A DNA stretch of 64,000 bases from an uncultured Acholeplasmatales bacterium (lineage in GTDB: Bacteria > Bacillota_I > Bacilli_A > Acholeplasmatales > Anaeroplasmataceae): NCBI GenBank assembly GCA_944324705.1, contig CALUXI010000002.1, positions 1 to 64,000 of the forward strand. The letters are read 5' to 3'. Shown here one piece after another: positions 1-64,000 of this stretch. A model generated the notes under the pieces. It did not search any database. It was not told the origin of the DNA and saw only the letters and a program-made list of their open reading frames with translations. The position numbers and the translations under genes are program-made. How positions within the stretch are numbered: the first letter of the stretch is position 1; each line of letters opens with the position of its first letter.

Positions 1-25
1 CATCGCTACTGCTTTTCTATTCTCA

Positions 26-67
26 CCTGCATAGCAGGCGGTTTTTATGTGAGGCCTCGCCTAACAT
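26..67. other. Two adjacent small hairpins at the window edge
   Basis: A perfect 5-bp stem with a 3-base loop (CCTGC-ATA-GCAGG, 26-38) is followed by CGG and five T, as in a short plus-strand terminator. A second hairpin follows at once (ATGT-G-AGGC / GCCT-A-ACAT, 47-67). The GC-rich bases stand out from the AT-rich surroundings. This could be the end of a gene or RNA lying before the window; I cannot identify it from 60 bases. Confidence 0.3.
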
Positions 68-74
68 AATAAAA

Positions 75-98
75 AAAGTGATGTATAAACACCACTTT
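75..98 (-). terminator. Terminator of the pst-pho operon
   Basis: A 10-bp stem with one mismatch and a 4-base loop (arms 75-84 and 89-98) is followed on the minus strand by a T run (plus-strand A run 71-77). It overlaps the phoR stop codon, so it ends the pst-pho transcript. Confidence 0.75.
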
Positions 99-1743
99 AA
101 AATATTATTTTAACTTCAGTACCTATATTTAAAGTACTATCAAGTTCTACTTTATAACCAAATTTTTCACAAATATGTTTAACTATAGCTAAACCTAAAC
201 CTGTGCCACCAGTTTCTTTACTTTTGGCTTTATCAACTCTATAAAACCTTTCAAATACGCGACTTATATCTTCTTTAGGTATTCCAATACCTGTGTCTTT
301 AACAATTAAATCTTTATCTAATTTTATTTCAATTGTTCCTTTTTCTTTATTATATTTAATTGCATTATCTATTATATTAGATAATAGGGTTTCAATCTGT
401 TCTTTATTAGCTTTAATAGTTTTATCTTTTAAATCTAATTTTAGTTTTATTTTCTTATCTTTAATTCTTGTATTATATCTTTCTACAATATTATTGATTA
501 TATCTTTTAAATTAATATCTACTAATTCATAAGTTTTAGAAAATTCTAAATTAGATAATTCTAACATATCTATAATAATTTGATTCATTCTATTAGCTTC
601 TTTTAAAATGTTTATTGAAGCTTCTTTTATTTCATCCTTATCGTCAATAATACCATTTAAAATCATTTGTTCATAACCTATTATTGAAGTAAGTGGACTC
701 TTAAGTTCATGACTAGCATTAGCAAAGAAGTCTTTTTTAATAACTTCAATTTTTTCTCTTTCTGTCATATCTTTTAAAGAGATTAAAATATGTAAGGAAT
801 TGAAAGGAATTAGATTTACATCATATACTCTATTTTCAATATTTATAGTTAAATGTTTTTTTAATTTAGTATTTTTTACTTCTTTAATTGCTTCTAAAAG
901 ATCATTATTTCTAATTAAATAAATATAATTTTTATCAATTACACTTTCTTCATTAACCATAAATAGTTTTAATGCTTGATTGTTAATTAGAATAACATTA
1001 TCATCTTTTAATAAAATTAAGCATTCATCAATAGCTTGAATAATAGTTTCATTTTTCATGCTTTCTTCTTTTATTAATTTAATTTTATTAGCAATTAATA
1101 ACTTTAACGCTGTGATTATTTCTGGTAATTGATCTATATTATCAGTTTTAAACACTATATCAGCATCAGCTATTAAAGCTAATTCATTGATCTTACTATT
1201 AATTGGCTTTAACATTTTTTTAGATACAATAAATAAAACTATTACCGCTACACTAGTTATAGCTATAATAGCAAATATACCTATAACCGCATACATAATT
1301 GTGCTAGTAGCAAAATAAGCTGAATCAAAAGATAATCTAATATAAGTATTACCTTCTAAGGCTGCAATATACATCATTTTCTTATCTAAATTATCAGATT
1401 CCCTAATAACTACTTCACCTAAGTTTCTTATTTCTTCTCTATTTAAATGATTATCAAAATCAGAAATATTATATTCTAAAACCGAATCATACAAAACATT
1501 ACCATTAATATCGATAAAGGTAACTCTTAGTCTATCATCTAAACTAACAATCTTACCAGCTGTATCAGCATAATTTTTTAAACTATCATCATAAAAATCT
1601 TCAGCTACATTTAAATATATTTTAATTTCTTCTCGAGCTTTACTTCTATTTTCATTACCTAAAACAATTAAAGATATTGTATATAATAGGACTAACACAA
1701 TCAAAACGAGCAAAGAAGTCATTAATATTACACGTTTTTTCAT
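97..1743 (-). CDS. phoR: PhoR sensor histidine kinase
   Basis: Membrane sensor kinase of the phosphate-starvation two-component system; it autophosphorylates and passes phosphate to PhoP. The 548 residues show membrane segment 1 at about 5-28, an extracytoplasmic sensor region to about 145, membrane segment 2 at about 147-173, a HAMP/PAS-like linker (about 175-325), the dimerisation/phospho-acceptor site ANASHELKSP with His345, and the ATP-binding domain with N-box asparagines 456/460, the G1 motif DTGIGI at 482-487 and the G2 motif GGTGLGLA at 512-519. The start overlaps the phoP stop as ATGA, so the two are translationally coupled. It is the last gene of the pst operon, which makes PhoR more likely than another class-I kinase. 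Nothing essential is missing. Confidence 0.93.
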   Translation of the reverse strand: MKKRVILMTSLLVLIVLVLLYTISLIVLGNENRSKAREEIKIYLNVAEDFYDDSLKNYADTAGKIVSLDDRLRVTFIDINGNVLYDSVLEYNISDFDNHLNREEIRNLGEVVIRESDNLDKKMMYIAALEGNTYIRLSFDSAYFATSTIMYAVIGIFAIIAITSVAVIVLFIVSKKMLKPINSKINELALIADADIVFKTDNIDQLPEIITALKLLIANKIKLIKEESMKNETIIQAIDECLILLKDDNVILINNQALKLFMVNEESVIDKNYIYLIRNNDLLEAIKEVKNTKLKKHLTINIENRVYDVNLIPFNSLHILISLKDMTEREKIEVIKKDFFANASHELKSPLTSIIGYEQMILNGIIDDKDEIKEASINILKEANRMNQIIIDMLELSNLEFSKTYELVDINLKDIINNIVERYNTRIKDKKIKLKLDLKDKTIKANKEQIETLLSNIIDNAIKYNKEKGTIEIKLDKDLIVKDTGIGIPKEDISRVFERFYRVDKAKSKETGGTGLGLAIVKHICEKFGYKVELDSTLNIGTEVKIIF

Positions 1744-2408
1744 AATTCAACCTTATAGCCTACACCATAAACAGTTTTTATTAAATCATCACTTGTTTTC
1801 TTTCTAATTGATTTAATATGCATATCTAAAGTTCTCGTTTCTAAACCATAATTAGAGCCCCAAACTTCTCTAAATATTTCTTCTCTTGTTAAAACTGTAT
1901 TATTATTTTTAGCTAACATATAAAGAATATCAAATTCTTTATTAGTAAGTTCAACTTGTTTACCTTCATATATACATTTTCTATTATTTTGATCTAATAA
2001 TAAATAGCCATAATCTAATATCTCTTTTTTCTTTTTATGACGACGTAATTTAGCATTTACCCTGCTCATTAATTCAAGTAAATCAAAAGGTTTTTCAATA
2101 TAATCATCAGCGCCTAAATCTAAACCCTCAACCTTATCTACTAGCATATGTTTAGCGCTGACAATTATAATTTCAATATTATCATTATCTTCATTTTTTC
2201 TTATTTCTTTTAAAATATCTAATCCACTACAATCTGGTAACATTAAATCTAACAAAATTAAATCTGGTTTAACTTTATCAAATCTTTTAAAAAAATCTTT
2301 GCCATTACTGAAACTAAAAACATCATAACCTTGTTTTAATAAGGTTTTATTAATAATTTGAGCAATATCTTTATCGTCTTCAATTGAATAAATCACAAAT
2401 GGCATCAT
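1740..2408 (-). CDS. phoP: PhoP response regulator (OmpR/PhoB family)
   Basis: DNA-binding response regulator partnered with the adjoining PhoR. The receiver domain (about 4-120) has the acidic pair Asp11/Asp12, phospho-acceptor Asp54 (in LLDLMLPD), Ser84 and Lys106. The winged-helix C-terminal domain covers about 130-222 and ends with the family's TVYGVGYKVE. The length of 222 residues is typical. Two adjacent ATG codons begin the frame; either could be used. It lies 9 bases after phoU. Its probable targets are the TTTACA direct repeats at 7099-7126 and 59502-59518 in this window. Confidence 0.94.
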   Translation of the reverse strand: MMPFVIYSIEDDKDIAQIINKTLLKQGYDVFSFSNGKDFFKRFDKVKPDLILLDLMLPDCSGLDILKEIRKNEDNDNIEIIIVSAKHMLVDKVEGLDLGADDYIEKPFDLLELMSRVNAKLRRHKKKKEILDYGYLLLDQNNRKCIYEGKQVELTNKEFDILYMLAKNNNTVLTREEIFREVWGSNYGLETRTLDMHIKSIRKKTSDDLIKTVYGVGYKVEL

Positions 2409-2417
2409 ATCACGCCC

Positions 2418-3056
2418 CTAATATATTTTCTTGTCTTTATAAAAACCACTAACAATATAAATTACCCATTCTGCTATATTAACAGAATGATCGGCTATTC
2501 TTTCTAAATACTTAACAACTAAAGTACTATAAATCGCAAAAGGTAAATAACCTTCTTCTTCATTTTCCGGATGACCTAAAGATTCAACTATTTCATCATA
2601 TTTATTATCAACATAATCATCAGAATCAATAATTGATTGAGCTAATTTTACATCACTATTTATATAGGCATTAATTGATTTTTTTAACATATCAATAACA
2701 AATTTAGCTAATTCATCAATTGCTTCTAAATGTTTAGTTCTAACTTTAACTTCTTTTAATTTATTTGAAAAAGTTACAATATCTTCAGCATGATCCCCTA
2801 TTCTTTCTAAATCAGTAACCAATTTCAAAATACCAGTAACTTGTTTTAAATCAGAAGCATAAGGTCTTTCTCTAAGCAAAATAGTTAAACACATTTCTTC
2901 AATTAATCTTTCAAATTTATCAACTACATCATCATTAACTATTTCATCTGTTTTACCTAAATAATTATTTAATGATATGTCAATATTATCAACAACTACA
3001 TCACCCATTTTAAGCAACATTTGTTTTAAATTTTCAATTTCATCTCTTAATTTCAT
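2418..3056 (-). CDS. phoU: PhoU phosphate signalling protein
   Basis: Peripheral regulator linking the PstSCAB transporter to PhoR signalling. The product has 212 residues in two similar three-helix PhoU repeats; E/D-rich metal-binding helices such as LERIGDHAEDIV and LERIADHSVNIAEW are visible in each half. A longer frame opens further upstream inside pstB, but the ATG at 3056 is preferred. It follows the pstB TAA by one base, has a good GGAAGG ribosome binding site about 9 bases upstream, and gives the usual family length and N-terminus (MKLRDEIENLKQ). Confidence 0.92.
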   Translation of the reverse strand: MKLRDEIENLKQMLLKMGDVVVDNIDISLNNYLGKTDEIVNDDVVDKFERLIEEMCLTILLRERPYASDLKQVTGILKLVTDLERIGDHAEDIVTFSNKLKEVKVRTKHLEAIDELAKFVIDMLKKSINAYINSDVKLAQSIIDSDDYVDNKYDEIVESLGHPENEEEGYLPFAIYSTLVVKYLERIADHSVNIAEWVIYIVSGFYKDKKIY

Positions 3057-3057
3057 A

Positions 3058-3831
3058 TTAACCAAACCTTCCTGTAATATAATCTTCCGTTCTTTTATCT
3101 CTAGGATTTTTAAATAATTCATCTGTATCATTAAATTCTACCATTTCACCTAACAAGAAAAAGGCTGTTTGATCAGAAACTCTTGTTGCTTGTTGCATAT
3201 TGTGTGTAACAATAACAATTGTATAATCCTCTTTTAATGTAGAAATTAATTCTTCTATTTTTAAAGTGGCAATAGGGTCTAAAGCTGAAGTTGGTTCATC
3301 CATTAAAATAACTTCTGGTTTCATAGCTATTGTTCTAGCTATACAAAGTCTTTGTTGTTGACCACCTGATAAACCTAAAGCATTATCTTTAAGTCTATCT
3401 TTAACTTCATCATATAAACTTGCTTTCTTTAATGAATCAACTACAATTTCTAATAATTTAGCTTTATTTTTAATTCCACTACAACGAGGTCCGTAAGCAA
3501 CATTATCAAAAATTGACATTGGAAATGGATTAGGTTGTTGGAAGACCATTCCGACTCTAGTTCTTAAATCAATTGGGTTCATAGCTTTAATATCTTGACC
3601 TTTAAATAAAATTTCACCTTCTATTTTACAATTAGGAATTAAGTCATTCATTCTATTTAAACATCTAAGTAAAGTTGATTTACCACAACCAGAAGGGCCA
3701 ATAAAAGCTGTAACCTTATTGTGAGCCAATTTTAAATTAACTCCTTTTAAAGTATGTTTTTCCCCATAATATAGATTGACATTTTTTATTTCAAAATCTA
3801 ATGTTTCATTATTATTTATATTTTCTTGCAT
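3058..3831 (-). CDS. pstB: PstB phosphate ABC transporter ATPase
   Basis: ATP-binding subunit that powers high-affinity phosphate import by PstCA. The 257 residues show Walker A GPSGCGKS at 45-52, the Q-loop at QQPNPFP, signature LSGGQ at 154-158, Walker B VILMDEP with Glu179, and the switch histidine in [10 protein letters not shown]. The LDPIAT and NPFPMSI segments are characteristic of PstB rather than of other ABC ATPases. The gene sits 2 bases after pstA and is followed directly by phoU. Confidence 0.96.
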
Positions 3832-3833
3832 AA

Positions 3834-5108
3834 CTATACCGCCATTTTATTCATTTTTTTACTAATTAATTTAACTAAAATAGACATTATCAATACAACA
3901 ATCAAAATAATGATTGCGATTGCTGAAGCTGCCCCATAATTAGGATTTTCACCTTGCATAATTGACCAAATATGAACAGCTAAACTTGTTGAAGCCTTAG
4001 TCACATTAATGTCATCTTGAATTGAAGTCCCCATAACAAATATCAAGGCTGCAGATTCCCCAATTATTCTACCAATAGAAAGGAGAGTTGCTGCTAAAAT
4101 ACCTGGGATAGCATTAGGTAAAATAACTTTAAAAACTGTTTGCGTTTTAGAAGCTCCTAAAGCTAAACTTGCCATTGTGTAGTGTCGAGGAATAACTAAT
4201 AAACTTTCATTAACTGTTTTAATAATTGTTGGCAATAAAACAATTGTCATTGTAAATGCCCCTGCTAAAATACTAAAACCAGAGGTTTTAAATGTCGTAT
4301 CACAAAACGGAATAAATATTAAAGCCCCACAAAAACCAAAGATAATACTAGGAATACCTGCCGTCATATCAATCATGGTTGTTATTATTGTCTTTAGTTT
4401 ACCATCTCTTGCATATTGGGTCAAGAATATTGAAGTAATTATCCCTATTGGTAAAGATATAATTAAAGTTAACAATATTAAATATAATGTAGTTATTAAA
4501 CTACCTCTTGCCCCACCACCTGAGGTTTTACATTGCATAGTTTCAATTACCTTAGCTGTATTTAAAGTTTCTGCAATATCTTCTGCACCCTTATTAGCGC
4601 CAATAATTTGTAATTTATCTTCATCATCTAAGATTCTAATTGTATCAATATTATCACCAACTTTAACTTCATAGGTAATACTATTATCTTGCGTAGTTTT
4701 AGCCTTTTTTAGTGGTGAATTAGGATCAATATAAGCGATTGTAACACATTTTTCATTAGCTGTATCACGACCATCTTTTACACTTATTCCAAATCTAGAT
4801 ATAAAATAAGAATCAGCTATATTCGGGTCTTTAAAAGTCAAACTGTCATCATATTCAACTGTTATAGTATTAAGGTGTTCTTGATAATCATCTACTAATA
4901 AATTCCATGAAAGAGCAGATGAACCTGTTACTAAAATATAAATTATTATCCCACCTAAAACAACTACTAGAAATAATGAAGAAAAGTAAGTAGGAATAAG
5001 CTTTAAAATATCCCCTACTTTTTTCATTTTTAAATAAGTATCGTTAGGTTTCTTTTGTTCAATAACAACTTCACCTTCTAATTTAGTTTCTTCCTTAAGC
5101 TTGTTCAT
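3834..5108 (-). CDS. pstA: PstA phosphate permease with an extra PDZ-like domain
   Basis: Inner-membrane permease subunit, partner of PstC. At 424 residues it is about 130 longer than typical PstA. After membrane segment 1 (about 40-62) comes an extracytoplasmic stretch. Residues about 104-190 read like a PDZ fold: GISV near 107, [12 protein letters not shown] (126-136), KVGDNID (149-155) and a closing helix [10 protein letters not shown]. The permease core runs from about 202 to 420 and carries the EAA-like loop [22 protein letters not shown]. The start overlaps pstC by 14 bases. The permease call is firm; the PDZ call rests on motif reading only. Confidence 0.9.
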
Positions 5109-6027
5109 AACGACAAATCATCCTCTTCACTAAGTTTAAAATAATATTAACAACTAAAATTGTAATTACTAATAAAATACCGACACTAAAACGAATATCA
5201 TAAGCAATACCACTAGATTCATGTAAGCCTAACATCATAGTTGAAGTTAAAGTACGAGTTGTATCAAAAATATTAAAGTTCGGACCGGTAATATTATTAC
5301 CACAAACCATAGATACCGCTGTAGCCTCACCTAAGGCTCTACCAACACCCAAAATTAAGGCTGCTGTAATACCTGATTTAGCTCCACCTAAGACTATTTT
5401 GAAATCAGTTTGGGTTTTACTTGCTCCTAAAGCAAGACTTGCTTCAATAACTGGTTTCTTAACAGCCTTCATACTAGTAATACTTAAAGTTGTAATCGTA
5501 GGAATCATCATAATTGCTAAAACAACAATTGTTGATAAACCAGAAATACCACCCGCTGTCTGAATGCCTAAAATATTACCTAAACCTTTAACAATTGGGT
5601 TGATTACCCCTCTACCAAATAAACCAAAAATAATTGATGGAATAGCGGCTAACAATTCAACTACATTTTGCATAATTATAGCCAACCATTTCGGAGCTAT
5701 TCTAACAATAAATAAAGCTGATAAAACAGATATTGGTAAGGCAATAATAGTAGCTAATAAAGTTAAATATATTGTATTAATGAAAGCTCCTAAAGCCCCA
5801 TAATTCAAATCTGTCCAAGTCCTTGAAAACAAGAATGTTAAAAGACTGGCCCTTTCAAGTCTTCCACTAATTTTAGGATATGTATTAGTAAAAGGCTTAA
5901 TTCCTTCTATTAAGATAAAAATAACAATAAAGATTATTGAGGAAGCAGCTAAAATTGCTATAGCAAGAAATATATATTTAAATATATTATCAAAAACAGT
6001 TTTTCTTTTTGAACTTGATTCAATCAT
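5095..6027 (-). CDS. pstC: PstC phosphate permease
   Basis: First permease subunit of the phosphate importer, 310 residues with about six membrane segments. Segment 1 lies at about 16-40, and the conserved cytoplasmic loop [24 protein letters not shown] marks a binding-protein-dependent permease. The motif AAIPSIIFGLFG is typical of the Pst permeases. The ribosome binding site AAAGGAG precedes the ATG. It is separated from pstS by a terminator-like hairpin, so pstS mRNA should exceed pstCAB mRNA. Confidence 0.93.
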   Translation of the reverse strand: MIESSSKRKTVFDNIFKYIFLAIAILAASSIIFIVIFILIEGIKPFTNTYPKISGRLERASLLTFLFSRTWTDLNYGALGAFINTIYLTLLATIIALPISVLSALFIVRIAPKWLAIIMQNVVELLAAIPSIIFGLFGRGVINPIVKGLGNILGIQTAGGISGLSTIVVLAIMMIPTITTLSITSMKAVKKPVIEASLALGASKTQTDFKIVLGGAKSGITAALILGVGRALGEATAVSMVCGNNITGPNFNIFDTTRTLTSTMMLGLHESSGIAYDIRFSVGILLVITILVVNIILNLVKRMICRYEQA

Positions 6028-6048
6028 ATAATTCTCCTTTTATAACGC

Positions 6049-6067
6049 AAAAAAGGCCAAAGGCCTT
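6049..6067 (-). terminator. Attenuating hairpin between pstS and pstC
   Basis: A perfect 6-bp stem AAGGCC/GGCCTT (6053-6058 and 6062-6067) with a 3-base loop, followed on the minus strand by six T. It lies just after the pstS stop and before the pstC start, the usual place for partial termination that raises binding-protein levels above those of the permeases. Confidence 0.75.
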
Positions 6068-6089
6068 ATGTATTAAATTTTAATTATAA

Positions 6090-7031
6090 TTACTCAGTAA
6101 TGCTAGACCAAGAAGTAATTTCGCCACTGAAAATTTGTTTTAATAATGCAGCATTAGCATCATCAATCTTATCGTTGTTTGGATTAACAATAGCTACAAT
6201 ACCATCTTTACAAATAGTACCATATGTACCTTCAGCAGCTGGTTCATCACCAGTTAATTCGATTTCTCTTGATAAGAAACCAATTTGTAAAGAACCTGTA
6301 CCATCTTTACCCTCACCTTGAGTATTCTTATAAGCATCACCTGAACCAGTATGATTATGACTAGGTTTGAAATGTGTAACTTCTTCAGCAAAAGCTTGAG
6401 TTAAAGCTTCAGCAATCTTTTCTACTGATGTAGAACCACCAAGATTAATTGTAACATCTTCTGTAATAGCTAAAGCGGCTAAAACATCAGGATCACTTGT
6501 TTTTAATTCAGACCATTTTGGAGAGGCACTAATTTCAGTCATTAAAATACCATCATTACTTGAAACAATAGTCATACCTTCATCTGAAGACATAAATTTA
6601 AGGAATGCTTTAACCATAGTAGCTTGATTTTCAGTCATATCAGCATCTTGAGCTACGATATAATTAAAGTTACGTGATAATTTATAAGTACCATTTTGAA
6701 CATTTTCAATAGTAGCTTCAACACCATCATAAGTTAAACCTTTAACAGTATCAGTTTCTAATACTGAAGCAAGTGAAGCATAACCAATACCATATTCATC
6801 ACCAGCAATAGATGTTAACATAGAACCATTTGAATCAACAATTACTGTACCTGGTGCTAATAACTTGTCATCACTCTTAGCATCTTCATAACCAATATTT
6901 GTAAAGAAACCATCACGAGTACCTGATGTAGTATCTCTACTATAAACTTTAATTTGATCTGTGTCTCCACAACCTGTTAAGGCAAATGCACAAACAAATC
7001 CAACTGCTAAACCTAATAAAACTTTTTTCAT
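6090..7031 (-). CDS. pstS: PstS phosphate-binding lipoprotein, apparently circularly permuted
   Basis: Surface lipoprotein that captures phosphate for PstCAB. Residues 1-21 form a lipoprotein signal ending in the lipobox LTGC (Cys21). The domain order is unusual. The segment normally found in the second half of PstS (SRDTTSGTRDGFF, then YGIGYASLASV and an FLKFMSSDEG helix) comes first. The normal N-terminal half (GGSTSVEKIAEAL, IGFLSREIE, DGIVAIVNPNN) follows, and the protein ends at FSGEITSWSSI, exactly where ordinary PstS would continue into the SGTR segment. Family assignment is firm from motifs and operon context; the permutation is read from motif order. The gene has a strong AAGGAG site and a Pho box upstream. 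Confidence 0.9.
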   Translation of the reverse strand: MKKVLLGLAVGFVCAFALTGCGDTDQIKVYSRDTTSGTRDGFFTNIGYEDAKSDDKLLAPGTVIVDSNGSMLTSIAGDEYGIGYASLASVLETDTVKGLTYDGVEATIENVQNGTYKLSRNFNYIVAQDADMTENQATMVKAFLKFMSSDEGMTIVSSNDGILMTEISASPKWSELKTSDPDVLAALAITEDVTINLGGSTSVEKIAEALTQAFAEEVTHFKPSHNHTGSGDAYKNTQGEGKDGTGSLQIGFLSREIELTGDEPAAEGTYGTICKDGIVAIVNPNNDKIDDANAALLKQIFSGEITSWSSITE

Positions 7032-7060
7032 TTTCTTTTCTCCTTCTTTTTTACAGCCTA

Positions 7061-7126
7061 ATTATATTTATTTTATAATTTACAAAAAACCATAAACTTG
7101 TAAAGAAGTTGTAAAAAAGTTGTAAA
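7061..7126 (-). promoter_or_regulatory. pstS promoter with three-repeat Pho box
   Basis: On the minus strand three TTTACA hexamers (plus-strand TGTAAA at 7099-7104, 7110-7115 and 7121-7126) are spaced by exactly 5 bases, an 11-bp period. This matches the PhoP-box architecture known from Bacillus (TT[ACT]A[ACT]A direct repeats with 4-6 base spacers). A -10-like TATAAT lies at 7061-7066 with no good -35, as expected for a PhoP-activated promoter. Confidence 0.8.
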
Positions 7127-7139
7127 GAAAACGATTACA
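7126..7139 (-). promoter_or_regulatory. Candidate CcpA (cre) site beside the Pho box
   Basis: The minus strand reads TGTAATCGTTTTCT, matching the cre consensus TGWAANCGNTNWCA at 13 of 14 positions. It abuts the outermost PhoP hexamer. Catabolite control of the phosphate regulon is known in Bacillus; here it is inference from one site, and no ccpA gene is in the window. Confidence 0.35.
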
Positions 7140-7202
7140 TGCTTATTCTTTGTAAATACTAATTATTTTTTCTTCCATTAAATCACTTTATAAAACATTA
7201 CA

Positions 7203-7251
7203 TTATTACAAAAATGTGAAAATAGCCTTGTTTTTTATTACAAAAATGTGA
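7203..7251 (+). repeat. 17-bp direct repeat before the AAA/DUF4143 gene
   Basis: The sequence TTATTACAAAAATGTGA occurs at 7203-7219 and again at 7235-7251, 32 bases apart, the second copy running into the ribosome binding site of the next gene. It may be an operator pair or a small tandem duplication of the leader. Confidence 0.6.
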
Positions 7252-7261
7252 GGTGATATTT

Positions 7262-8611
7262 ATGTTAAAAAGAAAAATTGACAATTTCCTACTAAACTGG
7301 AAAAAAGAACCTAATAGAAAACCTTTAATAGTTTCTGGAGCTAGACAAGTAGGTAAAACAACATCAATTAGAGAATTTGCCAAAAATTATGAATCTTTTG
7401 TTGAAATAAATTTCATTACTATGCCACAATTCAAAAATATCTTTAAAAATGGCTATGATGTCGATACCAGTATAAAAGAAATAAGCTTATTAAATCCTAA
7501 TTTTAATTTTATACCCTACCAAACATTAATATTTTTTGATGAAATTCAAGATTATCCTGATACTGCTACTTCTTTAAAACCTTTCAGTTTAGATGGTAGG
7601 TTTGACGTAATTTGTTCAGAATCTTTACTTGGTATTAATTATAAACAAATTTCTAGTATTCCTGTTGGTTTCAAAGAAAACTATACAATGTATTCTTTAG
7701 ATTTTGAAGAATATTTATGGGCTAATGACTATAATGAAAAACAAATTGATGACATCTATTCTTATATGAAAGAATTAAAACCTCTACCTGATGCCTATTT
7801 ATTTAAATTAAAAGAATTATTTAGAGATTATATTTTTGTTGGTGGAATGCCTGAGGCAGTTACTTTATTTATGAAATATAAATAGTTCAGTAAACCTTTT
7901 TCTGTTCAAAAAAGAATATATAATGACTATGAAGATGACATAACAAATTATGTAACTAGTTTAGATGTAGCTAAAGTAAAAAACGTATATAGGCACATAT
8001 CAAGTCAACTAGCTAAAGATAATCATAAATTTCAAATATCTAAAATAGGTCATGGGGCCAGATTTAGAGAATATAGTGGTACAGAAGAATGGCTTAAAGA
8101 TGCTGGTATAATAAACATAGCTTACAATCTTGAAACCTTAGAATTACCTCTAATTAGTTATGAATTAAAAGATTATTTTAGGATTTATTATGCTGAACAT
8201 TCTTTATTCATTGCCAATTTAGATGAAGAATCTAAAGAAGACTTAATAATCAATAATAATTATGAAATTTATAATGGGGCTTTATATGAAAGTTTAGTAT
8301 CTGAAACCTTAACTAAAGCAGGATATAACTTATACTTTTATAAAAATGAAGATTCTACTATCGAAATAGACTTTATTATTAGAGTAAAAAATGAAATTAT
8401 ACCTATCGAAGTTAAAAGAAAAAAGGGAAGAACTAAATCATTAGACACCTTACTAGCTAATAATATAATTAAATACGGAATTAAATTAACAAATTCAAAT
8501 ATTGGATTTTCAAACAATAAATTCACATTTCCTTATTATTTAACCTTCTTATTAAAAAGATTTTTCAAAGAAACTAATTATATAAAGTGGAATAGTCAAG
8601 ATCTCTTTTAG
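7262..8611 (+). pseudogene. AAA ATPase of the AAA_14/DUF4143 family, broken by in-frame TAG
   Basis: The ATG at 7262 (AGGTGAT site upstream) opens a frame that stops at a TAG at 7883-7885. The same frame then continues for 241 more sense codons to a second TAG at 8609-8611, so a single nonsense codon splits a protein of about 449 residues. The N-terminal part has Walker A GARQVGKTT, Walker B LIFFDEIQD and GGMPEAV at the start of DUF4143. The part after the stop has the family's helical middle and a C-terminal PD-(D/E)XK-like motif (EIDFIIR, then PIEVKRKKG). Such ATPases are widespread accessory genes of unclear role. Lone plus-strand gene between minus-strand operons; probably a pseudogene unless the stop is a sequencing error. 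Confidence 0.85.
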
Positions 8612-8622
8612 AGGTCTTTTTT
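8598..8622 (+). terminator. Terminator after the AAA/DUF4143 gene
   Basis: An 8-bp stem (8598-8605 with 8611-8618, one G-T pair) with a 5-base loop, followed by a T run. It overlaps the second stop codon. Confidence 0.8.
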
Positions 8623-8626
8623 AACG

Positions 8627-8653
8627 AAAAAAAGAAGGAACTAAGTCCTTCTT
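8627..8653 (-). terminator. Terminator of the giant repeat-protein gene
   Basis: A perfect 8-bp stem AAGAAGGA/TCCTTCTT (8632-8639 and 8646-8653) followed on the minus strand by seven T. It overlaps the stop codon and faces the plus-strand terminator next to it, so transcription is closed from both sides. Confidence 0.8.
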
Positions 8654-11600
8654 ATTCTATTTCCCAATCCTCATCTAAAGCATGAGAATAATTATTAATA
8701 TAATCATATAAGTTAGATAAATCTACTACTTCACCTATATTAATTAATGCTAAATTACTAGTACTGATATTAATATCAACACCGCTCGCAATTGGCATAT
8801 TAATATTAAAGTTAAGACCAGTCAAATAAGAAACATCATTAATTAAAGATTCAATAATATTAATATTAGCAGTTCCTAATTGATTATTACCTGTTAATTC
8901 AGCTAAATTAATACCCACATTATAAGAGTTATCAGTTTTACTTAAATCAGTTATAACATTAGTAAAATCAATACTATGTTCAATATTTAGACCCTTATTA
9001 ATAGCATTCATAATATCTGAACTAAAGCCAAAACCCCATTCTAATAAATAATACATAATATTATTCATAAATGTTTCTTCACTAATCATAATACCTTTAG
9101 TATAGGTTCTATCTTTTGCCAAAAATCTACTTACTTTTTCTGTTCTATAAAGATAAACATAACCATCTTTATAATAAATTTCAAAAACTCTATCCTTACC
9201 AGGGCCAAAATCGCCAACTTTATATGGGACTGGATTTACTCCAATAATAACTGGAACATTAATTTTAGCATATATTTCTGGCTTTGTTGATCCTTCTACT
9301 CTCTTAATTCTTGCCTCAACTGGAACATCCATATCAATTGGAATACCAATTATTTTAGCTTCAACTTTTATCTTGCCTTGAATATTAAAATCAGTTAATA
9401 AAGCTGTATTAAAAATAGTATTTAAAAGTGGATTTAACATAGACAAATCATAATATTTTAAATCAGGTGCTTGAATATCACTATTATAAGTACCAGTTAA
9501 TGCTAAAGCTAGTTTATCAACATTAATGCCACTAATACCTAAATTTGTTAATTCTAAACTTAAAGTTTCTCCAGCTATCAAAGATATAACAATATCATCA
9601 TTTTGACCTAAGAAATCTTTATTAATAATTAAATTTAAAACTTTATTAGTATCTTCTAAAACACTTATCTCTTTAATTAATTGACTAAAGTCTACACTGT
9701 CAATTAAATCAATTATATTAAAGCCTTTTAAATTAGAAATATCATTGCTAATCTCACTAAAATCAAAATTAAAGAAATTAGATAAAGTATCAAGGAATCC
9801 ATTTAAATCTTCTTCATTAGCCTTGAAATTTAAAGTAGTATCTTCTTCACTATGATTTAAAACTAAATTGTCATAAACTAAGTAATAAATGGCTTTACCA
9901 TCCTCTATTTTACGATATAGTTTAACATAATGTTCATCTAAAATAGTAACCTCAGCTTCTAGTTCTAAACCATTTCTAAATAATAAATTAATATAACCAG
10001 AAATACTATAAACTTGGTTATTTAACGAGATATCACCACTAATATTAAAACTTAAACCTTCTTCTTTAGTTAAATCTAATATTTGATTAATAATTTCTAA
10101 AACATTATTTAAATCATTATAATTTAAATAATCAATATCTTGTTTATAAGATACATAATTATCTAATTTATTAATACTTAAACTTGTATTAACTAAAGAA
10201 ATATTACTAATATTTAAATCACTTAATTTAATAACATTATTATTTAAATTAAGACTTATATTACCTAAACCTGCTAAATCTAAATTAATATTTAGACCAT
10301 TATTATAATTAATAACTAAAGAATTTATTATTTCATATAAATCAATATCTAGACTAATACTATTACCAAATACTTTATTAATTAAAGTATCTAATTCATT
10401 AATACTTAAATATACACCTATGTTACCATAAGATAAACTTAAATTATTATTACTATAATCTAAATAAACAATATGATTAACACCTTTACTAGTAATAAAT
10501 TTAATTTCTCCACTAATACTTAAATTATTAATATCAATATTAATATTAGCTTCGACATTAAATGATGTTGTATCTGCTACTAAAGTAGTATTTAAACTTA
10601 ATTCAATTAAACCATTACTAATTACTTCAATTAAAGGATTTACTTCTTTCATTAAATCATTAATGTTTAAAGTAGTTTCTTCTGTAATAGTTTTAACTTC
10701 TTCATTATTACTTGTAATACTTAAATTAGTATTACTAATTATTAAATCATTAATATTTATATCACTTAAACTAATATTAAAATCTTTATCAATTATAATA
10801 TTTAAACTAATTTCATTTAAGCTTAAAGATATATTTAACTTATTATCAATAAACTTAATATAATTAATAATAAGACCTAAATCATTTATATTTAATATAT
10901 CATTTAAATTTACTTCTATAATATTACTATTAAACTTTAGCTTTAATACTTCATCATAACTTAATATTAAATTTAGCTTATCATTAATTTTTAAATCAGC
11001 ATATATCTTACCTGACTTATTAATACTTAATTTACCACATACATTTAAAATTAAATTATTATAAGAAAGACAAGTATTTAAATCTACATTAATAGTATCA
11101 TTATTAATCAATTCTTTAATCTTAGAAATAAATATGCTTAAATCACTTATATTTAAATAATCAATATCTTGTTTATAAGATACATAATTATCTAATTTAT
11201 TAATACTTAAACTTGTATTAACTAAAGAAATATTACTAATATTTAAATCACTTAATTTAATAACATTATTATTTAAATTAAGACTTATATTACCTAAACC
11301 TGCTAAATCTAAATTAATATTTAGACCATTATTATAATTAATAACTAAAGAATTTATTATTTCATATAAATCAATATCTAGACTAATACTATTACCAAAT
11401 ACTTTATTAATTAAAGTATCTAATTCATTAATACTTAAATATACACCTATGTTACCATAAGATAAACTTAAATTATTATTACTATAATCTAAATAAACAA
11501 TATGATTAACACCTTTACTAGTAATAAATTTAATTTCTCCACTAATACTTAAATTATTAATATCAATATTAATATTAGCTTCGACATTAAATGATGTTGT

Positions 11601-14600
11601 ATCTGCTACTAAAGTAGTATTTAAACTTAATTCAATTAAACCATTACTAATTACTTCAATTAAAGGATTTACTTCTTTCATTAAATCATTAATGTTTAAA
11701 GTAGTTTCTTCTGTAATAGTTTTAACTTCTTCATTATTACTTGTAATACTTAAATTAGTATTACTAATTATTAAATCATTAATATTTATATCACTTAAAC
11801 TAATATTAAAATCTTTATCAATTATAATATTTAAACTAATTTCATTTAAGCTTAAAGATATATTTAATTTATTATCACTTAAACTAATACTATTAATAAT
11901 TAAACTTAAATCACTAATATTTACAGCTTCATTTAATGGCATTTCAATAACATTACTATTAAATTTAATCTTTAATGTATCATTATAAGCTAAGCTTAAA
12001 TTTAATTTGTCATTAATATTAATATCACCATAAATCATGCCAGCTTTATTAACATTAACTAAACCCTTAATATTTAATACTAAATCTTTATAAGAAATAT
12101 TAGTATTTAAATTTAAATTAATTGTTTCATTATTAATTAATTCTTTAATCTTAGGAATAAATATACTTAAATCAGAAATATTAATATAATCTAAATTAAT
12201 TAAATTAACATCTTCTTGGGTATTTGTAATATTAATATCAATATTATTATTTAATTCCTTAATAGTAATAGAATCAGTTATCATTATATTTAAATTAAGG
12301 CCAAGTAAAGCCAAATTAACAATATTAATATCAGTTGAAATATCTATAATTAAACAATTTAAATCTAAACTTATTTCCGGGATTTCTACAAACTCACCAA
12401 CTAGATTTAAAATGTCTACAAGACTACCAGTTACCCCAACTTTGTTATAACTTAGATAAACTAGGTCATTCATATATGCTAGATTTAAATTAATATTACC
12501 TAAACTAATTTGACCACTAATATTAAAATCTTTATTAACTATAAGACTAGCTTTAATATCATTATAATTTAAATTAATTTCTAAATTACCATTATTAATT
12601 ATCTTAATTAAGTTATTAATAACTAAAATAAGATTATCAATATCAGACTTAGTTAAATCAATTTCATAACTTGGTAAACTAAATTCTTCTCCTTTAGTTA
12701 CTTTAATATTTGTGTTACTTAATTTTATATCACTAAAACTTAATTTACTTAAACCTAAATTAAGTTCTTCTTGGCTACTTGTTATAGATAAATTATTTAA
12801 AATATTGTTTAAATCAAACTCTATGTTATTACCTGTGAAATAAGATAATAATTCCTCTATAGTAAGACTTAAAGTTAAGTCATTGCCTATTTTTAAATTA
12901 ATAATATTATCTTTAAAGGTCCCTTCAATTAATAAATTAGTTCCAAATAAATTAATACTACCTTTTAAATAAATACTAAAATTATTAACATCAATTAAAA
13001 CATCTAAATTAACAGGGATTGCTAAAACACCATATGTTAATTCTGTTGTAACATTTAAATTTAAATAAGGATTATTTAAAACACTTATTATATTTTCTAA
13101 ATGATCAAATAAATAAGATATGTCATAATAATTACCAGTAACTTGTTCAATTACTAAATTAGGATCACTACTTAATTTTAAAGTTAAACCTAATTCACTA
13201 ATATTTAATTTAATACCATTATCATTAATTAAACTAATATTATAATTACTTAAATTAAAGTCTGTTAAATCTAAGCCTAAATTTAATTCATTTTCTTTTA
13301 AATCAAAGTTATTAATTAATTTATTATAATCAATATTAAATATATAATTAAGAATTGTATTTAAATCAATGTTAGTGTCGGTTTCTGGCAATAAACTTAA
13401 TAATTTATCTTTTGTAATACTTAATTTTAAATTTAATACATCTAAATAAAGAGTATCATTTTGGTAATTTAATAATATATTAATTTGTTTATCATCAATA
13501 TTTAAATTAAGGTCACCAGATAATGCTAAATTATCTTTAAATAAAGCCTTAATTTGACCATTTATATTAATATTATTTTGAATAAATTCTAAATCAATAA
13601 TAACATTTTTATTAGTTATAATATCTTTAATATTATTAATAATGAAATCTATATTATTTAAATCTTTAAATTCATCTTTATTAATATTTAGATTAAAACT
13701 ATCTTTAATTATATTAGCTTTAAGACCAATATTTATATCACTTATTATTAAATTAGTAGAAACATCTATTAAAGAGATGTTTTCTCCCTCTTCATTAAAA
13801 TTAAAATTAATTGGTAATTCAAGACCTAATAAATTAAGTTTAACAAATAAATTAGTATTATTACCATCTTTAGTAATAACTCCATTGTTTAATTGATTCA
13901 TTAAATCATTAGTGTCTAAATTAATTTCACTACTTCCAAATAAGCCAGTTAAATTATTAATATCTGTTTTAACTTTTATTTTGTTAAATTCTAAATAAAT
14001 TAAATTGTCTTCTACTAATAAGTTTAGACTATTACTTTTAAAACCATATTTATTATTCTTTAAATCTACATATAATGTACCATTAATTAAATTATCATTA
14101 ATATTTAATTCTACATTAGCCGCTAATATATCACCATTTAAATAAGGCCCAAAAGCATACATAAAGTAATCTAATGGTTTTAATTCTGTTGGTGTATAAA
14201 TATTATCATCACTTGGTTTTAAATTTGCATATTTATCAAAATAATCTTTATCTTGAATACTTAAATTATCATAAGTAAAAGTTTCTGTTAAATTACCTGT
14301 ACATGTAATACTACCTATTACTGGCACTGTAATATCATATACTTCTTCACTTTGAATTTCTTTTAGTTGCCAATTTGCATCAAATATTACTTTTAATTTA
14401 ATGCTTGAAAAACTCGGGAAATCGGAAGAGCCACCATAGGTTTTAACTTCATATTGGTAATTAACTGGAGCTATATTAGGATTTAAGCTTAAATCAATCT
14501 CATATAGTCCTTCCCCTAAATCAATCAAATCAGAAATTTCTAGAATTGATTCTTTACATAAAACATAAGCAGATATTTGATTTGGTAACCAACCATAAAT

Positions 14601-15089
14601 GCTTAAATATTGTTTATTAGAATAAACTTGAGGTACATCATTTAACCAAGTTGTGTTCTTGCCATCAATTTTGTCAGGATTTCTTGTTAATACAATTTGA
14701 TTTTTAAAATCGAAATGTTTTTGAATAGCCACTGATTTTAAAGAACTTGTTGAGACAGCTTGTTGAAAACCCTCATCGCCAATTATTGTCCTTAAATTAT
14801 AAACATCTTGTGTATAATTTATAAAAGCTACCTTAGCTTTAACTTGTCCATTTGTTTCCCCATGAAAATCTTCATTTTCCATTAAACCAGCTATAATAGC
14901 TAAATTATCATAACTATCATAATCATTAATAGTTGAACCATCAGTAGGTAAGTCTTTTGTAGTTGTAACATAACCTAAAGCCTCAACCGGACCTTTATTA
15001 TTTGTTTTACTATTAATATAGGCTGTAACTCCAATAGCTGTACCTATTATAGCTAAAATGATGAAAATAAAGATTAATTTCTTTTTCAT
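8652..15089 (-). CDS. Giant membrane-anchored repeat protein, function unknown
   Basis: 2145 residues. A short basic start and a hydrophobic segment (about 4-24) suggest a signal peptide or N-terminal anchor; the rest should lie outside the membrane. Residues about 30-300 form a non-repetitive region. From about 310 the protein is built of diverged repeats rich in Asn, Leu, Ile and Asp with alternating hydrophobic residues. Recurring elements are LYLDVLNLKLSI or VYLSYNKVGV, then INELxxLI, then IDLxxILN, then ELNLGLDL. This looks like a long beta-rich rod, reminiscent of lipid-carrying bridge proteins, but I recognise no family. Residues about 1075-1313 and 1418-1656 are identical. The C-terminal 250 residues are less repetitive. 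Monocistronic, with its own promoter and terminator. Confidence 0.85.
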   Translation of the reverse strand: MKKKLIFIFIILAIIGTAIGVTAYINSKTNNKGPVEALGYVTTTKDLPTDGSTINDYDSYDNLAIIAGLMENEDFHGETNGQVKAKVAFINYTQDVYNLRTIIGDEGFQQAVSTSSLKSVAIQKHFDFKNQIVLTRNPDKIDGKNTTWLNDVPQVYSNKQYLSIYGWLPNQISAYVLCKESILEISDLIDLGEGLYEIDLSLNPNIAPVNYQYEVKTYGGSSDFPSFSSIKLKVIFDANWQLKEIQSEEVYDITVPVIGSITCTGNLTETFTYDNLSIQDKDYFDKYANLKPSDDNIYTPTELKPLDYFMYAFGPYLNGDILAANVELNINDNLINGTLYVDLKNNKYGFKSNSLNLLVEDNLIYLEFNKIKVKTDINNLTGLFGSSEINLDTNDLMNQLNNGVITKDGNNTNLFVKLNLLGLELPINFNFNEEGENISLIDVSTNLIISDINIGLKANIIKDSFNLNINKDEFKDLNNIDFIINNIKDIITNKNVIIDLEFIQNNININGQIKALFKDNLALSGDLNLNIDDKQINILLNYQNDTLYLDVLNLKLSITKDKLLSLLPETDTNIDLNTILNYIFNIDYNKLINNFDLKENELNLGLDLTDFNLSNYNISLINDNGIKLNISELGLTLKLSSDPNLVIEQVTGNYYDISYLFDHLENIISVLNNPYLNLNVTTELTYGVLAIPVNLDVLIDVNNFSIYLKGSINLFGTNLLIEGTFKDNIINLKIGNDLTLSLTIEELLSYFTGNNIEFDLNNILNNLSITSSQEELNLGLSKLSFSDIKLSNTNIKVTKGEEFSLPSYEIDLTKSDIDNLILVINNLIKIINNGNLEINLNYNDIKASLIVNKDFNISGQISLGNINLNLAYMNDLVYLSYNKVGVTGSLVDILNLVGEFVEIPEISLDLNCLIIDISTDINIVNLALLGLNLNIMITDSITIKELNNNIDINITNTQEDVNLINLDYINISDLSIFIPKIKELINNETINLNLNTNISYKDLVLNIKGLVNVNKAGMIYGDININDKLNLSLAYNDTLKIKFNSNVIEMPLNEAVNISDLSLIINSISLSDNKLNISLSLNEISLNIIIDKDFNISLSDININDLIISNTNLSITSNNEEVKTITEETTLNINDLMKEVNPLIEVISNGLIELSLNTTLVADTTSFNVEANINIDINNLSISGEIKFITSKGVNHIVYLDYSNNNLSLSYGNIGVYLSINELDTLINKVFGNSISLDIDLYEIINSLVINYNNGLNINLDLAGLGNISLNLNNNVIKLSDLNISNISLVNTSLSINKLDNYVSYKQDIDYLNISDLSIFISKIKELINNDTINVDLNTCLSYNNLILNVCGKLSINKSGKIYADLKINDKLNLILSYDEVLKLKFNSNIIEVNLNDILNINDLGLIINYIKFIDNKLNISLSLNEISLNIIIDKDFNISLSDININDLIISNTNLSITSNNEEVKTITEETTLNINDLMKEVNPLIEVISNGLIELSLNTTLVADTTSFNVEANINIDINNLSISGEIKFITSKGVNHIVYLDYSNNNLSLSYGNIGVYLSINELDTLINKVFGNSISLDIDLYEIINSLVINYNNGLNINLDLAGLGNISLNLNNNVIKLSDLNISNISLVNTSLSINKLDNYVSYKQDIDYLNYNDLNNVLEIINQILDLTKEEGLSFNISGDISLNNQVYSISGYINLLFRNGLELEAEVTILDEHYVKLYRKIEDGKAIYYLVYDNLVLNHSEEDTTLNFKANEEDLNGFLDTLSNFFNFDFSEISNDISNLKGFNIIDLIDSVDFSQLIKEISVLEDTNKVLNLIINKDFLGQNDDIVISLIAGETLSLELTNLGISGINVDKLALALTGTYNSDIQAPDLKYYDLSMLNPLLNTIFNTALLTDFNIQGKIKVEAKIIGIPIDMDVPVEARIKRVEGSTKPEIYAKINVPVIIGVNPVPYKVGDFGPGKDRVFEIYYKDGYVYLYRTEKVSRFLAKDRTYTKGIMISEETFMNNIMYYLLEWGFGFSSDIMNAINKGLNIEHSIDFTNVITDLSKTDNSYNVGINLAELTGNNQLGTANINIIESLINDVSYLTGLNFNINMPIASGVDINISTSNLALINIGEVVDLSNLYDYINNYSHALDEDWEIE
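10122..10838. repeat. Perfect long repeat, copy 1
   Basis: 717 bases identical, base for base as I read them, to 11151-11867, with an offset of 1029 bp (343 codons). Identity stops sharply at both ends; the rest of each 1029-bp unit is recognisably related but diverged. Confidence 0.95.
11151..11867. repeat. Perfect long repeat, copy 2
   Basis: Second copy of the 717-base block, in the same reading frame of the giant repeat gene. The flanking part of the unit (11868-12179) is only similar to 10839-11150, which points to gene conversion or a recent partial duplication rather than a simple whole-unit copy. Confidence 0.95.
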
Positions 15090-15119
15090 TTCTTTTCACC
15101 TACTTTGAAAAATCAACTA

Positions 15120-15148
15120 ATTTTACTTATTTATTTAAAAAATGTCAA
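15120..15148 (-). promoter_or_regulatory. Promoter of the giant repeat-protein gene
   Basis: A perfect -35 TTGACA (plus-strand TGTCAA 15143-15148), a 17-base spacer and a -10 TAAAAT (plus-strand ATTTTA 15120-15125). An AGGTG ribosome binding site follows. A cre-like 14-mer (plus-strand 15164-15177, one mismatch to consensus) lies upstream of the -35 and is only suggestive. Confidence 0.75.
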
Positions 15149-15180
15149 GTTAGTTTTACATATTTAAAGCGGTTACATAT

Positions 15181-15212
15181 AAAAAGTCAAGAAAATTTGA
15201 CATTTCTTGACT
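15181..15212 (-). terminator. Terminator after the ABC-F gene
   Basis: A perfect 10-bp stem (15185-15194 with 15203-15212) and a T run on the minus strand, 6 bases after the ABC-F stop codon. Confidence 0.85.
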
Positions 15213-15217
15213 AATAA

Positions 15218-16753
15218 TTAATCAAAATATATTTCATCATCAACTAGTTCATCATAAAAATCTTTTTCATGACTAACTAAAATAACTGTACCCGGAAAGC
15301 TTTTTAAAGCATCAAATAATTCTAATTTAGTCATCGGATCTAAATGATTTGTTGGCTCATCTAAAATTAAAATATTACTTTTTTTCATTGTCATTAAGGC
15401 AAGTCTTACTCTTGTTCTTTCACCACCACTTAGCTCTTTAATAGGTTTTAAACATAAGTCTTTACCTATTCCTACCCTAGCTAAAATAGTCCTTAATTCT
15501 TCATCTGTTTTTAAATGATAAAAGTATCTTAAGTAATTAATAGCATTTATTTCATCAAATTCATTTTCTTCTTGCCTAAAATAATTAATATCGGCTGATA
15601 AATTCCATTTAAAATCACCACTTAATGGTTTAATTTGGCTTAATATAGTCTTTAATAAAGTAGATTTACCTACCCCATTGCGACCTAAGATTGCTATTTT
15701 CTTTTCTTTCATTAGTTTGTAGTTAAGCGGACCTAAGATAGCTTTATCATAGCCAATTATAAGTTCATTTAAAATTAATACTTCATCACCTGTAGAGTGT
15801 GAAAACGGGAAATTTAGTTTTAAAGGAACCCTATTTTTAGGTTTTGGTAATTTTTCCATCTTTTCTAACATTTTTCTTCTTGATTGAGCTCTTTTGGTTG
15901 TTGTAGCTCTAACTATATTTTTAGCTATAAAAGTTTCCATTTCTTTTATTTTCTTTTGTTCAGCATTATAAGCTTTTAAATAAGATTCTCTTCTAATTTC
16001 TCTTTCTTTTAAATAAGCTTCATACCCCATTTTATAGCGAACAAATGTTTTATTATTTAATTCATAAATAACATTAGCTATATTAGCTATAAATGATTCA
16101 TCATGACTAATAATTATAAATTCACCATTAAAACCTTTTAAATACTTTGCTAACCAATCTACTTGATTAGCATCTAAAAAATTAGTAGGTTCATCCATTA
16201 ACAATACATTAGGCTCTTCTAAAATGATTTTTGCTAGATAAACCTTCATTTTCTCGCCACCAGAAAGGCTACTTATAAGTCTATCTAAATTCAAATTATT
16301 TAAACCAAGTCCATTAATAACATTAGATATAGTTGATGAAATAGCATAAAAGTTATTATCTTCTAAATATCTATTAACAATATCAATTTTCTTTGTTATT
16401 TTATCATAATCGGTAGCACTAGCTGTTCCTAAATCTTCATATAATTTAATTAATTCTTTTTCTTTATCATATAAATTTTTAAAAGTAGCTGTTAAATAAT
16501 CATTAATACTTAAATCATTATTCATTTCTAAATGTTGATCTAAATAAGCATACTTAATGTGATTTAACCAAGTTATAGTCCCGGCATCTGGAATTAAGTT
16601 TTTACTAATTAATTTCATAAATGTTGATTTACCAGTCCCATTTTCCCCAACTATAACAATATGTTCTTTTGCTTCTAAATGAAATTCAACATTATTAAAT
16701 AATTCAATATCTTTATATTTGAATTTTAAATTTTTAACATCAAGAATTCCCAT
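15218..16753 (-). CDS. ABC-F family ATPase (YkpA/YbiT-like)
   Basis: Soluble tandem ABC ATPase without membrane segments, 511 residues. ABC-F proteins act on the ribosome, in translation control or antibiotic protection. Domain 1 has Walker A GENGTGKST (about 36-44), signature LSGGEKMKV and Walker B LLMDEPTNFLD. The interdomain linker of about 80 residues is charged (KRAQSRRKMLEKMEKLPKPK). Domain 2 has GRNGVGKST, LSGGERTRV and LILDEPTNHLD. The short linker and the K-P-K-x-R-V-P segment after it resemble the YkpA/YbiT subgroup rather than the Vga/Lsa resistance types. It starts one base after the stop of the preceding gene, so the two are co-translated. Confidence 0.88.
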   Translation of the reverse strand: MGILDVKNLKFKYKDIELFNNVEFHLEAKEHIVIVGENGTGKSTFMKLISKNLIPDAGTITWLNHIKYAYLDQHLEMNNDLSINDYLTATFKNLYDKEKELIKLYEDLGTASATDYDKITKKIDIVNRYLEDNNFYAISSTISNVINGLGLNNLNLDRLISSLSGGEKMKVYLAKIILEEPNVLLMDEPTNFLDANQVDWLAKYLKGFNGEFIIISHDESFIANIANVIYELNNKTFVRYKMGYEAYLKEREIRRESYLKAYNAEQKKIKEMETFIAKNIVRATTTKRAQSRRKMLEKMEKLPKPKNRVPLKLNFPFSHSTGDEVLILNELIIGYDKAILGPLNYKLMKEKKIAILGRNGVGKSTLLKTILSQIKPLSGDFKWNLSADINYFRQEENEFDEINAINYLRYFYHLKTDEELRTILARVGIGKDLCLKPIKELSGGERTRVRLALMTMKKSNILILDEPTNHLDPMTKLELFDALKSFPGTVILVSHEKDFYDELVDDEIYFD

Positions 16754-16754
16754 A

Positions 16755-17693
16755 CTATTCCTCGTTTTTTATTTGTTCTAATAAATTATGTCCTTTTAAG
16801 CTAATTTTTCTAGTTTTATAATTAAAATATACATAAAGCTCAGCTATATCGTTAATACTATTTTCTTCTTTAAAGGTAAAAAATGTTTTAATTAAACTAA
16901 CTGCATCATCATTAGTATCACTATACATACAAGCACTATATAAAGCTCTAATAAAATACTCTGTATCTAATAAATTATGTTCTTTTAAAGCCATTTTTTT
17001 AAATAAATTTAAAGTATCATTATTTAAATAGTGATTAGTATAATAGTCATTAACTTCTTTTAATGAAGGAATATACTTTAAAATATTTTGTTGTTCATCT
17101 TTAAGTTTATCTATTCCATAACTAACAGCAATATTAGAAATAAAATAATTATTGTCTAATTTAAAATAATTTAAAGCATCATTAAATTCTATCAAATCTT
17201 TACTAAATAGATTTAAAGGATAATCTTTATAATCAGCATTTAAAGTTAATAAATTGTAAATATCATTTAAATTAAAAATACCATAAAAATTACTACAAAA
17301 AGCTGTTATTTGATTTAAATAATTTAAATGTTTAATCTTAGCAATTAAAGTTTTATCTTGTTCAATTAATATGTATTTTTTTACTACTTCTTCAGCTATT
17401 ATCAATTTATTATCATCAATTAAAGAGATTAAGTAATTATTAATATTTATGATATTAGCAATATTATTTTTAGTTAGTTCAATTTTTTTAGTTAAACTAT
17501 TTTTAATAATTTTTCTTTCTTTATCTGTAAGCCTTATTAAGGTTAACAAAAAATAATCATCATTTAAAATAACATCTTTTAATTTTTTAATTAAATCTAT
17601 TTTACGATTAATTTCTTCATTAATACCATATATTTTAAGACCATCTTTTAATTCAGTTAAGGTTTTTAAACTAAGGGTTTGTTCTAAGGTCAT
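16755..17693 (-). CDS. Unknown alpha-helical protein co-transcribed with ABC-F gene
   Basis: 312 residues, very rich in Leu, Asn, Lys and Ile, predicted almost wholly helical, without signal peptide or membrane segments. The N-terminal 40 residues (LKTLTELKDGLKIYGI, then RKIDLIKKL) resemble a SAP/HeH-type nucleic-acid-binding helix pair; I recognise nothing further. An alternative GTG start lies 9 bases upstream, but the ATG at 17693 has a GGAG site at the right distance, and the GTG would overlap that site. Tight coupling to the ABC-F gene suggests a shared translation-related role, which is inference. Confidence 0.75.
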   Translation of the reverse strand: MTLEQTLSLKTLTELKDGLKIYGINEEINRKIDLIKKLKDVILNDDYFLLTLIRLTDKERKIIKNSLTKKIELTKNNIANIININNYLISLIDDNKLIIAEEVVKKYILIEQDKTLIAKIKHLNYLNQITAFCSNFYGIFNLNDIYNLLTLNADYKDYPLNLFSKDLIEFNDALNYFKLDNNYFISNIAVSYGIDKLKDEQQNILKYIPSLKEVNDYYTNHYLNNDTLNLFKKMALKEHNLLDTEYFIRALYSACMYSDTNDDAVSLIKTFFTFKEENSINDIAELYVYFNYKTRKISLKGHNLLEQIKNEE

Positions 17694-17787
17694 TAATATC
17701 ACTCCAATCTTTCTAATTATATCTTAAAATTAGGTAAAGAAAAAGGGAAAAATCATATAATCCATAAAGTAAAGATATTTAAGAAAA

Positions 17788-17824
17788 ACAAAAAAGCTCA
17801 ATTAAGTAAATACCTAATTAAGCT
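17788..17824 (-). terminator. Terminator after the broken gene remnant
   Basis: A 12-bp AT-rich stem with two wobble pairs (arms 17795-17806 and 17813-17824) followed on the minus strand by six T. Confidence 0.75.
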
Positions 17825-17833
17825 ATAAATATA

Positions 17834-18575
17834 TTAAAACATTGTTACATTATTTGTAGCACTTTCAATTACTTCATCAGGAATAACTACAGTAGCATTC
17901 GGATTCCAAGTAAAATTATATTCTATATTTTCTTGTAAATTTCCATTATAGTATCTAGATATCACTAAATGTTTTAAATGTATTTCTTCATCTAAAGTTA
18001 TATCTACTTTGATTTGATAACCATAAATTTCAATAAAGCCATCTAAACAAGCAGTAATAAATTGTTCTTTAGTAGTTAAATAAATAAAAAGCCCCGTTGC
18101 AAGATATGTTTTAGCTTCTTCTTCATCAGTAAATTCATTTATTTGTAATTCGTATCCTCCTATATAAGGATCAGCCGGATCCCAAACTTCTTTACTTACG
18201 GGATAATATCCATACCCCTTATCACCTTCTAGATAACTATAATTATAATATCTTGAATCATAAAAAAGCTGTTGATTTAATATAATATCCTGCTAAAGTC
18301 ATATTAATAGACATTGAACTTCCTGATTCAGAAATAGTCATTTCAGCATCATAATATGCATTACCATTATAAATTTCATCATAAACTTTAGCATATTTCT
18401 CTTCATCTGTTAATTCTGGTTCTTCTTCTTTTTCATAACCACAATTATTTTCTACTACATAATGATATGTATCATTAATTTGTTCATGACCTATACAATT
18501 TTCGTCATGAATATGGATATTAGGATATTCTATATTTATACTTTCATCCCAAGTATAATTAACTCTTAATTCCAT
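17834..18575 (-). pseudogene. Frameshifted remnant of an unknown protein
   Basis: The ATG at 18575 opens a frame of 105 codons that ends in TGA directly after a run of six T (plus-strand A run 18262-18267). Removing one T restores an open frame that continues for about 140 more codons (FYDSRYYNYSYLEGDKG onward) to a TAA at 17834-17836. The two parts share style (acidic, Tyr/Asn-rich) and a repeated TW motif (VNYTWDESIN near the start, YNFTWNPNATVV near the end), so they were probably one protein. No signal peptide is present, a TAG sits just upstream in frame, and the ribosome binding site is poor, so the 5-prime end is probably lost too. Function unknown; it may be the tail of a secreted protein. 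Confidence 0.65.
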
Positions 18576-18631
18576 ACCAATTCCATTTTCTTCCTACGTT
18601 TTATTTTGGCAAGATATTTCAATTTTTATTA

Positions 18632-18659
18632 AAAATAAAACACCTAGTATTTGAACTAG
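18632..18659 (-). terminator. Terminator of thrS
   Basis: Short stem CTAGT/ACTAG (18644-18648 and 18655-18659) followed on the minus strand by a T-rich tail, shortly after the thrS stop. Confidence 0.55.
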
Positions 18660-18682
18660 ATGCAGTTATTTAAAGAATATTA

Positions 18683-20584
18683 TTAACGTAAATTATTAAT
18701 CTCATCTTCTAGATATAATATAAATTCACTTAAAGTCATATTAACTTGTTCTTGTGATTTGTGTTTACGATAAGTAATACTATTTTCTTCTACTTCCTTA
18801 TCACCAATTACTAAAGTGTAAGGAACTTTCTTAGTTTGAGCTTCTCTAATCTTATAACCTAATTTTTCAGTTCTATAATCAGTTTCTACTCTAACTTTGT
18901 GATTCATTAATTCCTTTTTAACTTCTTCACAATAAGGAATATGTTTATCAGATACTGGAATAATGCGAACTTGATAAGGTGCAAGCCAAGTTGGGAAGGC
19001 ACCGCCAAAATGTTCTGTCAAAATACCAATAAATCTTTCAAGACTTCCAAATAAAGCACGGTGAGCCATAACCGGACGTTTCTTACTGCCATCTTCTGCA
19101 ATATAAGTTAAATCAAATCTTTCTGGTAAATTCATATCTAGTTGAATAGTTCCACATTGCCAAATTCTATTCATTGAATCACGTAATTTAAAATCTAATT
19201 TAGGGCCATAGAAAGCACCATCACCCGGATTTATTTTGAAATCAAAACCAGCCTTATGGCACGCATCAGCTAAAGCTTTTTCTGATTTATCCCAAATTGC
19301 TATATCACCAATATATTTCTTTTCTGGTCTTGTAGAAAGTTCAATATGGAAAGATAGGCCAAATACATCATAAACTTTCTTAAATAAATCAATGATGCTA
19401 GCTATTTCATCTGTAATTTGATCTTCAGTCATAAAGATGTGGGCATCATCTTGAGTGAAGGCTCTAACTCTAAATAAACCTGACAAGGCCCCACTTGCTT
19501 CATGACGATGAACATGACCAAGTTCGGCAAGTCTTAATGGGAAATCACGATATGAATGGATTTGGTTTTTGTATACTAACATACCACCTGGACAGTTCAT
19601 TGGCTTAATCGCAAATTCTTTATCATCAATAGTTGAAGTATACATATTTTCTTTATAATTATACCAGTGTCCTGATATCTCCCATAATTCTCTATTTAAC
19701 ATAGTAGGAGTTTCGATGAATTGATACCCGGCTTTAATATGTACATCTTTCCAAAAATCTATTAAAGCATTCTTTAATAACATACCTTTAGGTAACCAAA
19801 ATGGGAAACCCGGGCCATATTCAGATATCATAAATAAATCTAAATCTTTGCCAATTTTTCTATGATCTCTTTCTTTTCTTTCTTCTAATAATTTTAAATA
19901 ATCATCTAGTTCTTTTTCCTTAAAGAAAGAAACACCATAAATACGAGTTAACATTTGATTATTTGAATCACCACGCCAATAAGCTCCAGCTACATTTAAT
20001 AATTTAAAATGTTTAATTTTGCTAGTACTAACTACATGTGGTCCACGACATACATCAACATAATCACCTTGAGTATAGATATTTACGTTGTCACCGTCAA
20101 TACTATTAATTATTTCTTGTTTATAATTATCATTTTTAAAGATTTCCAAAGCTTCTTTTTTACTTACTACAGTATGAATAATAGCTATATTTTCCTCAGA
20201 AATTTTATGCATTTCTTTTTCAATTTTAGCTAAATCATTAATAGTTACACCAGCATCTTTAATATCCATATCATAGTAAAAACCTTCTTCAACAGTTGGA
20301 CCTACTCCAAACTTAGAACCTGGATATAATCTAGATATAGCATGAGCAAGTAAATGAGCAGTACTATGATTTAAGATTTCTAAACCTTCTTTATCTTTAG
20401 TTGTAATTACTTCAAGAGAGCCATCTTCAACTAATTTATCATTTAAACTAATTAACTCATTATTAAATTTAACTGCAATTGCTTCTTTAGCCAAACTTAA
20501 AGAAATACCTTTAACTACTTCATTAAAGCTTATATTGCTTTCATATTCTTTAATTTTACCATCTTTTAATGTTACTTTAATCAT
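18683..20584 (-). CDS. thrS: Threonyl-tRNA synthetase
   Basis: Class II synthetase charging tRNA-Thr, 633 residues. N-terminal TGS domain (about 1-60); editing/SAD domain with the HSTAHLLAHA histidine pair and the later CRGPH motif; catalytic core with the zinc ligands in MNCPGGM, HRHEASG and MAHRALFGS; class II motif 2 around the FRVRAFTQDDAHIF segment; C-terminal anticodon-binding domain from about 530 (RIIPVSDKHIPY). Full length. A T-box leader with its own promoter lies immediately upstream, so expression should rise when tRNA-Thr is uncharged. Confidence 0.97.
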   Translation of the reverse strand: MIKVTLKDGKIKEYESNISFNEVVKGISLSLAKEAIAVKFNNELISLNDKLVEDGSLEVITTKDKEGLEILNHSTAHLLAHAISRLYPGSKFGVGPTVEEGFYYDMDIKDAGVTINDLAKIEKEMHKISEENIAIIHTVVSKKEALEIFKNDNYKQEIINSIDGDNVNIYTQGDYVDVCRGPHVVSTSKIKHFKLLNVAGAYWRGDSNNQMLTRIYGVSFFKEKELDDYLKLLEERKERDHRKIGKDLDLFMISEYGPGFPFWLPKGMLLKNALIDFWKDVHIKAGYQFIETPTMLNRELWEISGHWYNYKENMYTSTIDDKEFAIKPMNCPGGMLVYKNQIHSYRDFPLRLAELGHVHRHEASGALSGLFRVRAFTQDDAHIFMTEDQITDEIASIIDLFKKVYDVFGLSFHIELSTRPEKKYIGDIAIWDKSEKALADACHKAGFDFKINPGDGAFYGPKLDFKLRDSMNRIWQCGTIQLDMNLPERFDLTYIAEDGSKKRPVMAHRALFGSLERFIGILTEHFGGAFPTWLAPYQVRIIPVSDKHIPYCEEVKKELMNHKVRVETDYRTEKLGYKIREAQTKKVPYTLVIGDKEVEENSITYRKHKSQEQVNMTLSEFILYLEDEINNLR

Positions 20585-20595
20585 ATTTCCTCCAC

Positions 20596-20803
20596 AAAAA
20601 AACGTCCCTAACTAATTGTTAAGGACGAAATTAAACCCGTGGTACCACCTTGATTCTAGATGTTTCTAGCACTTTAAGGTTTTAACGCAACCAACGAGTA
20701 GTTTTCTACTTACTAATAAGGGAGTAACAATTTATATAGTATGACAATTTTCACCAACATGTCTCTCTAAAATACAAATCTATAAATTATCTTATCCTTA
20801 CAC
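20596..20803 (-). ncRNA. T-box riboswitch leader of thrS
   Basis: On the minus strand the conserved T-box sequence AAGGTGGTACCACGGGTTT (plus 20633-20651) is followed by a terminator hairpin with arms CGTCCCTAAC and GTTAAGGACG-like (20603-20627) and a run of seven T. Upstream, an AGAGAG and GGTGAAAA stretch fits the Stem I region. An ACT triplet in the 3-prime side of Stem I could be the Thr specifier, but I could not fold it to confirm. Confidence 0.9.
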
Positions 20804-20809
20804 GGCAAT

Positions 20810-20838
20810 ATTTTAGTATTTTTTATTTTAGTTGTCAA
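20810..20838 (-). promoter_or_regulatory. Promoter of the T-box/thrS transcript
   Basis: TTGACA (plus TGTCAA 20833-20838), 17-base spacer, TAAAAT (plus ATTTTA 20810-20815). Transcription should begin near 20803, giving a leader of about 220 nt. Confidence 0.8.
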
Positions 20839-20867
20839 TAAATTAATTCTACTCTTTGAAGAAAACT

Positions 20868-21683
20868 TTATTTATATAAATTATCTAAAATTTTGCAAGT
20901 AGATTTAGAATATTCATTTAATTCAATATTAAGCTTCTTAGTAAAATTAGGACTTGCTAGTAACTTAACATACATAATATTAATATCGATTAAATTCTTT
21001 TCTTTTAAAGAATCTAGACTAACAGTTTCCCCATCATTATAATTATTTTCTAATAAAGATAAATCAATGATTGTTCTTAAACATCTACCTACTTGATATT
21101 TTTCTAAACCTACTACCTTATAACCTGGTTTAAAATCAAGGATTTCTTCTTCCTCTTCTTCGTCATCCTCATCTTCATCATCTTCTAAAACGACCGGACG
21201 AGTTGAAGTCTTTTTGCCATAAACTGGTTTTATTAAACCTTCTTTTAATAAAGATTCTAATGATCTTGATTTTAATTCTAAACCATATGATTCTTCAAAT
21301 TCTTCATTATAAGCTATTTCTTCTGCTTCCATCAACTCATCAATTAATTCTTTAGCATAATTAAATGAACGTGGTCCCTTCATTTTTAACATTGCTGGCA
21401 AACCAGCATATTTTTTAATATCACTAACATCAACCACTCCATATTTAGGATCTAAAGTGCTTGGTGTTAAAGCAAAATACAAGTTTATACTCTTTCCTCT
21501 GCAAACAAATCTTATTAAGGTATTTCTACCTACATAAAACCTTTCTCCCTCCCAAGAAGTACTGTTTTTTACCTTTGTAAATGATAAAATGTAATTTTTA
21601 ATTTCTGTATAATACATTTTCATTTTATCACTTAAAAAAGTGAGTTTAGCCATATGAGATTTATCATATCTAATTAGTTCCAT
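20868..21683 (-). CDS. Unknown protein with an L15-like C-terminal domain
   Basis: 271 residues, soluble. Residues about 30-125 match a domain I know from many uncharacterised Firmicutes proteins (SWEGERFYVGRNTLIRFVCRGKS, then YFALTP and YGVVDVSDIKKY). Next come a linker and a very acidic run (about 168-182). The C-terminal 80 residues resemble the end of ribosomal protein uL15: DGETVSLDSLKEKNLI, then VKLLASPNFTKKLNIEL, then YSKS. A role near nucleic acids or ribosomes is inference. It overlaps dnaI by 14 bases, has a strong AGGAGG site and ends the replication operon just before thrS. Confidence 0.75.
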   Translation of the reverse strand: MELIRYDKSHMAKLTFLSDKMKMYYTEIKNYILSFTKVKNSTSWEGERFYVGRNTLIRFVCRGKSINLYFALTPSTLDPKYGVVDVSDIKKYAGLPAMLKMKGPRSFNYAKELIDELMEAEEIAYNEEFEESYGLELKSRSLESLLKEGLIKPVYGKKTSTRPVVLEDDEDEDDEEEEEEILDFKPGYKVVGLEKYQVGRCLRTIIDLSLLENNYNDGETVSLDSLKEKNLIDINIMYVKLLASPNFTKKLNIELNEYSKSTCKILDNLYK

Positions 21684-22545
21684 CGTATTTCCTCCTTCCC
21701 ATATTAACTAGTTCACTTATTTGACTAATACGACTCATTATTCGCATAGCCTTAGTTTTATCTAAAGCTGTAGCATTTAAACTTAAATGTAATAACAGTT
21801 GTTCTGGTGTTAAATTAGAAGATATAAAAAGTGGTTTTTCTTCAGCCATTCGGTAGTTTAATACCGGTCCTAAGATTTCATCTCTAACAAAAGTTGTCAT
21901 ATTTTCACTACCGACATCATCTAGCATTAAGACATCAACATCTTTTAATTCATTTATCAGCGAACTAAAACGATCATCATTTAAACTATCTTTTAATTCT
22001 CTTATTAAATCCGGGAAATAAATTAAAAGACTATCAATATTTTTAGTTGCTAGTTCTTTAGCTAAAGCTCCTAAAATATAAGTTTTACCACACCCATAAT
22101 TACCATAAATATATAATCCTAACTTATGATTATTATTATAATTAGTTATAAAATTAACTATTTTTTTATATATTTCTTTACGTTCTGGTGTATCTAAACT
22201 AAACTTCTCTAAACTAGCTTCTCTAACAGATTTAGGCATATACAAGGTTTTAATTAAACTTGATTCTTGGATTTTAGCATCTAATTCTTGTTTTAAACGA
22301 CACTTTTTTAAAAGAAAACAATCAGTATCTTCTTCATAAACTAGCTTAAAACCAGCTTGATTATTTAAGCATTTATTAAGTCCTTGACAATTCTTACAAT
22401 TATCATTTTCCTCTTTCATAATTAAACAAGAATTTAAATTAGAAATATCAATATTAATATTACTAAATAAAGGATCCTTTTTTAAATCATTAATAATTTT
22501 ATCTATATTAATCTTATTATCTAAATTAATATCAACTTTCTTCAT
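21670..22545 (-). CDS. dnaI: Primosomal helicase loader DnaI
   Basis: AAA+ loader that delivers the replicative helicase during initiation and restart. 291 residues: an N-terminal helicase-binding region with a cysteine cluster (CKNCQGLNKC near 50-59, and Cys82/87) that could bind zinc as in Bacillus DnaI, then an AAA+ domain with Walker A GNYGCGKT, Walker B VLMLDDVGSE and a sensor-like ISSNLTPEQL. It overlaps dnaB by 14 bases and lies in the dnaB-dnaI-thrS order typical of Firmicutes. Confidence 0.92.
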   Translation of the reverse strand: MKKVDINLDNKINIDKIINDLKKDPLFSNINIDISNLNSCLIMKEENDNCKNCQGLNKCLNNQAGFKLVYEEDTDCFLLKKCRLKQELDAKIQESSLIKTLYMPKSVREASLEKFSLDTPERKEIYKKIVNFITNYNNNHKLGLYIYGNYGCGKTYILGALAKELATKNIDSLLIYFPDLIRELKDSLNDDRFSSLINELKDVDVLMLDDVGSENMTTFVRDEILGPVLNYRMAEEKPLFISSNLTPEQLLLHLSLNATALDKTKAMRIMSRISQISELVNMGRRKYDGTN

Positions 22546-23716
22546 TTTTCCTAAATCCTTTCATAATCTCATTCATTCCTTCAATTTGCCAATCTTCTAA
22601 TGTTATATCCTTTTGATTCTTCTTATTTACTTTCTTATCTTCTTTATTAAACATTTTATAAACTGCATCATAAGTCGTAAAAATCCCGCTATCTTGCCAT
22701 GATTTGGCCATCTTAGTAAAGTAAGATACTGCTGGTATGCTACCTTTACTCATATATATTTTAATAATCATTAAATTGATTAAACCTCTAGGTAAATCTA
22801 AAGCAATATAAATATCATTTATCTTACTAACTAAAGCATTAGGGTAAGACTTACCAATTATATTAGATAGTAACTCATCAACACTTATATTATCTAATTG
22901 ATTAGCTAACACTTCCTCCTTAGATTCTTTATTTAAGGATACTTTATCCTCTTTATGTAAAAAATTATATAAAGTTAAAGCCTTCTTCTTTAATAAATCA
23001 TAACTGAAATAATTAGATTTATCAATACTATCATTAAATAAATTAACCATTTGTTCTAAATTATAACCATAAGTTAAAGATAAAGAAGATATTTTTTTCT
23101 TAAAATCTTCATTTATTCCCTCTTTAATTAAATTTTCATCAATCTTACTAACAAATAAATCAAAATCAAAATTTGTACCATTATTTATTGATTTATGATT
23201 AGGTCTTCTACCAAAAATATTTTCTTTAGGTTTACGATAATCACTTAATATTTCTTCATTAAATACTTCACTAAAATTATGGCTTATTTCTTTATATTCT
23301 TTTAAATCTAATGGTGGAATTATAAATAACGCTACTAACTTATCAAACAATACTTTACCTATTTTTGCCTCTAAATACGAACCTAAAACTGTATCTTTTA
23401 AGAAATTCTTAGGTGTAAAAGGAGCAAGTAAAATAATAATTGTTTTATCATCTTTAATAAACGTTCTCGCTAGATTAATACCTTCAAGTTTACTTAATAA
23501 TTTATTAAATTTACTTTCATTAATACCTAATAGATTTAATAATTCTTCATTTTCTAAATCCTGACTAGTTAAACTTGTTCTATCTAATAAATTATGTAAA
23601 AAGATATAAAGTGAGGTTGCTTCACTACTAATTAAAGGTAAATATAAAAGGTTTAAAGTTCGCAAATCATCTAAATTTAAGGAAAAGTTAGAATAAATTT
23701 TAAGACTATCAGTCAT
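22532..23716 (-). CDS. dnaB: Replication initiation/membrane attachment protein DnaB
   Basis: Firmicutes-type DnaB (not the helicase), a DnaD-like primosome protein acting with DnaI at origins. 394 residues: N-terminal winged-helix-like region (about 5-110), middle helical region, and a DnaB_2/DnaD-type C-terminal domain (about 270-340, with YMSKGSIPAVSYFTKMAKSW). The charged tail ends in WQIEGMNEIMKGF. Identity rests on this weakly conserved pattern plus position directly before dnaI. Confidence 0.85.
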   Translation of the reverse strand: MTDSLKIYSNFSLNLDDLRTLNLLYLPLISSEATSLYIFLHNLLDRTSLTSQDLENEELLNLLGINESKFNKLLSKLEGINLARTFIKDDKTIIILLAPFTPKNFLKDTVLGSYLEAKIGKVLFDKLVALFIIPPLDLKEYKEISHNFSEVFNEEILSDYRKPKENIFGRRPNHKSINNGTNFDFDLFVSKIDENLIKEGINEDFKKKISSLSLTYGYNLEQMVNLFNDSIDKSNYFSYDLLKKKALTLYNFLHKEDKVSLNKESKEEVLANQLDNISVDELLSNIIGKSYPNALVSKINDIYIALDLPRGLINLMIIKIYMSKGSIPAVSYFTKMAKSWQDSGIFTTYDAVYKMFNKEDKKVNKKNQKDITLEDWQIEGMNEIMKGFRKNEES

Positions 23717-24063
23717 TATTGATGTAAACCTAAACCTTTAAATTCAAACTTTTTAGCTAAATAACTATAAATCTCTTCTAAGAATTTTATTACTTTAGCT
23801 TTACCTAAAAAACCATTACATTCAATGAAAAAATCAATACTAGTTTCTCTTTGATTTTGCATAATAATTTTAGTAGTTATAGACATTTTATTATTATATG
23901 CTACACCTTCACCATAATCATTATTAAATTCTTGAACTTGAAAACCATTATTTTTCATAAATTCAATATATGCATTCTTCATATTATCATAATTAGTTTT
24001 ATAATAATGTGTTTTAAATATTTCAACAGCATCATTTTCATGTGTTTCACGCGTAAATCCCAT
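23716..24063 (-). CDS. Small unknown protein in the replication operon
   Basis: 115 residues, soluble, mixed alpha/beta, starting MGFTRETHENDAVEIF, with a strong AAAGGAGTT site. It overlaps the end of the mutM-coaE gene by 17 bases and its stop overlaps the dnaB start, so it is tightly co-translated. In related Firmicutes this slot (coaE to dnaB) often holds nrdR; this protein is not NrdR, as it has no zinc-ribbon cysteines or ATP cone. I do not recognise it. Confidence 0.75.
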   Translation of the reverse strand: MGFTRETHENDAVEIFKTHYYKTNYDNMKNAYIEFMKNNGFQVQEFNNDYGEGVAYNNKMSITTKIIMQNQRETSIDFFIECNGFLGKAKVIKFLEEIYSYLAKKFEFKGLGLHQ

Positions 24064-25411
24064 AAATTAACTCCTTTATTACTTCTTTTATATTTTCCTT
24101 GGTTTGTTTAAAATCACCACTACTATCAATAACATAGTCTGCTAGTTTAACCTTCTCAGCTAAAGGAATTTGACTATTTATCTTCTTTAAAGCATAATCT
24201 TTATCTATATTATCTCTTTTGCATAAACGTAATATTTCCTCTTCAAGTGGTAAAGACATGCATATTATTTTATCTACTAAATATTCTAATTTAGCCTCAA
24301 AAAGTAATGGTATATCTATAAATACTAACTCATCAATATCACTTAATTCTTTTATTTTGTTAATTACATAAGGATGGATAATATTTTCTAATTCTTTTCT
24401 CTTAACTTCATCATTAAAAATAATTTCAGCAATTTCTTTTTTATCTGTTGTATTAAATAGATTACTAATACTATTTAAGATATCACTATTATTATAAGCT
24501 TCTTTAACTAATTTATCACTATCAATTACTTTAAAACCCCAAGTTTCTAAAACTTTTAAAACATTACTTTTACCACTAGCTATACCACCTGTAAGACCAA
24601 TCTTAAGAGCTGGTTTTTTTTGACATACAGGACAAACATAACTAGTTCTACCTCCAATTTTAAATGAGATTATGTCGTGTCCTAAAGGACATTTATCTTT
24701 AGTATGAACATTTAAATAGTTTTGATAATTACCGGTAACCCCAAGACTTGAAGTATATGACCTAATTGTAGTTCCTTTATTAATTATAGCTAAATCTAAG
24801 ATTTCTTTACTTGCTTCTAAAATATTTTTTAAGTCTAATTGGCTAATCATATTAGCTGGCATATTAGGTAATAGTTTAGCCTTATATAAAACTTCATCAA
24901 CATAAATATTACCAAGACCAGCAATAAAACTTTGATCTAACAATAAAGATTTTAATGGTAATTTTGATTTTTTTATTTTTAAATATAAGTCATCAATATC
25001 ATCTAAAGCTAAGTTAGCATCTGGCCCTAACTCAAGATCATTATTTAATTCTTCTAAGGTTTTATAATAATGCATTCTACCAAATTTTCTAACATCTTGA
25101 TATATTAGTTTATAACCATTATTTAAATGAATTATTACATGCATATGTTTATTTAAAGGATAGTCTTCTAAAGTATAGAAATATTTACCTTCCATTCTTA
25201 AATGACTAAGTAAAAAACCTTCATTAAAACAAAAAATTAAATACTTGCCTTTTCTTAAAATGTCTTTATATGTCTTACCAATTAAATCAGTAACTGCTTC
25301 TTTATTTTCAAAAATAGGTTCATATAATAAATCAATACTAGTAATACTTAAACCTATTAATTCTGTTTTTAAAACTCTTCTTACTGTTTCTACTTCCGGA
25401 AGTTCTGGCAT
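24047..25411 (-). CDS. MutM-CoaE fusion: formamidopyrimidine-DNA glycosylase plus dephospho-CoA kinase
   Basis: One 454-residue frame joins two enzymes. Residues 1-268 are MutM/Fpg, removing oxidised purines: catalytic Pro2/Glu3 in MPELPEVE, helix-two-turns-helix region, and a C-terminal zinc finger. The finger is unusual: Cys241, His245, Cys260, Cys263 instead of four cysteines. Residues 269-454 are CoaE, the last step of CoA synthesis, with P-loop GLTGGIASGKS (272-282), VIDSD and the IDIPLLFEA lid region. The joint reads PVCQKKPALKIGLTGG with no linker and no start codon between, so a fusion rather than overlapping genes. mutM and coaE are neighbours in many Firmicutes. Its start overlaps the nitroreductase stop (TAATG). 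Confidence 0.93.
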   Translation of the reverse strand: MPELPEVETVRRVLKTELIGLSITSIDLLYEPIFENKEAVTDLIGKTYKDILRKGKYLIFCFNEGFLLSHLRMEGKYFYTLEDYPLNKHMHVIIHLNNGYKLIYQDVRKFGRMHYYKTLEELNNDLELGPDANLALDDIDDLYLKIKKSKLPLKSLLLDQSFIAGLGNIYVDEVLYKAKLLPNMPANMISQLDLKNILEASKEILDLAIINKGTTIRSYTSSLGVTGNYQNYLNVHTKDKCPLGHDIISFKIGGRTSYVCPVCQKKPALKIGLTGGIASGKSNVLKVLETWGFKVIDSDKLVKEAYNNSDILNSISNLFNTTDKKEIAEIIFNDEVKRKELENIIHPYVINKIKELSDIDELVFIDIPLLFEAKLEYLVDKIICMSLPLEEEILRLCKRDNIDKDYALKKINSQIPLAEKVKLADYVIDSSGDFKQTKENIKEVIKELIYGIYA

Positions 25412-25926
25412 TATTCCACCCTATTCCAATAAATTAATTCTTTTTTTATTTTGTCTTTTTGATAAAAAGCTTTTTCCTCAAGCGGATACCCTAAAGCAAT
25501 CAATGAGAAAACAAAACTTTCAGATTTTAAATTTAAGATTTTACTTGCTTTTTCCATCCTATCAGCTATAGGAGCAATTCCAATCCAACATGAACCAATA
25601 CCTAAATGACATGCCTCAAGTAAAATATTTTCCGTTACTGCTCCTAAATCTTCTAAAACCATTTCTTTAACTGATAAGTCATTAACATTTGGACAAAATA
25701 CACAAATTGCTGCTACAGAATTTTCTAAAACCTTGGCCCCTGGAGAAACCTGACTTAAAGCTTTTATCACTTCTTTATCATCGACAATCACAAAAGCCGC
25801 ACTTTGTTGTGCCCTAGCTGTAGGAGCCATAAAACCTGCTTCAACTAAAGTTAATAAATTCTCTTTTTTTATTTCTTTTGGACTATATTTTCTAATTGAA
25901 CGTCTATTTTTTATAATATCTAACAC
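25411..25926 (-). CDS. Nitroreductase family FMN oxidoreductase
   Basis: 171 residues, NAD(P)H-dependent flavoprotein of the nitroreductase fold; the true substrate cannot be told. Family marks are the N-terminal NRRSIRKYSPKEI (FMN phosphate binding), PTARAQQS, LGAVTENILLEACHLGIGSCWIG and a late ALGYPLEE. It starts with GTG at 25926 behind an AGGAGAT site. It lies between polA and mutM-coaE in the operon, possibly with a redox-stress role. Confidence 0.88.
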   Translation of the reverse strand: MLDIIKNRRSIRKYSPKEIKKENLLTLVEAGFMAPTARAQQSAAFVIVDDKEVIKALSQVSPGAKVLENSVAAICVFCPNVNDLSVKEMVLEDLGAVTENILLEACHLGIGSCWIGIAPIADRMEKASKILNLKSESFVFSLIALGYPLEEKAFYQKDKIKKELIYWNRVE

Positions 25927-25942
25927 AAAAAAACATCTCCTT

Positions 25943-28534
25943 TTATTTTAATTCATACCAATTATTGCCAAAACCATCACTAACATCTAATTTGACATTT
26001 AATTTAACAGCATTAATCATCTTTTCTCTAACTATTTTTTGAAGCTTTTCTTCCTCTCCTCCATAAACTTCAAATACCAATTCATCATGAACTTGAACTA
26101 GCATATAAGATTTAAGATTTTCTTCTTTTAATGCTTTATTAATTTCTATCATAGCTATCTTAATTATATCTGCGGCCGTACCTTGAATTGGGGCATTCAT
26201 AGCCATTCTAGTAGCTGCCTCACGTTGTTTATAATTGTTTGAAATTATTTCTGGTAAATACCTTCTTCTATTAAATAAAGTCTTTACATAGCCATTTTTC
26301 TTACATTCATCTTTTACATTATCCATAAATGTCTTAACTTCTGGATTTAATTCATAGTATTTATCAATAAATTCTTTAGCCTCTTTGGGACTAGTTTCAA
26401 TATCATTAGCTAAGCCATAAGCAGAAATACCATAAACTATTCCAAAATTAACAGCTTTAGCTTTTCTTCTTTCAAGTGATGTTATATCATCATGACCAAA
26501 TATTTTTTTAGCCGTTGAAGTATGAACGTCTTCATTATTATTAAAAGCTTCTAATAGATGTTTAACATCCGCCATACTAGCTAAAACCCGCAATTCAATT
26601 TGACTATAATCAGCTGAATACATCTTATTTTCCTTTGCTGAAGGAATAAATAATTTTCTAATTAATCGTCCTTCTTCTGTTCTAATTGGAATGTTTTGTA
26701 AGTTAGGTTCAATACTTGATAATCTTCCTGTTTCTGTTAAAGCTTGTTCAAAAATAGTATGTACCTTACCATCTGGGAAAATTTGTTCTTGCAAACCTTT
26801 GATATAAGTATTATATAATTTGGTTAATTGTCTGTAATCTAAAACCTTACCTATAATCGGATTAAAATCTTTAATTGCTTCTAAAATACTAGCCTCAGTT
26901 GAATAACCTTTTTTAGAATCACCAGGATAAGGGATATTTAATTTAACAAATAATACTTCCGCTAATTGTTTAGGACTAGAAATATTAAATTCATTACCAG
27001 CTAATTCAAATATTTCTTTTTCTAAAATCTTAATTCTTCTATCTAAATCAATATCTCTATTTCTTAATTCCTCTAAACTAACCTTAACCCCAGCATATTC
27101 CATATCACCTAATACATAACTTAAAGGCATTTCAATATTATAAAGTAAGTTAATTTCTTCCTGTTCTTCTAATTTAGTTTTAGCTTCTGTAATCTTAGTT
27201 TTTATAATTTCTACCTTACTAGCTATATAACTATATAAAACAGATAATGCCGGTATTTTTCTTTTAGCACCCTTACCATATACCTCATCAGCAATACTGA
27301 TATTATTAGGTCCATAATAATCTATAACATTTTTAAATTCATGTTTTGTTATTTTTGAATTTAAAATATATGTAGCTAAATATAAATCAAAGATGAAATT
27401 ACTAGATTTAATACCAAAATGTAATAAACTAACATATATTCTTTTTAAATCATAAGCTATTTTAGGAGTATCTTCCATAAATTTAATAAAAGATTCTTCT
27501 TTAAATAAATCTTGGGTAATAATAAAATTACCTAAATCATTACTTATAGCTATTGCTAAAACAGGATACTTATGGTAGTTATAATCTTCATTTTCACATA
27601 AAACAATAGAATTAGGCAATAAATGTTTATCTAAATTATCTTTATTTAAAACTTGATACTTAGTTTCTTCTTTCTTTTCTACTTTCTTTAAAAATGACTG
27701 GAATTCTAGTTCTTGATAAAAATTATATAATATTTCTTCATCTTCTGGTTTTCTTAAAGTATCTTCTAATTTAACATCAATAGGTGCATCACGTAAAATA
27801 GTAGCCATCTTTTTACAAAGTAAAGCTTGGTCGCCAAAATTAATAAACTTATCGTGATCACTACCTTTAATATTAGAAACATTTTCTAAAATATCTTCAA
27901 CATGGGGATACATTTTAAGATATTTAATTGCTTTCTTTTCCCCGATACCAGGAACCCCAGGAATATTATCAGATTTATCACCCATTAAAGCTTTTAAATC
28001 AATAAAACTAGAAACCGGAATTTCATACTTTTCTAAAAATGAATCTGGTGTATAATCATCAACTTCCGTCATTCCCTTAATAGTCATATGAACTGTAGTA
28101 TTTGGAGTTATTAGTTGTAATAAATCTCGATCACTAGAATAAATATCTACATGATATCCGGCAGCCTCACCCATTTTAGCCATAGTCCCGATAATATCAT
28201 CGGCCTCATATAGCGGTACTTCATATCTTTTAATTCTTTTATAATCTAAGAATTGTTTAATATAAGAAATTTGCATACGCATTTCATCTGGCATCGGTTT
28301 TCTACCTGCTTTATAATCAGTCATAATACTATGTCTAAATGTTTCTTTTCCAGCATCAAAAGCTACTAGAATAGCATCATAATCTGAACTACATAAAGTA
28401 TTAATCATTCTTGCAAAATTAAAGATAGCATTAGTATAAAGCCCTTTAGAATTAGTCATTACCTTAGCATTAACCATACCAAAATAAGCTCTATACATTA
28501 ATGAATTACCATCTATTAGAATAAGTCTTGGCAT
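25943..28534 (-). CDS. polA: DNA polymerase I
   Basis: Repair and Okazaki-fragment polymerase, 863 residues. The 5-3 exonuclease domain (1 to about 290) has ILIDGNSLMYRAYFG and ALMGDKSDNIPGVPGIGEKKA. The middle 3-5 exonuclease-like domain lacks the catalytic DxE pair, as in other Bacilli, so it is not expected to proofread. The polymerase domain has motif A YSADYSQIELRVLA, motif B RRKAKAVNFGIVYG and motif C VQVHDELVFEV. A TTG-started extension exists upstream, but the ATG at 28534 has a GAGGTG site and gives the standard N-terminus MPRLILIDG. Confidence 0.97.
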   Translation of the reverse strand: MPRLILIDGNSLMYRAYFGMVNAKVMTNSKGLYTNAIFNFARMINTLCSSDYDAILVAFDAGKETFRHSIMTDYKAGRKPMPDEMRMQISYIKQFLDYKRIKRYEVPLYEADDIIGTMAKMGEAAGYHVDIYSSDRDLLQLITPNTTVHMTIKGMTEVDDYTPDSFLEKYEIPVSSFIDLKALMGDKSDNIPGVPGIGEKKAIKYLKMYPHVEDILENVSNIKGSDHDKFINFGDQALLCKKMATILRDAPIDVKLEDTLRKPEDEEILYNFYQELEFQSFLKKVEKKEETKYQVLNKDNLDKHLLPNSIVLCENEDYNYHKYPVLAIAISNDLGNFIITQDLFKEESFIKFMEDTPKIAYDLKRIYVSLLHFGIKSSNFIFDLYLATYILNSKITKHEFKNVIDYYGPNNISIADEVYGKGAKRKIPALSVLYSYIASKVEIIKTKITEAKTKLEEQEEINLLYNIEMPLSYVLGDMEYAGVKVSLEELRNRDIDLDRRIKILEKEIFELAGNEFNISSPKQLAEVLFVKLNIPYPGDSKKGYSTEASILEAIKDFNPIIGKVLDYRQLTKLYNTYIKGLQEQIFPDGKVHTIFEQALTETGRLSSIEPNLQNIPIRTEEGRLIRKLFIPSAKENKMYSADYSQIELRVLASMADVKHLLEAFNNNEDVHTSTAKKIFGHDDITSLERRKAKAVNFGIVYGISAYGLANDIETSPKEAKEFIDKYYELNPEVKTFMDNVKDECKKNGYVKTLFNRRRYLPEIISNNYKQREAATRMAMNAPIQGTAADIIKIAMIEINKALKEENLKSYMLVQVHDELVFEVYGGEEEKLQKIVREKMINAVKLNVKLDVSDGFGNNWYELK

Positions 28535-28544
28535 AAAATTCACC

Positions 28545-28829
28545 TCAAAATTCAATATGTTTAGTTAATTTATTAGAAAAACGATATAAAATGAATATTC
28601 TTCCTATTTTACTAACAATAGTTATATTGTGAGCGATTAATAAGCTTTTAAATTCTAAATCATCTATATCACTATTTTTTAAAATACTAACCTTCATTAA
28701 TTCATGTTTATCTAAATGAGCTTCTATATCTTTTATTAAATTTTCATGAACCCCTAATTTACCAACTTGCATTACAGGTTTAAGATTCATAGCAATACTT
28801 TTTAAATGAGCAATTTGTTTTGTCGTCAT
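28545..28829 (-). CDS. yhbY: YhbY/CRM RNA-binding protein
   Basis: Small ribosome-assembly factor of the CRS1-YhbY family, 94 residues, binding pre-50S RNA. The family signature is visible: LKSIAMNLKPVMQVGKLGV near the start and IGRIFILYR near the end. The ATG at 28829 behind AAAGGTAG is preferred to a GTG six codons upstream. First gene of the polA operon, 10 bases before polA. Confidence 0.92.
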   Translation of the reverse strand: MTTKQIAHLKSIAMNLKPVMQVGKLGVHENLIKDIEAHLDKHELMKVSILKNSDIDDLEFKSLLIAHNITIVSKIGRIFILYRFSNKLTKHIEF

Positions 28830-29014
28830 AATTTTACTACCTTTCACCGTTAAATCTTTTTCAAACGCAATTTCCTCTTATTTAATATGATACCATAAAT
28901 TAGACTCTTTTTATAGTTATTTCTTTTAATATTTATTATATAGAATTTTAATGTTAATTATTTACATTCATTTTCATTAAAAAGACTATAGTATCAACAT
29001 TTTTTATAATAAAA

Positions 29015-29045
29015 GCCCTACAAAGCATCTAACACTTTATAGGGC
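29015..29045 (-). terminator. Terminator of adhE
   Basis: An 11-bp stem with one mismatch (29015-29025 with 29035-29045) followed on the minus strand by TTTTATT, just after the adhE stop. Confidence 0.85.
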
Positions 29046-29052
29046 ATTATAA

Positions 29053-31689
29053 TTATTTATTTTCTTTTACAAAAAATTCTTCTGTATAATATGCTTCTTT
29101 AAATATTTTTTGCATATCTTTAACTAAAGGAACACGAGGGTTTACTGGTGAGCATTGATCTTCATAAGCTAAGTAAGATAATTTTTCTAAACTATCTAAC
29201 CATTCTTTTTCATCAATTCCTTGAGATTTGAAGTTCATCTTAATGCCAACACGCATACCAAGTTCACCACAAGCTTTAGCATAAGATTCAACACCTTCTT
29301 CAATTGTTGAAGCAGGTAAACCTAACATTTCTGCTAACTCTCTATAACGTTCACCAGCTACATATTTATTATATTTTGGCCATGTAGATAATTTTTCAGG
29401 TAATACGCCATTATATCTAATAGTGAATGGTAATAAAATTGCATTAGCTCTACCATGAGGTACATGGAATTCACCACCAACTTTATGAGCCATAGAGTGG
29501 TTCATACCTAAGAAGGCATTAGCGAAAGCCATACCAGCAATACATGAAGCATTGTGCATTTTTTCTCTAGCCTCATGGTCATGAGCTCCATTGTTATAGC
29601 ATCTTTCTAAATATGTAAATACCATCTTAATAGCTTGACGACATAAACCATCAGTAAAGTCATTAGCCATAGTTGATACGTAAGCTTCAGTAGCATGAGT
29701 TAAAACATCCATACCAGTATCAGCTGTAATAGATTTAGGTAAGCTATATGTTAAAGCAGGATCTAAGATTGCTACTGTAGGAGTTAAAGAGTAATCTGTT
29801 AATGGATATTTGATACCCTTTTCTTTATCTGTAATAACTGCAAATGGTGTTACTTCACTACCAGTACCAGAAGTTGTAGGAATACATACTAATTTTGCCT
29901 TATGACCTAATTCTGGATATTGGAATGCACGTTTTCTAATATCCATAAATTTTTGTTTTAAATCATTAAAGTTAACTTCTGGATGTTCATAGAATAACCA
30001 CATACCTTTAGCAGCATCCATAGAAGAACCGCCACCTAAGGCAATAATTGTATCTGGTTCAAATGAACGCATTAATTCAACACCTTTTTGAACAGTTTGA
30101 ATTGATGGATCTGGTTCAACATCACAGAAAATTGAATATGGAACTTTTGGATGACGTAATTCTAATTGATCTGTTACTTTCTTTAAGAAACCTAAATCAA
30201 CCATAGAACGATCAGTTATAATCATAACTTTAGTCATTTCTTTCATTTGATGTAAGTATTCAATAGAATCACGTTCAAAATAAATCTTAGAAGGTATTTT
30301 AAACCATTGCATATTATTTCTTCTTCTACCTACTTTCTTAACATTTAATAAATTAACAGCTGAAACGTTGCCAGCAACTGAGTTGTGACCATAAGATCCA
30401 CAACCTAAAGTAAGTGATGGTATAAATGAGTTATAAACATTACCGATACCACCAAATGTTGAAGGTGAATTCCAAATAATACGAATAGCTGGGATAACAT
30501 CACCAAAATGATCAACTAATTTTTGATCTTTTGTATGAATAGCAGCACTATGACCTAAACCATTAAATTCAACCATTTGTTTAGACATATTGATGCCTTC
30601 TTCAGTTGATTTAGATTTTAAAACAGCTAAAACCGGACTTAATTTTTCTCTTGTTAAAGGTTCTTCAACCCCAACTTTAGAACATTCTACGGCAATAATA
30701 CAAATATCTTCTGGAACTGAGAAACCAGATTGTTCAGCAATCCATTGAGGTGATTTACCAGCAACTGTACTATTTAGACGAGCATTTGGCTTATCTTCTT
30801 TACTGTTAACACCAAACATGAATTTTTCTAATTTCTTTTTTTCTTCTTTATTTGCAAAATATACGTGATATTCTTTAAATAATTTTATTGCTTCATCATA
30901 AACTTCTTGATCAATAATAGCAGCTTGTTCAGAAGCACAAACCATACCATTATCAAAAGATTTAGACATAACAATATCGTTAATAGCTTGTCTTAAATCA
31001 CAACTTTTTTCTACATAAGCAGGAACGTTACCAGCACCTACACCTAATGCTGGTTTACCACATGAATATGCAGCCTTAACCATAGCATTACCACCAGTAG
31101 CTAAAATTGTAGATACACCTGGATGTTGCATTAAAGCTGTAGTAGCATCCATTGATGGGTGTTCAATCCATTGAATACAGTTCTTTGGTGCACCGGCTTC
31201 AATAGCGGCATCATAAACTACTTTTGCTGCCATAGCACTTGAATTTTGGGCATTTGGATGGAAAGCAAAAATAATTGGATTACGAGTTTTTAAACAAATT
31301 AATGATTTAAAAATAGCAGTTGAAGTAGGGTTAGTTACAGGAGTAATACCAGCTACTACTCCAACAGGTTCAGCAATCTCAGTAATACCTGTTACATCAT
31401 CTTCATTGATGATACCAACTGTTTTAAGTCTTTTCATATTGTGAGTTACATATTCACAAGCAAATAAGTTTTTAGTAGCCTTATCTTCAAAGATTCCCCT
31501 TTTAGTTTCTTCGATAGCGGCTCTAGCTAATACCCCATGTTTATCAAGAGCGGCAACACTACATTTAGCAACTATGTAATCTACTTGTTCTTGTGTAAAT
31601 GTTGCATAGTCATTTAAAGCTACTAAGGCTTTTTTAACTAAAGAATCAACTTCAGCAATCGCTGCTTCTTTTTGATTGTTTTCTTGCAT
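29053..31689 (-). CDS. adhE: Bifunctional acetaldehyde-CoA/alcohol dehydrogenase
   Basis: Fermentative enzyme reducing acetyl-CoA to ethanol with two NADH, forming spirosomes. 878 residues: N-terminal CoA-acylating aldehyde dehydrogenase (about 1-440) with catalytic Cys in NGMVCASEQ and TGGNAMV; C-terminal iron alcohol dehydrogenase (about 460-870) with GGGSSMDAAK (NADH) and the iron-binding histidines in THATEAYV, MNHSMAHKVGG and FHVPHGRAN. Full length, with an AAGGAGAATT site. Upstream lie a good promoter, a Rex-like palindrome and two cre-like sites, consistent with control by redox state and carbon source. Confidence 0.97.
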   Translation of the reverse strand: MQENNQKEAAIAEVDSLVKKALVALNDYATFTQEQVDYIVAKCSVAALDKHGVLARAAIEETKRGIFEDKATKNLFACEYVTHNMKRLKTVGIINEDDVTGITEIAEPVGVVAGITPVTNPTSTAIFKSLICLKTRNPIIFAFHPNAQNSSAMAAKVVYDAAIEAGAPKNCIQWIEHPSMDATTALMQHPGVSTILATGGNAMVKAAYSCGKPALGVGAGNVPAYVEKSCDLRQAINDIVMSKSFDNGMVCASEQAAIIDQEVYDEAIKLFKEYHVYFANKEEKKKLEKFMFGVNSKEDKPNARLNSTVAGKSPQWIAEQSGFSVPEDICIIAVECSKVGVEEPLTREKLSPVLAVLKSKSTEEGINMSKQMVEFNGLGHSAAIHTKDQKLVDHFGDVIPAIRIIWNSPSTFGGIGNVYNSFIPSLTLGCGSYGHNSVAGNVSAVNLLNVKKVGRRRNNMQWFKIPSKIYFERDSIEYLHQMKEMTKVMIITDRSMVDLGFLKKVTDQLELRHPKVPYSIFCDVEPDPSIQTVQKGVELMRSFEPDTIIALGGGSSMDAAKGMWLFYEHPEVNFNDLKQKFMDIRKRAFQYPELGHKAKLVCIPTTSGTGSEVTPFAVITDKEKGIKYPLTDYSLTPTVAILDPALTYSLPKSITADTGMDVLTHATEAYVSTMANDFTDGLCRQAIKMVFTYLERCYNNGAHDHEAREKMHNASCIAGMAFANAFLGMNHSMAHKVGGEFHVPHGRANAILLPFTIRYNGVLPEKLSTWPKYNKYVAGERYRELAEMLGLPASTIEEGVESYAKACGELGMRVGIKMNFKSQGIDEKEWLDSLEKLSYLAYEDQCSPVNPRVPLVKDMQKIFKEAYYTEEFFVKENK

Positions 31690-31721
31690 ATTTAATTCTC
31701 CTTTTCGTTTTTCCGTGCATA

Positions 31722-31750
31722 ATTATACACTATTGTAAATGTTTTTACAA
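31722..31750 (-). promoter_or_regulatory. adhE promoter with Rex-like operator
   Basis: -10 TATAAT (plus ATTATA 31722-31727), 17-base spacer, -35 TTGTAA (plus TTACAA 31745-31750). The palindrome TTGTAAA-N4-TTTACAA (31733-31750) covers the -35 and spacer. Its 7-4-7 layout is that of Rex operators (TTGTGAA-N4-TTCACAA), repressors that release DNA at high NADH, which fits adhE. Assignment to Rex is inference. Confidence 0.65.
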
Positions 31751-31762
31751 AAGAATATCTAA

Positions 31763-31790
31763 AGAAAACGCTTTTAATATAACGCTTACA
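31763..31790 (-). promoter_or_regulatory. Two adjacent cre-like sites upstream of adhE
   Basis: Two abutting 14-mers (31763-31776 and 31777-31790) each match TGWAANCGNTNWCA at about 12 of 14 positions, with AAAAGCGTTTT and GTAAGCGTTA cores on the minus strand. Suggestive of CcpA binding only. Confidence 0.35.
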
Positions 31791-31800
31791 TAGCAAAAAT

Positions 31801-31827
31801 TTGTTAATTTTAACTAAAAATTAACAA
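31801..31827. promoter_or_regulatory. 27-bp perfect inverted repeat between galE and adhE
   Basis: Perfect 11-bp arms TTGTTAATTTT/AAAATTAACAA with a 5-base centre. The outer heptamers TTGTTAA and TTAACAA are the half-sites of clostridial Rex operators but 13 rather than 4 bases apart. It could be a second operator or an AT-rich hairpin. Confidence 0.5.
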
Positions 31828-31860
31828 AAACCCCTTTATTTAATAAAAACACTTTTACTA

Positions 31861-31888
31861 AATAAAGAAAAGAGCATTAACGCTCTTT
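31861..31888 (-). terminator. Terminator of galE
   Basis: Perfect 7-bp stem AAAGAGC/GCTCTTT (31869-31875 and 31882-31888) with a T-rich tail on the minus strand, right after the galE stop. Confidence 0.8.
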
Positions 31889-31892
31889 AACC

Positions 31893-32909
31893 TTATTTTA
31901 TACCATCTGGATTTTTTTGTTGAAAATTCCAACTAGATTTACACATATCAAATAAATTATATTCTGTTTTAAATCCTAATTCTTTGTATGCTTTATCACA
32001 ATTAGCATAACATTCAGCTATATCACCGGGACGACGTGAAACAATTTGATATGGAATAGCATGACCTACTGCTTTTTCCATTTCATGTAATACTTCAAAA
32101 ACTGAACTTCCTTTGCCAGTCCCTAAATTATAAATTAGTAAATTTTCATTTGTTTCTTCCATTTTCTTTAAAGTTAAAGTGTGTCCTTTAGCTAAATCAC
32201 AAACATGAATATAATCTCTAACCCCAGTCCCATCAGGAGTATTATAATCATTACCAAAAACTCTTAAATATGGTAATTTACCTATACAAACTTGGGTAAT
32301 ATATGGCATTAAATTATTAGGAATACCATTAGGATCTTCACCTATTAAACCGGATTCATGCGCACCAATTGGATTAAAATAACGTAATAATGCCACCTTA
32401 AAATTAGGATTAGCTTTAACGTAATCTTGTAAAATTTCTTCAATCATCAATTTAGTTCTACCATAAGGATTAGTAACGTGAAGAGGAAAATCTTCATAAA
32501 TTGGAACAGACTTAGGATCACCATAAACTGTAGCTGAGGAACTAAATATTAAATTATTGCAATTATGTTTATGCATAACTTCAACAACATTTAATAAGGA
32601 AATTAAATTATTTTGATAATACATAAGTGGTTTAGCTACTGATTCTCCTACTGCCTTATAACCTGCAAAATGAATTACCCCAAAAATATCATTATTTTTA
32701 AATACTTCTTCTAAATCATTTTTATTACAACAATTAATCTTATAACTAGTTAGTTTATAATTTGTTATTTTTTCTAATCTTTCTATTACCTTAGGACTAG
32801 AATTAGAATAATCATCTACAATAATTGGATTATAGCCATTTTCAATTAAAGAAATAACTGTATGACTACCAATATATCCAGCTCCTCCAGTAACTACGAC
32901 ATTCTTCAT
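31893..32909 (-). CDS. galE: UDP-glucose 4-epimerase
   Basis: Interconverts UDP-glucose and UDP-galactose with bound NAD, supplying cell-surface glycans. 338 residues, short-chain dehydrogenase fold: NAD motif GGAGYIGSH (about 7-15), catalytic Ser in FSSSATVYGD and the YxxxK pair in NPYGRTKLM, then PIGAHESG and GVRDYIHV typical of GalE. A TTG-started extension is possible, but the ATG at 32909 with a GGAGG site gives the usual N-terminus. Immediately downstream of rseP, so probably the last gene of the uppS-cdsA-dxr-rseP operon. Confidence 0.95.
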   Translation of the reverse strand: MKNVVVTGGAGYIGSHTVISLIENGYNPIIVDDYSNSSPKVIERLEKITNYKLTSYKINCCNKNDLEEVFKNNDIFGVIHFAGYKAVGESVAKPLMYYQNNLISLLNVVEVMHKHNCNNLIFSSSATVYGDPKSVPIYEDFPLHVTNPYGRTKLMIEEILQDYVKANPNFKVALLRYFNPIGAHESGLIGEDPNGIPNNLMPYITQVCIGKLPYLRVFGNDYNTPDGTGVRDYIHVCDLAKGHTLTLKKMEETNENLLIYNLGTGKGSSVFEVLHEMEKAVGHAIPYQIVSRRPGDIAECYANCDKAYKELGFKTEYNLFDMCKSSWNFQQKNPDGIK

Positions 32910-32910
32910 A

Positions 32911-34626
32911 TTAAATCCTCCACACAAAACTAATAAGATTAAATCTTAATATATCATTATAAGTAACATATATGAATAATAACATTAATAAAATAAAGCA
33001 AATACCATTAAGGGCCGCTTCAAACTTCTTATTTGGCTTTTTACGTGTAATAAATTCATAAATTAAGAAGATAATTCTTCCACCATCTAAAGCTGGTATA
33101 GGTAATAAATTAACAATACCAATATTAACAGACAACATAGCTGTAAAAGCTAAAATTGGTAAAATACCTGTTTGAACTAAGTTCTTAACCATTCCAAATA
33201 TTCCTACAACACTAGTTAAATTAGATACGCCAACTTGTCTAATACCACTAGGAGCTATTAAAAGTTTTAAAGTTCTAAATACTAAAGTAAAATCATTCCA
33301 AAAACCTTTAAAAGCCGAAGTTATTACCCCACCTAATTCAAAATGATAAACCGGTGAAATACCTATTAATAATTCAATTTTTTCGATTCCTTGATTAGTA
33401 AGTGTTTCATTTCCCCAACTTACTAGTGGTTCACATTCTTCTATTTTTACATAAGGATCTTGTGGGTTTTCTTTAGCTTTTTCTAAATCATAATATTCAA
33501 ATCTAATTTCCGCAACATCTACATCTTTTAAATTATTAATTAAATCTTGCCAACTAGTTATTTCTACAACTTCACCCATGCTAGTTGTATCACTATTAAT
33601 ATAGTTATCTACTCTAACAGCTGTAATAATATCTCCACTAGATAAAGGATACTTTGGATCAGCCGATTTATTACTATAATTAAGACCCACATTACCAAGA
33701 ATAGCCCCACTAATCACACCTTCAGGATAATTGTTATCACTTATTTGTAAATTAGATATACCAATAGAATTAATAATTATAGAATAGGGAATCAAACAAG
33801 TCTCTTCTTCACCAGCACTATTAATTACTTTTAATTCAACTTCTGTAGGGTAATTTTTATTATATTCATCAATTATATCTTCAAATTCGTACCAAGAATT
33901 AACATTTTTACCATTAACCGCAATTATTTTATCGCCAGTTTCTAAATAACTAGAACCAGCATAGCCATAACCAACTTCCCCAATTTGATTAGTATCATAA
34001 TTAGGAACCCCAATAGCACAATAATAAATAAAATAAATTATAATAGCTAAAAGAAAGTTCATGCAAGGACCAGCAAATAAAGTTAAAAATCTTTTCCAAA
34101 TTGGCTTACTAGAAAAGGTTTCATTATAAGATGCAATCTTAATACTACTGTTTTTATCTAAATACAAGATGGCCTTATCTCTAACTAAAAAACTTTTTGA
34201 CATACCATCATCTAAAGTTAAAGTTAGATACATACCTTCTCCATTTTTATTTGTAAAATCAAATTCTTCTAAAATACCCGATATATCACCTGAATTATTT
34301 TTAGATATATCAATTTTAACTACTTCATCATCGTCTAAAGTAAGGCTTAATCTATCCCCTTTTGTTAATAATAAACTAGTTTCATCATCAGCCATTTGTA
34401 CATAACCACCAATAGGAATAGCTCTTAAACAAAATAAAGTATTCTTAAATTGGTGTTTATAAATACAAGGTCCCATACCTATAGAAAATTCATTACATAA
34501 GATACCAGCTTTTCTAGCTACTAAAAAATGACCAAATTCATGAACTATAATTATAAGACCAATAATAAATACAAAGACAATTAATGAAACTACTACTAAC
34601 AAAAAGCCACTAAGTGCTAATATCAC
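32911..34626 (-). CDS. rseP: RseP-type site-2 metalloprotease
   Basis: Membrane zinc protease cutting transmembrane signalling proteins such as anti-sigma factors and signal-peptide remnants. 571 residues, against about 420-450 usual. HEFGH (zinc ligands His29, His33 and catalytic Glu30) is in membrane segment 1, and the third ligand is in NLLPIPALDGGR near the C-terminus. The extra length comes from an insert after GGYVQMA (about 75-160, charged) and an expanded PDZ region (about 215-400). It starts with GTG overlapping the dxr stop (GTGA) behind a GGTGAT site. Conserved neighbour of dxr, cdsA and uppS. Confidence 0.93.
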   Translation of the reverse strand: MILALSGFLLVVVSLIVFVFIIGLIIIVHEFGHFLVARKAGILCNEFSIGMGPCIYKHQFKNTLFCLRAIPIGGYVQMADDETSLLLTKGDRLSLTLDDDEVVKIDISKNNSGDISGILEEFDFTNKNGEGMYLTLTLDDGMSKSFLVRDKAILYLDKNSSIKIASYNETFSSKPIWKRFLTLFAGPCMNFLLAIIIYFIYYCAIGVPNYDTNQIGEVGYGYAGSSYLETGDKIIAVNGKNVNSWYEFEDIIDEYNKNYPTEVELKVINSAGEEETCLIPYSIIINSIGISNLQISDNNYPEGVISGAILGNVGLNYSNKSADPKYPLSSGDIITAVRVDNYINSDTTSMGEVVEITSWQDLINNLKDVDVAEIRFEYYDLEKAKENPQDPYVKIEECEPLVSWGNETLTNQGIEKIELLIGISPVYHFELGGVITSAFKGFWNDFTLVFRTLKLLIAPSGIRQVGVSNLTSVVGIFGMVKNLVQTGILPILAFTAMLSVNIGIVNLLPIPALDGGRIIFLIYEFITRKKPNKKFEAALNGICFILLMLLFIYVTYNDILRFNLISFVWRI

Positions 34627-35768
34627 AATCTATCACCATATTTTTCTAATATTTCTTTTTGAATTTCTTTATCCAAATTAATAATGTTATCTATATTATA
34701 AGGTATATTTGAATAATCCTTACTAAGATATTCAAATACTATTTTCTCTATATCTAAAAACTTAATTTTATCCTCTAAAAATAGTTTAACAGCCGCCTCA
34801 TTGCTAGCATTTAAAACAGTTGGGTACAATCCACCTTTTATACCAGAATCATAAGCAGCTTTTAATAAAGGATATCTTTTTTCATCTAATTTAGCAAAAC
34901 TTAAAGTTTTACCTTCTAATATTAAACTATTTAAATCTTTAATTTTTAAATGATTAGGGTAAGACAAAGCGTATAAAATAGGTAAACGCATATCAGGAGT
35001 ACCAAGTAAAGCTTTAATACTCAAATCATTATATTCAACTAAAGAATGAACTATACTTTCCTTATGTAAAATTGTACTTATTTTATCATATGGCATATTA
35101 AATAAATGATGGGCCTCAATAACCTCAAAACCTTTATTCATCATAGTAGCACTATCAATAGTTATCTTAGCTCCCATACTCCAATTAGGGTGTTTTAAAG
35201 CATCAGCTTTAGTTACATTTTCTAATTCTTCTCTTGTTTTGTCTCTAAAAGAGCCACCACTAGCTGTAATTATTAAACGTTTTATTTGAGCCTTTTTTTC
35301 ACCTTTTATACATTGCCATATTGCATTATGCTCACTATCAATAGGATGTAATTTAACTTTATATTTTTTAACTAAACTATTAATTATATCCCCAGCCATA
35401 ACTAAAGTTTCCTTATTAGCTAAGGCTATATTTTTGCCACACTCAATAGCTCTAATAGTCGGCTTTAAACCACTACTACCTACTAAAGCATTCACTAAAA
35501 CTGCCTCATTAGAACTAGCTTTATAACTAGCAATTTCAAGTAAACCTTCATCACCATAACAAACTTTAGCATTTGTTTTAATAAAGTCGGTCTTATTTCT
35601 TAAACAAATTAAACTAGGTTTAACTACTTCAACCAAATTACTAGCTAAAGCTAAATCGTGACCTAAAGACATAGCTACAACCCTAAATTTATTAGGATAT
35701 CTCTTAACTATATCAATAGTTTGTCTACCTATTGAACCTGAAGCTCCTAAAATATACAAATCTATCAT
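34623..35768 (-). CDS. dxr: 1-deoxy-D-xylulose 5-phosphate reductoisomerase
   Basis: Second step of the MEP isoprenoid pathway, making MEP with NADPH and a divalent metal. 381 residues: LGASGSIGRQTIDI at the N-terminus (NADPH), ALANKETLVMAG, metal/substrate residues in PIDSEHNAIWQ and ASGGSFRD, then HPNWSMGAKITIDSATMMNKGFEVIEAHHLF. The ATG at 35768 overlaps the cdsA stop (ATGA) and follows a GGTGG site. The next gene upstream but one, uppS, uses the pathway's products. Confidence 0.97.
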   Translation of the reverse strand: MIDLYILGASGSIGRQTIDIVKRYPNKFRVVAMSLGHDLALASNLVEVVKPSLICLRNKTDFIKTNAKVCYGDEGLLEIASYKASSNEAVLVNALVGSSGLKPTIRAIECGKNIALANKETLVMAGDIINSLVKKYKVKLHPIDSEHNAIWQCIKGEKKAQIKRLIITASGGSFRDKTREELENVTKADALKHPNWSMGAKITIDSATMMNKGFEVIEAHHLFNMPYDKISTILHKESIVHSLVEYNDLSIKALLGTPDMRLPILYALSYPNHLKIKDLNSLILEGKTLSFAKLDEKRYPLLKAAYDSGIKGGLYPTVLNASNEAAVKLFLEDKIKFLDIEKIVFEYLSKDYSNIPYNIDNIINLDKEIQKEILEKYGDRL

Positions 35769-36694
35769 ACAACCACCGGTATAAAATAGGACAAAATAGA
35801 AAACATACAAAGTAAAAATATACTAGTCATAATAGCTGAGTCAAGACGATCTAAGACACCACCATGGCCTGGGAAACAATTACCAAAATCTTTTATACCA
35901 TATGTTCTTTTCATTCTTGATGCTACTAAGTCACCAATTTGACTGAATATACTTGCAAATAATGTTAAAAATACTAATATCACAATTACCCAAGTCTGTC
36001 CAATTGCTTCAACATTAATAATCTTATCTAAAATAGTACTTGATGTATTACCAAAGAAATCACCAAAGATATAACCATAACAAGTAGCAAATATTGTAGC
36101 TACAATAGTAGCAATTATAGTTCCGCCAAAGGCTCCTTCCCAAGTCTTTTTCGGACTAATTGTAGGAGCCATCTTATGTTTACCAAATAACATACCTGTG
36201 AAATAAGCAAACATATCTGTACATATAGTAATTAAAAATAAATAAACAATATAACGTGAACCAAAATATTTTAAAATTGTAACAGCACTAAAACCAATTC
36301 CAGTATATATTATCGTTGTTATACTCTTACCAATATCTGTTGCATCATACTCACTACAAAATACTGTAGCCATAAACAAAACTAATAAAATCAAAATTAT
36401 CGATGGTAATAATTCCAAATTTATTCTAAATAATGATAATTGTTGATTAATTAAACTATTAGGATCAAGCTCAACTAAAACCGCTAAATAAAGCAATAAG
36501 GAACACGCCATTGTTATTATTTTCATTACCTTTGGCATTGGTTTTTCCTTATCATACATTTTTAACATTTCATGAGAGGCAATCACCGTTAATACAATCA
36601 TCAAGATTTGGAACATAAAGAATAGTTCATCAACTAATAAAAGCGGGATAAATATAGCTAGCAATACAATACCAGTTAATGTTCTTTCTTTCAT
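35765..36694 (-). CDS. cdsA: Phosphatidate cytidylyltransferase
   Basis: Makes CDP-diacylglycerol from phosphatidic acid and CTP for phospholipid synthesis. 309 residues with about eight membrane segments. The family signature is in the C-terminal part: KDFGNCFPGHGGVLDRLDS, and before it SPKKTWEGAFGG. The start overlaps the uppS stop (TAATG) behind GGAGG. Confidence 0.96.
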   Translation of the reverse strand: MKERTLTGIVLLAIFIPLLLVDELFFMFQILMIVLTVIASHEMLKMYDKEKPMPKVMKIITMACSLLLYLAVLVELDPNSLINQQLSLFRINLELLPSIILILLVLFMATVFCSEYDATDIGKSITTIIYTGIGFSAVTILKYFGSRYIVYLFLITICTDMFAYFTGMLFGKHKMAPTISPKKTWEGAFGGTIIATIVATIFATCYGYIFGDFFGNTSSTILDKIINVEAIGQTWVIVILVFLTLFASIFSQIGDLVASRMKRTYGIKDFGNCFPGHGGVLDRLDSAIMTSIFLLCMFSILSYFIPVVV

Positions 36695-37425
36695 TATTTA
36701 TCCTCCTTAATGCCACCAAAACGCCTATTGCGTTGTTGATAATTTATAATAGCCTCATCTAATGAATCAGTTGTAAAATCTGGCCATAAAGTCTTAGTAA
36801 AATATAATTCAGCATAAGCAATTTGCCACAATAAAAAATTACTAATTCTTTCTTCACCACTAGTTCTAATTAATAAATCTACATCCGGTAAATTAGCAGT
36901 ATCTAAAAAATTATTAAAGGTTTTTTCATTTAAATCTTCTAATTTGAATTTACCATCTTCAATAAGAGGAATAATTTTCTTAATTCCTCTTATAATTTCA
37001 TCTCTACTACCATAATCAAAACATATATTTAAAATTATACCTTCATGTTCTTTAGTAATATTTATAATATCATCCATTAACATTTGTAATTTAGGACTAA
37101 TACGATTACGTTTACCACTAAACATAATTTTTATATTACTATTTTTAATTTCTTCTCTATAACGATTAAAAAATCTAACCGGCAACCCCATTAAATATTT
37201 AACTTCATCATCTGGTCTAGCCCAATTTTCCGTTGAAAAGCAATAGATACTTAAAACTTTAACTCCTAAAGAGTCAGCATATTTACATATATTTGAAATA
37301 TTAAAAGCTCCCTTACGGTGACCATAAATACGTGGTCTATTACGTAATTTGGCCCATCTACCATTTCCATCTAAAATTATGGCTATATGTTTTGGTATAT
37401 TATTTAAATTAATTTTTTCATTCAT
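36694..37425 (-). CDS. uppS: Undecaprenyl diphosphate synthase (cis-prenyltransferase)
   Basis: Makes the C55 lipid carrier for wall and glycan synthesis. 243 residues: HIAIILDGNGRWA with the catalytic Asp near 19, YCFSTENWARP, and LIRTSGEERISNFLLWQIAYAEL at the C-terminus. First gene of the uppS-cdsA-dxr-rseP operon, which implies that the organism builds a cell envelope needing undecaprenyl phosphate, against a true wall-less mycoplasma. Confidence 0.97.
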   Translation of the reverse strand: MNEKINLNNIPKHIAIILDGNGRWAKLRNRPRIYGHRKGAFNISNICKYADSLGVKVLSIYCFSTENWARPDDEVKYLMGLPVRFFNRYREEIKNSNIKIMFSGKRNRISPKLQMLMDDIINITKEHEGIILNICFDYGSRDEIIRGIKKIIPLIEDGKFKLEDLNEKTFNNFLDTANLPDVDLLIRTSGEERISNFLLWQIAYAELYFTKTLWPDFTTDSLDEAIINYQQRNRRFGGIKEDK

Positions 37426-37508
37426 ATTCTCACCACTTGCCTAATTATATAATAAAACCAACATACTTTAAAGCTTTAAATAACACATAATTTGCCACAA
37501 TTATAAAA

Positions 37509-37529
37509 AGTTGGTTATAAAAACCAACT
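37509..37529 (-). terminator. Terminator of the FakA-like small gene
   Basis: Perfect 8-bp stem AGTTGGTT/AACCAACT (37509-37516 and 37522-37529) with a T run on the minus strand, touching the stop codon. Confidence 0.85.
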
Positions 37530-37779
37530 ATCCTTTTAATCCTCTAGATTGTCTATCCATATCTTCAACAACAATATCATAAATTTCCCCAAGGGTACGG
37601 CAATATTTTAATACATCCCATGGTTCATTTGTATGGAAATGAATCTTAATTAATTCATCATCCCCAACAGCTAATAAGCAATCACCTTTAAAATTATTAT
37701 TGAAATATTCAACAATTTTATTTTCATCTAAATCTTCACCCTCAATTAACAATTGAGTGTCATATCTATATTCTAACAT
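37528..37779 (-). CDS. Free-standing FakA/YloV-type middle domain
   Basis: 83 residues. The sequence YDTQLLIEGEDLDENKI, then LLAVGDDELIKIHFHTNEPWDVLKY, matches the central domain of FakA (YloV), the fatty-acid kinase subunit also found fused to DAK2. There is no kinase (DAK2) domain, so it cannot act as kinase alone; it might bind a FakB-like protein or a lipid/phosphate. Similar small proteins are annotated in related bacteria as dihydroxyacetone-kinase-like. The ATG at 37779 has a perfect AGGAGG site; a longer frame upstream lacks one. Monocistronic. Confidence 0.78.
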   Translation of the reverse strand: MLEYRYDTQLLIEGEDLDENKIVEYFNNNFKGDCLLAVGDDELIKIHFHTNEPWDVLKYCRTLGEIYDIVVEDMDRQSRGLKG

Positions 37780-37848
37780 TGTATTCCTCCTTGTTTTTAT
37801 TATCTCATTTTTTAATAAATAATGCAAATAAAACATCTAAAATATTTC

Positions 37849-37884
37849 TTGACATATTATATCAATTTTCGATATAATTTGCAA
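37849..37884. promoter_or_regulatory. Overlapping divergent promoters with a palindromic operator
   Basis: Plus strand: TTGACA (37849-37854), 18-base spacer, TATAAT (37873-37878). Minus strand: TTGCAA (37879-37884), 17-base spacer, TATAAT (37856-37861). A perfect 8-bp inverted repeat ATTATATC-N7-GATATAAT (37856-37878) spans both -10 regions, so one regulator could control both genes. Confidence 0.6.
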
Positions 37885-37898
37885 CGTGAGGTGGAAAA

Positions 37899-38582
37899 AT
37901 GATAAATAATAGAATAACTCACCTTATCTATCGATCAATATTTTTAGCCTTAGGACTTATAGGTATTATCAATGGTTTTGGTCTATTAGATGGTGGTAAA
38001 CCTAGTTTAGATTGTCTAGTTTATTATACTAATTTATCTAACTACTTATGTTTTATAGTGATGTTAATTGTAGTAATTAGTACATATAAACATCTAAAAA
38101 ATGGTGAAATAAAGGGGAATAATACAGTTATTATTGGTTTGAAATTTTATACGACAATAATAATTTTAGTCACTTTCTTAGTTTATAATATTTTACTGAC
38201 AGATAATATGTTTGGGCCAGGTTGGAATAGTCTTGGCAACCTATTAATGCACATTGTTTGTCCTTTAATGTTTGTTTTAGATTTCTTCTTATTTGACAAA
38301 CATCATAGTTTAAAATGGTATGATCCGCTATGTTCTACTTTACTACCTTTATTATATGTAGTAGTAATATTAATAAGAGGTCAAATTTTACCAGCTGATT
38401 ATAATGGGACAATTTATCCTTATTTCTTCTTAAATGTGGCCGAAATTGGAATTGGTCAAGTTTTATTGTGGGTATTTATCTTATTACTTGTTTTCATTGT
38501 TATCGGCTATATTTTCTACTTATATGATAAATTAGAGATCGAAGATCATAAATTAAAATTCTATTTAAAAGCTAAAAATTAA
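37899..38582 (+). CDS. Pr6Pr-type integral membrane protein
   Basis: 227 residues with about six membrane segments. The pattern YYTNLSNYLCF, then GWNSLGNLLMHIVCPLMFVLDFFLFD, and YPYFFLNV near the end, is that of the Pr6Pr/FAR-17a-like family of small multi-pass proteins, whose function in bacteria is unknown; a conserved His and Asp sit in the LMHIVCPLMFVLD motif. GAGGTGG site before the ATG. Single gene with its own promoter and terminator. Confidence 0.8.
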   Translation: MINNRITHLIYRSIFLALGLIGIINGFGLLDGGKPSLDCLVYYTNLSNYLCFIVMLIVVISTYKHLKNGEIKGNNTVIIGLKFYTTIIILVTFLVYNILLTDNMFGPGWNSLGNLLMHIVCPLMFVLDFFLFDKHHSLKWYDPLCSTLLPLLYVVVILIRGQILPADYNGTIYPYFFLNVAEIGIGQVLLWVFILLLVFIVIGYIFYLYDKLEIEDHKLKFYLKAKN

Positions 38583-38607
38583 GGTACTGAACCAAGTCAG
38601 TACCTTT
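38581..38607 (+). terminator. Terminator of the Pr6Pr-like gene
   Basis: Perfect 10-bp stem AAGGTACTGA/TCAGTACCTT with T-rich tail, overlapping the stop codon. Confidence 0.85.
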
Positions 38608-38754
38608 TCTTTATATAAAATTAAGTTTATTATTAAATCACCTAATAAAACAAATAAACTAAACATACTACTTTTAACATTACACTTATTTATCGACTAC
38701 TATTAAAGTTTCCAGTATAGTATTTGAGATACTTTTATTTTCTTTAAAATTAAC

Positions 38755-38784
38755 AAAAAAGACAAGGTTGAGAAGTCCTTGTCT
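38755..38784 (-). terminator. Terminator of rplM-rpsI
   Basis: 8-bp stem AGACAAGG/CCTTGTCT (38760-38767 and 38777-38784) with a run of six T on the minus strand. Confidence 0.85.
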
Positions 38785-38821
38785 AATTTTATTTTTATAT
38801 CGCTTAAAATTGAAACATGTA

Positions 38822-39217
38822 TTAACGTTTTGAGAACTGACTTGCACGACGGGCTTTTTTAAGACCATATTTTTTACGTTCTTTAACACGTGAATCACGA
38901 GTAATTAAACCAGCAGGTTTTAAAGTTTGACGGTATTCTGGATTTACTTCTAATAAAGCTCTAGTAATACCATGACGAATAGCCCCAGCTTGACCTGTAA
39001 GACCACCACCATATACATTAACTAAAATATCGAACTTTTCTACATTTTCTGTTAATTCAAGTGGTTGTAAAACGTCTAAACGAAGAGCTGCTGATGGAAT
39101 ATAGTCTTCAAATGAACGACCATTTACAGTAAATGAACCTTTACCAGGTCTTAAGATAACTCTAGCAACTGAACTTTTACGACGACCTGTTCCTAAGTAT
39201 TGTACTAATTTTGCCAT
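38822..39217 (-). CDS. rpsI: 30S ribosomal protein S9 (uS9)
   Basis: 131 residues. Family marks: [14 protein letters not shown] near the N-terminus and the basic tail [24 protein letters not shown], whose final KR contacts tRNA in the P site. Co-transcribed with rplM, 16 bases downstream of it, as in nearly all bacteria. Confidence 0.98.
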
Positions 39218-39233
39218 TTCTTTCGCTCCTCCC

Positions 39234-39668
39234 TTATGCCTTTACCTTTAATTCTTGTGGTTTTTGTGCTTGATGAGGATGGTTAGCATCAGCATAAACA
39301 TATAATTGTTTACGTTGTACATCACCAAGTTTAGTATGAGGTAACATACCTTTGATTGCATATTCTACCATTCTAGTAGGATATTTAGTCATTAATTCCT
39401 CAGCAGTTAAAGTACGTAAGCCGCCATTGTATTCTGAATGTGAACGATATAATTTATCTTTCCATTTGTTACCAGTTAATACAACTTTAGTTGCATTAAT
39501 AACAATGACGTTATCACCACAATTTACGTGTGGAGTATAAATAGGTTTGTGTTTTCCTCTTAAAACATTTGCTACTGCTGTAGCTAAACGACCAAGAGTT
39601 AAACCTGTTGCATCAACAACATACCAGTCATGTTTTACAGTTTCATTATTAGCCATATATGTTTTCAT
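39234..39668 (-). CDS. rplM: 50S ribosomal protein L13 (uL13)
   Basis: 144 residues, early-assembly 23S rRNA-binding protein. Family marks: [40 protein letters not shown] and [16 protein letters not shown]. First gene of the rplM-rpsI operon. A short leader with a hairpin overlapping the ribosome binding site precedes it. Confidence 0.98.
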
Positions 39669-39677
39669 AATTTTGTT

Positions 39678-39698
39678 CCTCCTTAAATTTATTTAAGG
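39678..39698 (-). promoter_or_regulatory. Hairpin over the rplM ribosome binding site
   Basis: A perfect 8-bp inverted repeat CCTTAAAT/ATTTAAGG (39681-39698) includes part of the AGGAGG site in a leader of about 57 nt. L13 leaders in Firmicutes are thought to be autoregulatory; whether this is the same structure I cannot tell. Confidence 0.4.
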
Positions 39699-39730
39699 GC
39701 TGTGGATATAATAAAAATGTACCATCAAGT

Positions 39731-39759
39731 ATTTTACAATAATACGACTTTAATTGCAA
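39731..39759 (-). promoter_or_regulatory. rplM-rpsI promoter
   Basis: -35 TTGCAA (39754-39759), 17-base spacer, -10 TAAAAT (plus ATTTTA 39731-39736). Confidence 0.65.
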
Positions 39760-39854
39760 GAAAAATCTAACATTATCATCTTATTATTTACATTTTAATC
39801 ACTAAGGTTATGTTAAAATAAAAATCATTAAATTACGGGTATACCTAACATACT

Positions 39855-39888
39855 AAAAAATAAAGACTGTCTCTTATTTGACAGCCTT
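39855..39888 (-). terminator. Terminator of the DUF1538/PII operon
   Basis: 9-bp stem with one mismatch (39863-39871 with 39880-39888) followed on the minus strand by TTTATTTTTT; overlaps the end of the PII-like gene. Confidence 0.75.
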
Positions 39889-40218
39889 ATCATCTTTATT
39901 AAATTGTTTATATAAATTGCTTGTAGCATAGTTAACAGGTAAACTAAAGGCTACACCTTGAGCTAGGGTAGTTGAACCTAATTTTTCATAAATTGAAGTC
40001 ATTAAATTATCTAATATATCCTTAGAAACAACTACTAATAAAATTTCTTTTTCTGGATTAATTTCAATACCATATAATTTCTTAGCTTCTGGTTTTACAG
40101 CTCCTGAACCATTAATAATAGTAGCTCCCATAGCCCCTTCTTCTTTTAATAAATTTATAGCTTCTTCACCATAACCATTATTTATAATAACTATTAATAG
40201 TGCTAATTCTTTTTCCAT
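39874..40218 (-). CDS. PII-like signalling protein (second of a pair)
   Basis: 114 residues with a GlnB-like ferredoxin fold: ALLIVIINNGYGEEAINLLKEEGA at the start matches the opening strand and helix of PII proteins, followed by GATIINGSG and a late VAFSLPVNYA. The classical T-loop uridylylation tyrosine region is not recognisable, so it is a PII-like variant. It overlaps the preceding PII-like gene by 16 bases and follows a DUF1538 membrane protein, an arrangement where it probably gates or senses for the transporter. Confidence 0.8.
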   Translation of the reverse strand: MEKELALLIVIINNGYGEEAINLLKEEGAMGATIINGSGAVKPEAKKLYGIEINPEKEILLVVVSKDILDNLMTSIYEKLGSTTLAQGVAFSLPVNYATSNLYKQFNKDDKAVK

Positions 40219-40571
40219 GTTTTACCTCCAAAATCAGCTAAAAACATATAATTTTTAAGTCCCATTATACTATTTAAAGGTAAACTAAAGGCTACGCCAT
40301 GAATACCTAGATCATTCATTTTATCTTCAATTGCTGCTAAACAATCTTTTATTTTATCTTCTCTAATAAAACCAAAAGTTACTGCTCTTTTTGAGTCTTT
40401 TAGTCCTGTTAAAGCTAATATTTCTTCACTTGCACTACCATTACCCAAAAAAGAAATATGATAATTAACATTATAATTTTCTGTTATATCCATAAATAAA
40501 TCTCTTTTATTAATTGGTAAGATAGTAATTAATAAATATAATTCTTTTATGCTTTTTTGCACCTTAGTCAT
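40203..40571 (-). CDS. PII-like signalling protein (first of a pair)
   Basis: 122 residues, diverged from its neighbour but of the same fold: ELYLLITILPINKRDLFMDITENY at the start and GIHGVAFSLPLNSIMGL at the end mirror it. The ATG at 40571 is chosen; its AGGTG site lies inside the end of the DUF1538 gene, with the stop codon overlapping. The paired VAFSLP motifs suggest both bind the same partner, perhaps one per DUF1538 half. Confidence 0.75.
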   Translation of the reverse strand: MTKVQKSIKELYLLITILPINKRDLFMDITENYNVNYHISFLGNGSASEEILALTGLKDSKRAVTFGFIREDKIKDCLAAIEDKMNDLGIHGVAFSLPLNSIMGLKNYMFLADFGGKTWKKN

Positions 40572-40575
40572 ACTT

Positions 40576-42108
40576 TCACCTAAACTTAACAATTACTTCA
40601 TCATCTTCTAAAATCATTTTATCTACTTGACGTTTCATTTTAATCTTATCACTAATTAAAGCTTGTAAACCCACAAATTCAATAACAATAACAGGAGTTA
40701 TAGAAACTAAAGCTACCACGCCAAATCCAAGACTTAAAATTTGACTGTCTGAATATAAAAAGCCATCACAAATACCTATTGCTAGAGGTAAAATAAAACC
40801 ACTAGTTAAAGCACCTGCCGCTACACCACCCGAATCAAAAGCTATACCAACATATATTTTTGGAATGAAAAAACTAAGTGTTAAAGCAAAAATTACAGCT
40901 GGTATTAAGATATACATAATTGGAAATTGAAAGTTTATTCTTAATATTGCTAAAGTAATAGCTAGACAACCTCCAATAATCAAACCTATTAACATTGTTT
41001 TTTTCTTAATAATACCATCTGTTATTTCATTAACTTGTTTAACTAAAACATGTACAGCTGGTTCAGCTAATACTGATACTCCACCTACTAAAAAGCCTAC
41101 TACATATAGTAACCATTTATTACTTGCTAAATCAGAACCAATATTATAAGCTACTGGCATAAATGCCATATTAACTGCTGTTAGAAAAATACTCAAGCCA
41201 AAAAAACTATATATAACACCTATGCCTAAAGAGAATAATTTTTTATTTGGTAACTTAATAAATATAAAATTAATTACTAAGAAAAATATAGCAATTAAAA
41301 CTAGTGATATAGCAACATCTTTAAAAGATGATAATAAAGTAGTTAAGAATAAAGAGCCAAAATTAGTATCTATAACATAGAGGCTTTTATCTAAAATAAA
41401 ATCGCCATTATAACTAATAAATATTCCTAATATTAACATAACTATAATAGTCATAACACATACTATACCTATTAAGCCGAAAGACATATCTTTATCACTT
41501 TTTTTAGCTATAACACTAGATATACCGATACAAATTGCCATCATAAAAGGAACTGTTACAGGTCCTGTAGTTACCCCACCAGCATCATAAATGAAGCCTA
41601 AAAAGTCACTTGTCCCCGTATATATAACTAAGATAGCTAAAGCAAAGCAAATACCATAAAGGAAAATAAATATTTTAGCTAAATCTAATTTATTAATTAA
41701 TCTAATTATTAATAATATTAAAGCTAAACCCACTCCAAAAGCTATCGATATAGTTATTAATAAAGGGCTTAACAACGTCTTAATTTGTGAACTTAAAATA
41801 CTTAAATTAGGTTCGGCTAAAGTAACAAAAAAACCTAAAAGAAAGAGAAAAATTAAAAGTATTATAATTTTCCCTTGTCTAGTTAAAACTTGTCCACTCA
41901 ATTTACCCATAGGAGTCATAGCAATATCAGTTCCCATATTAAACAAGGCTATTCCAAGACCACCTATAAAAGTTGCAAAGCTCAGTACTAATATTTCATA
42001 AGTACTTAAGGATACATAGGGAGTAAAATTCAATATAATTATTAGAAGATAGATAGGTATAATCGAAACATAACCATCTTTTAATTTATTTAAAAGTAAT
42101 TTGAACAC
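40576..42108 (-). CDS. DUF1538 membrane transporter, two-repeat form
   Basis: 510 residues with about 12-14 membrane segments in two homologous halves. Each half has the family loop: YDAGGVTTGPVTVPFM in the first, FDSGGVAAGALTSGFILP in the second, and paired EP motifs (LAEPNLS, LAEPAVHVL). DUF1538 proteins are poorly known; a two-gene version has been reported to act as a cation/proton antiporter, from memory. An upstream ATG gives four more codons, but then GGAGGT would lie inside the gene; the GTG at 42108, 5 bases after that site, is preferred. Followed by two PII-like genes. Confidence 0.85.
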   Translation of the reverse strand: MFKLLLNKLKDGYVSIIPIYLLIIILNFTPYVSLSTYEILVLSFATFIGGLGIALFNMGTDIAMTPMGKLSGQVLTRQGKIIILLIFLFLLGFFVTLAEPNLSILSSQIKTLLSPLLITISIAFGVGLALILLIIRLINKLDLAKIFIFLYGICFALAILVIYTGTSDFLGFIYDAGGVTTGPVTVPFMMAICIGISSVIAKKSDKDMSFGLIGIVCVMTIIVMLILGIFISYNGDFILDKSLYVIDTNFGSLFLTTLLSSFKDVAISLVLIAIFFLVINFIFIKLPNKKLFSLGIGVIYSFFGLSIFLTAVNMAFMPVAYNIGSDLASNKWLLYVVGFLVGGVSVLAEPAVHVLVKQVNEITDGIIKKKTMLIGLIIGGCLAITLAILRINFQFPIMYILIPAVIFALTLSFFIPKIYVGIAFDSGGVAAGALTSGFILPLAIGICDGFLYSDSQILSLGFGVVALVSITPVIVIEFVGLQALISDKIKMKRQVDKMILEDDEVIVKFR

Positions 42109-42127
42109 TGTGACCTCCATAAATTCT

Positions 42128-42155
42128 AAAAACTAATACTTGCGTATTAGTCTTT
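42128..42155. terminator. Bidirectional hairpin between yitT-like and DUF1538 genes
   Basis: Perfect 8-bp stem ACTAATAC/GTATTAGT (42132-42139 and 42144-42151) with a 4-base loop and T runs on both sides; it ends the metG-yitT transcript on the minus strand. Confidence 0.7.
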
Positions 42156-42158
42156 TTA

Positions 42159-43061
42159 TTAAACAATTGATTTACGAGTATAATTACCAACAACCCGTTT
42201 AACAGGCTCTACTATAATAAAGCATTTAGGATCATATTTTTTACAAATATGAATAGCCTTATCAAGTTCATAACCAGAAACAACCATTATTAAATCATAC
42301 TTTCTTTGATGAGAATATGCTCCCTCAACCGGTATAATAGTACAACCTCTATGCATTGACAATAATTCATGTAACATTTCTTCTGTAACATTGTTAGAAA
42401 TAATATTTACTTTTAAATAATTGTAAGCTGTATGAATTTTATCAATACATACACTTGTGATAATAATACGAATACAAGTATAAAAAGCAATCGGCCAAGA
42501 ATGTGATACGAAAACACCACCAATAACGGCAATCATTACATTAGCAATCATTGTAAATACGCCAATTGAAATGTTTTTTTCTATTGCTAAAACTTGACCT
42601 AAAATGTCAAGTCCACCCGTTGAAGTTCCAAAACGTAATGCAACACCACAAGCTACACCAGTAAAAATAGCCCCAATAATCGCATACGTAATTTGATTTT
42701 CTAAAGGTGGTAAATTAAATACCTCAATAACTGGGTCTACTGGTATCCAACCTAATGTACAAACAGTTTGTACAATTACTGAAACAATAGAAAATATAGC
42801 AAATCTCTTAGATACCTTACGCCAACCATAAATAAATAAAGGCACATTTAATACAAAAGTATATACACCAAGCGGAACAATTTTCGGATCAATATTAGCC
42901 CCCGTATCAATCGCGTTCTTAATTATTTGTGATAAACCTGTAATTCCGGCTGAATATATACCAGCAGGTTCTAAAAACCAAATTAAACCCAAACAATAAA
43001 TAACTGAAGTAATAATAACAATAAATATTCTAAATGAATCATCTAAAATTTTATTTTTCAT
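42159..43061 (-). CDS. YitT family membrane protein with DUF2179 domain
   Basis: 300 residues: five or six membrane segments (to about 215) and a C-terminal cytosolic DUF2179 domain of PII-like fold (about 220-295, MHRGCTIIPVEGAYSHQ, then VVSGYELDKAIHICKKYDP). The signature GLDILGQVLA after GTSTGG is typical of YitT/YczE-like proteins. The transported substrate is unknown. It starts 1 base after the metG stop. Confidence 0.9.
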   Translation of the reverse strand: MKNKILDDSFRIFIVIITSVIYCLGLIWFLEPAGIYSAGITGLSQIIKNAIDTGANIDPKIVPLGVYTFVLNVPLFIYGWRKVSKRFAIFSIVSVIVQTVCTLGWIPVDPVIEVFNLPPLENQITYAIIGAIFTGVACGVALRFGTSTGGLDILGQVLAIEKNISIGVFTMIANVMIAVIGGVFVSHSWPIAFYTCIRIIITSVCIDKIHTAYNYLKVNIISNNVTEEMLHELLSMHRGCTIIPVEGAYSHQRKYDLIMVVSGYELDKAIHICKKYDPKCFIIVEPVKRVVGNYTRKSIV

Positions 43062-43062
43062 A

Positions 43063-44958
43063 CTAACTAATTTTTTCTCCTACTTCTCCGTCTGGTATTA
43101 AAACTAATTTAGCTTTCTTTCCCGCACAACAAATCATTCCATTTGATTCTACTCCTCTTAATTTAATAGGGGCCAAATTAGTAACTACACATACTTTTTT
43201 ACCTATTAAATCTTTAGGTTCATAGTACTCTCTAATTCCTGAAACAATTTGTCTTACTTCTTTACCAATATTTACTTTTAGAACCATTAATTTACTAGCA
43301 TTAGGATGTTCATTAGCTTCTACAATTTCCCCTACTACTAAATTAACCTTACTAAAATCATCAATACTAATTAAATTATCTTGTTCTTCTTGTTTTTCTT
43401 CTTTCTTTAAAACTTTACTAAGAACATCTTTTTCTACATCTAAACGTTTAAATAAAACTTCTGAACTTAAATTACTATATTTGTCAATTAAACCATAAAC
43501 TAAATTTTCATAATTAGTTTCTTTAATATTTAAGAATTTATAAATAGCCTTAGAAGAGTTAGGCATAATATTTTCTAACAAAATAGCACTACATCTAATA
43601 ACTTCAAGTAATGAATAAATTACTTCTTCTAAAATATCCTTTTTACTTTCATCTTTAGCTAATGACCATGGTGTTGAATCATCAATATATTTATTAGCTT
43701 TTCGTAATAAGTTAAACACATCATCAATAGCTTGACTAACTTTAAGATTATTCATATGCTTAAAGTATAAATCCTTAGCTTCATTTAAATCATTTATTAA
43801 AGTATTAGTAATATCTAAACTTACATTCTTTTTATTAACACTACCAACAAAATATTTATTAGCCATAGCTAATGTTCGGTTAACTAAATTGCCATAAATA
43901 TTAGCTAATTCAGTGTTATTTCTTTCACAAACTAATTCATAAGTAATATTACCATCTTGGGCAAATGGAATCTCATGTAAAACATAATATCTAACAGCAT
44001 CCACACCAAACAACTCAACTAAATCATCAGTATATATTACATTTCCCTTAGATTTAGACATTTTTCCATGATTCATTAAAATCCAAGGATGACCAAATAC
44101 TTGTTTAGGTAAAGGTAAGTCTAAAGCCATTAAAATAATCGGCCAATAAATAGTATGGAAACGTAAAATATCCTTACCAATCAAATGAATATCACAAGGC
44201 CAATATTTATTAAATTTAGGATCGCTATCACCATCAACTTTATAACCTAATCCTGTGATATAGTTCATTAAGGCATCAATCCAAACATAAATTACATGTT
44301 TCGGATCACTTAAAACCTTAATTCCCCACGAATATGAAGTCCTAGATACACATAAGTCAGGTAGTGGATCTTTTAAAAAATTATTTAGCATTTCATTTTT
44401 TCTTGACTCAGGTTCTATAAAATTAGGATGTTCATTAATATAATCAATTAATTTTTGTTGATATGGGGCAAGTCTTAAGAAATATGCCTCTTCTTTTTCT
44501 TTAGTGACCTTAGAACCACAGTCAGGACAACATCCATCTACTAAATCTTTTTCTGTAAAAAAAGATTCACAACTTACACAATACCATCCCTCATAAGTTC
44601 CTTTATAAATATCACCTTTTTTTAATAATTTTTCAAATGCTTTAGCTACTTCTTCTTCATGATATTTATCAGTAGTTCTAATAAATTTATCATAAGATAC
44701 ATTAACTAAATCATAAGTATCCTTTATACTTTTAGCTACTCCATCAACCCATTTTTGCGGATTAACATTATTTTCCCTAGCTTTTTGTTCTATTTTTTGA
44801 CCATGCTCATCTGTTCCTGTTTGAAAATAAACATCATAGCCATCTTTTCTTTTAAAACGACAAATACTATCAGCTAATATTGCTTCATAAACGTTACCAA
44901 TATGTGGCTTTGAAGATGTATAAGCAATAGCTGTTGATAAATAAAATGGTTTTTTCAC
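43063..44958 (-). CDS. metG: Methionyl-tRNA synthetase with tRNA-binding tail
   Basis: Class I synthetase, 631 residues. HIGH-like PHIGN near 18-22, zinc-binding knuckle pairs in CVSCESFFTEKDLVDGCCPDCG, KMSKS-type MSKSKGN, anticodon-binding helices, and a C-terminal EMAP/Trbp111-type tRNA-binding domain (about 525-631, VNLVVGEIVEANEHPNASKL). It starts with GTG at 44958 behind GGAG; no T-box or S-box is visible upstream. Confidence 0.97.
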   Translation of the reverse strand: MKKPFYLSTAIAYTSSKPHIGNVYEAILADSICRFKRKDGYDVYFQTGTDEHGQKIEQKARENNVNPQKWVDGVAKSIKDTYDLVNVSYDKFIRTTDKYHEEEVAKAFEKLLKKGDIYKGTYEGWYCVSCESFFTEKDLVDGCCPDCGSKVTKEKEEAYFLRLAPYQQKLIDYINEHPNFIEPESRKNEMLNNFLKDPLPDLCVSRTSYSWGIKVLSDPKHVIYVWIDALMNYITGLGYKVDGDSDPKFNKYWPCDIHLIGKDILRFHTIYWPIILMALDLPLPKQVFGHPWILMNHGKMSKSKGNVIYTDDLVELFGVDAVRYYVLHEIPFAQDGNITYELVCERNNTELANIYGNLVNRTLAMANKYFVGSVNKKNVSLDITNTLINDLNEAKDLYFKHMNNLKVSQAIDDVFNLLRKANKYIDDSTPWSLAKDESKKDILEEVIYSLLEVIRCSAILLENIMPNSSKAIYKFLNIKETNYENLVYGLIDKYSNLSSEVLFKRLDVEKDVLSKVLKKEEKQEEQDNLISIDDFSKVNLVVGEIVEANEHPNASKLMVLKVNIGKEVRQIVSGIREYYEPKDLIGKKVCVVTNLAPIKLRGVESNGMICCAGKKAKLVLIPDGEVGEKIS

Positions 44959-44989
44959 TCTAAAATCTCCAATCTAAATAATACACTAT

Positions 44990-45018
44990 ATTTTACTTGT
45001 TTTTCTTACTTTTTACAA
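44990..45018 (-). promoter_or_regulatory. metG promoter
   Basis: -35 TTGTAA (plus TTACAA 45013-45018), 17-base spacer, -10 TAAAAT (plus ATTTTA 44990-44995). Confidence 0.55.
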
Positions 45019-45052
45019 TAATTAGTTATTAACAAAAAGCATTAAAATCCCC

Positions 45053-45499
45053 TTAAAAATTATCGTGTGCTTCATCAAATAAATTTTTAATATTTTCCGG
45101 TGTTATTTCATCCTTATTAGCTTCTAATTCTGAAACACTACCTAAAGTTTTAGCTGTATCATAATACCAACACTTATATTTTATCATCTTTAAACTTTTC
45201 TCTAAATCTTTAATTTGCTTCATAACCTTTTCTTCCTGTTTTTTGAAGAAATTAAGTCTTAAATCAATGGTACTATCACCCATTTTAGTCCATTCAACAA
45301 ATTGTTTTATTTCTTTTAATGTTAAACCCGTTTGTTTTAAACATTCAATTAAAAATAAAGTTTCAATATCTTGTTCACTAAATTTTCTTATCCCATTAAT
45401 TCTTTTAATATTAGGTATAATACCTTCTTTATCATAATATCTTAGTTGTGATATCGTTAAATTATATCTTTCTGCTACTTCACCAATACTATATTCCAT
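45053..45499 (-). CDS. MerR family transcription regulator
   Basis: 148 residues. N-terminal winged helix YSIGEVAERYNLTISQLRYYDKEG (about 3-26), helical dimer region and a C-terminal tail without the metal-binding cysteines of MerR/CueR. The closest style is the BmrR/AdhR-like group sensing small electrophiles or drugs (LIECLKQTGLTLKEIKQF). Divergent from the reductase/flavodoxin pair, which it probably controls through the palindrome at 45522-45541. Confidence 0.92.
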   Translation of the reverse strand: MEYSIGEVAERYNLTISQLRYYDKEGIIPNIKRINGIRKFSEQDIETLFLIECLKQTGLTLKEIKQFVEWTKMGDSTIDLRLNFFKKQEEKVMKQIKDLEKSLKMIKYKCWYYDTAKTLGSVSELEANKDEITPENIKNLFDEAHDNF

Positions 45500-45518
45500 A
45501 TTTTTCTCCTTTTTTCAC

Positions 45519-45549
45519 TTGACCTAAAGCTAGGTTTAGGTTGTAAAAT
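45519..45549 (+). promoter_or_regulatory. MerR-type promoter with 19-bp spacer
   Basis: -35 TTGACC (45519-45524), 19-base spacer, -10 TAAAAT (45544-45549). The spacer holds a perfect inverted repeat ACCTAAA-N6-TTTAGGT (45522-45541). The over-long spacer plus central palindrome is the hallmark of promoters activated by DNA distortion by MerR proteins. Confidence 0.88.
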
Positions 45550-45585
45550 GATTATAGCATAAATCATAGAAAGAAGGAATATAAA

Positions 45586-46275
45586 ATGAATAAAACTAAA
45601 GTAATTTGTCATATGTATACAAGTATTGATGGTAAAATCGTAACTAATCTTAAAGGCTTCCCTGATTGTGAGGTTGCAGGTAACATTTATGATGAAATAA
45701 CCCTTAATTCTTCTAATGCTTGGGGTTGTGGGAGAACTACCTTTGAATACTTATCAGCTAATAATATCAATTTAAATGAATATGAAGAAACAACTGATTT
45801 GAATGATAATTTTATCCAAGATGAAAGATATTGTTTTGCTTTTGACAGAAAAGGAAAATTATTTTTTACTAATCCTTATAACGATTATGCCAATAAACAA
45901 AGTCGTATAGTTTCTGTTCTAACTACTAGTGTTGATAAAAGATTTATAACCTATTTAAAAAAACATAATATAGCTTATATATTTTGTGGTGAAAAAGATT
46001 TAGATTTTAATCTATTTTTAACAAAAATCAAAAACTATGGCATTGATACATTTATGTTATGTGGTGGGGGCGAAATAAATGCTGCCTTCATGAAACAAGA
46101 TTTAATAGATGAAATTAGCCTTGTTATTTGTCCTGGCATTCAAGGTGGTAGAAAAGAGATAACTTTTGTAAGTATTGAAGATAATAAAGAATTTCCTAAA
46201 TATTTTAAACCTATTGAAGTAAATATTCTTGAAGGTAATACTGTTTATCTACATTATATTAAAGAGGTAAAGTAA
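45586..46275 (+). CDS. RibD C-terminal/dihydrofolate-reductase-like reductase
   Basis: 229 residues of the RibD_C fold: VICHMYTSIDGKI at the N-terminus, NAWGCGRTTFEYL, CGGGEINAAF and LVICPGIQGGRKE. These are NADPH-dependent reductases often of unknown substrate; no deaminase domain is present, so it is not a full riboflavin enzyme. First gene of the MerR-controlled operon; the flavodoxin begins right after its stop. Confidence 0.88.
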   Translation: MNKTKVICHMYTSIDGKIVTNLKGFPDCEVAGNIYDEITLNSSNAWGCGRTTFEYLSANNINLNEYEETTDLNDNFIQDERYCFAFDRKGKLFFTNPYNDYANKQSRIVSVLTTSVDKRFITYLKKHNIAYIFCGEKDLDFNLFLTKIKNYGIDTFMLCGGGEINAAFMKQDLIDEISLVICPGIQGGRKEITFVSIEDNKEFPKYFKPIEVNILEGNTVYLHYIKEVK

Positions 46276-46731
46276 ATGAACAAAATTGTTTTATATTTTT
46301 CAGCCAGTAATATTACTAAAAGGAAAGCTATAGAATTAGCTAATTTATTAAATTGTGATATTGAAGAAATCAAACCAGAAACACCTTATTCAACTGCTGA
46401 TTTAGATTGGACAAATAAAAATAGTCGTTCCTCTATTGAAATGAATGACTCTAAATCAAGACCTAATATTTTAAAGTTAAACCATGATTTAACTAATTAT
46501 GATACTATAATATTAGGTTTCCCTATTTGGTGGTATGTTGAACCTAAAATAATTGACACTTTTTTAGATAATTATAATTTAGAAAACAAAAAAATAATAG
46601 TGTTTGCTACTAGTGGTGGTAGTTCAATTACTAGTACTTTTAACCATTTAAAAGAAAGTTATAAAAACTATAATTTCATAAAGGGTATACTTTTAAATAA
46701 TGGCATAAATAAAACAGATTTTAATATTTAA
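46276..46731 (+). CDS. Flavodoxin family protein
   Basis: 151 residues, FMN-binding electron carrier or quinone/nitro reductase of the flavodoxin_4 type. FMN phosphate loop at YFSASNITKRKA, then YDTIILGFPIWWYVEP and FATSGGSSI, typical of this family. Its ATG directly abuts the preceding TAA. Likely induced with the RibD-like reductase by the MerR regulator, perhaps against electrophilic or oxidative compounds. Confidence 0.88.
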   Translation: MNKIVLYFSASNITKRKAIELANLLNCDIEEIKPETPYSTADLDWTNKNSRSSIEMNDSKSRPNILKLNHDLTNYDTIILGFPIWWYVEPKIIDTFLDNYNLENKKIIVFATSGGSSITSTFNHLKESYKNYNFIKGILLNNGINKTDFNI

Positions 46732-46736
46732 ACACA

Positions 46737-46762
46737 AAAGGAAGGTCAAACAACCTCCCTTT
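46737..46762. terminator. Bidirectional terminator
   Basis: 10-bp stem with one mismatch (46737-46746 with 46753-46762) with T-rich tails on both strands, between two convergent operons. Confidence 0.85.
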
Positions 46763-46772
46763 TATTTTGCAA

Positions 46773-48071
46773 CTATTCTATTACTGTTTGATAATTTTGA
46801 CCATTAAAATAACCGATTACTTCATTAGAATCTACATAGTAAACTCTATACCAATTTTCACCTTTAGATGAATCAATAATGTAACTAATTTGATATCTTT
46901 CATTTAAATTGAATGACATATCAGCATTAACTTTTTGATGATAAATTAAAACTGTTACATCATTAATATATCGTTGAACCCAATAACTCATATCAATTAA
47001 ACTTTGTCTTTCTAAATCTGTTAAACTTCCACTATCATTATATACACTATCAACAACATCAATTGTTAAGTCATTGTAATACATAAATTTAGCAAGAATT
47101 GAATATGTATATGTGTTAATTTTCTTATAAATAGAAATTTCATAGTCTTTATGATCTGCTAAATAGTCACTAACTAAAACCATTGCGGCTTTATAATGAT
47201 TATTATTAGAGCCAATAACGTGTATATGCTGAATATTAGTCAAATCTACTTGATCAGGGTTTTGAACATCTTTATCATCACCATATTCAATGCCGTTAAC
47301 AATTAAATCATTTTCCGTCTCTTCTACACTAATGTTTGTTTGTGAAAAATCAACATAAATAACATTAGGTAATTCATTATTAACTAAGGCAGTCATATTA
47401 AAACACCCATTAGAAAGTCTTAAATTGCTAGAATTTTCTTGATTTTCATTAATATATTGTGCACTATTAACAATGACTTTGTATGCATATTTTAATGGTA
47501 AATTACTAAAATTATTACTAACAGAAAACGAACCATTGTTAATAGTTAAATCTGTACTTTCATAATAATTATCGTTATAAAAGTCATAAATCTTAATGTT
47601 AGAGCATGTTGTTTCATCAGTATAGAAAACAATATAATTATAATGTTCTAAAAATTCACGGGCATAACGTCTAAGATTAAATCTAGATAAATCAATGACT
47701 ACTTGTAACTCTATCATAGGTTTTTGAGTTTCACAATCAATCTTTTTATAAAGTTCAAAACTTAAAATTTCATTTTCAAATGCATTTTGTCTGGCTTCAC
47801 TATTATCTTCAAGTGTAGTAGCTGTATATTTATTATTAGATTGAGCTTGATATGAACCATCATCTTGAAGACCAGTTACGTGAATACCTGCAGCTTCTAA
47901 GATATCTTTTGTTTCGCTAGGATCTAGTGGCTTAGTATAACTTAAATTACCACTACCAGAAACATTAGCACTACTAGCTGCTGATAACCCTATAGTAGTA
48001 CTAATAACCAATAAGACTCCTACAATCAATAAACTAAATAAGGTTGTAAGTAAGCGAATTTTCTTTCTCAT
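46773..48071 (-). CDS. Secreted protein of a TasA/SipW-like locus
   Basis: 432 residues. Signal peptide: basic MRKKIR, hydrophobic core and small residues to about 32 (STTIGLSAASSANVSGSGNL), closely parallel to the start of the smaller secreted protein upstream (MRKKFRIF, then GIWAASQATVTSEGGML). After that an acidic Tyr/Asn-rich region of no recognised family; no sortase motif or membrane anchor. It overlaps the signal-peptidase stop (ATGA) with a GGAGGT site, so the peptidase and its probable substrate are co-translated. It may be a minor fibre subunit or anchor. Confidence 0.75.
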   Translation of the reverse strand: MRKKIRLLTTLFSLLIVGVLLVISTTIGLSAASSANVSGSGNLSYTKPLDPSETKDILEAAGIHVTGLQDDGSYQAQSNNKYTATTLEDNSEARQNAFENEILSFELYKKIDCETQKPMIELQVVIDLSRFNLRRYAREFLEHYNYIVFYTDETTCSNIKIYDFYNDNYYESTDLTINNGSFSVSNNFSNLPLKYAYKVIVNSAQYINENQENSSNLRLSNGCFNMTALVNNELPNVIYVDFSQTNISVEETENDLIVNGIEYGDDKDVQNPDQVDLTNIQHIHVIGSNNNHYKAAMVLVSDYLADHKDYEISIYKKINTYTYSILAKFMYYNDLTIDVVDSVYNDSGSLTDLERQSLIDMSYWVQRYINDVTVLIYHQKVNADMSFNLNERYQISYIIDSSKGENWYRVYYVDSNEVIGYFNGQNYQTVIE

Positions 48072-48838
48072 TTTCTTACCTCCTTACGTTTTATTACTAT
48101 TTTAATATTAGTTCTATTTTTAAAGTCTGGCATCTTTAAATTATATTTGTTATAAGGAATAACTTTTATATAAATTAACCTTCTTTGAGGTTGTAGTTTA
48201 GTTGTAGTACTTGATTTACTTTTGTATAAATTACCTTTATATTTAACCTTTTTAGGATCAGGTTCTGAAGTTATAATCATTATTAATTCCCAAGTTAAAT
48301 AAATTAACATTATTATACAAGGTACTATTATTAAACAAATTATGCCAGTTCTAGAAACAACAAAAGCTAACGTACTACTTAATGCAGGATTTAATTTAAC
48401 ACCTAAACCAACAACGAAGTCTTCTGGCACATAATAAGTATCATCATAAGTATTACTACTACCCTTGGTTAAATACATATTATTACCATCTTCATCTACC
48501 TTAATGTCAATAATTTCATGTATCCATATAGGTGTGTTTTTTAATTGTTCTTTATCTACATCTTCATCATCATAAAGACTAGGAGCTCTATAAAAAGCTA
48601 TAACATCACCAATGTTATAATTCTTTTGTCTTTCTAAAAAGACTACTTCTCCTACTTCATAACCACTAGCTTCCATTGAACTTGAACTAACTATACCTAA
48701 ACGATAACCAAAGAAACTTGTATGTGTAGATAAGCATAATATAGCCATAACAATAGAAAATAATAAAACAAGCGTAAAGGGAATATCAAGAATGCAATTT
48801 AAAATAAAAGATAAAACTTTATTGCTAGATAATTGCAT
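48068..48838 (-). CDS. SipW-like (ER-type) signal peptidase I
   Basis: Membrane serine protease, 256 residues. Membrane segment near 18-38, catalytic Ser54 in VSSSSMEASGY, His107 in IWIHEIID instead of the lysine of ordinary bacterial type I peptidases, and a DD pair near 132-133. This Ser-His-Asp set is that of SipW and eukaryotic/archaeal signal peptidases. A second membrane segment lies at about 165-190, then a basic cytosolic tail. In Bacillus SipW processes TasA and TapA. The ATG at 48838 behind GAGG is preferred to an upstream GTG. Confidence 0.88.
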   Translation of the reverse strand: MQLSSNKVLSFILNCILDIPFTLVLLFSIVMAILCLSTHTSFFGYRLGIVSSSSMEASGYEVGEVVFLERQKNYNIGDVIAFYRAPSLYDDEDVDKEQLKNTPIWIHEIIDIKVDEDGNNMYLTKGSSNTYDDTYYVPEDFVVGLGVKLNPALSSTLAFVVSRTGIICLIIVPCIIMLIYLTWELIMIITSEPDPKKVKYKGNLYKSKSSTTTKLQPQRRLIYIKVIPYNKYNLKMPDFKNRTNIKIVIKRKEVRK

Positions 48839-48872
48839 ATTCACACCCTCTTTACGCTATTAATTTTTTATA

Positions 48873-49433
48873 TTATTGACTAGCTTCGTTTGTTAAATTA
48901 ATTGAAAATCTAATATTACCACTTGCTGAAGCTGTTTTATCAGACATACTTAACTTTACATAGATCATTTGATTAGCACCTTGATCTATTGAATAATTTT
49001 TTTCTCCAGAATAATCATCATAACTAGAGTTATCAGTACTAACAGCAACATTAAATTTATCTGAACTATCTTCTTCATTCAATGTTAAGACAACATTCAA
49101 AGCAACTGAATCTGGGTTGTTATTAGTAATCTTTAATACAAAAATATATTCATCTTTTTTATTAAAATTATAGTTAGCTAAGGTTAAAGTGTCAGAGTCC
49201 TTTGCTAAATCAGTAGCTCCAAATTCAGCACTATCATCCGCAACAAAACTAGAATCTGTATAATCTTGATCTAATTCAACTGTTGCATAAACTTCACTAC
49301 CTGCTGTAAATGTAAGCATACCACCTTCACTTGTAACTGTAGCTTGGCTTGCTGCCCAAATACCTACAGACATAACAATAAGCACTAAAACCATAGAAGT
49401 TAGTGTTGCAAATATTCTAAATTTTTTTCTCAT
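48873..49433 (-). CDS. TasA/camelysin-like secreted protein
   Basis: 186 residues. Signal peptide (basic start, hydrophobic core, VGIWAASQATVTSEG) followed by a compact beta-rich domain with FVLKITNNNPDSVALNVVLTL and a closing ASGNIRFSINLTNEA, the style of TasA/CalY fibre or camelysin-like proteins. The match is by layout, not by a firm motif. The ATG at 49433 is chosen (GAGG 7 bases upstream, N-terminus parallel to its relative downstream) over an ATG two codons earlier. First gene of a three-gene operon driven by the G9 promoter. Confidence 0.72.
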   Translation of the reverse strand: MRKKFRIFATLTSMVLVLIVMSVGIWAASQATVTSEGGMLTFTAGSEVYATVELDQDYTDSSFVADDSAEFGATDLAKDSDTLTLANYNFNKKDEYIFVLKITNNNPDSVALNVVLTLNEEDSSDKFNVAVSTDNSSYDDYSGEKNYSIDQGANQMIYVKLSMSDKTASASGNIRFSINLTNEASQ

Positions 49434-49460
49434 TTTCATACCTCATTTCCCTTTAATTGA

Positions 49461-49490
49461 ATTATACCCCCCCCCGTAGTATTTTGTCAA
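49461..49490 (-). promoter_or_regulatory. Promoter with a G9 homopolymer in the spacer (probable phase-variable switch)
   Basis: Perfect -35 TTGACA (plus TGTCAA 49485-49490) and perfect -10 TATAAT (plus ATTATA 49461-49466) are 18 bases apart. The nine spacer bases next to the -10 are all G on the minus strand (plus C run 49467-49475). One slip to eight G would give the optimal 17-base spacer; longer or shorter tracts would weaken the promoter. Homopolymer-dependent promoter spacing is an established phase-variation mechanism in other bacteria; here it is inference. Confidence 0.8.
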
Positions 49491-49501
49491 TTTTTTTGAA
49501 T

Positions 49502-49525
49502 AAAAAAATCGAGTAAAAACCCGAT
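49502..49525 (-). terminator. Insulating terminator upstream of the G9 promoter
   Basis: A 7-bp stem with one wobble (49508-49514 with 49519-49525), followed on the minus strand by a seven-T run, 12 bases upstream of the -35. It would stop read-through into the operon, leaving it dependent on the G9 promoter. Confidence 0.65.
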
Positions 49526-49540
49526 TGTAGTGCTATCATA

Positions 49541-49698
49541 AAAGTAGAGTCATACCTAAATTATATCTTTGATAAATTAGCTATCATTGGCATCGATAAT
49601 GAATTAGAAAACTATTACCATATTCAAAAGATTTACCAAAAGAATTAAAAAAATCAAATGAATAAGTTTTTTAGTTACGTTTCATTTTACACGCTTAC
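49541..49698 (+). mobile_element. Remnant of an IS66-family element
   Basis: The plus strand encodes the tail of an IS66-type transposase in two frames one base apart: KVESYLNYIFDKLAIIGIDN, then LPYSKDLPKELKKSNE followed by a stop at 49663-49665, echoing the LPW-S-x-x-LP ending of that family. Thirty bases later CGCTTAC (49692-49698) matches the GTAAGCG terminal repeat of IS66 elements. The rest of the element is gone. The interval 49440-49891 holds otherwise only the promoter, terminators and inverted repeats. Confidence 0.6.
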
Positions 49699-49702
49699 AA
49701 TC

Positions 49703-49724
49703 AAAAAAAGGGCCGAAGCCCCTT
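49703..49724 (-). terminator. Terminator of the tmk-rsmI operon
   Basis: Compact GC stem GGGC/GCCC closed by a TTCG loop on the minus strand, followed by seven T. It lies about 170 bases beyond the rsmI stop. Confidence 0.8.
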
Positions 49725-49754
49725 AGTAATTGCCTACGTAATAGTAATTACTAA
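49723..49754. repeat. 9-bp inverted repeat
   Basis: Perfect arms TTAGTAATT/AATTACTAA (49723-49731 and 49746-49754), 14 bases apart, next to the IS66 remnant. May be an old element end or an AT-rich hairpin. Confidence 0.45.
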
Positions 49755-49891
49755 ATTCCCAAAAATAAAAAAACAAGAGTTATAAAATTAATACTTCTTA
49801 TTATTAAAAATAAGGAAACAATCAACCTAATTACTGCTATACTAAAAGTAGACCCACATATGGTGAATAGTTAGAACTATATTAATAGTTT

Positions 49892-50734
49892 TCATTCATT
49901 TTGTTGCTTATAATTGATATATTCTTTATATAATTCTTTTTTATCTATATTAAGCATTTTTGCTACTTCTTTAATAGCATCATTAGCTTTTAGGCCTAAT
50001 TTAATTTGTTCATTGATTAAAGTAAATTTATCAGTATCTATTTTTTCTTCTTCATAACCTTTAACTATTAAGACCATTTCACCTTTTAAATTAGGAATAT
50101 CTTCTAATAATTCACTAGCTTTAGCGTAAATATGTTCTTCAAATTTTTTAGTTAATTCTCTAGCTAAATATATTTCTCTATCACCTAATACTTCAATAAT
50201 AGATTTAATGGTATCTTGAAGTCTATGAGGTGCTTCATAAAAGATTAGACTAGCTTTAAGATATTTTAATTCATTTAGTTCTTTTTCTCTTTCTAATTTC
50301 TTAGGTTTTAAGAAACCATAAAATAAAAAAGGAAATGGCATATTAGACATCATAAAAGCCTGAGTAAATGCACTAGGTCCGGGAATAGTTGTAATAGCAA
50401 CATTATTCTTTATGGCTAAATCAACTAATTTAAAGCCAGGATCTGAAATAATTGGATTCCCAGCATCAGAAATTAGGGCTACATCATTGCCTTCTTTCAT
50501 ATATTCAATAATTGTTTCAGCTTTAGTTTCTTCATTAAAGTTATGATAACTTTCAAGAGGAGTTGTTATATTATAATGTTTTAACAAAACGCTAGATGTT
50601 CGAGTATCTTCACAGTAGATTTTTTTTACTTCTTTTAAAATACGTAAAGCCCTAAGGCTTATATCCTCTAAGTTACCAATAGGTGTACCTACAAGATACA
50701 AGATAGGGCTTAAATTTGCACTTTTTCTTAACAT
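49892..50734 (-). CDS. rsmI: 16S rRNA C1402 ribose methyltransferase RsmI
   Basis: SAM-dependent 2-prime-O-methyltransferase of the SpoU-unrelated tetrapyrrole-methylase fold, 280 residues. Marks: LYLVGTPIGNLEDISLRAL near the N-terminus, CEDTRTSSVLLKHY, ALISDAGNPIISDPG and the FYEAPHRL motif. Last gene of the tmk-holB-ricT-trmN6 cluster, as in Bacillus where rsmI (yraL/yabC region) ends it. Confidence 0.96.
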   Translation of the reverse strand: MLRKSANLSPILYLVGTPIGNLEDISLRALRILKEVKKIYCEDTRTSSVLLKHYNITTPLESYHNFNEETKAETIIEYMKEGNDVALISDAGNPIISDPGFKLVDLAIKNNVAITTIPGPSAFTQAFMMSNMPFPFLFYGFLKPKKLEREKELNELKYLKASLIFYEAPHRLQDTIKSIIEVLGDREIYLARELTKKFEEHIYAKASELLEDIPNLKGEMVLIVKGYEEEKIDTDKFTLINEQIKLGLKANDAIKEVAKMLNIDKKELYKEYINYKQQNE

Positions 50735-51141
50735 TATTCTTTAATAATTCTACTTGCTCTTTCTCTTAAATCACGTTCTGCATAAACAATAGAAATTAAA
50801 TCTCTTCTCTTTTCAGCTGATATACCAAATTTATTTTGAAGACCTTCAAGGAATAATAGTTCTGATGTATTATATAAATCATCTTCCATTGAAATAGTTA
50901 CTAAATTTAAATAAACAATGTTTTTAACAACTGGGTTAGAGTTAACAAAGAATTCAATTGTTTCATCAATAGATTCAGATTTAGTAAAAGTATATTCTTC
51001 TCTTACTTCCTCAACTTCCGCAAACATTTTAGTTAAAACTCTTTTTTCAATGTTAGTAGGTTCACCATCTATATCAGCCATATAGATAGCTAAATCTAAA
51101 AATTTTAATTTCTCTTTACGACTTAAATAACTTAAAAACAT
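50734..51141 (-). CDS. TerB-like helical protein
   Basis: 135 residues, all-helical, no membrane segment. LKFLDLAIYMADIDGEPTNIEKRVL at the start and a second acidic LVTISMEDDLYNTSELLFLEGL resemble the two halves of TerB-type tellurite-resistance domains with their paired acidic clusters. In Bacillus this slot holds yabA, which this is not. Its stop overlaps the rsmI start. Function unknown. Confidence 0.6.
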   Translation of the reverse strand: MFLSYLSRKEKLKFLDLAIYMADIDGEPTNIEKRVLTKMFAEVEEVREEYTFTKSESIDETIEFFVNSNPVVKNIVYLNLVTISMEDDLYNTSELLFLEGLQNKFGISAEKRRDLISIVYAERDLRERASRIIKE

Positions 51142-51144
51142 ATT

Positions 51145-51879
51145 CTATTCCTCCACTTCATAATTATATATTTTTAATATTTTATCTGTCCATTTGTCAA
51201 ATTCATCATAAACATACAATGGTTCTAATACTTTAAGTGAACCAGGACTAGCTCCTTTAACTGCCTCAATTAAAATATGATTACAAGGTTTATTTATTTT
51301 CGGATAGACAAATTGTAATCTTTTAGGTTCTAAATTATATTTATTTAATAATAAAATTATCTCACTTAAACGCTCAGGACGATGAATTAAGGTAAATACG
51401 CCCCTAGTATTTAGTAAAAGACTTGCTTCCTTAATAATATCTTCTAAAGTACACATTATTTCGTGTCTTGCTATATTTTTGCGTTCATCAGGATTTTGTT
51501 TAAAAGAACCAACTTTATAAAAGGGTGGATTAGAAACTACTAATTCAGCCATCCCTAAACCTAATTTAGTACTAACATTTCTAAGATCACAATTTATAAG
51601 TTCAATTTGGTCTTCCTTGTTATTTATTTTAACACTTTTTTGTGCTAAATTAAAGGAATATTTTTGAATTTCTATGCCAATTATCTTAGCTTTTGTTCTA
51701 AGGGTCAGATAAAGAGGAATAGGAGCATTACCTGTTCCTAAATCTATAATTCTTTTAGTCTTATTAGGAATAGTACAAAAATGAGCTAACAAAATTGAAT
51801 CTAGAGAAAAATTGAAAATTTCTGGGTCTTGATATATTTTAAGTAATGGTCTGCCTAAAAGTTCGTTAACAATCTCCAT
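51145..51879 (-). CDS. trmN6: tRNA1(Val) A37 N6-methyltransferase (TrmN6/YabB-like)
   Basis: SAM methyltransferase, 244 residues: RIIDLGTGNAPIPLYL (SAM motif I), and the adenine-N6 catalytic NPPF in LVVSNPPFYKVGS. Position between ricT and rsmI is that of yabB in Bacillus. Two ATG codons are possible; the one at 51879 is preferred for its GGAG site 6 bases upstream, inside the end of ricT. Confidence 0.9.
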   Translation of the reverse strand: MEIVNELLGRPLLKIYQDPEIFNFSLDSILLAHFCTIPNKTKRIIDLGTGNAPIPLYLTLRTKAKIIGIEIQKYSFNLAQKSVKINNKEDQIELINCDLRNVSTKLGLGMAELVVSNPPFYKVGSFKQNPDERKNIARHEIMCTLEDIIKEASLLLNTRGVFTLIHRPERLSEIILLLNKYNLEPKRLQFVYPKINKPCNHILIEAVKGASPGSLKVLEPLYVYDEFDKWTDKILKIYNYEVEE

Positions 51880-52687
51880 TATCTTCTCCATTATCTTTTA
51901 ACTTAACTTCATCAATATTATAGAAGCCAAACTTATCTGTTTCTCCTAGATACTTCACTTTCATATTTCTATTTAAAGGATCACTAGTTAATACTTTAGC
52001 TAAGCCTTCAGGAGCTTCTACTATATCTCCGGGATTAGGAAAATTCTTTCTTAACTCTTTATATACTTCATCCTCATAAGCTATACAGCAAAGTAATTTG
52101 CCACAATTACCACTGATTTTAGCTGGATTTAAAGCTAAGTTTTGATTTTTTGCCATTTTAACAGTAATAGTATCAAATTCCGTTATAAATGTATTACAAC
52201 ATACCACTAAACCACATGGGCCAATACCACCAAAAACCTTAGTTCCATCTCTTGAACCAACTTGTCTAAGTTCAATACGTAAATGATAAATTTCCGCTAA
52301 ATGACGCACTAATTCACGAAAGTCAATTCGGCCTTCTGCTTCAAAATAGATTATTAATTTTAAGTGGTCTAAAGTGAATTCAGCCTCTAAAACTTTCATA
52401 TCTAAATTAAGTTTTTTAACTTCTTCCTTAGTTCTTTGAATTACTGTTGTTGCCTCATCAAGATTTTTGGCATATTTAGCTAAATCCTCATCGGTAGCTA
52501 ATCTAATCACCGGTTTAACTTCAAGTTCAGTGTTTTCTATTTCGATAGGTTTTCCAACAACTGTCCCTAATTCTAAGCCTCTTATAGTTTCTACAACTAC
52601 TTTATCTCCAGCTTCTAAATTTAAATTACCTTTTTTAAAAAAGTATCTTTTACCTACTTTTTTAAATGCTATTCGTATTACTTCCAT
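51866..52687 (-). CDS. ricT: RicT (YaaT, PSP1 domain) RNA-maturation factor
   Basis: 273 residues with the PSP1 C-terminal domain (about 60-150) and conserved cysteines in GPCGLVVCCNTF and SGNCGKLLCC, thought to bind iron-sulphur clusters with partner Ric proteins. In Bacillus RicT helps RNase Y cleave selected mRNAs and affects sporulation and competence. Opens MEVIRIAFKKVGKRYFF. Between holB and trmN6, the conserved position. Confidence 0.94.
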   Translation of the reverse strand: MEVIRIAFKKVGKRYFFKKGNLNLEAGDKVVVETIRGLELGTVVGKPIEIENTELEVKPVIRLATDEDLAKYAKNLDEATTVIQRTKEEVKKLNLDMKVLEAEFTLDHLKLIIYFEAEGRIDFRELVRHLAEIYHLRIELRQVGSRDGTKVFGGIGPCGLVVCCNTFITEFDTITVKMAKNQNLALNPAKISGNCGKLLCCIAYEDEVYKELRKNFPNPGDIVEAPEGLAKVLTSDPLNRNMKVKYLGETDKFGFYNIDEVKLKDNGEDNGDC

Positions 52688-52698
52688 TATATACCACC

Positions 52699-53622
52699 TT
52701 AAAAAAAGGAAACTATTAATTCATGTAATATGTTTTTTTCTATTACATTATACCTTATTTTATTTTCTAAACTTAATAATAACGTTAATTTATTTTCTAA
52801 AAATTCTTTACTATTATTTTGTTTAAGTAAGGTTATTTTATCATAAATAAGACTTGAAATCAATTTTGTTAATGTTAAACTCTCATGATATATATTAATT
52901 AAAACTCTAAGAAAATATTTAAGTATATTTTTATTTATACTAATATATTTTAAATAAAATAAAACCCCTTCTTTAGCATCATTAATATTAATAAAATTTA
53001 ACACCATTTCTTTAGCAATTAAATATTCTTGATTATTTATTAATTCCCTACATAAATTAATATTATTTGCAATACTTGCTAGCATAAAAGCATCATCAAT
53101 TGTCATTTCTTTACTTAACTCATCTTTTACTTGTCTAAAAGATTTAGGCATAAATCTAATTAAACCACAACGAGATTTAATTGTTGTTAATACATTAGAT
53201 AAATTATAAGCAATTAAGATTCCATAAACTTCATCTTGCATTGTTGGTTCTTCAATAAATTTAAGTAAACTATTTTGAGCAGCTTGACTAGCTGTATCAA
53301 TCCCATTAATTATATAAACACGCGGACCTTCAATTAAACTAGTCAAACTAAATTCCTCTTCTAACTCATTAATTTGTTCTTTAGTAATCATTGTTTTATC
53401 ACTAGCGATGTTAATACTCTTAATATTTAAATGTTTATCTTCTAAAATAAGTTTAGCATCATTATTTTCTAATTTATCATCATATAGTGTTGCTGCAAAT
53501 ATTTTAGCAACATCTGACATAGTCTTAGAGTCACCACCATAGAACAAATAGACATGCATTAAACGATTATTAGCTTTAGCACTAGCTAATTCATTTATTA
53601 CTCTTTCATCTCTGTCTAACAT
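52699..53622 (-). CDS. holB: DNA polymerase III delta-prime subunit
   Basis: Clamp-loader subunit, 307 residues. The AAA+ sensor helix IEEPTMQDEVYGILIAYNLSNVLTTIKSRC carries the SRC motif of delta-prime/gamma. The P-loop is degenerate (YGGDSKTM in place of GxxGxGKT) and the zinc cysteines are missing, so it is not an ATPase, in line with the non-hydrolysing delta-prime role. It overlaps the tmk end and precedes ricT. Confidence 0.92.
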   Translation of the reverse strand: MLDRDERVINELASAKANNRLMHVYLFYGGDSKTMSDVAKIFAATLYDDKLENNDAKLILEDKHLNIKSINIASDKTMITKEQINELEEEFSLTSLIEGPRVYIINGIDTASQAAQNSLLKFIEEPTMQDEVYGILIAYNLSNVLTTIKSRCGLIRFMPKSFRQVKDELSKEMTIDDAFMLASIANNINLCRELINNQEYLIAKEMVLNFININDAKEGVLFYLKYISINKNILKYFLRVLINIYHESLTLTKLISSLIYDKITLLKQNNSKEFLENKLTLLLSLENKIRYNVIEKNILHELIVSFF

Positions 53623-54245
53623 AATTTCTCCAAATATGGTTTGATTAGATTAATTGTTTCTAAAAATAAACTATCTTCATCAAGATTACCATCAACTGCT
53701 TTAACTCTATTAGGATATCGCTTTAAAACTTCTTGATAACCTTCATACACTAATTTATGAAAATTAAAACTTTCTGCATCTAATCTATTTACTTTATCTA
53801 GTCGATTACTCATTCTTTTTAAGGCTATTTCTGGTTTAATATTAATTAAAACTGTTAAATCTGGTAAATAATCTAAAACAAATTTATTAGCCTCTAAAAT
53901 TAAATCGAAACCTATATTTCTAGCATAGCCTTGATAAGCTAATGATGAATCAATAAATCTATCACACAAAACAATATATCCTTTATCTAAAGCCGGTAAT
54001 ATTTTTTCTTCTACATGTTGAATACGACTTGCAGCATAAAGTAAAGCTTCACATTTACCTGTCATAGCCACATTATTATTATCTAAAATAACATTTCTTA
54101 TTTGTTCAGCAATGGGAGTCCCACCAGGCTCTCTACTAGTTAATACTTTATAACCCTTATTTTCATAATAACTAACTAACTTTTTAATCAAAGTAGTCTT
54201 ACCACTACATTCTCCACCTTCAAATGTTATAAATAACCCTTTCAT
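53616..54245 (-). CDS. tmk: Thymidylate kinase
   Basis: Phosphorylates dTMP to dTDP, 209 residues. P-loop FEGGECSGKTT, DR(Y/F) motif CDRFIDSSLAYQG, and the TSREPGGTP loop that contacts the base. An upstream extension is open, but the ATG at 54245 with a GAGG site gives the standard N-terminus MKGLFITFEGG. First gene of the tmk-holB-ricT-trmN6-rsmI operon. Confidence 0.96.
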   Translation of the reverse strand: MKGLFITFEGGECSGKTTLIKKLVSYYENKGYKVLTSREPGGTPIAEQIRNVILDNNNVAMTGKCEALLYAASRIQHVEEKILPALDKGYIVLCDRFIDSSLAYQGYARNIGFDLILEANKFVLDYLPDLTVLINIKPEIALKRMSNRLDKVNRLDAESFNFHKLVYEGYQEVLKRYPNRVKAVDGNLDEDSLFLETINLIKPYLEKLC

Positions 54246-54283
54246 TTTATCAACCTCTTGTTTAATTATACAAAATATAAAAG

Positions 54284-54312
54284 GCTCAAGCAATTAATAA
54301 CTTGAGCTTTTC
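54284..54312 (-). terminator. Terminator of the CoA-disulfide reductase gene
   Basis: 7-bp stem GCTCAAG/CTTGAGC (54284-54290 and 54301-54307) with TTTTAT on the minus strand, between this gene and tmk. Confidence 0.7.
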
Positions 54313-54318
54313 TATAAA

Positions 54319-56010
54319 TTATTTATTACTTCGTTCTATTCCACAAGGCAAAACTTGTTTGTTTTGAACGGCGTCTAAATAAACACTTGAAAACAACCTA
54401 TAACCACCAGCTAAATTATAACAATCATAACCTAAATTACTTAATATTTTACAAGCTATATAACTACGTAAAGCACTTTGACACATTACATATACTTTTT
54501 TATTTTTTGGTATATTAGGAACACTTTGTCTCAATTCATCTAACGGGAAATTAATAAAGTTTTCAATATGCCCAGCTTCATACTCTTTTTTAGTTCTAAC
54601 ATCTAAAAAGAAACCTTCATTTAAAATCAATAAACTTTTAATATCTTCAATATAAAATTGTTTTAATTTGCCTAATACTAAATTATCAGCAATAAAAGCA
54701 GCCATATTAATTGGATCTTTAGCACTTGAATATGGTGGGGCATAAGCAAAATCAACATCCTTTAACATAACTAAAGGTATATTATTATAAATTGCTAAAC
54801 TTAAAACATCTATTCTTTTATCTACTCCCTCATTACCTATAATTTGAGCGCCTAATATCTTATATTCTGGAAGACTAAATAAAATTTTTATGTTTAAAGG
54901 ACTGCTATTAGGATAATAAGAAGCATGATTATTTGGTGATAAATATATCTTATTATATTTAATATTTTTTTCTTTAATACTTCTTTCATTTAAACCTACA
55001 AAAGCTACATCATAATTAAAACATTTAATAATTGATGTTCCTAAAGCTCCTTTATACTCTCTTTTTAATCCACATATATTATCAGCTACAATACGAGCTT
55101 GTTTATTAGCTGGACCTGCTAAACTAATTAAACTATCTTCATTAGTTAAATGATTTTTAATTTCAACTACATCCCCACAAGCATAAATATCTTTAATACT
55201 TGTTTCTAAATATTTATTAACCTTAATACTATTTTTAATACCTAAATTTAGGCCAATATCACTTGCTAAACTAGAATTTGGTCTAACCCCTAAAGCAAAC
55301 ACAACTAAATCAGAATCTATTTCCTCATCCTTTAAATTTACCTTAAAGACGCCATTTTCCTTACTTATTGAAATTAATTCTTTATTTAATTTTAAATTAA
55401 CTTTATTAGCTCTTAATTCATTATGAATAAAACTAGCCATTTCATAATCTATTGGCAATAGAACTTGACTTGCTCTTTCAACTAGAGTAACTGCAATACC
55501 TTTATGAACCAGGTTTTCCACCATCTCAAGACCGATAAAACCACCGCCAACTACAACAGCTTTTTTAACTTTATTTTCTTTAATATAGTTATCAATTAAA
55601 AAGGTATCTTCTACATTTTTTACAACAAAACCATATTCTTTTCCACTAATATTAGGAATAATCGCATTAGCCCCTGTAGCTATAACTAATTTATCATAAT
55701 TATCCTTAAATTCTTTATTATTAATTAAATCTTTAACTATTACTTCTTTATTTTTAGGATCAATTTTAATAACTTCATGGTTTACCTTTACATCAACATT
55801 AAATCTAGTTTTAAAACTTTGTGGGGTTTGTAAAGTTAATTCCCTCTTATCTTCAATAACTCCACCTATATAATAAGGTAAGCCACAATTAGCATAAGAA
55901 ATATAACCTGATTTTTCATACATAGTTATTTTCATATATTCATCTAATCTTCTAAGTCTAGCAGCACAAGTAGCTCCTCCGGCAACACCACCAATAATAA
56001 TTGTCTTCAT
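54319..56010 (-). CDS. CoA-disulfide reductase with rhodanese domain
   Basis: FAD/NAD(P)H disulfide reductase fused to rhodanese, 563 residues, keeping CoA-SH reduced or acting on polysulfides. N-terminal FAD motif GGVAGGATCAARLRR, active Cys in ISYANCGLPYYIGG, NAD motif VVVGGGFIGLEMVENL, FAD motif YACGDVVE, then a C-terminal rhodanese domain (about 465-560) with active Cys in VMCQSALRSY. The ATG at 56010 with a GAGGTG site is preferred to a GTG four codons earlier. Monocistronic. Confidence 0.94.
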   Translation of the reverse strand: MKTIIIGGVAGGATCAARLRRLDEYMKITMYEKSGYISYANCGLPYYIGGVIEDKRELTLQTPQSFKTRFNVDVKVNHEVIKIDPKNKEVIVKDLINNKEFKDNYDKLVIATGANAIIPNISGKEYGFVVKNVEDTFLIDNYIKENKVKKAVVVGGGFIGLEMVENLVHKGIAVTLVERASQVLLPIDYEMASFIHNELRANKVNLKLNKELISISKENGVFKVNLKDEEIDSDLVVFALGVRPNSSLASDIGLNLGIKNSIKVNKYLETSIKDIYACGDVVEIKNHLTNEDSLISLAGPANKQARIVADNICGLKREYKGALGTSIIKCFNYDVAFVGLNERSIKEKNIKYNKIYLSPNNHASYYPNSSPLNIKILFSLPEYKILGAQIIGNEGVDKRIDVLSLAIYNNIPLVMLKDVDFAYAPPYSSAKDPINMAAFIADNLVLGKLKQFYIEDIKSLLILNEGFFLDVRTKKEYEAGHIENFINFPLDELRQSVPNIPKNKKVYVMCQSALRSYIACKILSNLGYDCYNLAGGYRLFSSVYLDAVQNKQVLPCGIERSNK

Positions 56011-56075
56011 AATTTGTTTCACCTCAAGTTAGTTATACCAAAAAATTAACTATTTTACTAGTTATATACTTAAAA

Positions 56076-56218
56076 CTATTTATATATATCAGCTAATGTT
56101 AAAAGAATTAAATTGTCATCATTAAATTTAAATCCTGATTTAGAAACAAAGCCATATTTATAACAATTCAAATTTGTTCTTTTTACTTGTTCAATTTTTT
56201 CTTTTACAATATCCCAAA
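56076..56218 (-). pseudogene. Tail fragment of a DUF234-type AAA ATPase
   Basis: The minus strand carries an open tail of about 46 codons ending in TAG at 56076-56078. It reads WDIVKEKIEQVKRTN, then YGFVSKSGFKFN and NLILLTLADIY, the characteristic end of archaeal-type ATPases with a C-terminal DUF234 nuclease-like domain. No start or upstream domains remain. The rest of 56023-56332 holds only short inverted repeats, including ATTCGG/CCGAAT (56246-56263). Confidence 0.6.
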
Positions 56219-56244
56219 ACTTATATCATATTTATTAATATTTT

Positions 56245-56279
56245 AATTCGGATGAAACCGAATCAATTTAAACCGAATT
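56245..56279. promoter_or_regulatory. Clustered ATTCGG/CCGAAT half-sites before the RNase III-like gene
   Basis: A perfect inverted repeat AATTCGG-N6-CCGAAT (56245-56263) is followed by a second CCGAATT (56273-56279), 15 bases on. GC-rich words repeated in AT-rich DNA upstream of a start suggest an operator, but nothing identifies the regulator. Confidence 0.4.
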
Positions 56280-56332
56280 AAATAATACTAGCTAAAAAAC
56301 TAAAAATTAGCTAAAATAAGATGGTGATTTTA

Positions 56333-57061
56333 ATGGAATTAAATATATTAGATATTGAAAATAAAATTAATTATAAATTTAAAAATAAAAACTTATTAAT
56401 TCAAGCCTTTACTAGAAGATCATATACTGAAGATAAAGGTGGTTATAATAATGAATTGTTAGAATTTATTGGTGATGAAGTATTAGATGAAATTATTACT
56501 AATTTTTTATTAAATAAATATTTAACATTTACTGATAATTACTTAACTTCTTCTAAAACAGAAGGTGATTTCACTATTTTAAAATCTAATTTAGTTAGTA
56601 AATATATACTAGCAGAAAGAATTAATAAATTAGATTTAATTAAATATATTAAAATAGGTAAATTAGATTATATTAATAAAGCCTTAGAAGGTGAATCTAT
56701 TAAAGAAGATTTATTTGAAGCTATAATAGGAGCTATTTCTATTGATAATAATAAAGACATTAATATTTTAACAAAAGTAGTAATTCATATGTTAGACCCA
56801 GAATATTATTTAAAAAATGGCTTCTTAGAAAGACAAACTAACTATATAGCTTTAATCAGTGAATATTATCAAAAAATTTATAAAGAAAATTTACCATTTG
56901 AAATAACTAAAAACAATACTACTGATGAAAATAAACAATATACTTGTTTAATAGATTTAAAGACTATAAAATTTATAGATTCAGGTAAAAGTAAAAAAGA
57001 TGCTAAATATAGCACCTCTAAAAAAGCTTATTTATGGCTTAAAGAAAGAAATATGGTTTAA
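56333..57061 (+). CDS. Second, divergent RNase III-like nuclease
   Basis: 242 residues. RNase III domain with all metal ligands: Glu44 and Asp48 in LLEFIGDEVLD, Asp126 and Glu129 in EDLFEAIIGA. The conserved LKSNLVSKYILA lies between. The C-terminal 80 residues end in KSKKDAKYSTSKKAYLWL, which fits a dsRNA-binding domain. Strong divergence and an isolated place amid decaying accessory genes suggest it is not the housekeeping rnc but an extra copy, perhaps of defence or mobile origin. The ATG at 56333 (GGTGA 7 bases upstream) is chosen over one four codons earlier. Confidence 0.85.
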   Translation: MELNILDIENKINYKFKNKNLLIQAFTRRSYTEDKGGYNNELLEFIGDEVLDEIITNFLLNKYLTFTDNYLTSSKTEGDFTILKSNLVSKYILAERINKLDLIKYIKIGKLDYINKALEGESIKEDLFEAIIGAISIDNNKDINILTKVVIHMLDPEYYLKNGFLERQTNYIALISEYYQKIYKENLPFEITKNNTTDENKQYTCLIDLKTIKFIDSGKSKKDAKYSTSKKAYLWLKERNMV

Positions 57062-57531
57062 CTTATTAAAGATAATAGTTTCTCTTTAATAAGTGTTTTT
57101 CTTTGTTTATAAAATTTATCAAACATATCAATATATAATATTCTTTGATCTTCTTCATCAATTTCTTTCATTGGTAGAATTGCAAGTTTAATATACTCTT
57201 TTTGTTGGTTTTGGCTTAAATATTCAAAAAAATTTTTTAATGACATATCTCTCTTGTCAACTCTATTTACAGTTTTTTCGAAAAATGAAAGGTTAGGTAA
57301 TTTATTACATTGATTTCTCCAAATTTCCCAATCTTTTTGTTCTACACCAGGTAGAAGATAACCATCAAATCTACTTCTTGGATGTAAATGATTAATATCA
57401 TATTCAGCGTTCGAATCTAAATATTCCCTAGTTAAATAATATAATATTTGTTCTACTCTATTAGATTCTTTTGGTAAATCAAATAAAGTGTAGTGCAAAA
57501 CGATTATTTCACTATCATTACAATGATACTT
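57058..57531 (-). pseudogene. C-terminal fragment of a DUF1524/HNH (GmrSD-like) protein
   Basis: An open frame of about 157 codons, with no good start (TTG at 57498 at best) and a stop just upstream in frame. It holds an HNH-like core: YDINHLHPRSRFDG, then CNKLPNLSFFEKTVNR and MSLKNFF, like the DUF1524 nuclease half of GmrSD/DUF262 proteins that cut modified phage DNA. The N-terminal DUF262 part and most of the protein are absent. Its stop overlaps the end of the RNase III-like gene, tail to tail. Probably a dead defence gene. Confidence 0.65.
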
Positions 57532-57620
57532 TTAAATATCTTAATTGTTATTTCATCGCAATATAAAAAATAGAGCTATTTTTTCACAACCCCATTAAAC
57601 TATTCAATTTGTTATTATAT

Positions 57621-59447
57621 TCATTTATTAATTACTTTTCTATAAATTAATTTATTAAGGAATAAGATAATAAAGAAAACTCCAATAGCTAAAAAACTAC
57701 TAACACCAATTATATAACTTACAAATTCAAAATCAGCTAAAGGAATACTTGGTATATCTTCGTGTATATTTCCCCCGGTAAAGTTTAAACATTTACTTAT
57801 AACACAATATAAAGGTAAAGATACAATAATACTTATCATAACGGCCATTAATAAATTAAATAAATACATTTTAAATATATCTAGTTTTTTACTGCCAACA
57901 ACATTTAAGATATTAATAGTTTTTGTTTTATAATAAATAGAATTGTAAAAGTAACTTATTAAAAATATTATAGTTATAAAAATAAGGAAAAATAGCGCAA
58001 TTTCGCCTAATATTTGATATTAAAGTATTTGTTCATCTGCCATATATAAATTATAGTAATAATTATTTTCAATATAATATTCGAGATGTTTATCACAATA
58101 ATTAGTGGCTTTAACTATCGTATTTTTATCATTAGGTAATAAGTAAGATATTATTGATTCACTAGTTATATCTTCCTCATTTAAAATTAAAATATCAGTT
58201 AATTCTTGTTCTTCATTAACTTTAACAATACCAGAAATAATTAAGTATTTATCATAAGAAATATAATACTTATCATTAATATCTTTGTCTAATAAATCAG
58301 CAAGATATGAAGTTAATACAACTTCCCCTACCTTTGGTAAATTACCTTCTAAATTTAAATTAAGTCTATTAACATCATCGTTATTTAAAGAACATACTCC
58401 TTTTAAATTAGAAAATAATAACTCTTCATTATAATGTAAGGTATTAGTATATTTAGAATCATCATATAACTTAACATTATAATTAAATATTTCATCTAAT
58501 TCTTTTTGTTTATAATTTAAAGTCTGATATTGACTATTTATGGTATTTAATTGTCCTTCATATAAATTAATATAATTAACGTTTTCTTGTCTTAAATAAT
58601 TATATAATAAATTACCTTTATTAAAATCAATAATATCAATTAATAATGCTGCCAAAAAGATACTTATAGTTAAGAACATTACAAATAATATAAATATTAG
58701 TTTCTTTTCTCCAATTATTTTATTACTTAATTTAAATAATAATTTATTACTAGTTTTAATTGATTCATTAATTGTAATTGGGTTTGTTAATTCACTAGTT
58801 TTAAAAGTTATAGGAATAGTTTTATCTTTAATTTCTAGTAAAGTATCAGCATATAATTTACTTAACATTCTATTATGTGAAACAACTATTACAATTCTAT
58901 CTTGACTTACTTTCTTTAATAATTCAAAAATATTAATCGCATTATCTTCATCAAGAGATCCTGTTACTTCATCAGCTAAAATAATTTTATTATCAGCTAA
59001 TAAGGCTCTAGCAATACTAAGTCTTTGTTTTTCCCCACCTGATAAATTTTTAACATTAGCTTTTAATATATCTTCGTTTAAACCCACATATTCTAATACT
59101 TGAGTTATTTTATCTTTTTCTATTTTTTCTTTTCTAAAACTTAGATATAACATTAAATTATCTAAGACTGATAATTCTTCAAGTAAATTATAATCTTGAG
59201 CAATATAAGCAATATATTTATTTAAATAATAACTTTTAGCTTTGGGTTTTAAATCTTTAATATTTATACCTTCAACATAAATATCTCCAGCAAAATCAGT
59301 CATGCCCATCAAACATTTTAATAAGGTAGTTTTACCACAACCACTCATACCATTAATAATAGTTAAACCCTTATCAATAGTTAAATTTAAGTTTTCTAAA
59401 ATTATTTTATCTTGATATCTTTTTGTTACATTTTTTAAGACTATCAT
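57621..59447 (-). pseudogene. ABC transporter (ATPase-permease fusion) broken by in-frame TAA
   Basis: A frame from the ATG at 59447 stops at TAA (58020-58022) after about 475 codons, but the same frame continues without a break to 57621. One nonsense codon thus splits a protein of about 608 residues. The first part has an ABC ATPase (about 1-220: GMSGCGKTT, LSGGEKQR, ILADEVTGSLD) and a MacB/FtsX-like permease with a long outer loop. The part after the stop (ILGEIALFFLIFITIIFL, NVVGSKKLDIF, then two more membrane segments) is its C-terminus. Without it the permease lacks three of four membrane segments. A two-repeat PhoP-type box lies upstream. Confidence 0.88.
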
Positions 59448-59465
59448 AGTTATCACGTATAATAT

Positions 59466-59518
59466 ATTATAATATTTTTACTTTTTAAAAAATCATAAAC
59501 TTGTAAAGATGTTGTAAA
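59466..59518 (-). promoter_or_regulatory. Pho-box-like promoter before the broken ABC transporter
   Basis: Two TTTACA hexamers on the minus strand (plus TGTAAA 59502-59507 and 59513-59518) with a 5-base spacer, then AGTTTATGATTTTTT, nearly identical to the pstS site (20 of 21 bases from the inner hexamer on). A TATAAT -10 lies 30 bases on (59466-59471), a distance similar to the 32 bases at pstS. Confidence 0.7.
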
Positions 59519-59551
59519 TAAATTAATTAAAATATTTACAATTGAAAAATA

Positions 59552-61423
59552 CTAGGAAAACTCTTTATTATATAAAGTGCGCATAGCATTTATAATACAG
59601 ATACATGCTACTCCGACATCCGCAAAGATTGCTAACCACATTGAAGCTAAGCCAAAAGCTCCTAGTATTAATACTACTATTTTAATTGCAATAGCAAATA
59701 TTATGTTTTCATAAACTATTTTCATAATCTTTTTAGCAAGTTTAATAGCAAAAGGAATCTTTTTTAAATTATCATCCATAATAATGACATCACTAGCTTC
59801 AATGGCTGCATCACTACCGATACCACCCATAGCAATACCAATATCCGAACGCATTAATACTGGGGCATCATTAATACCATCACCACAATAAGCTAAAACA
59901 CCAGTATTTAGTTTTAATTCTTCTTCAATAGCAGTTACTTTATCTTGTGGTAATAAATTAGCTTTAACTTTACTCAAGCCTATTTCATTAGCTACTTTTA
60001 AGGCTATTTCTTTATTATCACCACTTAACATAATAGTTTCATTAATACCTAATTCATTAAGATTTTTAATAACTTCTTTTGTTTCAGGTTTAATTTCATC
60101 ACCTATTAAAATATAACCTAGATAATTGTCATTCTTAACAACATAAACTATAGTTCCTACATCTTTAGTTTCAGTATATTTAATGTTAAAACTATTTAAT
60201 AATTTAGCATTACCAACTAAATAAGTATCTTCATTCATAATAAGTTTAATACCTTTACCCGGTAATTCAACAATACTTGATATTTCTTCCTGGTCAATTG
60301 TTTTATTATAATAATTTTTAATTGAAATGGCTAAAGGATGGTTTGAGTAGCATTCAGCATAAGCTGCATATTTTAATACTTCTTCACTATTGTTATTAAT
60401 AGAAAATACTTTAGTTACGGCAAAATTACCTTTTGTCAATGTACCAGTTTTATCAAAAGCAACTCTTTTAATATTAGCTAATTTTTCAACATAATTAGCA
60501 CCTTTAATTAATATACCTTTTTTACTAGCTCCTCCGATACCCCCAAAGAAACTTAATGGGACAGATATTACTAGAGCACAAGGACATGATATTACTAAAA
60601 ACGAACAAGCTCGCATAATATAATCAGCAAAAACATTTTCCTTGTTTATTAATAAAATAATTAAAGGTGGAATGATTGCTAGTAATAGGGCTAATATTAC
60701 TACTATAGGTGTATAATACTTAGCAAATTTAGCAATAAAGTTTTCTGTTTTAGCTTTCTTTTCACTTGATGTTTCAACTAATTCTAAGATATTAGCTACT
60801 GTTGAATCTTCATATAGCTTAGTAGCCTCAACTTTAATTAGACCTGTTTGATTTAAAGCCCCAGAAATTATATTATCACCAACACCTACCGCTTGTAATT
60901 TTGTTTCACCAGTTAATGACTTAGTATCTAATTCCGTTTCACCTTCAATTATCTTACCATCTAAAGGAACCTTCTCTCCCGGTTTTACAACAATTACATC
61001 CCCAATGTTTACTTCTTCAGGATCAACTTTTATAACTTCATTATCTTTTATAATATTTGCATATTCTGGTCTTAAATCCATTAATTCACTAATTGATGAA
61101 CGTGATTTATTAACCGCATAATCTTGGAATGCTTCCCCAACTTGATATAAAACTATAACCATAACTGCTTCTTCAAATTGTAAGGTAGCAAAAGCCCCAA
61201 TGGTTGCTAAAATCATTAAGAAATTTTCATCAAAAACTTGACCATGACTAATGTTTCTAATTGCTTTATATAATATATCATAACCAGCTATTAGGTAAGA
61301 TACTATACAAATAGGTAATTCAATATACCAAGCTAAGCCAATTGTTTTAGCTAAGATAATATCAACGATAAAGATAACGAAAGCTATAACAGCCCTAATT
61401 AACCTATCTTTAACTTTATTCAT
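59552..61423 (-). CDS. Heavy-metal P1B-ATPase (CadA/ZntA-like)
   Basis: Exports Zn, Cd or Pb, 623 residues. No N-terminal metal-binding domain; membrane helices from about 10. Actuator motif TGET (171-174), metal-site CPC at 280-282, phosphorylated Asp324 in DKTGTLT, HP motif in NHPLAIS, and GDGINDAPVL. The CPCALVISVP sequence points to divalent metals rather than copper. The usual N-terminal HMA domain is a separate gene right upstream (TAAATG junction). Controlled with it by the ArsR-type operators at 61662-61715. Confidence 0.93.
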   Translation of the reverse strand: MNKVKDRLIRAVIAFVIFIVDIILAKTIGLAWYIELPICIVSYLIAGYDILYKAIRNISHGQVFDENFLMILATIGAFATLQFEEAVMVIVLYQVGEAFQDYAVNKSRSSISELMDLRPEYANIIKDNEVIKVDPEEVNIGDVIVVKPGEKVPLDGKIIEGETELDTKSLTGETKLQAVGVGDNIISGALNQTGLIKVEATKLYEDSTVANILELVETSSEKKAKTENFIAKFAKYYTPIVVILALLLAIIPPLIILLINKENVFADYIMRACSFLVISCPCALVISVPLSFFGGIGGASKKGILIKGANYVEKLANIKRVAFDKTGTLTKGNFAVTKVFSINNNSEEVLKYAAYAECYSNHPLAISIKNYYNKTIDQEEISSIVELPGKGIKLIMNEDTYLVGNAKLLNSFNIKYTETKDVGTIVYVVKNDNYLGYILIGDEIKPETKEVIKNLNELGINETIMLSGDNKEIALKVANEIGLSKVKANLLPQDKVTAIEEELKLNTGVLAYCGDGINDAPVLMRSDIGIAMGGIGSDAAIEASDVIIMDDNLKKIPFAIKLAKKIMKIVYENIIFAIAIKIVVLILGAFGLASMWLAIFADVGVACICIINAMRTLYNKEFS

Positions 61424-61645
61424 TTATTTCACCAAGACTTTCATATCTGGTTCAACTTTTTTACATGTTTTTAAAACATCATTTAATATTTCTTCTACAT
61501 TTTCATCATTTATTTCTAAAGTTATTTTTTGCATCATAAAGCTAACTTTACAATCGTTAACTCCTTTAACTTTATTCAATTTGTCTTCTAATTTTTGTGC
61601 ACAATTAGCACAATCTAAGTTTTCTACTTTATATACTTTTTTCAT
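61424..61645 (-). CDS. HMA-domain metal chaperone
   Basis: 73 residues, one heavy-metal-associated domain with metal-binding Cys pair in NLDCANCAQ (C-x2-C). This corresponds to the N-terminal domain usually fused to CadA-type ATPases, here a free protein co-translated with the ATPase. The ATG at 61645 has a perfect GGAGG site; the longer upstream frame would run through the operator region and is rejected. Confidence 0.92.
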   Translation of the reverse strand: MKKVYKVENLDCANCAQKLEDKLNKVKGVNDCKVSFMMQKITLEINDENVEEILNDVLKTCKKVEPDMKVLVK

Positions 61646-61661
61646 ATTTATACCTCCATAA

Positions 61662-61733
61662 TTGAACAGTTGTTCAACCTTTCTGACATTATTATACTTG
61701 AACAAGTATTCAAGTGTCAATATCTTTTTGCAA
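61662..61733. promoter_or_regulatory. Divergent promoters with two ArsR/CadC-type operators
   Basis: Minus strand: TTGACA (plus TGTCAA 61715-61720), 18-base spacer, TATAAT (plus ATTATA 61691-61696), with the palindrome ACTTGAA-N6-TTCAAGT (61696-61715) filling the spacer. A second palindrome TTGAACA-N2-TGTTCAA lies at 61662-61677 downstream of the start. Plus strand: TTGCAA (61728-61733), 17-base spacer, TATAAT (61751-61756) for the regulator gene. Confidence 0.82.
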
Positions 61734-61777
61734 TTTATTTATTTTTTTTGTATAATTAATTGAAAGGTTGTAATAAA

Positions 61778-62134
61778 ATGAATTGTCCTAATTGTGGTGG
61801 AGATGAAAAACACCTATTAAGAATTAATAAAGCTAAAGAAAAATTACCTACAAAAGATAAATTGACTAATCTATCTGATTTTTATAAAGTTATGGGGGAT
61901 GACACAAGACTTAAACTTTTAATGTGTTTAGATGAGGGGCCTCTATGTGTTTCTGATTTAGCTTGTATATTAAATATGACTCTATCAGCTATTAGTCACC
62001 AACTTAAAATACTAAGAGTAGCTAAACTAGTTAAAACAAATAAAGTTGGGAAAGTGGTTTACTACGAACTTGATGATGAGCATGTAAAAAAAATATTAGA
62101 TATGGGTTTAGAGCATATACTAGAAAGAGATTAA
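61778..62134 (+). CDS. ArsR/CadC-CzrA family metal-sensing repressor
   Basis: 118 residues, winged helix. Cysteines in MNCPNCGG at the N-terminus and in LCVSDLAC recall the CadC alpha3N site; the C-terminal helix reads DEH then HILE, matching the alpha5 zinc motif D-x-H-x10-H-x2-E exactly. Recognition helix region MTLSAISHQLKIL. It should release the divergent promoter when Zn or Cd binds. The ATG at 61778 with AAAGGT is preferred to an upstream TTG. Confidence 0.93.
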   Translation: MNCPNCGGDEKHLLRINKAKEKLPTKDKLTNLSDFYKVMGDDTRLKLLMCLDEGPLCVSDLACILNMTLSAISHQLKILRVAKLVKTNKVGKVVYYELDDEHVKKILDMGLEHILERD

Positions 62135-62146
62135 GTTCTCTTTTTT
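62124..62146 (+). terminator. Terminator of the arsR-type gene
   Basis: 7-bp stem AAAGAGA/TCTCTTT (62124-62130 and 62137-62143) with T run, overlapping the stop codon. Confidence 0.8.
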
Positions 62147-62147
62147 C

Positions 62148-62924
62148 TTACCCTAAGGCCACATCTAATATCATCATTAACAAAAAGCCTACCATTAAGC
62201 CTATAGTAGCTAAATTAGAATGTTTACCTGTTTGTGATTCAGGTATTAGTTCTTCTACTACTACATATATCATAGCTCCAGCCGCAAAACTTAAAAAATA
62301 AGGTAACAAGAAATTTAATTCTTTGACTAAGAAAAACATAACAATTGCGGCAATTGGTTCAACTATTCCGGAAAATAGACCATATAAAAAACTTCTACTC
62401 TTTTTACCTGTTGAAATGTAAAGAGGTAAAGATACTATTGCTCCTTCTGGTATATTTTGAATAGCTATACCAACCACTAAGGAAATTAAGGCCAAATACG
62501 ACAAATTATTACCACTAACAAAGCCAGCCAATATAGCTCCAACCGCTAAACCTTCCGGAATATTATGTAATGTTATACTGAAAAACAATAGTTTTGATTT
62601 CGATAAATGTGTTTTAATTCCTTCTGTTTCATTACTATCTAAATGTTGATGTGGTAATAAAGAATCAAATATTAATAAAAATATCATACCTAAGGCAAAA
62701 CCAATAGCTGCCGGTAACCAAGGCACTTCAAGACCACTAGCACTTGCCTCTTCAATAGAAGGGATAATTAAAGACCATATAGACGCCGCTATCATAACTC
62801 CTGCGGCAAAACCAATTAAAATCTTTTGGATTTTGGGATTTATTTCTTTTTTTAAAAAGAATACAAAAACTGCACCTAATAATGTCCCCATTAAAGGGAT
62901 TAGAACTAACCAAAGATTAACCAT
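62148..62924 (-). CDS. ZIP family metal transporter (zinc uptake, GufA-like)
   Basis: 258 residues with eight membrane segments. Metal-binding helices LHNIPEGLAVGAIL and IQNIPEGAIVS carry the HNxPEG signature of ZIP proteins. A short His-containing loop (PHQHLDSNE) lies between. Close to GufA/YgaP-like bacterial ZIPs. Strong AAAGGAG site. An 18-bp palindrome lies just upstream. It faces the arsR gene tail to tail, beside the metal efflux genes. Confidence 0.93.
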   Translation of the reverse strand: MVNLWLVLIPLMGTLLGAVFVFFLKKEINPKIQKILIGFAAGVMIAASIWSLIIPSIEEASASGLEVPWLPAAIGFALGMIFLLIFDSLLPHQHLDSNETEGIKTHLSKSKLLFFSITLHNIPEGLAVGAILAGFVSGNNLSYLALISLVVGIAIQNIPEGAIVSLPLYISTGKKSRSFLYGLFSGIVEPIAAIVMFFLVKELNFLLPYFLSFAAGAMIYVVVEELIPESQTGKHSNLATIGLMVGFLLMMILDVALG

Positions 62925-62937
62925 AATGCTCCTTTCT

Positions 62938-62955
62938 AGTTAGCATAAGCTAACT
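62938..62955. promoter_or_regulatory. Perfect palindrome in the leader of the ZIP gene
   Basis: AGTTAGC-N4-GCTAACT, 7-bp arms, a few bases before the AAAGGAG site. It may be an operator (metal regulator) or an RNA hairpin affecting translation. Confidence 0.45.
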
Positions 62956-62966
62956 CGAGTTTATTT

Positions 62967-62988
62967 AAAAACGTGCAAATAAGCACGT
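62967..62988 (-). terminator. Terminator of the perR-rubrerythrin transcript
   Basis: Perfect 6-bp stem ACGTGC/GCACGT (62971-62976 and 62983-62988) followed by TTTTAAAT on the minus strand. Confidence 0.75.
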
Positions 62989-62995
62989 CTTCTTA

Positions 62996-63529
62996 TTAAT
63001 AATTTTCAGCTCTTACTTCGAAGAATGATTGAGGATGAGCACATACAGGACATACAGCAGGAGCTTTTTTACCCATTACTAAATGGCCACAGTTACGGCA
63101 TTCCCATAATGTTTCTTCAGATTTAGCAAATACTTCATTTAAGTTTACATTAGAAAGTAATTTTCTATATCTTTCTTCATGAGCTTTTTCAATAGCAGCT
63201 ACAGCTCTGAATTGATATGCTAATTGTTTGAAACCTTCTTCTTCAGCTTCTTTAGCAAATCTGTCATACATATCTGTCCATTCGTAGTTTTCACCAGCAG
63301 CGGCAGCAGCTAAATTAGCAGGTGTATCACCTAATTCACCTAAAGCTTTGAACCATAATTTAGCATGTTCCATTTCGTTTTGTGCTGTTTTTTCGAAAAT
63401 AGCTGCAATTTGTTCATAGCCTTCTTTTCTAGCAACTGAAGCAAAATAAGTATACTTATTTCTAGCTTGAGATTCACCAGCAAATGCTTCTCTTAAATTC
63501 TTTTCTGTTTTTGAACCTTTTAATTCCAT
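62996..63529 (-). CDS. rbr: Rubrerythrin
   Basis: Peroxide-reducing di-iron protein of anaerobes and microaerophiles, 177 residues. Ferritin-like domain with iron ligands in [28 protein letters not shown] and [14 protein letters not shown], then a C-terminal rubredoxin-like iron site CRNCG and CPVC. Directly after perR and co-transcribed, so expected to be induced by peroxide. Confidence 0.97.
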
Positions 63530-63533
63530 GTTT

Positions 63534-63911
63534 TTACCCTTTCTTTTCTTGACATTTTTTACAAATACCTGTAAATATCAATTCATATCCTTCAACATCA
63601 TATAAACTTGAAGAAGGTAAATCAATATTTGGTTGATAAGATACATCATATATTTGACCACAATTAGTACAAACAAAATGACTATGGTTTTTTGGTGATG
63701 TATCATATCTTAAAGCACCTTGAGGCATATTTATTTTAGTAAGTTTTCCCATATCTGTCAAGGCTTTAACATTTCTAAAAACAGTAGCCCTACCGATATT
63801 AGAATCTTGTTTTTTTACCTCTTCATAGATTTCATCACAGGTTGGATGATCTAGGCACTTTATAGTTTCAAGTATCAATTGTTTTTGATTAGTATTACGT
63901 GTTTTAATCAT
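63534..63911 (-). CDS. perR: Fur family regulator, PerR type
   Basis: 125 residues. Winged helix to about 75, then metal sites: [18 protein letters not shown] (HxH and zinc Cys pair) and CKKCQ at the end completing the Cys4 zinc site. The Asp in RYDT is characteristic of PerR, which senses peroxide by metal-catalysed histidine oxidation. First gene of the perR-rbr operon. Confidence 0.88.
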
Positions 63912-63926
63912 TTAATCAACCCCTTA

Positions 63927-63973
63927 TTGATATCTTGTATCAATATTATAACATTTATTTTCTTATTAAACAA
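63927..63973 (-). promoter_or_regulatory. perR-rbr promoter with operator-like palindrome
   Basis: -35 TTGTTT (plus AAACAA 63968-63973), 17-base spacer, -10 TATAAT (plus ATTATA 63945-63950). A palindrome TTGATA-N5-TATCAA (63927-63943) covers the start point. It differs from the Bacillus PerR box (TTATAAT-N-ATTATAA); TTATAATATTGATA overlapping the -10 matches that only partly. The remaining bases to 64000 hold no gene. Confidence 0.55.
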
Positions 63974-64000
63974 GTTAAAAACTATATTTATTTTTATTAT

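Follow-up and report, generated by a model that had tools for sequence, protein, structure and literature searches.

A phosphate-binding protein whose sequence motifs appear in an unexpected order raises the question of whether its chain is circularly permuted and whether it still serves as the receptor of a phosphate importer. Such a protein is encoded by the pstS gene at 6090..7031 (minus strand; complete, ATG start, 313 aa) of the window, i.e., the whole 64,000-nucleotide stretch of DNA from an uncultured Acholeplasmatales bacterium that was analyzed. Taken as a whole, the locus is best explained, with a probability of about 0.93, by a gene whose product is a lipid-anchored, extracellular phosphate receptor that serves a complete Pst importer and has a circularly permuted chain.

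Chain order of the window PstS

Residues 1-20 (6972..7031, minus strand) form a predicted lipoprotein signal peptide with lipobox LTGC, ending at Cys21, which is conserved at 90% or more in a set of 62 permuted proteins (A4); based on these sequence features, the protein would be exported as a lipoprotein. The D2 segment (residues 24-164; 6540..6962, minus strand) corresponds to the usual second half of PstS; its residues 25-159 match positions 162-289 of TIGR02136, it carries the phosphate-loop motif SRDTTSGTRDGF, and it scores 200 bits with our own D2 HMM. It is followed by a new linker (residues 165-191; 6459..6539, minus strand), absent from canonical proteins, which bridges the old C- and N-termini. 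The D1 segment (residues 192-311; 6099..6458, minus strand), the usual first half, contains the motifs GGSTSVEKIAE, HTGSGDAYK, IGFLSRE, IVNPNN and FSGEITSW and scores 160 bits with our own D1 HMM. Positions 11-125 of PF12849 match residues 194-310 (81.7 bits, cut-off 27), and positions 25-157 of TIGR02136 match the C-terminal half. Both halves are homologous to the PstS profiles, in the order D2 (24-164) and D1 (192-311) instead of the canonical D1-then-D2. The original prediction had listed SGTRDGF and YGIGYASL first, and then GGSTSVEKIAE, IGFLSRE, IVNPNN and FSGEITSWSSI, and all of them were found in that order. Each half is present once, which excludes both a tandem and a truncated protein.

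In its native order, the window PstS matches TIGR02136 with 125.7 bits in two swapped stretches. When the sequence was rotated at residue 187/188, we obtained a single match of 138.1 bits that spans positions 40-289; rotating at a wrong site gave 118.2 bits. The gain in bits upon rotation is modest because a circle cut anywhere retains most of its matches, and at the level of sequence we consider the single, nearly full-length span as the decisive evidence for the rotation. Neither the native nor the rotated score reaches the curated whole-protein cut-off of TIGR02136 (206.6 bits). The protein is therefore a divergent relative, with functional divergence possible, and we classed it as a permuted relative and not as TIGR02136 proper.

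A search against the PDB sequences aligned the window PstS to the canonical Clostridium perfringens PstS chains 4Q8R and 4GD5 in two swapped pieces and to 4H1X in one collinear piece, residues 26-311 to 10-264. A profile built from the 62 permuted proteins likewise recovered 4H1X in one piece (5.8e-90) and the other solved PstS structures in two pieces or one half. The AlphaFold2 model, which was built with 61 permuted relatives, has a mean pLDDT of 87.8 and a pTM of 0.81; it presents a helix at residues 2-18, in the signal peptide region, and the linker as two short helices (173-179 and 181-187). The top Foldseek match of this model is 4H1X (E 1.5e-24, TM 0.85 by target, 291 columns, 28% identity), and canonical C. 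perfringens PstS aligns over 139-140 columns, i.e., one half only. Since Foldseek alignments follow chain order, this is the pattern expected from a rotated chain. Full-length matches to OpuAC and others are weaker (E 1e-5 and above, rmsd about 9) and reflect a general resemblance among binding proteins.

The permutation proposed in the original prediction is thus borne out by the swapped profile matches, by the collinearity that rotation restores and by the fold match to 4H1X. Of the checks suggested with it, three came out in its favor: the rotated protein gave one TIGR02136 match, the confident structure prediction found its sole strong full-length match in the likewise rotated 4H1X, and the same order recurs in dozens of independent genomes. 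The further proposal of a single clean cut between the lobes has to be modified. The cut does lie between the end of D1 (W308-S-S-I) and the start of D2 (I27-K-V-Y-S-R); the exchanged segments, however, are halves of the sequence that do not simply equal lobe 1 and lobe 2, and the old termini are connected by about 27 residues of new linker.

Linkers of this kind separate the two chain orders. Among 30 canonical ORFs, the D1-D2 joint has 0-6 residues, with another 2-9 residues from D2 to the chain end. In 184 permuted ORFs, the linker from the old C-terminus to the old N-terminus has 14-27 residues, and a median of 2 residues follow D1 before the chain stops. As judged from these lengths, the 14-27-residue linker is the derived feature.

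The rotated order is widespread. In a sample of the phylum of the window, 75 of 295 genomes had a match at 1e-5, at least 54 of them collinear and hence permuted, and most other matches fell in two swapped pieces or one half, as expected for canonical proteins; this count is biased toward permuted proteins because the query is itself permuted, and genomes with a remote PstS are missed. In the Clostridia-type phylum, that of Roseburia, 177 of 249 genomes had a match, at least nine of them permuted, and most among the matches listed were canonical. A GTDB scan yielded 514 candidate loci encoding relatives; all 80 retained loci were permuted, and by record title they come from Lachnospiraceae, Oscillospiraceae, Peptococcaceae, Christensenella, Anaerotignum, Roseburia, Streptococcus alactolyticus and others. 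Both chain orders coexist in S. alactolyticus, with one PstS of each kind. That dozens of independent genomes share the rotated order, some of them assembled as a single contig, indicates that it is due neither to chance nor to assembly. Together with its presence in the PDB, this recurrence also shows that the order is no oddity of the source genome, and we rejected the idea that the permuted PstS is unique to it. The rearranged PstS is real, old and common to many gut Firmicutes.

The pst operon and the probable ligand of the permuted receptor

The window carries a complete operon on one strand, from 7031 down to 97, in the order pstS-pstC-pstA-pstB-phoU-phoB-phoR, so that pstS shares its locus with pstC, pstA, pstB and phoU. 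The permease genes pstC (5095..6027, minus strand; 310 aa; TIGR02138, 216 bits) and pstA (3834..5108, minus strand; 424 aa; TIGR00974, 195.4 bits in two stretches), the ATPase gene pstB (3058..3831, minus strand; 257 aa; TIGR00972, 411 bits) and phoU (2418..3131, minus strand; 237 aa as listed; TIGR02135, 158.7 bits) all score over their cut-offs. The start of phoU is probably further in, since the listed ORF overlaps pstB. They are followed by genes for a PhoB-like response regulator (1740..2408, minus strand; PF00072 and PF00486) and a PhoR-like histidine kinase (97..1743, minus strand; PF00512 and PF02518). No second PstS match was found in the source genome (1.64 Mb, 55 contigs, 97% complete), which makes the window PstS its only one.

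The window PstA is about 120 residues longer than canonical PstA, and the extra residues, located in its N-terminal part, are possibly an extracellular docking element. PstA has about 380-425 aa in the Bacilli-type permuted operons and 271-334 aa in the canonical and Clostridia-type permuted operons. A coupling of the permutation to a long PstA (381-425 aa) was rejected as a rule, given that the Clostridia-type permuted operons mostly have a PstA of 273-334 aa. Two PstA proteins, of 507 and 572 aa, fall outside these ranges, possibly as fusions or because of wrong starts. In two operons with canonical PstS (L061:6083-7348 and L065:6574-7779), PstC is long (421 and 401 aa) instead of PstA.

In the window, we also observed an AAA_14-type ATPase gene (7253-8600, plus strand) with one in-frame TAG at 7883-7885; its frame stays open for more than 200 residues past the TAG, which suggests a pseudogene or read-through. 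The segment 8652-15089 (minus strand) encodes a 2145-residue protein rich in Asn, Leu and Ile, with an N-terminal hydrophobic segment, long near-identical internal repeats and no Pfam match.

Based on its motifs, the window PstS has candidate phosphate loops, whose correspondence to the E. coli residues is by motif reading only. The candidate ligand residues R32, S36, G37, T38, S200, S202, S230, S254 and R255, as well as G199, are invariant in the 62 permuted proteins. The lobes would assemble as in canonical PstS and enclose a single Pi between the loops R32/S36-G37-T38 and S200/S202/S230/S254. The new ends lie at the point at which the canonical chain passes from D1 to D2. The receptor would dock on PstCA, with its membrane tether now coming from the D2 side. 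Additional information comes from S. pneumoniae, in which the operon SP_2084-8 is known as Pst1 (PMC6722419) and is required for Pi uptake to be optimal when Pi is low (PMC4913102). SP_2084 encodes the protein solved as 4H1X, and the permuted class therefore provides the receptor of a functional phosphate importer in at least one species; the same would hold for the window protein. Most likely, the latter binds Pi with high affinity as an ordinary receptor lipoprotein, albeit one whose chain is rotated.

A receptor derived from PstS with a changed ligand, such as phosphonate, phosphite or an organophosphate, the permutation having accompanied the change, would agree with the score below the PstS cut-off. 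It would also agree with the apparent lack of an acidic residue like that of E. coli PstS, as the window PstS seems to have S254-R255 at the matching place; E. coli PstS reads phosphate with an acidic residue at this site. The complete pstSCAB-phoU-phoBR operon around the genome's only PstS, the invariance of the candidate loop residues across the 62 permuted proteins and the Pi uptake of the pneumococcal Pst1 system, which contains a permuted homologue (PMC6722419, PMC4913102), nevertheless make a changed ligand improbable. Even less credible, to the point of being practically negligible, is an artefact of assembly or of a frameshift, or the misreading of a tandem or truncated PstS as a rotated one: relatives do have tandem forms, and such a gene is broken in one assembly (G675), but the window PstS has each half once and the same order is found at many loci, including those of single-contig genomes, and in a crystal structure. 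With the halves single and the order widely recurrent, we rejected the artefact, the tandem misreading and the truncation, and we retain the phosphate receptor with a permuted chain.

Tandem fusions, a second permutation and the origin of the first

At least four relatives have two permuted copies in one ORF (D2-D1-D2-D1) heading their pst operons (L059:5821-7776, L073:7449-9224, L074:4091-5935 and L057:5316-7211). These ORFs have 591-651 aa (651 in G158, which is of the same genus as the window, 591 in G144, 614 in G033 and 631 in G110). In the PstS tree, the copies within one ORF are mutual closest relatives, which implies that fusion occurred at least three times or that conversion keeps the copies alike. 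At 3-9 residues, the joint between the copies resembles that between D1 and D2 in canonical PstS, which means that every fused chain has a D1-D2 of canonical form at its center. Unfused pstS genes are also found side by side, canonical in L065, L069 and L182 and permuted in L042, L113 and L135. In a single-contig assembly, G675, a tandem permuted pstS is split into two ORFs by a frameshift (L215:5417-7229, minus strand). It resembled an intermediate at first, but it looks like a frameshifted D2-D1-D2-D1 gene, due to real decay or sequencing error, and we set it aside.

One genome among the 88 searched in its family, G307, has a re-permuted pstS at the start of a complete pst operon (L058:5843-6772, minus strand). 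It encodes a 309-residue lipoprotein with the order D2c (model positions 112-148), D1 and D2n (9-110). Its second cut lies between the strand RPFMFVTRY and the following helix, a site different from that of the first cut, and the protein retains the 23-residue linker that the first permutation created (VTATDKSWDEVKENHPVTKLDNS). The nearest operon, in G610, has a singly permuted PstS, which the two G307 pieces match with 62% and 61% identity in swapped order, and sequence alignment showed that the G307 PstS is collinear with the interior of the tandem genes. Together, these three observations indicate that it comes from a PstS of the first permuted type, most simply via a fused tandem, and G307 thus provides comparative support for permutation by duplication. 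A direct derivation from the G144 tandem, which has the same genus code, was not supported, the nearest operon being that of G610 with its single permuted PstS. It is probable that this PstS lineage was permuted once, repeatedly fused in tandem and re-cut in G307, remaining each time the phosphate receptor of its operon. If this is true, the chain topology of the receptor is evolutionarily fluid with fold and function fixed, and the fused forms might pair lobes across repeats.

The first permutation probably arose when pstS was duplicated and the copies fused in frame, with the first D1 and the last D2 then being lost. Some steps of this route can still be seen in side-by-side pstS genes, fused D2-D1-D2-D1 forms and a re-permuted D2c-D1-D2n form; a canonical D1-D2-D1-D2 fusion was not seen among the genes surveyed.

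A single origin, before or during the spread of the operon through Bacilli and Clostridia, is favored, although not proven. We aligned the PstS proteins in a common D1-D2 order and rooted their tree on remote canonical proteins; the permuted proteins came together in the free tree, apart from L071, a long canonical row that was placed among them. When all permuted proteins were held as one clade, the likelihood was above that of the free search in the PstS tree (p-AU 0.867) and above that of the free tree for PstC-PstA-PstB (p-AU 0.623). These results, together with the identical cut site, speak against the permutation having arisen more than once at the same hinge, i.e., once in a Bacilli lineage comprising the window and its relatives with a longer PstA, and once in the Clostridia-type group. 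In support of separate events, midpoint rooting of the PstC-PstA-PstB tree places the Clostridia-type permuted operons beside canonical ones, so that two changes are needed, and the two permuted groups differ in linker length and PstA length. We consider such independent origins unlikely, but deserving of some weight, and keep the single origin as the favored reading.

Relation to known systems and significance

The closest known system is the S. pneumoniae PstS of 4H1X (SP_2084, named PstS 2 by its depositors and belonging to Pst1), which shows the same rotated order as the window PstS and is collinear with it over its full length (28% identity, TM 0.85). Its gene belongs to a phosphate ABC transporter operon with PhoU (PMC6722419). 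The residue 26-311 to 10-264 alignment and the 291-column fold match place the window PstS in the same class, from which it differs by its greater length (313 aa) and longer linker. With canonical PstS of the TIGR02136 / PF12849 kind (C. perfringens 4GD5 and 4Q8R; Vibrio cholerae 1TWY), it shares homology in both halves, the candidate ligand loops and the operon; it differs in having the halves reversed, a new linker, new termini and the membrane anchor on the other segment.

In 2016, the lipoprotein ABC receptor TpMglB-2 (Tp0684) of Treponema pallidum, a glucose-binding protein with relatives in Gram-positive bacteria, was described as naturally circularly permuted and proposed as "Type Ic" (PMC4990184). 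Binding is retained in TpMglB-2, but it has a Type I sugar-binding fold of an unrelated family and a different cut, with strands of the N-lobe moved to the C-terminus. No Type Ic protein appeared among the matches listed in our PDB sequence and fold searches, and the window protein is PstS-like. The permutation is mentioned neither in the PDB title of 4H1X nor in the open-licence papers searched on PstS structures and pneumococcal Pst systems, and the open-licence literature searched on PstS and circular permutation yielded only papers that, by title and abstract, look unrelated. Accordingly, the structure of a permuted PstS was already public, and the recognition of its permutation appears to be new.

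Natural circular permutations are rarely found alongside possible intermediates. Here, one operon slot shows canonical, side-by-side, permuted and fused permuted tandem forms, as well as a second permutation that keeps the first linker. With all of these forms in one family, the model of duplication, fusion and trimming becomes directly testable, and the family offers natural designs for permuted phosphate biosensors. The permutation also explains under-scored or split profile matches of PstS in many gut Firmicutes, and it affects their annotation. Finally, our results suggest that a receptor with a lipid anchor can be tethered by one segment or the other and yet be retained in a complete PstCAB operon.

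Follow-up and report, generated by a model that had tools for sequence, protein, structure and literature searches.

A run of nine G residues lies between perfect −35 and −10 boxes in the promoter of a three-gene operon within the 64-kb window (the whole stretch of DNA analysed here). We consider it probable, with good confidence, that the run serves a vegetative sigma-A-type promoter as its contingency (phase-variation) tract. The promoter as a whole would very probably act as a genetic dimmer or on/off switch, and the same arrangement recurs at other loci of the source genome and in its relatives.

Anatomy of the promoter

On the minus strand, positions 49490-49461 read TTGACA-AAATACTAC-GGGGGGGGG-TATAAT. 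The −35 hexamer (49485..49490) and the −10 hexamer (49461..49466) agree with the consensus at 12 of 12 positions, and the 18-nt spacer, half of which is G, consists of a nine-base lead AAATACTAC (49476..49484) followed by the G9 homopolymer GGGGGGGGG (49467..49475), the proposed slippage tract, which abuts the −10 box. This arrangement is as the original prediction had described it. The operon had also been placed 28 bases further on, a distance that does not hold for the first ATG, 21 nt downstream of TATAAT, but is close for the start that matches the orthologues (the third codon), at 27 nt. Between promoter and operon is a short leader (49440..49460, minus strand) with Shine–Dalgarno-like GGG / GAGG. 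Moreover, a terminator scan located an intrinsic-terminator-like hairpin with a T tail just upstream of the −35 box (49507..49526, minus strand); terminator-like sites in the region number 3, against 0.1 expected, and this hairpin may insulate the putative switch from read-through. The design can be searched for by a simple signature, TTGACA-N9-G8..11-TATAAT.

Chance expectation and recurrence

The G9 tract is the sole run of at least six G or C in the window, which has 26% GC. A C9 or G9 run is expected 0.01-0.02 times per window by dinucleotide shuffles or a Markov estimate, and this does not yet require that the run be placed between perfect boxes; a run of nine occurred in 1 of 100 dinucleotide shuffles of the window, and the Markov expectation is 0.017. 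The statement that nine consecutive G residues are very unlikely by chance in DNA this AT-rich is thus borne out. Similar excesses of runs of at least nine were found in 455 kb sampled from the source genome (3 observed vs 0.11 expected) and in 400 kb of the family member G012 (5 vs 0.48), and six of these eight runs fall between −35 and −10 boxes.

A search of the whole source assembly (G000, 1.64 Mb) returned four G9 tracts immediately 5′ of TATAAT, three of them with a perfect TTGACA. Besides the promoter of the window operon (C2:49467, perfect TTGACA), these precede an IclR-family regulator (C1:77003, 17-nt spacer), an operon led by a 205-aa secreted protein (C14:6088, with a 29-nt core identical to that of the C1 site) and, with a weak −35 box, a secreted Big_2-domain protein of 936 aa (C4:74625). 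At C16:20667, the tract of a fifth promoter is interrupted (G5AG3); the protein encoded behind it has 943 aa, is lipoprotein-like and contains Listeria-Bacteroides repeats. Behind the C14 promoter (L154 50-6027), the secreted protein of 205 aa is encoded together with a DUF2357 protein and a large membrane protein whose ATPase-like match is weak; a similar layout was found in G003.

Within the genus, at least six G adjoin TATAAT in every one of the eight genomes, at 15 distinct sites, compared with one for the backward control. In the family, the full motif is present at 35 sites in 16 of 55 genomes, with no backward control matches, and the poly-C version of the motif occurs in 0 of 55 family genomes. 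Within the order, the motif is confined to this family, with a tract of at least seven G in 13 of 160 genomes; across the class, it was detected in 19 of 395 genomes and 12 of 192 sampled genera, including families beyond that of the window, with controls again at 0, and a further scan gave a similar picture. An origin of the tract by chance, or by an artefact of assembly or sequencing such as two-colour poly-G, is difficult to reconcile with placement that is repeated across many species, paralogues and orthologues while matched controls give 0, and with the unique sequence flanking the tract on either side. Although G counts are uncertain in assemblies of uncultured bacteria, and a run of at least nine appeared in 5 of 300 windows of a first-order Markov simulation, this origin was rejected on the recurrence and the zero controls, and we assign it a negligible probability.

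The collected set comprises 56 sites, including three from viral contigs, with tracts of G8-G11 and spacers of 14-21 nt. In most cases (31 of the 56 sites) the lead measures 9 nt, the commonest length. In G481, seven near-identical G8/G9 promoters form an array (C6:8343-27066; L107, L108), mostly before paralogous secreted proteins, and an eighth copy lies on contig C41. Promoters of the form TTGACA-N-G8+-TATAAT were also seen on three IMG/VR viral contigs (L101-L103).

Tract length at orthologous promoters

The gene order of the window operon is kept in six genomes, each a different species of the genus. All sequences used are assembled consensus, probably metagenome-derived, and tract lengths may be in error; as assembled, the orthologous promoters have G9 in the window, G8 in each of G003, G004 and G007, and G6 in G002. 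Comparison of tract lengths in related genomes had been proposed as a check of the original prediction, and the lengths do differ, over G6-G9. In particular, G002 and G007 share 100 identical alignment columns upstream of the region of the boxes, yet have G6 vs G8, and the sole other difference nearby is a 36-bp tandem duplication in G007. A second G007 promoter (C7:99) had no matching promoter in the orthologous region of G002. Counting against variation in length, two orthologous pairs from G065 and G067 are equal (G8/G8 and G10/G10), and seven of the eight near-identical promoters of G481 are G9.

In the sixth species, G005, the same operon stands behind TTGATA-N17-TAAAAT, a promoter with no tract, and the G005 orthologue of the C14 gene likewise has an ordinary 18-nt spacer. 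With ordinary spacers in front of the orthologues of both gene 1 and the C14-type gene, the tract is therefore an optional, dispensable part of an otherwise ordinary promoter. In G004, G003, G007 and G002 (L048, L059, L046, L047), the orthologous promoter carries a TGAAAGCGCTTGACA-like sequence that resembles a CcpA cre site and overlaps its −35 box, and this cre-like, TGAAAGCGCTTGACA-type sequence is absent from the window promoter; the switch may additionally be subject to catabolite control.

A different reading sees in the G tract a fixed functional element, for example a regulator site or a DNA-structure element beside the −10 box, selected for its sequence, and takes the length differences to be incidental. 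Consistent with this, the G residues are always on the non-template strand, the poly-C version is absent, the tract touches TATAAT at 52 of the 56 collected sites, a weak lead consensus AAA-N-TATAY is common to the sites, and several near-identical pairs have unchanged length. The bias towards G on the non-template strand only is not explained by slippage alone. On the other hand, the lengths range over G6-G11 with the box spacing changing along with them, and orthologues lacking the tract still have −35/−10-like boxes. Outside the boxes there is no sequence conservation between sites, which also means that no single long element has been copied to these sites. We therefore regard a fixed element as unlikely, and the phase-variable tract as the preferred reading.

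Genes behind the promoters

All three genes of the window operon are on the minus strand. Gene 1 (48873..49439) encodes a secreted protein of 188 aa, whose start is probably codon 3, as in the orthologues (MRRKF..), and which has a predicted signal helix followed by a beta-rich part. Gene 2 (48068..48844) encodes a 258-aa signal peptidase I of the SipW/archaeal (ER) type, and gene 3 (46773..48071) a secreted protein of 432 aa with an N-terminus similar to that of the gene 1 product (45% over about 50 aa). The description of the operon as SipW-like is upheld, as gene 2 passes the TIGR02228 profile (56.9 bits, cut-off 51.85), though it is far under the cut-off of the Bacillus SipW equivalog NF046067 (57.3 bits, cut-off 190). 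Searched against a genome collection, the SipW protein returned a single match, archaeal and distant, which was of no use.

The TasA-like label fared worse. Genes 1 and 3 have no family match in Pfam or NCBIfam, and for gene 1 no match to TasA / CalY (Peptidase_M73 family) was obtained in Pfam, NCBIfam or PDB sequences. A fold search with gene 1 returned generic beta-sandwiches only, from a low-confidence model (pLDDT 57) that is weak evidence either way, and TasA membership of gene 1 was rejected on these results. The label rests solely on operon context and the signal-peptide region; it should not be used beyond analogy, and because no TasA match was found, the 'fibre-like coat' of the original prediction is speculation. 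The analogy is with the tapA-sipW-tasA operon of Bacillus subtilis, which has the same layout of secreted protein, SipW-type peptidase and secreted protein, but the sequences differ, with no TasA or TapA match here, and in B. subtilis SinR/Spo0A, not a G tract, regulate the operon.

Across promoters with the motif, the product of the first gene downstream was scored as having an N-terminal hydrophobic segment in 42 of 50 cases, a count inflated by gene-family copies that enter more than once, compared with 6 of 19 controls (Fisher p = 6e-5), the controls being a small set of TTGACA-N17-TATAAT promoters without a G run from one genus. The screen does not separate secreted from membrane proteins; the targets are predicted to be mostly surface, secreted or membrane proteins. 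They include InlB-like repeat lipoproteins, BspA-type leucine-rich repeat proteins and Big_2 proteins, and also prepilin-like proteins (G005), a glycosyltransferase and the IclR regulator.

It may also be supposed that the tract is hypermutable with little effect on expression, slippage being tolerated in promoters that work with spacers of 16-20 nt. The assembled spacers mostly measure 18-19 nt, which suggests tolerance of a wide range, and the expected optimum of 17 nt is not the usual length, which counts against phase variation as well. But the exact position between perfect boxes, the enrichment at genes of N-terminally hydrophobic proteins and the repeated occurrence in distinct genera all suggest selection, and known poly-G spacers do alter expression (PMC7864442). 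Hence, we consider tolerated slippage very unlikely, and retain the reading of a tract whose length matters for transcription.

Proposed mechanism

In our model, slipped-strand mispairing during replication would add or remove G residues, and the changed count would alter the distance between the −35 and −10 boxes (in the window promoter, G8 gives 17 nt, G9 18 nt and G10 19 nt), rotating the boxes relative to each other. Transcription of the operon would then rise or fall, heritably and reversibly, among sister cells. G8 would plausibly be the strongest state of the window promoter and G9 somewhat weaker, since published poly-G spacers, those of porA and tp0126, have an optimum of 17 nt (PMC7864442, discussing porA). 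The window promoter would be one of a genome- and family-wide set acting mostly on surface or secreted proteins, and the benefit would be surface diversity against host, phage or competitor. Slippage within populations, the influence of length on transcription and this benefit are what we infer here.

The features that would be expected of a phase-variable promoter working through spacer length were found as follows: a homopolymer lies between −35 and −10, near-identical promoters differ in its length, though not every close pair does, and the hydrophobicity screen points to surface-exposed or secreted targets. Accordingly, the proposal that this promoter is phase-variable is partly supported: comparison backs it well, through recurrence, the G6 vs G8 pair with identical flanks and the mostly secreted or membrane targets, while variation within populations and effects on expression are predictions of the model. 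Since MutS usually damps slippage in mononucleotide runs, its presence in 52 of 55 family genomes, the source genome included, was counted against slippage; loss of mismatch repair as a cause was rejected on the presence of MutS in the source genome.

Poly-G tracts also interrupt coding sequences in the source genome. The reading frame switches at a G10 in a Dam-like methyltransferase gene (G000:C1:2019-2028; L014 1501-1510), at a G7 in a second adenine methyltransferase gene, ParB/adenine methyltransferase (G000:C5:31909-31915; L032), and at a G7 in a gene for a sugar-binding protein (G000:C4:21105-21111; L028). These three tracts possibly reflect translational phase variation or decayed genes; the Dam-like gene has one more frame break besides the G10 and may be decayed. 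The frame breaks in the two DNA methyltransferase genes and the sugar-binding gene further support the presence of poly-G contingency loci here. In addition, a G7 tract (G000:C2:82596-82602; L025) serves as ribosome-binding site for a gene encoding a zinc-ribbon protein, and is possibly a translational tuning tract.

More tentatively, and with rather less than even confidence, we propose that the poly-G spacer promoters throughout the genome, at several surface operons and at a regulator of the IclR type, would act as a network with the poly-G frameshift tracts in DNA methyltransferase genes to generate combinatorial surface states, that repeated origin or spread would account for the design within the class, and that the strict bias for G and never C would reflect a role beyond slippage.

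Comparison with known systems

Most known cases of phase variation by tracts in promoter spacers come from a few host-adapted Gram-negatives, spirochaetes and chlamydiae. In porA of Neisseria meningitidis, as here, poly-G is in the −35/−10 spacer, its length sets the spacing and the target is a surface protein; however, Neisseria is Gram-negative, whereas the present promoters have perfect consensus boxes, several loci per genome and secreted proteins of Gram-positive type. The spirochaete Treponema pallidum has poly-G promoters at several surface-protein genes per genome, tp0126 (OmpW-like) and the tpr genes, which resembles our set. The tract of tp0126 also lies between −35 and −10, with an optimum of 17 nt (PMC7864442), whereas in tprL and its paralogues it is just upstream of the transcription start and not in the spacer. 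Chlamydia trachomatis CT533/lpxC likewise has a homopolymer between −35 and −10, for which reads of that species showed length mixtures (PMC4514472), but the tract is poly-A, at a single locus, before a biosynthetic enzyme. In Streptococcus pyogenes, homopolymer indels at Spy1336/R28-Spy1337 change the transcript level of a Firmicute surface protein (PMC7098570), as would be the case here, but this is a T tract upstream, between divergent genes, and it is not repeated genome-wide.

Searches of an open-access subset of the literature found no description of such promoters in this bacterial group. In a low-GC lineage represented here only by genome assemblies, the same design turns up repeatedly, for the most part at surface genes, and since counting tract lengths requires no culture, cell-to-cell heterogeneity of the surface can be tested directly with metagenome reads that already exist. 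The reading that is largely supported is that a type of switch known from Neisseria and Treponema extends to a multi-gene set in this lineage.
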